IMG/VR virus record: IMGVR_UViG_3300017788_000119 | Location: 1 to 30,068 of that record | Origin: a virus | Direction: 5' to 3' (one strand) | DNA: 30,068 bases | In this document: positions 1 to 30,068 of the stretch, in pieces | How positions within the stretch are numbered: position 1 is the stretch's first letter | Layout: every line of letters starts with the position of its first letter | Program-made: the position numbers and the translations under genes | The notes under the pieces: model-generated | What the model was told of the DNA's origin: nothing | The model's database searches: none | Seen by the model: the letters and a program-made list of their open reading frames with translations, nothing else

Positions 1-2111
1 GAGAGGATCTTTTTATTGGTTCCCTTGTTCTTCAACATCTTACGAAATGCCCTACCAATTTGAACATCCGAAGCTTCTTCTTCAACTTCAAACTCAGAAT
101 TCTTAGAAAGATTAGTTGAAGAGATTGCATAAAGAGCATCATATCCAAATCCATTGAACTCAGTGGATTTTTCTTTTTTCCATTTATCAAGAACTTTTGC
201 ATACTTTTGAGATTCATCGTAGAAATTACGACGACAGAAAGAGTTGAACTCATAACCAGAAAGAATACGGAATCCAATCAGATTAACTTCAGGGAAGTTA
301 TGTTTGACATTCTCAAGAAGAATTGTTGTCATACAATCATTCTGATTGTTCCAATTGAAATTACGATAAACGTGGCCAGTTTTACGATCTCGAAGAGCAG
401 TATTATGCCCACAACGATTTTGCCCAAGATAAGGGCTGGTTACATCAAGTTGAATATCAAAAGCCATACCATTTGCTTCACCATCAGTCAAAAGAACCAC
501 ATTTACTTTTTGAACTTTGTTTTGATTCTTAAACTGAGGAATAATCTTATGAAGACAAATGATTGATTCATTCAAAGGAGTTCCACTCAGTTCAAGCCCA
601 AGAGGAATATTGTAACTTGCATGACTAATTCGCTCATGACGATATGCAAGTCTCCAGATATTTTGAAGATGATTTTCAAGTTCCCGAGAATTGCACTTGG
701 AAGAGAAGAAGTTTAGAAGATGAAAATACTTATGAATGGAAATTGTTCCATTCTTAGGATCATATTTTTTAGGAACTCCATCCAATTCAGGATTAATAAT
801 ATAATCTGAGAAGTCATAAGTGAAAGCATAGACTTCAAAAGGAATTTGAACTTTCTTACAGAACCACACAAGGTTGAAAAGTTGTTTGACGGTATCGAGA
901 AGGTAATCACCCATCGATCCACTCCAATCAAGAATAAAGATCAATCCATGATTCTTACCATCAGGAATCACAGAAACTTTACGAAACAAATCTTCGTTAT
1001 ATTTAAAGGTATGAAGTTTACTCGTATCAAGAACCCCAGTGCGAGAAGTCGAAGAACGAGCATAAGAATCAGCTGACTTCTTACATTCAAATTCTTTTAC
1101 CAGATAGTTGACTTCTTTCTGAGCAGAAGTCTTGTATTGACGATACTCAGCGTCAACTTGTTCAAAAGGATTTGGCCAGTATTTGGCATCCCTCTCAACG
1201 AGAAAATCGTTCCAAGATTTGTTGATGTGTTTGTGAAGATCCTCATAACCAATAATCACATCGTCAATGTGAACATTAGGAACTTCCACATATTTGGTTT
1301 CGTGGCCAAAGGTTCCACCATTCAGTTCTTTCAATTCTTCATCAAAAGAACGTTGAGTTTTAGAGATTTCTTCATTAGTAGAACCACCAGCAGTGCCGCC
1401 ATAAGAAGAATCATCGCTACCGTGATCAGACTCATCAGAATCGGTAGAAGATGATTTAGAATCAGATTGATCACTATTTGCGTATTGCTCTTCAGACTCG
1501 CCCTCAGGGGTGCCAGAACCGCCCTGAGGCGCTTCAGGAGTCTCAAGTTGAGCCGAATCCTTTTTATTGTTTTTAATATATTCCATAAGTTTACGGCACA
1601 CACTCAGAACATCTTCAAAGGTTTCAACCTTCTCAGTCATTTCAACAAACTGATATTCTTGTTCATTGAACGGAACACGAGCATATGCACCAATCTTGAA
1701 ATGAAGATTGATACGATCAATCAAAGAAAAAGTATTCAGATCTTTATCTTGAATAGAGAAGAAATCATCATCATTCAGTTCGTTGTAACCTTTATAGAAA
1801 GACTTTGCAAGCCCAGGATACTTACGCTTCATCAGTTTCTCGATGCGAGCATCCTCAATCACATTCACATAATCCTTAGGAATCTCATTCAGGAAATCCC
1901 ACTCATCACTAGGAGTATAAAGAGCGTGCCCAACTTCATGCCCCACGAGCATATCATAAACAGTTGCAGATGCTTTCTCCCACAGAGGAAGAACCAGAAC
2001 ACGATTCAGAACATCAAAAGATGCAGTCGAAACTTTCTTGTGTTCAACAATCAGGTTCTCAGTTGCAAGAAGACGAGCGAGACTACCTTTGACTTCGTGA
2101 TTGATGGGCAT
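1..2111 (-). CDS. CobT-like metallopeptidase/VWA protein (3' end outside window)
   Basis: I translated the minus strand by hand from the ATG at 2111 and found 703 codons with no stop, running off the left edge, so the C-terminus is missing. Residues 58-62 read HEVGH, a zinc-peptidase HExxH motif, followed by EDARIE at about 86-91, resembling a conserved CobT element. A Ser/Asp/Gly/Glu-rich linker spans roughly 185-245. The C-terminal part has a von Willebrand A fold signature: a MIDAS DWSGS at 395-399, a T in SGTP near 511 and TDG near 542-544. CobT-type VWA proteins work with a CobS-type MoxR AAA+ ATPase, and T4-like cyanophages carry cobS-like and such peptidase genes. The true role in phage is unknown; cobalamin synthesis is unlikely from this gene alone. 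The gene follows the gp46 terminator. The start is supported by the MPINHEVKG opening but has only a weak ribosome site (AAAGAAAG). Confidence 0.9.
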   Translation of the reverse strand, partial: MPINHEVKGSLARLLATENLIVEHKKVSTASFDVLNRVLVLPLWEKASATVYDMLVGHEVGHALYTPSDEWDFLNEIPKDYVNVIEDARIEKLMKRKYPGLAKSFYKGYNELNDDDFFSIQDKDLNTFSLIDRINLHFKIGAYARVPFNEQEYQFVEMTEKVETFEDVLSVCRKLMEYIKNNKKDSAQLETPEAPQGGSGTPEGESEEQYANSDQSDSKSSSTDSDESDHGSDDSSYGGTAGGSTNEEISKTQRSFDEELKELNGGTFGHETKYVEVPNVHIDDVIIGYEDLHKHINKSWNDFLVERDAKYWPNPFEQVDAEYRQYKTSAQKEVNYLVKEFECKKSADSYARSSTSRTGVLDTSKLHTFKYNEDLFRKVSVIPDGKNHGLIFILDWSGSMGDYLLDTVKQLFNLVWFCKKVQIPFEVYAFTYDFSDYIINPELDGVPKKYDPKNGTISIHKYFHLLNFFSSKCNSRELENHLQNIWRLAYRHERISHASYNIPLGLELSGTPLNESIICLHKIIPQFKNQNKVQKVNVVLLTDGEANGMAFDIQLDVTSPYLGQNRCGHNTALRDRKTGHVYRNFNWNNQNDCMTTILLENVKHNFPEVNLIGFRILSGYEFNSFCRRNFYDESQKYAKVLDKWKKEKSTEFNGFGYDALYAISSTNLSKNSEFEVEEEASDVQIGRAFRKMLKNKGTNKKIL

Positions 2112-2143
2112 AACTTTCTTTGCGTATGAAAATACTATACGAC

Positions 2144-2169
2144 AAAAAACCCCACCTTAAGGCGGGGTT
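2144..2169 (-). terminator. Intrinsic terminator after gp46
   Basis: On the minus strand CCCCGCC, loop TTAA, GGTGGGG forms a 7-bp stem with one G-T wobble, followed by a run of six T. It starts 13 bases after the gp46 stop and separates the recombination genes from the CobT-like gene. On the plus strand the same stem has an A-C mismatch, so it is oriented for minus-strand transcription. Confidence 0.85.
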
Positions 2170-2181
2170 GTGACGGTTTGA

Positions 2182-3891
2182 TTACTGTCTGAGTTTGGAG
2201 AACCCTTTGACTTTTTCAAACTTTAACACATGTTCAAACTTATCATTCAAGTCAGACTTATGAGAGATCACGAAGATATTAGCATCTTTAATGATGTATC
2301 TGATAATCTTGAGGAACTCATCGGTGCCGAATCCATCAAGAGAAGAATCAAACACTTCATCCATAATCAACAAATTAGTATTGACTGAATTCTTGATTCT
2401 GGCAACCTCCCTCCAAGTGAATAGAAGAGACAAGTCTACTCTCATCTTTTCACCTTCAGAGAAAGATGCATAAGAGAAGTTCTCATGGAGAGGAGATTTA
2501 ATTGACTCGTTAAACTCTTCATCCAATTGAAAGTTAATATAGAAATCCATCATCTGCAAATAACGATTTACCTGTTGATTGATCAAAGGTAGATAGTTTT
2601 TGATGATTTTAGATTTTACTCCCCCATCTTTCAGGAGGGAGTAAATGAAATCGTGATAGGCGATTTGTTCTTTTTTAGTTGAGAGATCTTTAATTTTATC
2701 TTGGAGATCTTTTTGAAAAAGCTTTAACTTCTCATGCTCAGAATTTCTGTTCTGTAATTGTTCGGTAATTGTTTGAACTTCAGATTCAAGATCCCTGATT
2801 TGTCTCTGACATCCAGAGATCTTAGTATTGTTTTGAGAAATCTCATGTGTTAGTGAAGTAATCTCCTTACTGAGTGAATTGAATTGGCGCTCTCGCTGTT
2901 CTTCCTCTTTAATAGTTTCTTCAAGATCTTTTAAACCTTGATTCAACTCTTCTGTTTTATTTTGAGCGTCTGCAATTTTATTTAGACGAAACTCATCTTC
3001 AATCGACTGTGTGCAAGTAGGGCATACCGTATTCTCTTGAAAGAACTTATAATCTTTTGTAATCGTTGATATCTTTTGAGAGATCTTTCCTTTCAAATTA
3101 TTGAGTTTTACCAACTTACTTGCATCAGTAATCAGTTGTTCTTGAAGAGTGGTTTTCTCAGAAAGAGAAGACTCAACAGTTGAATTATGAGTCATGTAAT
3201 CGCCAATTTCTGCATCTAACTTGGCGATCTTTCCTTTGTTGGCGTTTATCTTGGTGTTTCCACTGTTTTCCAATTCAGTAATAAAGTTCTTTTGCATTGC
3301 GATCTTTTCTTGAATTAGATTCTTATTTGACTCAAGAGTTCTTACTTCTTCATTGAATGAACGAATGCGATCTTTTACGATTCCATTCATGGAAGAGAAT
3401 ACTTTGATATCCAAAAGATCTTCAATCACTTCCCTACGATGAGCAGCAGGAAGTTGCATGAATGGAACAAATGTGCTACTACCGAGAACAACAATCTGAG
3501 TGAAAGACTTATAGTTCAATTTGAGAATGTTCTGTTCCAGATTACGTTGATCATCTTTTGCATCAGAACTTTGAGACAACATTTGCCCATTGCGATAGAT
3601 CTCAAAGATGTTTGGTTTCATTCCACGACGAATCAACCAATCAACTGAGGCTGTGGAAAACTCAATTTCCACAAGGCAATCTTTTTCGTTCTGTGAATTT
3701 AAAAGTTGGGGTTTATTAATCCTACGAAATGGTTTGTTAAACAAAACAAAGGTAAGAGCATCAAGAACCGTTGATTTGCCAGCACCGTTTGTTCCAACAA
3801 TCAGAGTTGTTGCATGATCAGTAAAAATGATCTCAGTAAACTGGTTGCCAGTTGAAAGGAAATTCTTCCAGCGGATTTTCTTAAAGATCAT
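2182..3891 (-). CDS. 46: Recombination endonuclease subunit gp46 (SbcC/Rad50 family)
   Basis: This is the ATPase subunit of the gp46-gp47 (Rad50-Mre11 type) nuclease that resects double-strand ends for recombination-dependent replication and host DNA breakdown. The 569 residues compare with about 560 in T4. Walker A is GTNGAGKST at 33-41. A long coiled coil runs from about 175 to 415 and is interrupted at its apex by CPTC (290-293), the zinc hook that joins two arms. The ABC signature SFSEGEKMR lies at 476-484 and Walker B LLIMDE at 507-512. The start codon lies inside the end of the DUF3110 gene (11-base overlap), with GAGAG just upstream as ribosome site, so it is probably translationally coupled. 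All key motifs are present. Confidence 0.97.
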   Translation of the reverse strand: MIFKKIRWKNFLSTGNQFTEIIFTDHATTLIVGTNGAGKSTVLDALTFVLFNKPFRRINKPQLLNSQNEKDCLVEIEFSTASVDWLIRRGMKPNIFEIYRNGQMLSQSSDAKDDQRNLEQNILKLNYKSFTQIVVLGSSTFVPFMQLPAAHRREVIEDLLDIKVFSSMNGIVKDRIRSFNEEVRTLESNKNLIQEKIAMQKNFITELENSGNTKINANKGKIAKLDAEIGDYMTHNSTVESSLSEKTTLQEQLITDASKLVKLNNLKGKISQKISTITKDYKFFQENTVCPTCTQSIEDEFRLNKIADAQNKTEELNQGLKDLEETIKEEEQRERQFNSLSKEITSLTHEISQNNTKISGCQRQIRDLESEVQTITEQLQNRNSEHEKLKLFQKDLQDKIKDLSTKKEQIAYHDFIYSLLKDGGVKSKIIKNYLPLINQQVNRYLQMMDFYINFQLDEEFNESIKSPLHENFSYASFSEGEKMRVDLSLLFTWREVARIKNSVNTNLLIMDEVFDSSLDGFGTDEFLKIIRYIIKDANIFVISHKSDLNDKFEHVLKFEKVKGFSKLRQ

Positions 3892-4147
3892 TATCTCTCG
3901 GGGGTATCACAAGATCGTTTTCGTCTATTATAACATAGTTGTATTTGTTTTCCTCACAGATCTTAATGGTTGGTTCTTCATCAACCTCAATAACTGCAAG
4001 TGGTGGAAAGTCATCAGCTTCTAGAAGGCCAGCAAATCTCATTGCATCATCTTCTTCTTTGAAGAGATATAAGATACGATCACCATCTCCATCTTCAACA
4101 GCGTATAATCCTTCTTCTTCTCTACCTTCTAAAGCTAAAACAAACAT
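3881..4147 (-). CDS. DUF3110-type small protein between gp47 and gp46
   Basis: This 88-residue acidic protein opens MFVLALEGREEEGLYAVEDG, followed by a segment with EEDDAMRFAGLLEADDFP. That pattern matches my memory of DUF3110, a small family of unknown function in cyanobacteria and their phages. No catalytic motif, signal peptide or membrane segment is visible. Its start shares one base with the gp47 stop (TAATG), and its end overlaps gp46 by 11 bases, so it is translationally embedded between the two nuclease subunits. That placement suggests co-expression with the nuclease, or a small accessory to it, but this is inference. The family assignment is from memory and should be checked by profile search. 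Confidence 0.85.
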   Translation of the reverse strand: MFVLALEGREEEGLYAVEDGDGDRILYLFKEEDDAMRFAGLLEADDFPPLAVIEVDEEPTIKICEENKYNYVIIDENDLVIPPRDNDL

Positions 4148-5187
4148 TATTCTACTTCACAAGCTTCCTTATATATTGAACCGATTAGTTTCTTTACGAT
4201 TGATTTATTCAATTGAACTTCACTATCATCAATATATCGACTGAGAATTGACATAGTATCTTCATTTTCAGAAGCTTCGAACTCAACGTTATCATTTAGA
4301 TCGTAGTTTTCTACAACCTTGATATCTAAGGTATTGACTTTAGATAGTTTGTCAAGGAAAGTTTCAAACTGTTTGTCATTTGTTTTCTTCTTAACAATGA
4401 CTTTTACAAACTTATTTTCATATTCAGAATAGTTAAAAATCTGATGAGGTGTATCAGAATACTGAATTTTTTTATAAATTGAAAATGGATTATTGATATG
4501 AGAATGTTCTAGAGTTTCGGTATCAAAAATTGTAAACCCACGACTATCATCTACATCATTCCAGTAGATCTCATATGGATTTCCAAGATAGAAGATTTTA
4601 CCATCACTTGAACGAGTATGGAAATGCCCAGAGAAAACTTTAGTGAACTTATTAAAGATTGACTTGTCATCTCCATGATCCATTATGAATCCACGGTAAG
4701 GAGAAAACCCAGTCAATTCCAAATGTCCCATTGCAATTTGAGCATTTGTTTTTGCAATCATTTGTAATGTATGATCACGGTTCTCTTGATTGATCCATGG
4801 AATAAACAGAACTTTTCTATCATCAATCATCACTTCTGAAGCTTCAGAAATTACATTGACATTCTGATATTCACGCAGTAGAAGTTCAACACCACTTACA
4901 TCATTTGTGTTTTTGTAGTAAGCAGTATGATTACCAACAATGGTATGAACTTTACATCCCATCTCTTGAAGACGATCATAGTAATTCTCCTGAGCCCATT
5001 TCAAAGCCCAAAAGTCAACTGACTTACGATTATCAAAAGTATCACCCATATCAATGACTGTGGTGATACCTTCTTTTTCTAAAGTTGGAAAAAATACTTC
5101 ATTATAAAATTTAAGAAAAAAATCATGAAATACTTTCGATCCCTTTCGAGCACCAAAGTGCTGATCGGTAATAATTGCAACCTTCAT
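4147..5187 (-). CDS. 47: Recombination endonuclease subunit gp47 (SbcD/Mre11 family)
   Basis: This is the metallophosphoesterase nuclease subunit that partners gp46. It has 346 residues against about 339 in T4. The calcineurin-like metal-binding motifs appear in order: DQH at 8-10, GDTFD at 48-52, GNH at 85-87, GH at 154-155 and GHFH at 187-190. These supply the two-metal active site. The C-terminal third is the less conserved capping and gp46-binding part. The start lies two bases after the gp55 stop, so it probably shares the gp55 message; the stop overlaps the DUF3110 start by one base. No motif is missing. Confidence 0.97.
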   Translation of the reverse strand: MKVAIITDQHFGARKGSKVFHDFFLKFYNEVFFPTLEKEGITTVIDMGDTFDNRKSVDFWALKWAQENYYDRLQEMGCKVHTIVGNHTAYYKNTNDVSGVELLLREYQNVNVISEASEVMIDDRKVLFIPWINQENRDHTLQMIAKTNAQIAMGHLELTGFSPYRGFIMDHGDDKSIFNKFTKVFSGHFHTRSSDGKIFYLGNPYEIYWNDVDDSRGFTIFDTETLEHSHINNPFSIYKKIQYSDTPHQIFNYSEYENKFVKVIVKKKTNDKQFETFLDKLSKVNTLDIKVVENYDLNDNVEFEASENEDTMSILSRYIDDSEVQLNKSIVKKLIGSIYKEACEVE

Positions 5188-5188
5188 A

Positions 5189-5686
5189 TCAATAGTTGTT
5201 CAATCTATATTGAATATTATTTTTGATTGTGTTGAGATCTGAATTACTACTTGCAAGAATAGTATCATCAGACACAAAGACTTCATCAAATCCAGAATGA
5301 TCTAAAAGTTTTGACTTGACTTCCAGTTGTCTCTTCTCTTTAGCGATACGACGAAGAAACGCATAATAGATGACTTGAGTGAAATAAGCAAATGGGTTGG
5401 AAGACTTCTCTGGATCAAAGTTATGAATATATTGAATACAGTTCTCGATTCCGTCAGAGATCATGTCTTCACGGAACATGTAGTTGACAAAGTTTGGTTT
5501 GTATGATAAGTGCGTGGCAATCTTAAGAAAGCACTCACCAAGGTAATTTGTGATTCGTGGTTTCGTAGTATTTTCTGTTTGGGATTTGAGCACCAAACGC
5601 CGATATTCCACAATAGCCTCAAGGAACTCTTTATTATTTACATAGTGTTCGGATTCTCTTCTGCTTCTTACCATTGTGAATGTCAT
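5189..5686 (-). CDS. 55: Late-transcription sigma factor gp55
   Basis: gp55 is the divergent sigma-family protein that directs host RNA polymerase to T4-type late promoters. The protein has 165 residues against about 185 in T4. Residues about 48-120 form the sigma region-2-like core, with YLGECFLKIATHLS, then REDMISDGIENCIQYIHNFD and FAYFTQVIYYAFLRRI, the pattern shared by gp55 proteins. It heads the operon gp55-47-DUF3110-46. A sigma70-type promoter lies just upstream, as expected for a gene needed before late transcription begins. Two starts are possible, the ATG at 5686 or the one at 5674; neither has a clear Shine-Dalgarno, and I keep the longer. The coactivator gp33 is not in this window. 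Confidence 0.95.
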   Translation of the reverse strand: MTFTMVRSRRESEHYVNNKEFLEAIVEYRRLVLKSQTENTTKPRITNYLGECFLKIATHLSYKPNFVNYMFREDMISDGIENCIQYIHNFDPEKSSNPFAYFTQVIYYAFLRRIAKEKRQLEVKSKLLDHSGFDEVFVSDDTILASSNSDLNTIKNNIQYRLNNY

Positions 5687-5714
5687 TACATTTTTTAACT
5701 CAAATCATGTTCGC

Positions 5715-5743
5715 ATTATAACACATCTTTACGAGCTTGACAA
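5715..5743 (-). promoter_or_regulatory. Sigma70-type promoter for gp55 operon
   Basis: On the minus strand TTGTCA (5738-5743) is separated by exactly 17 bases from TATAAT (5715-5720). The -35 matches five of six consensus bases and the -10 matches all six. Initiation is expected near 5708, giving a leader of about 22 bases before the gp55 ATG. This is the only perfect host-type promoter I found in the window. Confidence 0.8.
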
Positions 5744-5792
5744 TATACTAAAACATGAGTAGGATAACTCTGTCGGGGTTCAAGGGAACAAT

Positions 5793-6194
5793 TTAGCTAT
5801 CTTTAAAAAGCTTCTCTAAGTTCTTCTTGAACTCTTCCACGTTTGAGACGTATCCCATATCCTTTGTAATCTTAGATCTACAAGATTCTTTTTTATTGAA
5901 TCTTGATGATTCTTTTACAAACTTTTTATAAATCCTGAGTATATCAGAATTCATAATCTCAGTCATTGTAAGAACTTTTTCCATATCTACAATGAACATT
6001 GTATCATCTGAAATTTTGATCCAAGGTTCAAACTGCATTCCCTTGATTCCAAAACGAGAGAGATTAATACCTTTAACTAAAACAGGAGATTCAAGAATTA
6101 GAACAACACGATCATGTTCATCACAAGGGCAAACCTTAGCCATGATTTCTTCACCAGAAATTAATTTTAAGGTTGCATAAAATTCTTCTTCCAT
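5793..6194 (-). CDS. Conserved hypothetical protein downstream of uvsW
   Basis: This is a 133-residue protein I cannot name. The N-terminal half (about 5-75) looks like a small beta barrel, opening YATLKLISGEEIMAKV and followed by VVLILESPVLV, a pattern resembling Sm/LSM or SH3-like barrels in other small phage proteins. The C-terminal half is charged and helical, ending in a lysine-rich helix. Its ATG directly follows the uvsW stop with no gap, so it is the last gene of the gp3-uvsY-uvsW unit. Only the gp55 promoter region lies beyond it. The location suggests a role in late recombination or transcription, but this is not shown by the sequence. Confidence 0.85.
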   Translation of the reverse strand: MEEEFYATLKLISGEEIMAKVCPCDEHDRVVLILESPVLVKGINLSRFGIKGMQFEPWIKISDDTMFIVDMEKVLTMTEIMNSDILRIYKKFVKESSRFNKKESCRSKITKDMGYVSNVEEFKKNLEKLFKDS

Positions 6195-7661
6195 CTATTT
6201 TCTTAAATTAACGTTAATGATGGTATAGTTAAAATACTCTTCGTTATAAATTTTTATTCTTTCTGTGAGATGATTAAGAGTATAATTGCGAGATGAGTTA
6301 TGAGTAATATCGTCAGCAATGTCATATAGAACTGCCTTAGTTTTTTGATTACCTTTTCTTAAAACTCTTCCAATCGATTGGAGATTTCTGATTCTAGATT
6401 TGGATGGTGAAGCAAAGACTACGTTATGGAGATTTTTAATATTGATGCCTGTTGAAAAAGTTCCGTAAGATGCAATGATGATTGCGTTGGATTCTTGTTC
6501 CGTGATTTTACGAACTTCTTCTCTGTCTTCAGCGTCAACTCCACCATGAACGAAAAAGATCTTACGATTCTTTTCCTTGTCAGTATTTATAAGTTCGTAA
6601 AGTATCTGCCCATGAGTTTCAACTCTGGAATATAAAATCAAAGTATTACCTTTGAGATCTAAAGAAAGATTCTTGATAAAGTTATTTCTTTTATCATGAC
6701 TGATAAGATATTGAATCTCATCTTCATACTTTTCAAACTTCTGCCCATTATGTTTAAGAAGTAGAATCTTGATATCAAGTTTTGATAAATGCCCTTTATC
6801 GATCAGTTCTTTTGTTTTTGTGACATTGTATGATGGGCCAAATAAACCTTCGAGAACCCACTTGTGCGTTTGTGTTCCATCAAGAGTTCCTGTAAATCCA
6901 AATCGGTATTTACAATCTAGGAGTTTTGACATAATATCTACCAGTGACTTGGATTTAAACTGGTGAGCTTCATCTCCTATAACGACATCAAATCGATCAA
7001 ACCACTTTGTTGGTTCTTTAAAAATAGACTGCCAAGTTGTGATAACAACAGGTGCATTAATATCGTATCGTTCTCTTCCTGAATAAATTTTGTGACAATA
7101 ATGTGATGCATCCCAACCATAATCTTCAAAATCTTTATACATTTGTTCCACCAATGAGGTAGTGGGAACAATGATTAAAGTTGACAAATTTTTTTCTGTA
7201 TAGTATCTTGTGATTGCGTAAATCATCAAAGATTTGCCTGATGCAGTTGGTGATATTAAGAGTTTACGATTAAAATACAATGCACTGTAGATACCATCCA
7301 ATTGATAATCTCTTGGTTCGTGGGCAGATATTGACTTCACATAATCTGCAACACCTTCTCTGGAGATCATCTCATTGACTTCAAATGGATCTCCATAAAA
7401 TTTTGAATGTTTGAACTCATATTTGTAGTTGCTCTTTTCTGCAAACGCAACTAACTTATCGAGTAATCCAACATAGATTTCTTTTTTTTGTAAGTTGAAA
7501 AGACGAATCTTTCCATCCCAGAATCTTCTTCGATACTGAGGCATGAACTTTGCTCCAGGAACCTCAAATGTAAAACGATCTGAAAGTTCCTGTAAGATAT
7601 AAGGTTCTGCTTCGACTTTGAGATATACTTCGTTTTTCTTTTCAATTACAATATCACTCAT
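6195..7661 (-). CDS. uvsW: UvsW DNA/RNA helicase
   Basis: UvsW is a superfamily 2 helicase that drives branch migration, fork regression and unwinding of R-loops, switching replication from origin-based to recombination-based initiation. The protein has 488 residues, close to T4. Motif I is SPTASGKS at 137-144, motif II DEAH at 230-233, motif III TGT at 257-259 and motif VI QSIGRVLRKG at 428-437, so both RecA-like domains are complete. The N-terminal ~110 residues form the extra DNA-binding domain, with PQYRRRFWDGKIRLF at 41-55. The start shares one base with the uvsY stop (TAATG), indicating coupled translation. Confidence 0.97.
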   Translation of the reverse strand: MSDIVIEKKNEVYLKVEAEPYILQELSDRFTFEVPGAKFMPQYRRRFWDGKIRLFNLQKKEIYVGLLDKLVAFAEKSNYKYEFKHSKFYGDPFEVNEMISREGVADYVKSISAHEPRDYQLDGIYSALYFNRKLLISPTASGKSLMIYAITRYYTEKNLSTLIIVPTTSLVEQMYKDFEDYGWDASHYCHKIYSGRERYDINAPVVITTWQSIFKEPTKWFDRFDVVIGDEAHQFKSKSLVDIMSKLLDCKYRFGFTGTLDGTQTHKWVLEGLFGPSYNVTKTKELIDKGHLSKLDIKILLLKHNGQKFEKYEDEIQYLISHDKRNNFIKNLSLDLKGNTLILYSRVETHGQILYELINTDKEKNRKIFFVHGGVDAEDREEVRKITEQESNAIIIASYGTFSTGINIKNLHNVVFASPSKSRIRNLQSIGRVLRKGNQKTKAVLYDIADDITHNSSRNYTLNHLTERIKIYNEEYFNYTIINVNLRK

Positions 7662-8092
7662 TAACTATAACCTGCCTGGAATTTACTCCACTCAATTGCG
7701 TTTTTGATTTGGAAGGTTCTATTGTTTAGATTTTTAATAATCTCTTCCAAATATTTTAAAATTGTTTCGTAGTATTCATTCTTAAGTTTGAGGTGTCCCA
7801 GTTTCTCATCAGCTTCGAGATAACGAGTCATTGATTCCTTATCTCTCACTTTGAACGGAAACGGTTCCTCTGCATAGATTTCTGGCGATGCCTTTCCGTT
7901 ATAATATTCGTAACGATCTCTTTTTAAACTATTAATATCTTGAATACACTTCTTATTTAGAAGCACTGTATTGTTGTAGATTTTATAATATTTTGCATGA
8001 AGTTGTGGGATCTTCAAAGATTCAAGATGTAGGTTGTCGGGATCCATGTTTGAATCTTCTTCCCACATCTTTTGAATTTCATCAAGGTTCAT
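7661..8092 (-). CDS. uvsY: UvsY recombination mediator
   Basis: UvsY loads the UvsX recombinase onto gp32-coated single-stranded DNA. The 143 residues compare with 137 in T4. The N-terminal MWEEDSNMDPDNLHLESLKIP matches the family pattern, as do the region around LKRDRYEYYNGKASPE (about 57-72) and the C-terminal helix ending near EWSKFQAG. The protein is helical and basic in the middle, as expected for a hexameric ssDNA-binding mediator. It overlaps the end of gp3 by four bases (ATGA) and the start of uvsW by one base. The recombinase gene uvsX is not in this window. Confidence 0.93.
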   Translation of the reverse strand: MNLDEIQKMWEEDSNMDPDNLHLESLKIPQLHAKYYKIYNNTVLLNKKCIQDINSLKRDRYEYYNGKASPEIYAEEPFPFKVRDKESMTRYLEADEKLGHLKLKNEYYETILKYLEEIIKNLNNRTFQIKNAIEWSKFQAGYS

Positions 8093-8634
8093 AATTTGTT
8101 GCCAAGTCTGTCAGTGATATTGAAAATAGTATACTTGAAAGTTGCGCTTGCTGTAAAGTAGTTATAGTCTCTATCTCTGCAGTCAAACTGAAGTGTCGAT
8201 AAACTATATGGAAATAATCCCTTGAATCTAACTTCAAACTGAGTTCTATAGTTACTATTTAAAACAATCAGTTTTCCATCGGATAGTTCTGGAAAAGCTC
8301 CATTGAATCTTTCGGTTCTATGTTCATTTTGAAAGTCCTCAAATTCACTTATCTTTTCTGGAAACCCTAATCCTCTGAGCCAGTTATGAATTTCTATATA
8401 ATTTTCCAAATCTTCATCAACTAAAAATGTAATATTTAAATCTCCATAAGTTAAAACATCTCCAGGCACATCCAACATTTTCATATAGTTGGGTTGATTT
8501 GCAACTCCCAAATTAATATCTGGGATGTTTGCAGTGTTGCACATAAAGTCAACCTTGGGAGCATGTTCCAACACAAACTTAAAACCAATGGGTGATAAGT
8601 AATTTCTATTGTCAGGTTGAATATTTTTGGACAT
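8089..8634 (-). CDS. 3: Tail completion and sheath stabilizer gp3
   Basis: gp3 caps the tail tube and helps terminate tail assembly. The protein has 181 residues against about 176 in T4, and it lies directly after gp23, the usual cyanophage position. The opening YLSPIGFKFVLEHAPKVDF and the segment ITFLVDEDLENYIEIHNWLRG look like the tail-tube fold; gp19 in this window has a comparable ITVINDTDFAIRRMFEKWMNG, consistent with a terminator that mimics a tube ring. It begins a new transcription unit with its own late-promoter motif after the gp23 terminator. No good Shine-Dalgarno is visible. The gp3 name rests on position and remembered family pattern. Confidence 0.85.
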   Translation of the reverse strand: MSKNIQPDNRNYLSPIGFKFVLEHAPKVDFMCNTANIPDINLGVANQPNYMKMLDVPGDVLTYGDLNITFLVDEDLENYIEIHNWLRGLGFPEKISEFEDFQNEHRTERFNGAFPELSDGKLIVLNSNYRTQFEVRFKGLFPYSLSTLQFDCRDRDYNYFTASATFKYTIFNITDRLGNKL

Positions 8635-8652
8635 GATTTGGAGTTTTACTAA

Positions 8653-8660
8653 TATTTAGA
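8653..8660 (-). promoter_or_regulatory. Late-promoter-like motif before gp3
   Basis: The minus strand reads TCTAAATA, six of eight against TATAAATA but keeping the AAATA core, and is followed by TTAG as at the exact sites upstream of gp22 and the 57-residue gene. It lies 19 bases before the gp3 ATG and four bases beyond the gp23 terminator T-run. Confidence 0.6.
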
Positions 8661-8663
8661 TAT

Positions 8664-8689
8664 AAAAAAAGAGTCCCTTTCGGGACTCT
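8664..8689 (-). terminator. Intrinsic terminator after gp23
   Basis: On the minus strand AGAGTCCC, tetraloop GAAA, GGGACTCT forms a perfect 8-bp stem followed by a run of T. It lies about 20 bases past the gp23 stop and closes the head gene block, which should protect or end the very abundant capsid message. Confidence 0.93.
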
Positions 8690-8710
8690 GAGGAAGTTTG
8701 TGAAAAAGAC

Positions 8711-10123
8711 TTACATGAGGTTCTTGACTTGTACTCTTCTGTAGTAACGGTTCGAGTTAGTCTTAAGTCTACCGAGTCCTTGTGCATCGGCAGCTGAACC
8801 TTCAGCGAATGGGTTGGCAACCATACCATATCTGGTTTTGAAGCCAATCTTTGGCTGGAAGGTGTCTTGTCCAACGGCACGAACCATTTGGAGAGGAACA
8901 TATGGGCAGTAGAAGAGTCCTGCGTCATAAGGATTAGTACCCTTATAACCGATGACATAATACTGTCCACCAGCAGCATTAGGGTTAACACCACCCGAAT
9001 ATGGATCGATGTAAACCTTGTACTTACCGTTGATAACACCAGCGAAGGTGTTACCAGTGTCATCAACCTGAAGGTTTGCATTAAGTGCAGGAGTGTAATC
9101 AAGAACACCTGCCATGGTTAGAGCTGAAGCAACGTCTGATGAACAAACGATGGTGTTGCCCTTTCCACGACGAGTTCTGATTGCAATTGCGTTAGCATCT
9201 CTCTCAAGTTGGAAAAGAAGTCCCTTGAACTTCTCAACGCTCCAACGTCCGTTTGAATCAACGTCTAAGTCGAAGATACCAGCAGTTGCGGTATTGTTCT
9301 GAGCACCAGCTTCAGCAATGTTGTAGATGGTACGAACAACTTCTCTGTTGATTTCAGCAAGAATCTCGGTTGAGAGAATGTTTGCTAACTCAGCTTCTGC
9401 ATCAAGTCCATGAATAGCCTTGAGATCTTGTGCGAGTTCTAATGAATACTCGGCTTTGAGTGCTCTTGACTTTGCAGCAACGGTGACTTTCTCGATTGAG
9501 AATGCCATCTCTGCGAAAGCATTACCAGATGCATCGCCAAGTGCTTCAGCAGATCCAGTTGCCATTGCCTGTCCTACATTGTAGGTTCCAGGTGAAGCAT
9601 CGTTGAGAACACCAGGATTCGAACCTGATTGAGCAGCAGTGGTTGCAATACCAACCGAAGCCTGTGCAGTATAATCACTTGCAGAAAGTGAACCAGCAGC
9701 ATTCTGTCCAGAGAATCTGGAATCTGGTTCGTTGAAGAATGCTTCAGTTCCGCTGTTGTTGGTGTAACGAGTTCTCATTGCGAAGATGAGTCCCGTTGGG
9801 CCGTTCATTGGTTGAACACCGCAAATATCATATGCGATGAGTTGAGGCATTGAACGTCTGATCAATGAGATCAGAACTGGATCGAAACCGGCTACAGGGC
9901 CTGCAGCAGCTGCGGTTCCGTAGGTTCCACCACCGAAACCACCAGTTCCAGCCGACATGGTTGGGCCAGCCTCTGAGATGAAACCACGCTCTTCACGGAG
10001 GAAGCGCTCTTGGTTCTCTAAAAGTTGAGCGGTAACAGCTCTTCTGTGAGGATCTTTGATGTGATCTAATCCCTCACAATTGAGAAGTGGAGCCCACTTC
10101 TCTTGTAAGTTTTCGTTAAACAT
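8711..10123 (-). CDS. 23: Major capsid protein gp23 precursor
   Basis: This is the HK97-fold major head protein of T4-like phages. It has 470 residues, shorter than T4 (about 521) as usual in cyanophages. The N-terminal helical scaffold-binding segment has the family pattern (WAPLLNCEGLDHIKDPHRRAV at about 10-30). A likely gp21 cleavage site is the I-S-E at 49-51 before AGPTMSAG, which would remove about 51 residues. The segment SLIRRSMPQLIAYDICGVQPMNGPTGLIFAMRTRY (about 86-120) is diagnostic of gp23. A strong AAGGAG ribosome site lies nine bases before the ATG, fitting high expression, and a strong terminator follows. No gp24 vertex gene is seen, as is typical of cyanophages. Confidence 0.98.
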   Translation of the reverse strand: MFNENLQEKWAPLLNCEGLDHIKDPHRRAVTAQLLENQERFLREERGFISEAGPTMSAGTGGFGGGTYGTAAAAGPVAGFDPVLISLIRRSMPQLIAYDICGVQPMNGPTGLIFAMRTRYTNNSGTEAFFNEPDSRFSGQNAAGSLSASDYTAQASVGIATTAAQSGSNPGVLNDASPGTYNVGQAMATGSAEALGDASGNAFAEMAFSIEKVTVAAKSRALKAEYSLELAQDLKAIHGLDAEAELANILSTEILAEINREVVRTIYNIAEAGAQNNTATAGIFDLDVDSNGRWSVEKFKGLLFQLERDANAIAIRTRRGKGNTIVCSSDVASALTMAGVLDYTPALNANLQVDDTGNTFAGVINGKYKVYIDPYSGGVNPNAAGGQYYVIGYKGTNPYDAGLFYCPYVPLQMVRAVGQDTFQPKIGFKTRYGMVANPFAEGSAADAQGLGRLKTNSNRYYRRVQVKNLM

Positions 10124-10128
10124 TTAAA

Positions 10129-10137
10129 GTTCTCCTT
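10129..10137 (-). promoter_or_regulatory. Strong ribosome binding site of gp23
   Basis: The minus strand reads AAGGAGAAC immediately before TTTAA and the gp23 ATG at 10123, a near-perfect anti-16S match at good spacing. Most genes in the window have much weaker sites; this and the gp19 site are the strongest seen. Confidence 0.75.
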
Positions 10138-10173
10138 GTCTTGTTTTAGTGTTGTAACTTAGTTTGTTCTAAT

Positions 10174-10181
10174 AATTTAAA
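10174..10181 (-). promoter_or_regulatory. Possible degenerate late promoter before gp23
   Basis: The minus strand reads TTTAAATT then ATTAG, six of eight matches to TATAAATA, with the same TTAG tail as the exact sites. It lies about 50 bases before the gp23 start, just past the gp22 stop. It is weak, but the gene is expected to have its own late promoter. Confidence 0.35.
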
Positions 10182-10183
10182 AA

Positions 10184-11341
10184 TCACTTAGAGTGTTTTT
10201 GAACTGCTCTAACGTAAGCCTCCATTGATTCCGAAATGGTTTCAACAGAAGTTCCAAGCATTTCTTCATCTCTTGTATGAGAGACAGGATTTCTTGGGAA
10301 ATATGACTCTCTGAGAGTCTCCAGTTTCTCACGATAGTCTTCCTCACTTACAAACTCAACACTTTCAGCAAGACTAGAGAGCTTACTCTTTTGAGTTTCT
10401 GCGAGTCCTCTAGCAACTCCATAGAAGATGCTGTCTGACACAGACTCACTTAGTCTCTGATTAAGGTGAACATTTCTTTCGATTTGTTCGTTGAGTTTTG
10501 ACTCCATTTCATCAAGTTTTTCTACCATTTGCTCAAGAACATCATATTTTTCTTCAGGCATTTCTACATAATTTTCTTCAAAAAGGCCCTTGAGCCCAGT
10601 CATGAAGTTCTCAGCAAGCTGAGACTTCAATCCGTTCTCAACTTGTAGAGCATTCTCTACAAGCCATTCATCTGCAACATACTCAAGATAAGAATCAACT
10701 CTTTCGGTTAATTCTTCTTGAATTGCAATAACATTCTCTACTAACGCTGTCTCATACTTAGCAGCGATAATGTCAGCAGCTTCTTGAACCTTAGTTCTTA
10801 CTGCTGCTTCAAGTACGATTCTTGCTTTTTCTTTGAATTCTTCGGAGAGATCTTCGTCACCAAATAAAGCTTGAACGTCTTCTTCTACATCAACTTCAAT
10901 TTCGTCAGGAAGTTCTTCTTCCTCTTCGTCTTCGTCTTCGTCTTCGTCTTCTAAAGACTCTTCCATTTCCTTCTTGCCTTTCTTACCACCCTCTTCCTCT
11001 TCGTCTTCCTCTTCGTAGGAACCTTCTAGGAGTTCTTCATCTTCATCATATTCAAAATCTTCAGCTCTTGCTGCCTTTGCGTTAACAACATCTCTGACGG
11101 TTTTGATATTACCAGTCGCTAACTTAGCAGAATCATCAGTTGATCTGTAGTTATCAGGAGTAGGTCCACCTAAATCGGTGATCGACTGGCCAGGGGTAGA
11201 ACCAACAAAAGGATTGGAAACCATTCCGTCTCCAGCTTGTGCGTTGGCGTTGACAGCTGTTCTTGATTGTTTAGCTGCTTTAGTGGAAGCATACATTGGT
11301 GCTCCCTCTTCTTGCAAGTTACTCATCGTTTTTCTAGACAT
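10184..11341 (-). CDS. 22: Prohead core scaffold protein gp22
   Basis: gp22 is the main internal scaffold around which gp23 assembles and which gp21 degrades during maturation. Its 385 residues exceed T4 gp22 (about 269). The N-terminal ~100 residues are Ala/Gly/Ser-rich and disordered. Residues about 96-155 form an extremely acidic low-complexity tract of Glu/Asp runs broken by GGKKGKK. The rest is predicted helical and coiled (EFKEKARIVLEAAVRTKVQEA, then long Glu-rich helices) with several short hydrophobic-x-Glu sites where gp21 could cut. It sits between gp21 and gp23 in the usual order, has a GGAGAG ribosome site and a late promoter 44 bases upstream. Confidence 0.93.
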   Translation of the reverse strand: MSRKTMSNLQEEGAPMYASTKAAKQSRTAVNANAQAGDGMVSNPFVGSTPGQSITDLGGPTPDNYRSTDDSAKLATGNIKTVRDVVNAKAARAEDFEYDEDEELLEGSYEEEDEEEEGGKKGKKEMEESLEDEDEDEDEEEEELPDEIEVDVEEDVQALFGDEDLSEEFKEKARIVLEAAVRTKVQEAADIIAAKYETALVENVIAIQEELTERVDSYLEYVADEWLVENALQVENGLKSQLAENFMTGLKGLFEENYVEMPEEKYDVLEQMVEKLDEMESKLNEQIERNVHLNQRLSESVSDSIFYGVARGLAETQKSKLSSLAESVEFVSEEDYREKLETLRESYFPRNPVSHTRDEEMLGTSVETISESMEAYVRAVQKHSK

Positions 11342-11384
11342 TGATCTCTCCGAATAAAATAGGTATTTCCTTTATTCTAATATT

Positions 11385-11392
11385 TATTTATA
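11385..11392 (-). promoter_or_regulatory. Late promoter before gp22
   Basis: The minus strand has an exact TATAAATA, extended as TATAAATAAATATTAGA, identical over 17 bases to the site upstream of the 57-residue gene. It lies in the gap just past the gp21 stop and 44 bases before the gp22 start. Confidence 0.8.
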
Positions 11393-11395
11393 ATT

Positions 11396-12040
11396 TTAAA
11401 TATTTTCCAGATATTTATTGAACAACTTCAATAATCTCTCTTCACGCACTCTTTTATCAAGAGTAGGAGTGAGTGAATTTAGACTATTTAGTGTCTTTTC
11501 GGCTAAAATGCCGTTGTTCCAAACCCACTCTTTACCTTCCATAATTCCCTGAACAAAAGCGTCAGGAGCAGAAGGATCTGCAACAATATCTGCTGCAGTT
11601 GATAACATAAAATCATCGGAGACAACTTTGACTCCACCTTGTTCAACTAATGAACCCACACCTCTAGAGGAAACGCCAAGTTTGACACCTTCATCCAAAA
11701 GATTCTTTGCAATCTTACCCATTGGAGTCTCAAGGATTTGAGCTTTTCCAATGAAGTTCTTACCCTCTGGGAGTAGTGAAACAATCTTATGAGAAACTCG
11801 ATCAAGATTAACTGAAGGGCCATCTGGATGCCCAAGTTCTCCAAGAGCTCTTCCACACTTTACATACTGTTCATTGTATCTTTTAACTTCACGATCCAAA
11901 GTTTCATAACGATACATTCTACCGTTACGATTTTTTAAATCAGCTTGAAGAAAGATACCTTCAATATAAAGTCGTTTTTTGCCACCAACTTCTTCGGTAA
12001 GAATCTTGATGTCTTCGATCTGTTCTGTGATGAGTTTCAT
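11396..12040 (-). CDS. 21: Prohead core protein protease gp21
   Basis: gp21 is the prohead protease that cleaves gp22, gp23 and other head proteins after hydrophobic-x-Glu. I start it at the ATG at 12040 (MKLITEQIED), giving 214 residues, almost the T4 length of 212. A longer frame begins at a TTG inside the upstream gene and is less likely. The family signature is visible: FLQADLKNRNGRMY at 30-43, GELGHPDGPSVNLDRVSH with His71 and His84 as candidate catalytic histidines, and GVSSRG at 122-127 holding the likely nucleophilic serine (124 or 125), as in herpes-assemblin-type proteases. The start lies five bases after the small upstream gene. Confidence 0.95.
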   Translation of the reverse strand: MKLITEQIEDIKILTEEVGGKKRLYIEGIFLQADLKNRNGRMYRYETLDREVKRYNEQYVKCGRALGELGHPDGPSVNLDRVSHKIVSLLPEGKNFIGKAQILETPMGKIAKNLLDEGVKLGVSSRGVGSLVEQGGVKVVSDDFMLSTAADIVADPSAPDAFVQGIMEGKEWVWNNGILAEKTLNSLNSLTPTLDKRVREERLLKLFNKYLENI

Positions 12041-12045
12041 GGTTT

Positions 12046-12312
12046 TTAATTCGTAAGTCCTACTTTTGATGCAACGATTACTGGAGTTGTCCAAAGAACA
12101 TCAGTAGAAAGTTTTTCTAAAAACTCAACCGTATTTGCTGGCATACTAAAATAAACTGTTGATGCAGCACCAACAATCGTGGAAATTCCTACCGTTGCAA
12201 CACCACTAGTATTGTTATGAAGTCTCACGCAAGTAGCACTGCCAATACTACTGGCTGTGCCAGCAGTTGTTGGAGTTGCAGCTTCAGTTGCAATAATCTT
12301 CGTTCTTTGCAT
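12046..12312 (-). CDS. Small beta-rich putative structural protein
   Basis: This is an 88-residue protein between the prohead-core candidate and gp21. It is Thr/Ala/Val/Ser-rich with alternating hydrophobics (CVRLHNNTSGVATVGIST, then TVYFSMPANTVEFLEK) and no helices of note, so it is likely a small beta sandwich. It resembles the 92-residue protein at 19304-19582 in size and in the order of short motifs, suggesting the two are paralogs. Its ATG shares one base with the upstream stop (TAATG). Position in the head operon suggests a head decoration or prohead component, but that is inference. Confidence 0.85.
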   Translation of the reverse strand: MQRTKIIATEAATPTTAGTASSIGSATCVRLHNNTSGVATVGISTIVGAASTVYFSMPANTVEFLEKLSTDVLWTTPVIVASKVGLTN

Positions 12313-12485
12313 TACTCAGCATCCTCGATTTCTAGTGGTGAAGTTCCAAACATACTCGCAGCCACATAAGGAGTAAGTTCGTCAATCTTTTCTACAGATT
12401 TGGCAAAAAGCATTCCTTTAATCGCATCAGAAATATCGGATGGTGAAGCATCCGACATAATCATACTTACAAAATCATCTTCCAT
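12312..12485 (-). CDS. Small acidic prohead core candidate (57 residues)
   Basis: Reading the minus strand from the ATG at 12485 gives a complete 57-residue protein, beginning MEDDFVSMIMSDASPSDISD and ending EIEDAE. It is acidic, with a central amphipathic stretch around GMLFAKSVEKIDEL. It fills the gap between gp20 and the 88-residue gene, overlaps the next start by one base, and an exact late promoter sits 26 bases upstream. In T4 this position holds the small prohead core proteins gp67 and gp68, so it is probably their functional counterpart. Sequence alone is too short to prove homology. Confidence 0.88.
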   Translation of the reverse strand: MEDDFVSMIMSDASPSDISDAIKGMLFAKSVEKIDELTPYVAASMFGTSPLEIEDAE

Positions 12486-12510
12486 ATGTTTATTGATATA
12501 ATCTAATATT

Positions 12511-12518
12511 TATTTATA
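12511..12518 (-). promoter_or_regulatory. Late promoter before the 57-residue gene and gp21
   Basis: The minus strand has an exact TATAAATA, extended as TATAAATAAATATTAGA. It overlaps the last codon and stop of gp20 and lies 26 bases before the 57-residue gene, so it should drive that gene, the 88-residue gene and gp21. Confidence 0.82.
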
Positions 12519-14211
12519 TTTTGCCCCCTTTAGGCATCTTAACTTGCGGAGCTTCCTCACCTGGAGGTGGTTCAGTTCCTGGATTTGGAACTTCTGGTTC
12601 TTTTGGAACTTGCCCTATATCTTGAACTGTTCCCAATCCTTGATCTCCACCGTCCATTGGCATTCCTGTCATTGGATCCATTGGTGGTGGAATAATTCCA
12701 AGTTGTTTTTCAAGATCAATTTGCATATCAATTTCGATAAGTTCTTCATCAGTTTGACGGAGAACCTTCCTTCTTACATAATCAACAGAATAATATTTAC
12801 CAATATAAGGTTCAACTTGTGCTAATAGAGTAATTCTTCCATTCATCAACTCAGTTTCTTTGAGTTCCGCAAAATGATTGTCATATAAGAAATCATATTG
12901 AATATGATCACTCATATACTCCCAATCTTCTGGAGTTACAACATTCTTGAGAATGAGTTGAGTCTTTAACATATCATGAAAAATTTGACTAAATCTTTTC
13001 CTTAATCTTCCAACAAACTTGGAGAACATCAATTCATCACGAAGAATTTCTGATGATCTACCTAAATTGAATCCATCCCCAGCACCAATTCTGGATTCTG
13101 GAACGTTCAATGAACGATAAAGTTTCTTTTGGAAATACTCAACGTCAGTGAGTTCTCCAAGATTTTGCCCGCCAGGAAGAGTTGTGATTTCAGTTCCTCT
13201 ACCACCTTCTCTTCTGGGAAGCCAGAAATCTTCCATCATTGAAAGATGTTTTTTATCATCTTTGATTTCACCAGTCGAAGCATCGTAAACAAGTTTGTTA
13301 CGATAACGACTCATAACCTCACGAAGGTATTGTTCTGCTTTTACCTTAGGAAGATTACCAACATCGATGTAAAAAATTCTTCTTTCTGGTGCTCTTGAAA
13401 GTCTGTAGATGACAAGACTATCTTCAATCATTCTGAGTTGATTGAGAGCCTTAATTGCTTTATGAAGATAGGATAAAGTAGCTTGTTTGTTTCTATCAAC
13501 TAATCCAGAGGTAATGTATGTGATTGCATCTTTTGCAATTTTAATTCCTTTTCCATATGCACTTCCAACTTGCATACCGCCAGAAGCTTGAGGATTGTAA
13601 ACAAAATACTCGTCAATATTTGGAGACTCAAACATTGTGAGTTCTTTTGCTGGATCTTGATTTACATAGGTTAGATTGCCAGCATCATTGATTGCTCTCT
13701 TTTTAAGTTCACGAACAAACTTAATTTTTAATGCATCAATATATCTAACTTCTTTAATTCCTTCTTCTGGATGCTTTAAATCAATGACTTTATGGTAGAA
13801 AATTCTTCCGTCAACATACCAATTTCTAAAGATCTCATGGGCTTTTTTATCAAAATCCATAATTTCTTTGATGTATTTAAACTCCTGTCTAATAATATTT
13901 TTGATGTTATTATCAACATCTAGATTGGAGAGTTCAATTTCAACTGGAGAATCATTAAGATCTGCAACAATTGCTTCGTTTACAACATGTTCAATTGCAG
14001 TATCACACTCTGGGTGCAAAGACATCTCACGATATCTTTTTAACAAATCATATTCGGTTCTATAAACACCTTCAATATCTACATATTGCCCATAAAAGCT
14101 ACTTGCAACATAAAAATCAGAACCGTCCTCATTGTTTTTGGGGACGGGACTGATCGTAGTTGGAGATTTTACTTCACCGCTTTGAATGTTGAAACCGAAC
14201 AACTTAGACAT
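12514..14211 (-). CDS. 20: Portal vertex protein gp20
   Basis: gp20 forms the dodecameric portal that starts prohead assembly and through which DNA is packaged. The 565 residues compare with about 524 in T4. Recognisable portal segments include ASSFYGQYVDIEGVYRTEYDLL near 36-57, RNWYVDGRIFYHKVIDL near 130-146, AITYITSGLVD, RMIEDSLVIYRLSRAPERRIFYIDVGNLPK around 255-290 and LPGGQNLGELTDVEYFQKKLYRSLNVPESR around 350-380. The extra length is largely a Pro/Gly/Glu-rich tail (from about residue 515), likely flexible. It begins after a late-promoter-like motif. There is no convincing Shine-Dalgarno before the ATG. Confidence 0.97.
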   Translation of the reverse strand: MSKLFGFNIQSGEVKSPTTISPVPKNNEDGSDFYVASSFYGQYVDIEGVYRTEYDLLKRYREMSLHPECDTAIEHVVNEAIVADLNDSPVEIELSNLDVDNNIKNIIRQEFKYIKEIMDFDKKAHEIFRNWYVDGRIFYHKVIDLKHPEEGIKEVRYIDALKIKFVRELKKRAINDAGNLTYVNQDPAKELTMFESPNIDEYFVYNPQASGGMQVGSAYGKGIKIAKDAITYITSGLVDRNKQATLSYLHKAIKALNQLRMIEDSLVIYRLSRAPERRIFYIDVGNLPKVKAEQYLREVMSRYRNKLVYDASTGEIKDDKKHLSMMEDFWLPRREGGRGTEITTLPGGQNLGELTDVEYFQKKLYRSLNVPESRIGAGDGFNLGRSSEILRDELMFSKFVGRLRKRFSQIFHDMLKTQLILKNVVTPEDWEYMSDHIQYDFLYDNHFAELKETELMNGRITLLAQVEPYIGKYYSVDYVRRKVLRQTDEELIEIDMQIDLEKQLGIIPPPMDPMTGMPMDGGDQGLGTVQDIGQVPKEPEVPNPGTEPPPGEEAPQVKMPKGGKI

Positions 14212-14238
14212 TATAATTAACTATTAAATCTACTGATC

Positions 14239-14246
14239 TATTTATT
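14239..14246 (-). promoter_or_regulatory. Late-promoter-like motif before gp20
   Basis: The minus strand reads AATAAATA, seven of eight to TATAAATA, at the end of gp19 and 27 bases before the gp20 ATG. Confidence 0.5.
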
Positions 14247-14859
14247 TAACGTCTGAACCACCGCCAGCCTTGAGAGCCTCCCACCATTGAATTTCAAAAG
14301 TAACATCATATTGTTCAATGGTGTCAGGAGAATCATAACTGAGTGAAATGCTTCCTACGCTAGATGGGAAACAACCATACATCTTGTATGATCTTAAGAT
14401 AGGAACATTGCCTGATGATCCAGAAGCTTTATATGGAGCTCTTCCAAGTTGATGAACAAGTAAATCTTTTTGATAGTCAGCAGGATTTACATAACCAGAA
14501 GTATTTTCATGTCTGTTAATTCCATTCATCCACTTTTCAAACATTCTTCTGATTGCAAAATCAGTGTCATTGATAACAGTAATTGTCCAAGATTCAAATG
14601 TTCTATCTCCAGCAACATTTAAAACTCTTCCTCTAAAAGGAATGGGGACTGTTCCAATTGTTGAACCTGGAAGAGCTGCAGTTTTAACTAACATTCTCAA
14701 TTTATCGGTAAAATCTGTTACTCCGTCAGGCTTAGCAAAATTTGGTACAGGAATTACACACTCAAATAGATTGGCTCTTGCGCCGCCACCAGTTAGTTTG
14801 GACTTGAACTTATCTAAAGTTCTTGAATTAACAGCAATTTGTTGGATGTTGTTAGCCAT
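14242..14859 (-). CDS. 19: Tail tube protein gp19
   Basis: gp19 polymerises into the inner tail tube through which DNA passes. The 205 residues are longer than T4 (163), as is common in cyanophages. The order of features fits: FKSKLTGGGARANLFECVIPVP near 18-39, LVKTAALPGSTIGTVPIPFRGR near 57-78, WTITVINDTDFAIRRMFEKWMNGIN near 90-115, and a C-terminal YDVTFEIQWWEAL. It has a strong AAGGAG ribosome site ten bases before the ATG, fitting a major virion protein. It lies 20 bases after gp18 with no separate promoter seen, so it is probably co-transcribed with the sheath gene. Confidence 0.96.
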   Translation of the reverse strand: MANNIQQIAVNSRTLDKFKSKLTGGGARANLFECVIPVPNFAKPDGVTDFTDKLRMLVKTAALPGSTIGTVPIPFRGRVLNVAGDRTFESWTITVINDTDFAIRRMFEKWMNGINRHENTSGYVNPADYQKDLLVHQLGRAPYKASGSSGNVPILRSYKMYGCFPSSVGSISLSYDSPDTIEQYDVTFEIQWWEALKAGGGSDVK

Positions 14860-14879
14860 TTTTTTTAATCTCCTTTAAA

Positions 14880-17012
14880 TTAGAATCTGCCAACTACTTC
14901 TTCAAACGAGATTCCCGTTCTCGTAGCAACAAAAGTAAGTCCAATGAAGTTAATTGAACGAGCAGGTTTTACATAAACTTCAGCAACAAACTCATTTCTG
15001 TCGATGACTTCTGGAGTATTATTGGTTTCATCACAAACAAGAAGGAATTCGGTGATTCCTCTCTTAGCTTCAACATCTCTTAAGTATGGTTCAACCTGAG
15101 CGACAAAACTTGTCCTAGTAAATTCATCATTAAATTCAAACAGGAATGTTTTTGCAATCTCAGAAATGGTTGATTCCAATTCTAAGAATAGTCTTCTGAC
15201 GTTAATTCTATCAAATGCTGAAACATAAGACAGTGCAGTTTTATCTCCAAAAAGAATTGTTCCGCCACCAGGAGTTGAAATTATTGGATTAATTCTGTTG
15301 GTGTAAAGACTATCTCTTTGAGTTTTGTTTGGATTGTAAGCAAGTTTAATTACATTATTTAATGTACCTCTAACTTCTCCAGCTGGAGAATACCAGGAAT
15401 GATCTTCTATTGAAGTTCTAACCATCAATCCAGCAATGTCAGAATTGCATCCAACATATCTAAATTTTCTAGTAAATCTATCATAGATGTACTTATATCC
15501 AGAATCAAAAACTGCATAAGAACTTGAATCAATTGAATTGAAGAAATTGACAATATTTGTTGTTTGTGTGTTTGAGTTTGTAACATTTACAACATCACCC
15601 TTAAATGGCGAAATGCAAGTAATACAATCTTTTCTTGACTCTGAAATTGCAATCAATTTATTTGCTTTTGCTTGAGTCTGTTCTTTTGTCGTAAGAGATG
15701 GGCCCATCAATAAGAAATCAACATCAACTTCATCAACATTATTGAACAATTCGTAAGAAGTTGAAAGATCTTCTAAAGTGGCAGCATAACCGTTTGCATT
15801 TGTATAATTTACTCCACCAGTCAGATTGAAAATCTGATTTCCAATTACATTGAAGTAAATTGGAGTACTGGTAATATCCTGCCCCCAAAGTCCATCTGCT
15901 GTCGAAATGCCGGAAGCATTAAATGAAACTTTTCCATTTTGAGGATATCCAGCAAAAACATAATTTGAATTTTCTGCAATGAAATTCTTATAATATCTTG
16001 ATTGTGAAGATACTACTGAATTTTTAGCTTTAGAAAGGTTGGTAAACTTTTCTACAATATTTCCAACTTCGCCAGTTACTGCACCAGTATCATCAATTAT
16101 AACAACATGCATTGCATCATTGTATGATTTTCTGGCTCTTGCAAATCCACTAGTTCTTGGTTTTTGAGCTAAAGATCTCCAAAAAATTACTCCACTCGAA
16201 AGTGTTAAAGTTTGATTGTCGTACCAATCACTTAATGTAATTGATGAATTTACATCTGTTCCGATTCCAACTCCTTCGATAAAAAGTTCATTTTGAGAAT
16301 CTAAATCCCCAGATTTTAATTCATAAATTGTGTTTTCTTTGTATTCAATATTTGTTGTAATTCCAGATAGAGTAGTACTACTCCATTTAACATAAATTTC
16401 ACTATTTCCGACTCCAGTAATAATACCGTTTAAAACGGTATCCGTATCTAAAACTGAAGTGACTCCTACTCCAATGACAATTCTATTGAAAGTCATTGGA
16501 ATTGTAACTGCATAACCAACAGCAGTGAAATCAGTTGCTAATCCAGAAATTGTTTGATCAGCAAAATCATCAATTACACAAACTTTAAGGTTATTTGCCC
16601 AAGCTCCTGGATTCTTTGAAGCCCATTCCCAAGATAAATCATCAAAATGATTTTCCAAATAATCAGTATCATTAGCAATGTTAAGTGTAATTGATCCAGT
16701 GGTTCCTACACCAACATTAGAGTTATTTAATTGGGCATCATTAGTTCTTACTACTTTAGCGATTCCGCCATATGATAAGAAATTTTCAATAGCAAAATGA
16801 TACTCTACTTGATCTCCAGAAGAAACTGGCCTTCCGAAAGTTTCAATTAAATCTTTTTCTGTTCTAATAGTAATTATTTCATCCACCGGCCCTTTTGGAA
16901 AAGGTGCTGCGATACCAGCAGAGAATTCATTATCCGTTAAGTTGGAACCTCTTGTAAGATCAACCTCTCTTACATCAATTCCTGGAGACACCAAACCTAT
17001 ACCTAGTGCCAT
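14880..17012 (-). CDS. 18: Contractile tail sheath protein gp18
   Basis: gp18 forms the contractile sheath. The 710 residues compare with about 659 in T4. The N-terminal LVSPGIDVREVDLTRG is the classic sheath opening, followed by AAPFPKGPVDEIITIRTEKDLIETFGRP (about 34-61). The C-terminal conserved domain includes AGEVRGTLNNVIKLAYNPNKTQRDSLY, TPGGGTILFGDKTA, FDRINVRRLFLELESTI and EFNDEFTRTSFVAQVEPYLRDV, the handle that links neighbouring sheath subunits. The middle (about 100-280) is a variable Ig-like surface insertion. A late-promoter-like motif lies 37 bases upstream. Confidence 0.98.
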   Translation of the reverse strand: MALGIGLVSPGIDVREVDLTRGSNLTDNEFSAGIAAPFPKGPVDEIITIRTEKDLIETFGRPVSSGDQVEYHFAIENFLSYGGIAKVVRTNDAQLNNSNVGVGTTGSITLNIANDTDYLENHFDDLSWEWASKNPGAWANNLKVCVIDDFADQTISGLATDFTAVGYAVTIPMTFNRIVIGVGVTSVLDTDTVLNGIITGVGNSEIYVKWSSTTLSGITTNIEYKENTIYELKSGDLDSQNELFIEGVGIGTDVNSSITLSDWYDNQTLTLSSGVIFWRSLAQKPRTSGFARARKSYNDAMHVVIIDDTGAVTGEVGNIVEKFTNLSKAKNSVVSSQSRYYKNFIAENSNYVFAGYPQNGKVSFNASGISTADGLWGQDITSTPIYFNVIGNQIFNLTGGVNYTNANGYAATLEDLSTSYELFNNVDEVDVDFLLMGPSLTTKEQTQAKANKLIAISESRKDCITCISPFKGDVVNVTNSNTQTTNIVNFFNSIDSSSYAVFDSGYKYIYDRFTRKFRYVGCNSDIAGLMVRTSIEDHSWYSPAGEVRGTLNNVIKLAYNPNKTQRDSLYTNRINPIISTPGGGTILFGDKTALSYVSAFDRINVRRLFLELESTISEIAKTFLFEFNDEFTRTSFVAQVEPYLRDVEAKRGITEFLLVCDETNNTPEVIDRNEFVAEVYVKPARSINFIGLTFVATRTGISFEEVVGRF

Positions 17013-17048
17013 GTTTATCTACCCCTGAGTAAATCATTGATCTGTTAA

Positions 17049-17056
17049 TATTTATG
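17049..17056 (-). promoter_or_regulatory. Late-promoter-like motif before gp18
   Basis: The minus strand reads CATAAATA followed by TTAA. Seven of eight bases match TATAAATA, and it fits the relaxed form in which the first base is free. It lies 37 bases before the gp18 ATG in an 85-base gap holding no other gene. Confidence 0.6.
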
Positions 17057-17097
17057 ATTTGCATTTTTTTCATAGGGGAAACAGTGCATGAACAAAA

Positions 17098-17328
17098 TTA
17101 CCAGTCAGGATATTCCCATCCAACACTTTTTTGTGAATTTTTTCTTGACTCAATAATTCTTTTAATTGTACAAGATTTGCATTCATAAGAATATGATGAT
17201 GGGTGAATTCCCTTATTTTTCCTAGTAGTATAAAAATCCGTCAATAAATCTTTTTCCAGATTACAAACCCTACAAATTCTAGTTGAAAAGAATAAATGTT
17301 CCAATGAAAAATTCTTTTCTATGTTCAT
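17098..17328 (-). CDS. Small zinc-ribbon protein downstream of gp17
   Basis: This 76-residue basic protein has two CxxC pairs, CRVC near 19-22 and CKSC near 50-53, separated by FYTTRKNKG and aromatic residues. This is the zinc-binding pattern often found at the N-terminus of HNH or endonuclease VII-type proteins (C-x2-C, then FY, then C-K-x-C), but the catalytic HNH part is absent, so no nuclease activity is implied. Its ATG shares one base with the gp17 stop (TAATG), so translation should be coupled to the terminase. It may be a DNA-binding helper of packaging, or a remnant of a homing endonuclease. I do not recognise a named family. Confidence 0.82.
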   Translation of the reverse strand: MNIEKNFSLEHLFFSTRICRVCNLEKDLLTDFYTTRKNKGIHPSSYSYECKSCTIKRIIESRKNSQKSVGWEYPDW

Positions 17329-18983
17329 TACTTATACTCCCACATGTAAGCTCGATCACCATACTCATCTAGCTTCCATACATCACCAGAGTTGTCTACA
17401 AAGGTATTTTCATGATCATCTAAACCATCTAAAATAAATCCAAAGGGAGCCATGTCTTGTTCAATCTGGTTCTTTTGTTCCTCATAGATGCGTTTACGAA
17501 CATCATTCTCAGTCATCTCCTTAAAGTAAGGTTGAACAACTAACCAAGAGAAGATCACAAGACACATTGATAAGTCATCATTTGCACCTTCTTCAGCTTC
17601 AAATGATTGATTCTTTTGAATAAAAGTTGTCAGTTCCGAAATGATATCATAATCATTGAACATTAACTTGTCATCTTCTACCAAAGTCTTGAGGTTTGAA
17701 CATCCAATCTTTTTGACTGTCTTTGACATCTTCAATCCAAGTTGAGACTTATTGCCAGAGAATCCTTGCCCAACGATCTGCCCAGCTCTACCTCGCATGG
17801 CGCACATTAAGATGTGATCATACTCAAGATCAAAATGTAGGATATTTGCAACTTGTTCCCCAATGTCGTTGATTTCAACCAACACATAAGCTTTATTATA
17901 TGCCTTTGCAACATCTTCAATGATGTTTGGGAACAACATTGGTTTGATTTGATTGTTTCGATATTTACCAACTACTCTCCAAGGAAAACTTGTAATATCA
18001 AAAATGACGAAAGCTGAGTAGTCACTTTCAACTCCTCTTGCAACGTCAACTGTCATAATATAGTTATGATCTTCGATTGGTTCTTGATAGATATCCAATC
18101 CTTTATTTGATTGAATTGGATCATCAAAAACCATTGACTTGAGTTTTGATGCAGAAATCAAAGTATCAGAAGATCCAAGGAAGTCACACTCAAATTCCTG
18201 TTGGAACTGTTGAGGTGAAGTGTTTGCAATCGTTTGTTCCTTCCATTTTGCGTCTCTACCAGGAACTTCACTCCAATGAACCTCTGTTGGAATATATTCG
18301 TTTCTACTCCTCTCGGCGTCATGCCAGAGGCGGTAGAAGTGATTCATACCTTTAGGGGTAGATACAATAATAACCTTTGTTGTTTTACCAGATGAAATGG
18401 TAGGATAAACTGAACTGAAGAAATCGTCAGCGATATGATTTGGAATGAACGCAAATTCGTCAAGGAAGATGATATTGAATGACATACCACGAACAGCAGA
18501 TGCTGATGTAGATGCTGCAATAATCTTTGATCCATTCTCAAGTTCTAAAGATGCCTTGTTCCAAACCATGACACCTTGTTGCATCCACTTAGGTAGATTC
18601 TCATAAGCCAATTGAAGTCTTCCCAAAAGATCTTTTGCAGTTGAAGCTTTGTTTGCAAGAATACCTACATTCACGTTAGCATTAAAAACAACATAATGCA
18701 ATAGATAAGATACACAAGTCGTTGACTTACCTGACTGACGAGGCATCTTACAGATATTGAATCTGTTATTATGGAAATTATTAATTAATTTTTGTTGAAA
18801 TGGATAAAGGTTAAAAGGAACTAAACCTTCATCCAGAGAAACAATCTTGATATAATTTTTAGCAAAGTATACTGGATCATCCTTACACTTTAAAAATTCT
18901 TTAATTTGTTCCTCAGTAAATTCAATCGGAACATTTGCTTTCTTAAGCTGAGGGTTGCCCAAATAATGTTGATCATTACTCAT
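17328..18983 (-). CDS. 17: Terminase large subunit gp17
   Basis: gp17 is the ATP-driven packaging motor and headful nuclease. The 551 residues compare with about 610 in T4. Walker A RQSGKST lies at 82-88, Walker B IIFLDE at 171-176 and the coupling motif VSTP near 207-210. The RNase H-like nuclease has its acidic residues at D313 (DVARG), E370 (VEIND) and D469 or D470 (ANDDLS). An adaptor-binding N-terminus precedes the ATPase. Its start lies inside the end of the upstream zinc-ribbon gene (8-base overlap), and its stop overlaps the downstream zinc-ribbon start. All catalytic residues are present. Confidence 0.98.
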   Translation of the reverse strand: MSNDQHYLGNPQLKKANVPIEFTEEQIKEFLKCKDDPVYFAKNYIKIVSLDEGLVPFNLYPFQQKLINNFHNNRFNICKMPRQSGKSTTCVSYLLHYVVFNANVNVGILANKASTAKDLLGRLQLAYENLPKWMQQGVMVWNKASLELENGSKIIAASTSASAVRGMSFNIIFLDEFAFIPNHIADDFFSSVYPTISSGKTTKVIIVSTPKGMNHFYRLWHDAERSRNEYIPTEVHWSEVPGRDAKWKEQTIANTSPQQFQQEFECDFLGSSDTLISASKLKSMVFDDPIQSNKGLDIYQEPIEDHNYIMTVDVARGVESDYSAFVIFDITSFPWRVVGKYRNNQIKPMLFPNIIEDVAKAYNKAYVLVEINDIGEQVANILHFDLEYDHILMCAMRGRAGQIVGQGFSGNKSQLGLKMSKTVKKIGCSNLKTLVEDDKLMFNDYDIISELTTFIQKNQSFEAEEGANDDLSMCLVIFSWLVVQPYFKEMTENDVRKRIYEEQKNQIEQDMAPFGFILDGLDDHENTFVDNSGDVWKLDEYGDRAYMWEYK

Positions 18984-19209
18984 ACATTCTCTTTAAATAA
19001 TTATCCATTTGATTCATATTATTTAATCTTGTTTGCCAACCATTTCCATCTGTGGTTCCTTTGGCTGGGTTGATGCAAGTATCATCTTCAAATTTGTCAC
19101 ATACTAAACTTGCAAGTTCTGTTTCATTACCCTGTTTATGTGTTCCTACCCAGTAATGCTGATCCCCGATCCAAGTAGCACCACATTTAGGGCAAACTTT
19201 TGTGTTCAT
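18976..19209 (-). CDS. Small zinc-ribbon protein upstream of gp17
   Basis: This is a 77-residue protein if started at the ATG at 19209 (MNTKVCPKCGATW), or 81 residues from the ATG at 19221; neither has a good ribosome site. Cys6 and Cys9 form a CPKC knuckle, followed by HYW, then Cys37 and Cys45 in SLVCDKFEDDTCINP, making a plausible four-cysteine zinc site. Such a protein is usual just before gp17 in T4-like cyanophages, as I recall, but has no assigned function. It overlaps gp17 by eight bases, so the two are translationally coupled. It is not the small terminase, since gp16 is recognisable at 21517-21927. Confidence 0.85.
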   Translation of the reverse strand: MNTKVCPKCGATWIGDQHYWVGTHKQGNETELASLVCDKFEDDTCINPAKGTTDGNGWQTRLNNMNQMDNYLKRMYE

Positions 19210-19231
19210 AAGACTTACCATAAGACGATAA

Positions 19232-19289
19232 TCTATTATATAGACAAATCACCTTTTGTAATGTATTGAAATGAACATTTTTATGTCAA
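19232..19289 (-). promoter_or_regulatory. Possible sigma70-like promoter region before gp17 block
   Basis: In the 94-base gap, the minus strand has TTGACA at 19284-19289 and, 18 bases on, TACATT, a partial -10. A second -10-like element, TATAAT inside the small palindrome TCTATATAATAGA at 19232-19244, has no matching -35. No TATAAATA is present here. The evidence is suggestive only. Confidence 0.25.
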
Positions 19290-19302
19290 ATCATAAAATG
19301 TT
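19274..19302 (-). other. AT-rich hairpin after the 92-residue gene
   Basis: An imperfect inverted repeat (AACATTTTATG, six-base loop, CATAAAAATGTT on the minus strand) begins just past the stop at 19304. It has no T-run on its 3' side in the minus direction, so it may stabilise the message rather than end it. The weak TTGACA element overlaps its loop. Confidence 0.4.
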
Positions 19303-19303
19303 T

Positions 19304-19582
19304 TTATCCTTGATACACTACAGAAGTTGCGTAAATATCATTTCCACTATCGACAGATATAATATTAGTTCTTTCTTTTTTGATTAATAAAAATGATTCG
19401 GACGGCAGATAAACTGTTCCAACAGTGACTCCAGCACCAGTTTTTTCAATTATATAGTGATTTCCAGATCCAGTATGTTGAATTAAAACATACTGTGCTC
19501 CAAGTCCATTAATATCTGAAACTGTCGTTCCTATTCCTGATAATTGTTGAGAGTTTCCTAAAATTTTAATAGGTCCGTACAT
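19304..19582 (-). CDS. Small beta-rich putative structural protein (92 residues)
   Basis: This 92-residue protein has alternating hydrophobic and polar residues and many Gly/Thr/Ser, so it is likely an all-beta domain. Its motif order is IKILGN, YVLIQHTGSG, VGTVYLPSESFLLIKK and DIYATSVV. This parallels the 88-residue protein at 12046-12312 (KIIATE, CVRLHNNTSG, STVYFSMPANTVEFLEK, VIVASKV), suggesting a shared small-domain family. The start shares one base with the stop of the 635-residue gene. A hairpin follows the stop. Role unknown; a virion decoration or assembly protein is the natural guess from context. Confidence 0.8.
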   Translation of the reverse strand: MYGPIKILGNSQQLSGIGTTVSDINGLGAQYVLIQHTGSGNHYIIEKTGAGVTVGTVYLPSESFLLIKKERTNIISVDSGNDIYATSVVYQG

Positions 19583-21489
19583 TAGTTACAATTCCAACGA
19601 CGAAGTGCTTTGTTGATTCTTGAATCTGGGTCTCTTGCAGTTTTTGCTGATGTATTTTTTGCTTTGTGTCCTTTCATACGTGAACAGAATGATTTACGTC
19701 TTGATGCTCTTTTACCAGTTGGATTTTTTTCAGTCACTGCGGTTTGAAGTTTTGAACCTGGATTCTCACGGCGATAAGCATCCACTGTTGATTGACTTAA
19801 TCCATCAACTCCATCTTTACGATTTTTTTCTTGCCAATCTTCACCGATCACTCCGATATTGAGTAAATAATTCTTTCTTCTTTTTTCTTTATCTGGATCT
19901 AAAATAATTGCAAGAGCTTGTTCTGCAAAATTTTCTTTTACTGGTTTTGCATGAGGTGCTGATTGCCCTCTACGATTTGTATTAGTTCTATCAGAACCTC
20001 TCCAACCTTGAACTTGCGATGCAGTTGCCTCACCTTTTCTTGGCCCTCTGCGTTTTAAAACTGTAATTTTTGGGCCCTTTGGTTCTTCTGGTTTTGACTT
20101 AGGCTTAGTTCTTTCTGAAGCAGGCCTTAAAGTTTTACCACCACCTCTATCTTCTTTGTATCTTCCAAGAACTGCTTCATCAATTTCAACCTCTTCAGCA
20201 GCTAGAAGAGTTGGTTTGGTTGGATCAATTCTTGAAGGCATATAAGCATTTAACAATGCACCTGGATATACCTTATGAATTGCATCCTCTACTTCTTTTC
20301 TGGATGGAATTGTAGGAGTCGAGAAGAAGATTTGAAGTCTGTAAGTTGATCCGTGCCAAGTTAAAATGATGGTATAAGTTCTTCCATACTGTTGAATCTT
20401 ATCAATGTTTTCTCCTAAAGGATTTTTAGGCCCTTCTAATCCTGTTTTATCTACGGAGAATCTTGAAGGTTTTGGTTTTGGTTTTGTTGCACTTGATGGA
20501 ATAGTGTCTCCCACCTTATAAGATTTTCCTTTAACTCCTCCAGAATATGCTCCAGTTTGACTTGCACTGGACATCACATAATTTTGTTCTTTTACACAAG
20601 ATCCTGGAGCAAACTTTTTAGTTCCTTTTTTTCTCTTATAACCATCCCAACACGCTTCAGAAACTTTTTCATCACTTTGCATATAATCTGCTGCAGTATC
20701 AATGAAATCTGCTGCTCTTGTAATCTTAGATTGAACCCATGCAGGAATCTGTTGATTTGGTTTTTTTATAAGTTTTCTCAGAATATTGATTGATCTTTCA
20801 ATCTGATCAAACTCAACATTTGACATGTATCCTTCTTCATCCTTCTTTTTACCAGAAGCAACCTCTTTATGATCTTCTGGGAAAAACTCTTCAGACTTAT
20901 TGCCCCAGTTCTTAGCACCTTTTTGACGACACTTAACAAGTGCTCCAGAGGCATAAGCACTGGGCCAAACACTATATCTGGCTTTTACTTTATGATAGCA
21001 AGCATCTTTCTTACCACTACCCCTACCTTTCTTGTCTTCTTCTGACATGAATTCTTCTTTTTTCATTTTTTTAGTTGGAGAATCTGTTGAAACATAAGTT
21101 GGTTTTGCAGCTCCTGACTTTGATTGTTGCCCAGGATCTGCTTCTTTTTTTCTTCTCGATGCAGAAAGTCTTTCTGCCTTTGTCATGCTTGATCTTTTTG
21201 AAGAAGATACACACTTTGGTGTTCCCTCCCCTGGTTCATCACTTGCACAGGTTCCACCAGTTACTACGTTTACCCAACCAGGCTTTCCATCCTTAGATCT
21301 CGATCCCTTGAACCACTGATGAAGATTACCCTCAGAAACCTTTTCTTCAGGTGACTTATAAGGTTTGACTGAGCCCTTTGGATCCCTTTCTTCCTTCATA
21401 GAACAATCACTCATTCCATGCTTAGGGCACATTTTACCCTTAGCAGTTTTATTGCATTTAGCTGGCGTACACCCACAATGCTCTAACAT
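19582..21489 (-). CDS. Multi-module basic, cysteine-patterned protein between gp16 and gp17
   Basis: This 635-residue Lys/Arg-rich protein has no single recognised function. It looks like a chain of short modules joined by Lys/Pro/Ser linkers: a Cys/His cluster (1-30, CGCTPAKC then CPKHGMSDC); a GNLHQWFKGSRSKDGKPGW block with two cysteines (53-137); a CYHKVKARYSVWPSAYASG block (163-197), which I recall as DUF5872-like; a helical segment with KKPNQQIPAWVQSKI (225-275); a CWDGYKRKKGTKKFAPGSC block (280-300); a small alpha/beta domain (365-425); and a C-terminal block with GLSQSTVDAYRRENPGSKL, SFCSRMKG and TARDPDSRINKALRRWNC (562-635). Such modules recur in marine phages and algal viruses without known role. 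It lies between the two terminase subunits, after a late-promoter-like motif. A nucleic-acid-associated virion or packaging role is inferred. Confidence 0.85.
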   Translation of the reverse strand: MLEHCGCTPAKCNKTAKGKMCPKHGMSDCSMKEERDPKGSVKPYKSPEEKVSEGNLHQWFKGSRSKDGKPGWVNVVTGGTCASDEPGEGTPKCVSSSKRSSMTKAERLSASRRKKEADPGQQSKSGAAKPTYVSTDSPTKKMKKEEFMSEEDKKGRGSGKKDACYHKVKARYSVWPSAYASGALVKCRQKGAKNWGNKSEEFFPEDHKEVASGKKKDEEGYMSNVEFDQIERSINILRKLIKKPNQQIPAWVQSKITRAADFIDTAADYMQSDEKVSEACWDGYKRKKGTKKFAPGSCVKEQNYVMSSASQTGAYSGGVKGKSYKVGDTIPSSATKPKPKPSRFSVDKTGLEGPKNPLGENIDKIQQYGRTYTIILTWHGSTYRLQIFFSTPTIPSRKEVEDAIHKVYPGALLNAYMPSRIDPTKPTLLAAEEVEIDEAVLGRYKEDRGGGKTLRPASERTKPKSKPEEPKGPKITVLKRRGPRKGEATASQVQGWRGSDRTNTNRRGQSAPHAKPVKENFAEQALAIILDPDKEKRRKNYLLNIGVIGEDWQEKNRKDGVDGLSQSTVDAYRRENPGSKLQTAVTEKNPTGKRASRRKSFCSRMKGHKAKNTSAKTARDPDSRINKALRRWNCN

Positions 21490-21513
21490 TTAAATTAAAA
21501 AAACCTGTAATGT

Positions 21514-21521
21514 TATTTATG
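21514..21521 (-). promoter_or_regulatory. Late-promoter-like motif before the 635-residue gene
   Basis: The minus strand reads CATAAATA, seven of eight to TATAAATA, overlapping the end of gp16 and 25 bases before the ATG at 21489. Confidence 0.55.
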
Positions 21522-21927
21522 ATTTCTTGTCAGTTGTGTTGCTCTGCTTGATCATCTTAAGAAGATCAGCGGTAGAACCAACATACAATGCGTTTGTAAC
21601 ATTGTTGGGCCCTTGATACTTGTTATCAAGATCTTTCATATTCTTATGGAGATTCATCAACTTGTCTGTTACATCTCCAAGGTTTTTAATCAACTGCCCT
21701 GCAACTTCATAAGCCCTTGGATGTTGAGAACTATCTGCAACTTCAAGAATCCCATCAACAGCCATTTGCCCTTTTTCGATTAGAGAGTAAAGTTGCCCCC
21801 TTGTGTATTCGTAGTCGGACTGTTGTTGATTTGTTGGTTTTGTGAGTTCTGATTTGTCAACTTTTGACTCTACAATTGAAGTCTCCACATTCAACGCTTC
21901 TCCAATTTTATCAAATGATTTTGACAT
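21517..21927 (-). CDS. 16: Terminase small subunit gp16
   Basis: gp16 recognises DNA and regulates gp17 during packaging. The 136 residues compare with about 164 in T4. The opening MSKSFDKIGEALNVE and the central YTRGQLYSLIEKGQMAVDGILEVADSSQHPRAYEVAGQLIKNLGD (about 41-86) are the pattern of cyanophage gp16 proteins: a helical oligomerisation core flanked by charged tails. The C-terminal VTNALYVGSTADLLKMIK (about 112-129) probably contacts gp17. It starts three bases after the gp15 stop, with a GGAGAG ribosome site in the gp15 end. Unlike T4, gp16 and gp17 are not adjacent; three genes lie between them. Confidence 0.92.
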   Translation of the reverse strand: MSKSFDKIGEALNVETSIVESKVDKSELTKPTNQQQSDYEYTRGQLYSLIEKGQMAVDGILEVADSSQHPRAYEVAGQLIKNLGDVTDKLMNLHKNMKDLDNKYQGPNNVTNALYVGSTADLLKMIKQSNTTDKKS

Positions 21928-21930
21928 AGA

Positions 21931-22773
21931 TTACTCTCCAACATCTATACCCTGAGATGGACTATAATTTCTATAGTCCTCAAAGATTGAAGTGGTTTCA
22001 TTAAATCCAAAATCATCACCATATTCAATTAGAGGATCGTCAGCAGTATTAACTACTCCATCATCATTATAATCTTCAAGTGCTTTTGGAGTAACTGTAT
22101 ACCTCATTTCTCTAGTTCTTTGTGGATTCATTGAATAATCAACTTGAACTTTTTTGATAAGTCCTTCTGTAGATTCTGCAACTGGGCCAAATAAGAAAGT
22201 TTTTGATGTAAAGGTTAAAGTATGAATCAGAACTCTTCTTTCATCGTATCCGCCAACATAGTTGTCTTGGAAATTAATAGAATCCAATACAATTGGAATA
22301 TCTTTTTTTTCTCCAATAGAGTCAACCAAATCTATAGTAATATTGATGGATGGTTGAAAATATGGTAAAATTTGTTCTAAAATTTGAAGACAATCTTCAT
22401 TTAATTTTGACATAATATTGAGTTCAAAAATTATATTGTATGGAACCGGCATGTAAACTTTGAGTGGAGTTCCATCCGTTTTAGATGTTTTAAAAGTCTG
22501 AACAATTCCAGTTTTTCTTCCTGGATCATACTGTATCCCTCTCATTTCAAAAGAAAGTCTTGGTAGAGTCAAAGTTTGTTTTGAAGCTAAATCTGGTTGT
22601 TGTTCAATTCTAGCTAAGAACTTTTGAATAGGCCCATATGCAATGGGAACTTTCATAATGCTTGCAGCATCTTTATTCGAATCTCTATGAACTATTTTGA
22701 TATTATTGAATAGTGTTCCAAATCCAATAACATTCTTCCTAAGAATTTCGTGATAATAGTAAGTTCCTAACAT
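21931..22773 (-). CDS. 15: Tail sheath stabilizer and completion protein gp15
   Basis: gp15 caps the tail and links it to the neck proteins. The 280 residues are close to T4 (272). The opening MLGTYYYHEILRKNVIGFGTLFNNI, the segment PIAYGPIQKFLARI (43-56) and TLPRLSFEMRGIQYDPGRKTG (69-89) are family signatures. The C-terminal ~50 residues include DYNDDGVVNTAD (234-245), matching the dockerin/EF-hand calcium loop DxNxDGxVxxxD, followed by more acidic residues. Its ATG shares one base with the gp14 stop (TAATG). Confidence 0.95.
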   Translation of the reverse strand: MLGTYYYHEILRKNVIGFGTLFNNIKIVHRDSNKDAASIMKVPIAYGPIQKFLARIEQQPDLASKQTLTLPRLSFEMRGIQYDPGRKTGIVQTFKTSKTDGTPLKVYMPVPYNIIFELNIMSKLNEDCLQILEQILPYFQPSINITIDLVDSIGEKKDIPIVLDSINFQDNYVGGYDERRVLIHTLTFTSKTFLFGPVAESTEGLIKKVQVDYSMNPQRTREMRYTVTPKALEDYNDDGVVNTADDPLIEYGDDFGFNETTSIFEDYRNYSPSQGIDVGE

Positions 22774-24203
22774 TAGAATCTATCTCCCATGTTTCCATAT
22801 TCTCCAAATGGATTTGATTGTTGGAAATCAATAATCAAATCTCCTGCATCTTCAAGTTCTTCATTTTGACTGAATATATCTATAAACTCATCATCTAAGT
22901 CGTGTGAAGTATTAATTGCAGAAATAACATAAGATCCTGTAAATCCAATTCCAGGATACTTCAATGTGCTTGCAGATCCAACAATAACTTCTCCGATTTG
23001 GAAGTTGCCTGTGACATTTGATACATGAAGAATCTTTGTATCGAAATCCCAATTCTTGACAAGAGCTGTAACAGAACTTGCAGCTCCAGTAACTGTTTCT
23101 AGTGGAGTAAAGTTTCCAGTTCCAATTCCTGCAGGATTTCCAATTATAATTGTTGGGGCAACGGTGTAACCAAAACCTGCATTTGTCAATATAATAGATG
23201 TTACAACTCCTGCAGTAATGTATGCATTTGCAGTCGCACTGACTCCCGTTCCAACATTTCCAACAAAAGTGACGGTTGGGTTAGTTACATATTTCGAACC
23301 GCCAGAAGTGACAGTAATAATTCCAACAGAATTTTGTGTGCTGATTCCAGCAGTTACTGCAATTCCTGTTCCACCACCCCCAATAAATCTTATGGTTGGT
23401 GGTTCACTATATCCATATCCAGGATTTGTAATCAAAACATCGCTTAGATAAAGTTTTCCCGTTTGATCATTTCTGGACATGACTGCAGTTGCACTTGCAT
23501 TTCCGCCAGACGGAGATGTAGTGATTGCTACAATTGGAGTGTTGGTATAGTTTGTTCCACTATTGTTAATGTAGATATCTGTAAGTGATCCAGTTCGTAG
23601 GGAAGTAACTGCAGTTGCAGTGGATCCAATACCAACTAAAGTGAGTTTGACTGAATATCCACGACTTAAGAAGTTATCATCAACTTCTTCCACTCCAGTG
23701 TTAATGACTTCATCTTCATATTCAAAGACTTCACATCTCAACTCATAAACATAAACTTTATTGAGTTGATAAAACTCAACTTCATGTTCCACAAATTTAA
23801 TTTCATAGATTGTATCTGTAAGTGGAAAATAAAGTAAATCTCCTTCACAAGGCCTAGTGCCTAGAGGAATATCTGGATCACCAATAAGAAATGGAGATAT
23901 GAAATCTTCATACCTTTCTTTTGATATAATTAAACTGAGTTCATCTTTTGATTGAACTCCAAACTTAGTTAGTATATCTCCAGCTCCACCAAAACCTTGA
24001 TAATTTGAAACATAGGCTTCAAGTGCAAAATTATCATCAAATCTTGCAAGGATATTTTCTCGAATGATATCTTTATTTGAGATATATTGTCTTGGCATGT
24101 AGATGATCTCAACACCATACATTCTCAGTTGTTCATTGATCAACTGTTGAACTAAGTTCTGTTCTGACTTGCTTCCTTGAAGGAAAAAGGGATTGAGTGC
24201 CAT
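22773..24203 (-). CDS. 14: Neck protein gp14 with tandem beta-repeat insertion
   Basis: gp14 with gp13 forms the neck that joins the filled head to the tail. The 476 residues are nearly twice T4 gp14 (about 256). The first ~185 residues are gp14-like: NPFFLQGSKSEQNLVQQLINEQLRMYGVEIIYMPRQY, FGGAGDILTKFGVQSKDELSLIISK and YVYELRCEVFEYEDE. Residues about 200-365 hold four repeats of about 42 residues with the core GxGYxxxPTixi followed by GTGxxAtA. A further module (about 367-412, with FQIGEVIVGSAS) precedes a conserved acidic tail ending GEYGNMGDRF. The insertion is likely a surface-exposed beta structure on the neck. Confidence 0.94.
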   Translation of the reverse strand: MALNPFFLQGSKSEQNLVQQLINEQLRMYGVEIIYMPRQYISNKDIIRENILARFDDNFALEAYVSNYQGFGGAGDILTKFGVQSKDELSLIISKERYEDFISPFLIGDPDIPLGTRPCEGDLLYFPLTDTIYEIKFVEHEVEFYQLNKVYVYELRCEVFEYEDEVINTGVEEVDDNFLSRGYSVKLTLVGIGSTATAVTSLRTGSLTDIYINNSGTNYTNTPIVAITTSPSGGNASATAVMSRNDQTGKLYLSDVLITNPGYGYSEPPTIRFIGGGGTGIAVTAGISTQNSVGIITVTSGGSKYVTNPTVTFVGNVGTGVSATANAYITAGVVTSIILTNAGFGYTVAPTIIIGNPAGIGTGNFTPLETVTGAASSVTALVKNWDFDTKILHVSNVTGNFQIGEVIVGSASTLKYPGIGFTGSYVISAINTSHDLDDEFIDIFSQNEELEDAGDLIIDFQQSNPFGEYGNMGDRF

Positions 24204-24206
24204 AAA

Positions 24207-25046
24207 TTAACCAATCATATCCAATGGTAGAGTTTCAAATTCGGTGCTCATTCTTTGTCTGATTTCTTCAAGTTCACGAACAGCATCATCATAAATTTGT
24301 CTTCCATTTAACTCAACACCACCTGGAAGTTTGACTCCTTGAAACTTAATTAAGTTTTGCCCCCATTGTTTTTTGATAAGTGCAGTTAGATATAACTTAA
24401 TAAAGTAATCATTATATATTTTTGGAAAATCATTTGGATCTAAAATGCGATAACATTCTATGATTATATACTCATCAACTCTGGCATTCGTCCAATTCAT
24501 ATCAATATATAATCTTCCCTGTCTTTTATTGAAACGAATGGCTTTATCTGGGCTTAAAATCCAGTTGATTGTTTCAAGATAACTTTTTGTCATTGAATAT
24601 TGTAAGAGTTCAATGGAAGTAAAGTTATAAACGTCATTTAAGAAAATTTGATATGCAACGTTAAACATACCAACCGATAAACTACTTGTATCTAATTTAA
24701 AGATACCATTGACTCCAATGACACTATCTGGGATTTGAAGAAAACTTCCATCCTCTTCAAATTGGAATGTGGTTGATAATCCAACAGTGGATGTGCCAGT
24801 GCTTGTAATAATGCCAACAGGATTATCAATAGATCTTCCCTGAGCTCTATCTACTTCTTCTTGAGTAATTTTGTGCTTTAGATATACTTTTTCAACACCA
24901 TCAAAATGTCTTTCGTTGAAATACTGCAGAGCGTCATCTACTAGATCATCAATCTGATCATCATCGACATTAATTTCTAAAACTGGAGCGCCTAGTCTCC
25001 TTAGACAATAATCAATTAGCCCTTGTCTAGAGGATGGTTTTGCCAT
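24207..25046 (-). CDS. 13: Head completion/neck protein gp13
   Basis: gp13 completes the packaged head and forms the platform for tail joining. The 279 residues compare with about 309 in T4. The N-terminal GLIDYCLRRLGAPVLEINVDDDQIDDLVDDALQYFNERHFDG (9-50) is highly characteristic, and the later MNWTNARVDEYIIIECYRILDPNDFPKIYNDYFIKLYLTALIKKQWGQNL (about 183-235) also matches. The helical C-terminus ends in RQRMSTEFETLPLDMIG. gp14 starts three bases after its stop. A late-promoter-like motif lies 18 bases upstream of its ATG. Confidence 0.96.
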   Translation of the reverse strand: MAKPSSRQGLIDYCLRRLGAPVLEINVDDDQIDDLVDDALQYFNERHFDGVEKVYLKHKITQEEVDRAQGRSIDNPVGIITSTGTSTVGLSTTFQFEEDGSFLQIPDSVIGVNGIFKLDTSSLSVGMFNVAYQIFLNDVYNFTSIELLQYSMTKSYLETINWILSPDKAIRFNKRQGRLYIDMNWTNARVDEYIIIECYRILDPNDFPKIYNDYFIKLYLTALIKKQWGQNLIKFQGVKLPGGVELNGRQIYDDAVRELEEIRQRMSTEFETLPLDMIG

Positions 25047-25064
25047 TATTGATACTTTTTTCTA

Positions 25065-25072
25065 TATTTATG
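25065..25072 (-). promoter_or_regulatory. Late-promoter-like motif before gp13
   Basis: The minus strand reads CATAAATA, seven of eight to TATAAATA, overlapping the stop of the 61-residue gene and 18 bases before the gp13 ATG. Confidence 0.55.
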
Positions 25073-25253
25073 AAAAATCTTCAGTTTTCTTTCTCGATCT
25101 TGATGCCTTGAGTGACTCTACTTCTTGAGTCAAAGAAGATACCTTTTGAGAAAGACTAATAACTCTTGTTTCTAGTGCAATTGATTGTGTAATGGATTCA
25201 TTCAATCTTTTTTGATAAACTGAAATGAAAGTATTAAAATCGATATCATCCAT
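25068..25253 (-). CDS. Small coiled-coil protein before gp13
   Basis: I start this gene at the ATG at 25253 (MDDIDFNTFI), giving 61 residues, because GGAG lies seven bases upstream and the longer frame from 25292 would begin inside the terminator hairpin. Residues about 8-50 form a heptad-like coiled coil (RLNESITQSIALETRVISLSQKV and on), and the tail is basic (ASRSRKKTEDF). I recognise no family. Between the fibre-like gene and the neck genes it could be an assembly chaperone or a small adhesin adaptor, which is only a guess. Confidence 0.75.
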   Translation of the reverse strand: MDDIDFNTFISVYQKRLNESITQSIALETRVISLSQKVSSLTQEVESLKASRSRKKTEDFS

Positions 25254-25263
25254 AATTTTCTCC

Positions 25264-25290
25264 AAAAAATTAGGGGAGGTTTCCCTCCCC
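25264..25290 (-). terminator. Intrinsic terminator after the fibre-like gene
   Basis: On the minus strand GGGGAGG, tetraloop GAAA, CCTCCCC forms a perfect 7-bp GC stem followed by TAA and six T. It lies ten bases past the stop of the fibre-like gene and separates the tail-fibre-type genes from the neck genes. Confidence 0.93.
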
Positions 25291-25299
25291 ATCAGTTAT

Positions 25300-26688
25300 T
25301 TAGAACGTACCGCCATCTACAATTATATTTTGAAGATGTCTACCTGTGACTCCTCCAATAGTTGCATAAGAAACAACAGCTTCACCACTTCCTGCAGTAT
25401 CTGTAACGTACAATCCCTTAAATTCAACATCAGCATAATATCCAGAGTCAACTGTTAATACTCCAGAAGATTCTCCAACTCTAGATGCAAGAACAATTCT
25501 ATTTGCTGAGTCATCCCAATAAACTGCACCCAATCTTGCTGCAGTATCATAGTAGTGAAGAAGTAAACCAACGTCTTTGTTGACATCAGATCCTGGTGCA
25601 GATCCATCAACTTTTGCTAACTCAATTAAGTTATCTTCAACGGTTAATGTTGTAGTATTAACTTGAGTTGTAGAACCACTTACATAAAGATCTCCATTAA
25701 TAGTAACAGATTGATTACTTAAAGTAATTGCAGAGTTACCTGTACTGGAACGAATATCATTTCCAGTTACCGTAACATCCCCACCTACAATCAAATCGGT
25801 AGAGAATGTCGATACTCCCGTTACATTAATACCACTATTTGCAACTACAAGTCCAGTTGCATCAGAATAAGTTAGACTTGCATCATCTACAAGAGATCCA
25901 CCAGATCCAGCAAGAACAACTCTTCCTGAGGTTAAATCCTCGATAGTTGCAGATGCAAGAAGTGATTCTCCACCTACATCTAAACCACCATCAAAAGTAC
26001 CAATTCCAGAGAAATTAGCATGTCTCCATTGTTTTGAAGAATTTCCACCAATATCATAAGTTGCATCCGTAGTTGGAATTAAACTTGAAGCAAATTCTCC
26101 AGCAACTACGATATCATCAGTATCACCATCACCAAGATTGATGGTTCCACCTCTAAAAGTTACGACACCAACAAATTCTGAATATCCACCAACATGAAGA
26201 TTTTGTTTAACTGTTAGGTTTTTGGCGATACCCATACCGCCGTCGAGTTGAACCGAACCAGTATTCTCATCTCCTAGAGTATTATCAGTGGTATCGGTAA
26301 ATGTGGTAATTCCAGTAAATGTACCGCCTGGAATTGCGTTAGTCCAACTTAAAACTCCATCAGCATTAGTAGTCAATACATGAGTATTGACTGGGGTTGA
26401 TGGTAAAGTATATGTGGTAATCCCAGTATGAGTATCTGGAGTTTTAAGTCTTATACTATTTGAAACTGCTCCGTCTTTATTTACAAGGGTAAGTTGTAAA
26501 GAATTTGTAGCGTTTTCCTTTACCCAATATCTAGAGGATCCAAAAAACTTATTATTTCCGTTGGTTCCGTCTAAACCGACATAAAAGTTAAATTCATCAG
26601 TGATAAAGGCTGGTTCCCCAGTGTTCAAACCTACGGCAGAAAAAGCACTTTGCGTGCCTCTTTTAAATCTAATTGTTGGATTAGCCAT
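25300..26688 (-). CDS. Fibre-like virion structural protein
   Basis: The 462-residue protein opens with IRFKRGTQSAFSAVGLNTGEPAFITDEFNFYVG (5-38), the pattern of the small N-terminal domain shared with the major tropism determinant of Bordetella phage and many cyanophage fibres, which anchors to the baseplate or tail. The rest is a Gly/Thr/Val/Asp-rich repetitive beta region with recurring ITTFTDTT, NLTVKQNLHVGG, VGVVTFRGGTINLGDG and GLDVGGESLL-type segments, likely a trimeric beta-helical shaft. The C-terminus ends NIIVDGGTF. It has a GGAATAGGG ribosome site and is closed by a strong terminator. A receptor-binding or short fibre role is likely; no enzyme motif is seen. Confidence 0.85.
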   Translation of the reverse strand: MANPTIRFKRGTQSAFSAVGLNTGEPAFITDEFNFYVGLDGTNGNNKFFGSSRYWVKENATNSLQLTLVNKDGAVSNSIRLKTPDTHTGITTYTLPSTPVNTHVLTTNADGVLSWTNAIPGGTFTGITTFTDTTDNTLGDENTGSVQLDGGMGIAKNLTVKQNLHVGGYSEFVGVVTFRGGTINLGDGDTDDIVVAGEFASSLIPTTDATYDIGGNSSKQWRHANFSGIGTFDGGLDVGGESLLASATIEDLTSGRVVLAGSGGSLVDDASLTYSDATGLVVANSGINVTGVSTFSTDLIVGGDVTVTGNDIRSSTGNSAITLSNQSVTINGDLYVSGSTTQVNTTTLTVEDNLIELAKVDGSAPGSDVNKDVGLLLHYYDTAARLGAVYWDDSANRIVLASRVGESSGVLTVDSGYYADVEFKGLYVTDTAGSGEAVVSYATIGGVTGRHLQNIIVDGGTF

Positions 26689-26722
26689 GCCCTATTCCGA
26701 TTTTAATTACTTTATCTTTTAC

Positions 26723-26730
26723 TATTTATT
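26723..26730 (-). promoter_or_regulatory. Late-promoter-like motif before the fibre-like gene
   Basis: The minus strand reads AATAAATA, seven of eight to TATAAATA, in the gap 34 bases before the ATG at 26688. Confidence 0.5.
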
Positions 26731-26735
26731 ATTTT

Positions 26736-27056
26736 TTAAAAATTACCACCATCAAAATCTATATTTTGTCCTCTATTAAGGTCAGTATCTAAAACATTAA
26801 TGAAATCATCAGGAATTCCACCAGGAACTGCATCTTGTAAAATTTGATCTGGATCTACAAATTTAAATTTTTGATCTGTAGAGTTATATTGCAAAACATA
26901 ATTATCTTGCAATCCTGTATCATCTACATCACTCAATCCAAGTAAAGATGAAACTTCAATATTCGCTGATATTTGTGATGAAATTACTTTAGATGTTTGT
27001 GAAGGCCCAACTGTAACTTTTAAAATATTTGTGGGTTGAATTTTAATGTTTGTCAT
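26736..27056 (-). CDS. Small putative virion structural protein
   Basis: This 106-residue acidic protein has an N-terminal beta part (IKIQPTNILKVTVGPSQTSKV) and a segment LLGLSDVDDTGLQDNYVLQYNSTDQKFKFVD (38-68), the short linker seen in phage tail fibres where a beta-hairpin unit is followed by repeats. It ends in NIDFDGGNF, matching the ending of the next gene (NIIVDGGTF). It overlaps the upstream gene by four bases (ATGA). Likely a tail or fibre-attachment component; no named family. Confidence 0.78.
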   Translation of the reverse strand: MTNIKIQPTNILKVTVGPSQTSKVISSQISANIEVSSLLGLSDVDDTGLQDNYVLQYNSTDQKFKFVDPDQILQDAVPGGIPDDFINVLDTDLNRGQNIDFDGGNF

Positions 27057-27388
27057 TGGGTACTAACTCCTGCAGTTACTAATGCCATTCCTTCTACTAT
27101 TCTAATTTTGGCATTATCAGAACCAGTTAATAAAACATCATAAACATATCTTCCTGGTTTTAATGAAGATGTCTTTCCTGAAGTGAGTCCAATCGAAACT
27201 GAACCAGTAGAACTAACAATACTTACAGTAAAACTAGTTTTTGATGAACTTGCCGGATGTTTAGCTAAAGTAGCTGTGCCAGTATATCCTGCAAGATTCA
27301 AAACGGTATTGTTTGAATCTTCTACAAAATAAGTGTTAGTAAAACTAGCACCTTGTTCAATTACAATATTGGATACTCTTGCTGGCAT
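27053..27388 (-). CDS. Small Ig-like/BppU-N-like structural protein
   Basis: The 111-residue protein is all-beta: IEQGASFTNTYFVEDSNNTVLNLAGYTGTATLAKHP, then SVSIGLTSGKTSSLKPGRYVYDVLLTGSDNAKIRIVEGMALVTAGV. This order (polar strand, D-x-x-G-x-P-like turn, GY-TGTA, LKPGRYVYDV, EG) is typical of small phage structural domains related to the N-terminal domain of baseplate upper proteins. A late promoter with exact TATAAATA sits 24 bases upstream, so it may head a unit that continues through the fibre-like gene. Baseplate or fibre attachment is the likely role. Confidence 0.8.
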   Translation of the reverse strand: MPARVSNIVIEQGASFTNTYFVEDSNNTVLNLAGYTGTATLAKHPASSSKTSFTVSIVSSTGSVSIGLTSGKTSSLKPGRYVYDVLLTGSDNAKIRIVEGMALVTAGVSTQ

Positions 27389-27411
27389 TACCCTAAGGGA
27401 TCATTTATTAT

Positions 27412-27419
27412 TATTTATA
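27412..27419 (-). promoter_or_regulatory. Late promoter before the Ig-like structural gene
   Basis: The minus strand has an exact TATAAATA overlapping the stop of the 75-residue gene, 24 bases before the ATG at 27388. Confidence 0.75.
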
Positions 27420-27642
27420 GTTTATCCAAAATCTTAGTCATTAGTGACTTTATTTCGGAAAGTTCTGTGTTAATATTTTCAATTTGATTTTCAACTTCTT
27501 CCATTCTATTCAATTCTTCTAGTTTTCTCTGTCGATTATAGAGATAACTCTTATATTCCTCTTTGTTGCTGTTTATAATGGCTTGACTGGACTTGTCTCT
27601 GACAAGCCCAGGATGCCCTTCAACTTTTATATAATCTGTCAT
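27415..27642 (-). CDS. Small coiled-coil protein
   Basis: Starting at the ATG at 27642 (MTDYIKVEGHPGLVRD) gives 75 residues; a frame from a TTG at 27651 would overlap the upstream gene and is less likely. The N-terminal YIKVEGHPGLVRDKSSQAIIN is a pattern I have seen in small conserved proteins of T4-like cyanophages. Residues about 35-75 form a coiled coil (RQRKLEELNRMEEVENQIENI and on). It begins one base after the stop of the large structural gene. Function unknown. Confidence 0.82.
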   Translation of the reverse strand: MTDYIKVEGHPGLVRDKSSQAIINSNKEEYKSYLYNRQRKLEELNRMEEVENQIENINTELSEIKSLMTKILDKL

Positions 27643-27643
27643 A

Positions 27644-30068
27644 TTATGCAAGTGCTAACACTCTGAGATCTTTAATCAGTGGAACATTTGCTTGGTTTGT
27701 AGTAATCATAACAATTTTAATTTGGAAAGCATCAAAATCTGGAAGATCAACAGCAGTAAAGGTATAATCATCAAAGTCTTTAAGTATTGCAGATTGTGCT
27801 GATGCGACTCCAGGATCTGTATCTGGGCGCCCACTGTTATTGAATCCCCTCCAAAGTTGATACTTGCTTGGAGAGTCCGATCTAAACACTTTATAATATA
27901 CTCTAAAGTTTGATCCCGTAGGCCTAAATCCAGCAAATTGAACTTTCAATGATGTTCCTGGATTTTCCAGTCTTACAACTTTCGACAAGTAAATACAATC
28001 ATGATCATCTTCCGTATCAGTCTTCACTCTATGCCCATTTAGATATAATTCGTCATCATCATTGTATGGATTATTGATCCTATTTGTAGTTGTAATTGCA
28101 AAGGCTCTATCGGTATCAATTACTGGAGAAACATCCCTATCACTACTTCTCATTTCAACCTCAATAGTTAGAGATCTTCTTCCAGGAACATCAGTCAGGA
28201 ACAGATTTTCATTTGGTATTGAAGTAATTAGTCTTGGATTTGGGAAATAATTAACTTGATTTAAAGTAATCGAATCGAATCCTTGATCTATAAATGAGAC
28301 TGGGCGTTGAGTTCCAACTGAAGTTCCTGTGAAAGTTCTAGCTCTCGCAGACAATCCAGTTCTAGGTGGATTAAAATATTCAATTAATGGTGTCAAGGCT
28401 TCATACTGTATATTCTTACTCGCTTGAACATTTCTTCCTCCAGCAAGTTTTGTATCTCTAATCCTCAGTTCTCCAAGAGGAGCTCCAGCAGTTCTATTAG
28501 TCTTATTTGTACCAGCGTTCCTGTTTATCTTTAAGTAATATGAATTTAGAGTAATGTCAGCCTTTTCCCTATCATCTTCACCAACATCGACGTTTGTAAA
28601 ATCATGTGTAGTGTTTATTCTGAATAGACTGACTCCAGAAACTTCATATTTTCTGACTCTTGTTCCAACTCTATATGAGTTAACAGGAGTATCTAATCCA
28701 AATCCATCATTTACACCTCTTTCAGAAATAGTGATGGAATTTTGAGCAACGTTGAAACCAGTGTATTTAATAATTTCAGATCCAATTGTAAGATATCCTG
28801 GGTTAGTTGAAGATACTCCAACATTTTCAAAAGAAGTAAAGATTCCAACATTTTCAACATAGATTGGATTGAGTGACTCATCAGCTACTGCTTGAGTCAA
28901 TAGACTAGATCCACCATCTGAAGCGACTCCTTTAATTTGGACTCTATTATTTCTAGCGTGCATACCATGATTACTTTGATATACCTTAAAGAATAAACCT
29001 TGTCTAATTCTTTCGGTTTCTTCATCAGGATCTGATGTCATATTATTAATAGTTCCAAATCCAACAGTAGTTCCATCAGGATTTACTACTCTCATATAAT
29101 CATTTTTATTGAAGTTGCCTTGAATATCCTCAACAACCATAGCATTTACCGAAGTAATGATGCCAACAGTAAATACTACATTATCACTTACTCCAATATT
29201 TACTAAAACTTTATCACCGACATTATAAGAAGTTCCTCCAATAGAAATATTAACGTTGGAAACTGTTCCATCAGAAACAGTAATGTCTCCCCTTAATCCC
29301 TTACCAAGTTTAGATAGTGGTAATCCTCTCTGAGAATCTGGTATTGATACAAAGTTTACATTATAATAAGTAGAAACTCCAGAAGCCGGAGTTAATCCAA
29401 TTCCAGTATTATTATATGTTAGTGAAGTTGTTCCAACTCCTACAGCACCACTTGTAATTACAACTTTTCCTGTTGCATTTGTGGTGTCTTGTCTGATAGT
29501 AACTCCAGAGGTTAAAATTCCAGAATTTGCAATTGGAGATTGGAATTCAAATATAGATTGTCTGGATAAGAAGAGAATTGGATTTGTTCTTAAAACTTGA
29601 AGCCCATAATTTTCATAATCAAGTTGTGAATTATAGAATTTTGCAGTTCCTGATGTTGAGAATCTGCACTTATAGAATTTAAACTTCAAATCTTCAGTGT
29701 TACTTGGAGTCCAAGTTCCACCTAATTTCGATTTAAATAGACTTATTACTAATGGTTGTTTTGAGGCTTTTACTCGGTTAACTCCTGTAGTGGTTAAATC
29801 ATCTTGATTATTTTGGGAAACAAAGACTTCATAAGAATCATCTGAGGTAATAACAACCAAAGCATACTGAGTTCCTGAACCTTCCAAGTAAACTGGAGAC
29901 TCAAATCTGAACGTTGTTGCAACAGTTCCATTACTTGATACACTTACTTGACTTGGAATTTTTGTAACTTCTGACAATGGAACTACAGTTTTTGTTGGAA
30001 TTCCATTTTGAACTGTTCTGATTTGAACAGTTACTGGTGTCAATGCATCATCATCTTCATCATCATCA
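27644..30068 (-). CDS. Large virion structural protein (5' end outside window)
   Basis: The frame is open from the right edge of the window to the stop at 27644, at least 807 codons. A TTG at 30043 could be read as a start but the frame continues upstream as an Asp-rich stretch (DDDEDDDAL), so the gene begins outside. The visible part is beta-rich with segments like YALVVITSDDSYEVFVSQNN, SIFEFQSPIANSGILTSGVTI and INDYMRV-type GxGTxxG modules. A conserved C-terminus around FRPTGSNFRVYYKVFRSDS and PLIKDLRVLALA completes it. It resembles the large baseplate or tail structural proteins (DUF4815-type) of cyanophages in my memory, but I cannot assign a T4 gene number. Confidence 0.85.
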   Translation of the reverse strand, partial: DDDEDDDALTPVTVQIRTVQNGIPTKTVVPLSEVTKIPSQVSVSSNGTVATTFRFESPVYLEGSGTQYALVVITSDDSYEVFVSQNNQDDLTTTGVNRVKASKQPLVISLFKSKLGGTWTPSNTEDLKFKFYKCRFSTSGTAKFYNSQLDYENYGLQVLRTNPILFLSRQSIFEFQSPIANSGILTSGVTIRQDTTNATGKVVITSGAVGVGTTSLTYNNTGIGLTPASGVSTYYNVNFVSIPDSQRGLPLSKLGKGLRGDITVSDGTVSNVNISIGGTSYNVGDKVLVNIGVSDNVVFTVGIITSVNAMVVEDIQGNFNKNDYMRVVNPDGTTVGFGTINNMTSDPDEETERIRQGLFFKVYQSNHGMHARNNRVQIKGVASDGGSSLLTQAVADESLNPIYVENVGIFTSFENVGVSSTNPGYLTIGSEIIKYTGFNVAQNSITISERGVNDGFGLDTPVNSYRVGTRVRKYEVSGVSLFRINTTHDFTNVDVGEDDREKADITLNSYYLKINRNAGTNKTNRTAGAPLGELRIRDTKLAGGRNVQASKNIQYEALTPLIEYFNPPRTGLSARARTFTGTSVGTQRPVSFIDQGFDSITLNQVNYFPNPRLITSIPNENLFLTDVPGRRSLTIEVEMRSSDRDVSPVIDTDRAFAITTTNRINNPYNDDDELYLNGHRVKTDTEDDHDCIYLSKVVRLENPGTSLKVQFAGFRPTGSNFRVYYKVFRSDSPSKYQLWRGFNNSGRPDTDPGVASAQSAILKDFDDYTFTAVDLPDFDAFQIKIVMITTNQANVPLIKDLRVLALA

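Follow-up and report, generated by a model that had tools for sequence, protein, structure and literature searches.

What does a 635-residue chain of short modules do between the two terminase genes of a T4-like phage? The window (the whole stretch of DNA analysed, a 30,068-base IMG/VR virus record) carries T4-like structural genes, all on the minus strand, in the order gp13, gp14, gp15, gp16, the 635-aa ORF, two small ORFs, gp17, an endonuclease VII-like ORF, gp18, gp19, gp20, gp21, gp22 and gp23, and its virus is T4-like and of the cyanophage type. The 635-aa ORF starts with ATG and its reading frame is open over 19582-21489 (-), between the gp16 small terminase (21517..21927, -; phrog_445, E=1e-51) and the gp17 large terminase (17328..18983, -; Terminase_6N and Terminase_6C). 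The two small ORFs are a 92-aa ORF of the same cassette (19304..19582, -; phrog_18571, E=6e-10) and a second one nearer gp17 (18976-19221, -). Earlier descriptions of T4-like cyanophages present the gp16-gp17 gap as a hot spot for hypothetical genes.

The protein matches phrog_3477 (E=2e-93), phrog_727 (E=4e-90) and Pfam DUF6321 (E=1e-12), and by sequence its membership of the cyanophage cluster T4-GC119 is certain. K+R make up 20% and D+E 12% of its residues, for a net charge of +51. Neither PADLOC nor a sequence search of the PDB with the full-length protein returned a match, and Pfam, PHROGs and PADLOC recognised no enzymatic, defence or effector family in it, DUF6321 being the only domain known to Pfam.

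Profiles built from relatives detect seven modules at significant scores, all of which recur elsewhere. These are N (CGCTPAKCNKTAKGKMCPKHGMSDC, 5 Cys; 21397..21477, -; module HMM residues 12-31, E=5e-14), the basic module W (NLHQWFKGS...CASD...PKCV..., 2 Cys; 21070..21327, -; residues 55-140, E=6e-44), CYHK (KDACYHKVKARYSVWPSAYASGALVKCRQKGAKNWGN, 2 Cys; 20899..21015, -; residues 159-197, E=2e-30), HEL (predicted helical, 0 Cys; 20668..20829, -; residues 221-274, E=3e-28), CW (CWDGYKRKKGTKKFAPGSCVKE, 2 Cys; 20590..20652, -; residues 280-292, E=1.5e-5), AB (a beta-beta-alpha-beta domain, 0 Cys; 20206..20394, -; residues 366-428, E=3e-27) and the basic, C-terminal DUF6321 (PF19846, 2 Cys; 19585..19839, -; residues 558-634, E=2e-40). 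All 13 cysteines (residues 5, 7, 12, 21, 29, 81, 93, 164, 187, 280, 298, 602 and 634) lie within or right at N, W, CYHK, CW and DUF6321, and Cys 602 and 634 of DUF6321 are conserved at 90% or more in the alignment; zinc or disulfide bonds may stabilise these modules. Given the significant profile scores, the placement of the cysteines and the basic composition, the modular pattern is more than chance, and the chain between gp16 and gp17 that the initial annotation had recognised is real. Its description as a string of Cys/Lys modules fits five of the seven but not HEL and AB, which contain no cysteine.

The predicted structure of DUF6321 (AlphaFold pLDDT 89, pTM 0.71) has five helices and found no fold match in the PDB. 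AB was predicted with a pLDDT of 74 overall and about 90 in the core, and its fold search gave weak, non-significant hits, led by the small RNA-polymerase-binding protein YkzG and one chain from the complex of T7 Gp2 with RNA polymerase (E about 0.24), a resemblance that is a lead and nothing more. In two relatives (L068 and L071) the CYHK module is interrupted by a 279-aa intein-like insertion.

The modules had been thought to recur in marine-phage families, and they do: tblastn with the 635-aa protein matched 480 phage records, almost all of them from phages of Synechococcus or Prochlorococcus, and the same gene is found in dozens of IMG/VR loci with its modules in other orders and combinations, so that the combination is not, as first supposed, special to one protein or virus. 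Some relatives also contain modules absent from the window protein (CKPG, WSDK, YCPC, GNTF and DUF5661). DUF6321 is the constant element, present at a single place per record (536 records) and C-terminal in 216 of 235 cases; a single-sequence DUF6321 scan found 29 loci, with titles mostly of uncultured or metagenome-assembled genomes. DUF6321 proteins with at least two modules account for 137 of 149 in T4-like loci vs 0 of 35 in T7-like loci, which have DUF6321 as a gene of its own. The sample was drawn by DUF6321 and CYHK similarity and its proportions are not population estimates; the relatives also have common ancestry, and such counts are not fully independent. Since T7-like phages are not known to encode a gp21-type protease, module chains go together with a prohead protease and single modules with its absence.

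The DUF6321 gene lies between gp16 and gp17 in most T4-like relatives and between gp15 and gp16 in P-SSM2; in the window it adjoins gp16, as in S-SM1, Syn19 and P-SSM2. In one T4-like clade (L025, L031, L038 and L053) it sits in the gap between portal gp20 and protease gp21. The T7-like cyanophage P-SCSP1k and the pelagiphage HTVC104P carry a stand-alone DUF6321 gene directly after the major capsid gene, in S-CBP4 it is flanked by a head-assembly gene on one side and the major head gene on the other, and in Venkman it lies directly upstream of the terminase. In two further loci (L112 and L094) DUF6321 is fused to NUDIX and DUF2213 domains, the latter of which we take to be a head-maturation protease/scaffold type of protein. 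The exception is Microcystis phage LMM01, whose DUF6321 gene is on the opposite strand and surrounded by replication genes; the neighbours of the gene in Planktothrix phage Pra-JY27 are largely without annotation. This distribution, mostly in head and packaging regions, favours a head function. A bridge between terminase and portal, offered earlier as one role, finds no support, because other phages have the gene in the gap between portal and protease or at the capsid genes.

Relatives of the protein occur in virions. S-SCSM1_29, which combines W, CYHK, CW, AB and DUF6321, is annotated as "virion protein" in a phage whose virions, purified on CsCl, yielded 45 proteins by mass spectrometry (PMC9602691). 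Mass spectrometry of S-CREM2 virions detected gp137 with 4 unique peptides and gp136 with 8 (PMC10665884); gp137 consists of AB and DUF6321 and is encoded between the terminase genes, and gp136 is its neighbour. In S-B43 and S-E7, T4-GC119 is listed as structural. The Syn19 record attaches the note "similar to Synechococcus phage S-SM1 protein" to gp3, gp13-gp15, gp18-gp21, gp23, GC403, GC119 and a YadA protein; in the stretches of the record covered, gp16, gp17, gp22 and the replication genes lack it. This pattern, together with the 41 structural proteins defined by the S-SM1 virion proteome (PMC3037559), indirectly places GC119 among the S-SM1 virion proteins. The 165-aa DUF6321 protein and the AB protein of S-SZBM1 are missing from the 30 proteins detected in the virions of that phage (PMC9146016). 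Scaffold and protease were detected in the same virions (PMC9146016), and detection is thus no proof of retention as a mature product. The opposite pattern that the initial annotation had considered, absence from virions with modules mainly in cytosolic early proteins, is not what these relatives display, LMM01 apart.

T4 gp21 cleaves after hydrophobic-x-Glu (PMC9026906, together with T4 sequences). The window encodes a gp21 prohead protease (11396..12094, -; Pfam Peptidase_S77, E=1.4e-33), the proposed processing enzyme, and the predicted maturation site of its major capsid protein gp23, ISE^A (9971..9979, -), served as the local yardstick for the motif: FISE^A in the window, conserved as [IL][TNS]E^A in relatives and FLTE^A in T4 gp23. 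Seven candidate gp21 sites were predicted by this motif in the 635-aa protein, all on the minus strand: VSE^G after residue 53, directly before W (21331..21339), MSE^E after residue 150, before CYHK (21040..21048), FPE^D after residue 205, before HEL (20875..20883), VSE^A after residue 278, directly before CW (20656..20664), LGE^N after residue 360, before AB (20410..20418), IDE^A after residue 438, following AB (20176..20184), and IGE^D after residue 550, before DUF6321 (19840..19848).

Motif statistics were taken from 107 nonredundant multi-module relatives, with each linker shuffled as its own control. Hydrophobic-x-E occurs 1030 times in the linkers vs 636+/-19 after shuffling, the hydrophobic preference is confined to position -2 (0.353 vs 0.18-0.26), and motif density is 0.77% of residues inside modules vs 3.9% in linkers. 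When only mutually dissimilar linkers were counted, 166 motifs remained vs 100+/-8 expected, a number reached in 0 of 2000 shuffles. Against a background in which 33% of all 18-aa windows contain the motif, it lies at most 14 aa upstream of the module start in 96% of cases for W, 95% for CYHK, 93% for CW, 98% for AB and 79% for DUF6321, and likewise for CKPG (13/13) and WSDK (11/13); reversed, shifted, D-based and K-based control motifs score lower for all seven of these module types. The starts of most module types are thus strongly enriched, with no clear enrichment at those of GNTF, YCPC, DUF5661 and N; this supports the suggestion in the initial annotation that gp21-type sites might be present. 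The preferred residues are N, D, S or T at P2 and, first of all, A at P1', matching the capsid site. Interior linkers show no significant enrichment (73 vs 61+/-7), and the cleavage-motif claim is accordingly limited to module starts, where part of the enrichment could be inherited with each module.

A second feature of the cassette concerns capsid targeting. T4 IPII and IPIII start MKTYQEFIAE^A, and the first 10 residues of this capsid-targeting sequence (CTS) are enough for encapsidation, with residues 4 and 7 serving targeting and 8 and 10 processing (PMC9026906). In relatives, AB is also found as a stand-alone gene of about 105-116 aa beside the DUF6321 gene, with a T4-CTS-like N-terminus (consensus MKSF[QK]QF[LIM]SE^S); in several of them (L052, L064 and L074) this gene occupies the slot held by the 92-aa ORF in the window. 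Across 49 aligned AB starts, residue 4 is F or Y, residue 7 is F, residue 8 is hydrophobic and residue 10 is E in 48 each, and the strict CTS pattern is met by 39 of 50 AB proteins vs 2 of 2358 other plus-strand ORFs, and by no gp protein. Two small DUF6321 proteins start the same way (S-SZBM1_192, MKTFKQYITEA; L119, MKTYSQFIVEH), as does the virion-detected S-CREM2 gp136 in a CTS-like form (MQTFSMFFSED). The N-terminus of the window protein (MLEHCGCTPAKC) contains no capsid-targeting sequence ending in hydrophobic-x-Glu. One literature search on capsid targeting in cyanophages matched the T4 review alone and found no paper on T4-type internal-protein targeting in these phages.

In other cassette neighbours in relatives, a CTS-like sequence precedes a domain with resemblance to S-adenosylmethionine lyase (PF23780; above the cut-off in one, just below it in two), a lead for action in the host. 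T4-GC403, a neighbouring virion protein, was also considered as an S-adenosylmethionine lyase-like protein; this was wrong, the protein being DUF7243, beta-rich in appearance and unrelated.

We lean, with some reserve, towards reading the 635-aa protein as a head-internal polyprotein that gp21 cuts into small, mostly basic modules kept with the DNA. It would be made late and built into the prohead core, probably aided by the conserved DUF6321 domain. As the head matures, the gp21 serine protease would cut after hydrophobic-x-Glu just before most modules, and the released products, mostly basic and several with paired cysteines, would stay in the capsid with the DNA in the manner of T4 internal proteins and probably enter the host together with it. 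Their composition suggests charge neutralisation or DNA association, and the modules may coat or bind DNA; by analogy with the T4 internal proteins and Alt, they may be ejected and act in the host as well. The initial interpretation, a basic protein of the packaging cassette that coats packaged DNA, is ejected with it or bridges terminase and portal, is as a whole partly supported.

The same cargo could have another main purpose. Modules, or domains fused nearby, might form a delivered array of effectors resembling polyvalent proteins, acting on the defence, transcription or repair of the host immediately after ejection, with DNA packing incidental. The CTS-like, S-adenosylmethionine lyase-like neighbours in relatives fit such an array, module shuffling suggests fast adaptive change, and precedents exist in T4 IPI and Alt (PMC3012670, PMC5512222). 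The window protein itself, however, matches no enzymatic or defence-related family, and DUF6321, a conserved core present in single copy, does not resemble an effector that changes fast; we regard this account as rather unlikely.

Somewhat further down in our estimation, and unlikely, is a component of the prohead core or scaffold like T4 gp22, gp67 and gp68, which would build the core, be shredded by gp21 and mostly leave the head, its modules having no role after maturation. The gp20-gp21 gap that holds the DUF6321 gene in one clade is exactly the slot of T4 genes 67 and 68, the scaffold gp22, a known gp21 substrate, has the same -2 peak (neck, tail and terminase proteins have no such specific peak), and scaffold remnants are also found in virions. 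T4 gp68 has a basic C-terminal region and gp67 is highly acidic. Homology of DUF6321 to gp68, hinted at by a GLS...KRR resemblance and by gene position, was nevertheless rejected in a family-against-family hhalign comparison (probability 0.4%). Scaffold proteins are usually acidic, unlike the window protein at +51. The gp21 motifs, moreover, are dense in gp22 (8.5 per 100 aa) but depleted in the modules, which look protected and not shredded. Less probable again is an uncut structural or packaging accessory (e.g. a head-tail or portal-terminase component) with hydrophobic-x-Glu as an N-terminal cap or linker motif travelling with the modules, which would suit the location between terminase genes in most relatives and the confinement of the enrichment to the stretch before modules, but not a motif with variable flanks that precedes several unrelated module types and shares its P2 and P1' preferences with the capsid cleavage site, nor a gene position independent of the terminases.

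A head-internal polyprotein cut by gp21 would point to a novel means of getting many small proteins into a virion. If this is true, part of the gp16-gp17 gap is a cargo cassette of CTS-tagged proteins and a protease-cut polyprotein, carried by hundreds of sequenced Synechococcus and Prochlorococcus phages; DUF6321, an abundant Pfam family, gains a function, and T4-type internal-protein targeting extends to cyanophages. A wider picture is possible, though we hold it only tentatively: the protein may be a phage counterpart of viral polyproteins, from which the prohead protease frees a cocktail of DNA-associated or effector mini-proteins inside the forming capsid for delivery to the cyanobacterial host, while a T4-like CTS system loads further proteins of the gp16-gp17 cassette.

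Several known systems share parts of this arrangement. The window protein is the same gene as T4-GC119 (phrog_727 and phrog_3477; clusters of Sullivan et al., 2010), adjoining gp16 and having the same modules and DUF6321 C-terminus; the records covered call it a hypothetical or structural protein only, and no analysis of modules, protease sites or targeting was found for it. Polyvalent proteins (Iyer et al., 2017, PMC5512222) are likewise multidomain and are often packaged alongside the phage DNA and cut by proteases, but they have recognisable enzyme domains and often their own metallopeptidases, whereas the window protein consists of small modules and would depend on the phage prohead protease. 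In the giant phages phiKZ, SPN3US and 201phi2-1, a gp21-like prohead protease cuts ejection proteins after a short Glu-ending motif, and the propeptides may hold several sites; in those phages single proteins lose long propeptides, whereas whole small modules would be the products here. With T4 IPI-IPIII and Alt the window protein shares its basic character, hydrophobic-x-Glu sites and, judged from relatives, probable virion association, and the AB proteins of the cassette in relatives share the 10-residue capsid-targeting pattern of the T4 internal proteins. Those are single proteins with one N-terminal site, whereas the window chain has many modules and a predicted site before most of them. 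Because it has no N-terminal targeting sequence, we do not claim that it is a T4 internal protein; it likely works like one.

The stand-alone proteins of the AB module (L001:6983-7318, L002:6350-6682 and, on the complement strand, L284:27312-27629), like those of about 50 relatives, carry at their N-terminus a capsid-targeting sequence of the T4 type (MKSFQQFLSE^S, where ^ marks the predicted gp21 prohead-protease cut). Foldseek searches with an AlphaFold model of the AB module of the window protein (20206-20394) gave weak, non-significant matches (E about 0.24) to small RNA-polymerase-binding proteins, namely YkzG and one chain from the complex of T7 Gp2 with RNA polymerase.

Four neighbours within the gp16-gp17 cassette, at L284:28253-30376 (complement), L396:3333-4040, L397:1713-4022 and L398:3378-4064, also have capsid-targeting-like motifs (TYREFIAE^G, YKDFIDLCE^G, FSDFLNE^G and YKDFINLVE^G), followed by a conserved domain that looks similar to S-adenosylmethionine lyase (PF23780). 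PF23780 scored above cut-off in one and just below it in two; the L397 protein has no Pfam match. These neighbours are possibly a packaged anti-restriction factor. Adjoining gp16 is the 87-residue S-SZBM1_195 (L284:30378-30641), ranked third by emPAI in the S-SZBM1 virion proteome, with weak similarity (21%, E=0.06) to an 88-residue window ORF between gp20 and gp21 (12046-12312); S-SZBM1_195 is a candidate small capsid decoration protein. T4-GC403 (DUF7243; L004:5202-5738 and L396:2798-3331), a beta-rich-looking protein adjoining gp16, shares with GC119, the family of the window protein, the annotation "similar to Synechococcus phage S-SM1 protein" and is likely a further virion protein of the cassette.

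At two loci (L068:5670-8267 and L071:5496-8267) the CYHK module carries, within its conserved core, a 279-residue intein-like insertion; this element starts with Cys, terminates at TGN|S and is Hint-like with a weak Pfam match. In other phage lineages, DUF6321 (the C-terminal domain of the window protein) and CW modules are fused with NUDIX and a DUF2213 domain in single ORFs (L112:5668-8095, L094:1604-4210 and L131:5121-7655), with DUF2213 above cut-off in the first two. DUF6321 is also found on 29 contigs from bacterial or archaeal genome records (L287-L315), many metagenome-assembled, which are probably viral contigs or prophages. Whereas DUF6321 elsewhere mostly occupies a head-cassette position, in Microcystis phage LMM01 it is a stand-alone gene (L248:6001-6264) amid replication genes, on the strand opposite to all its neighbours.
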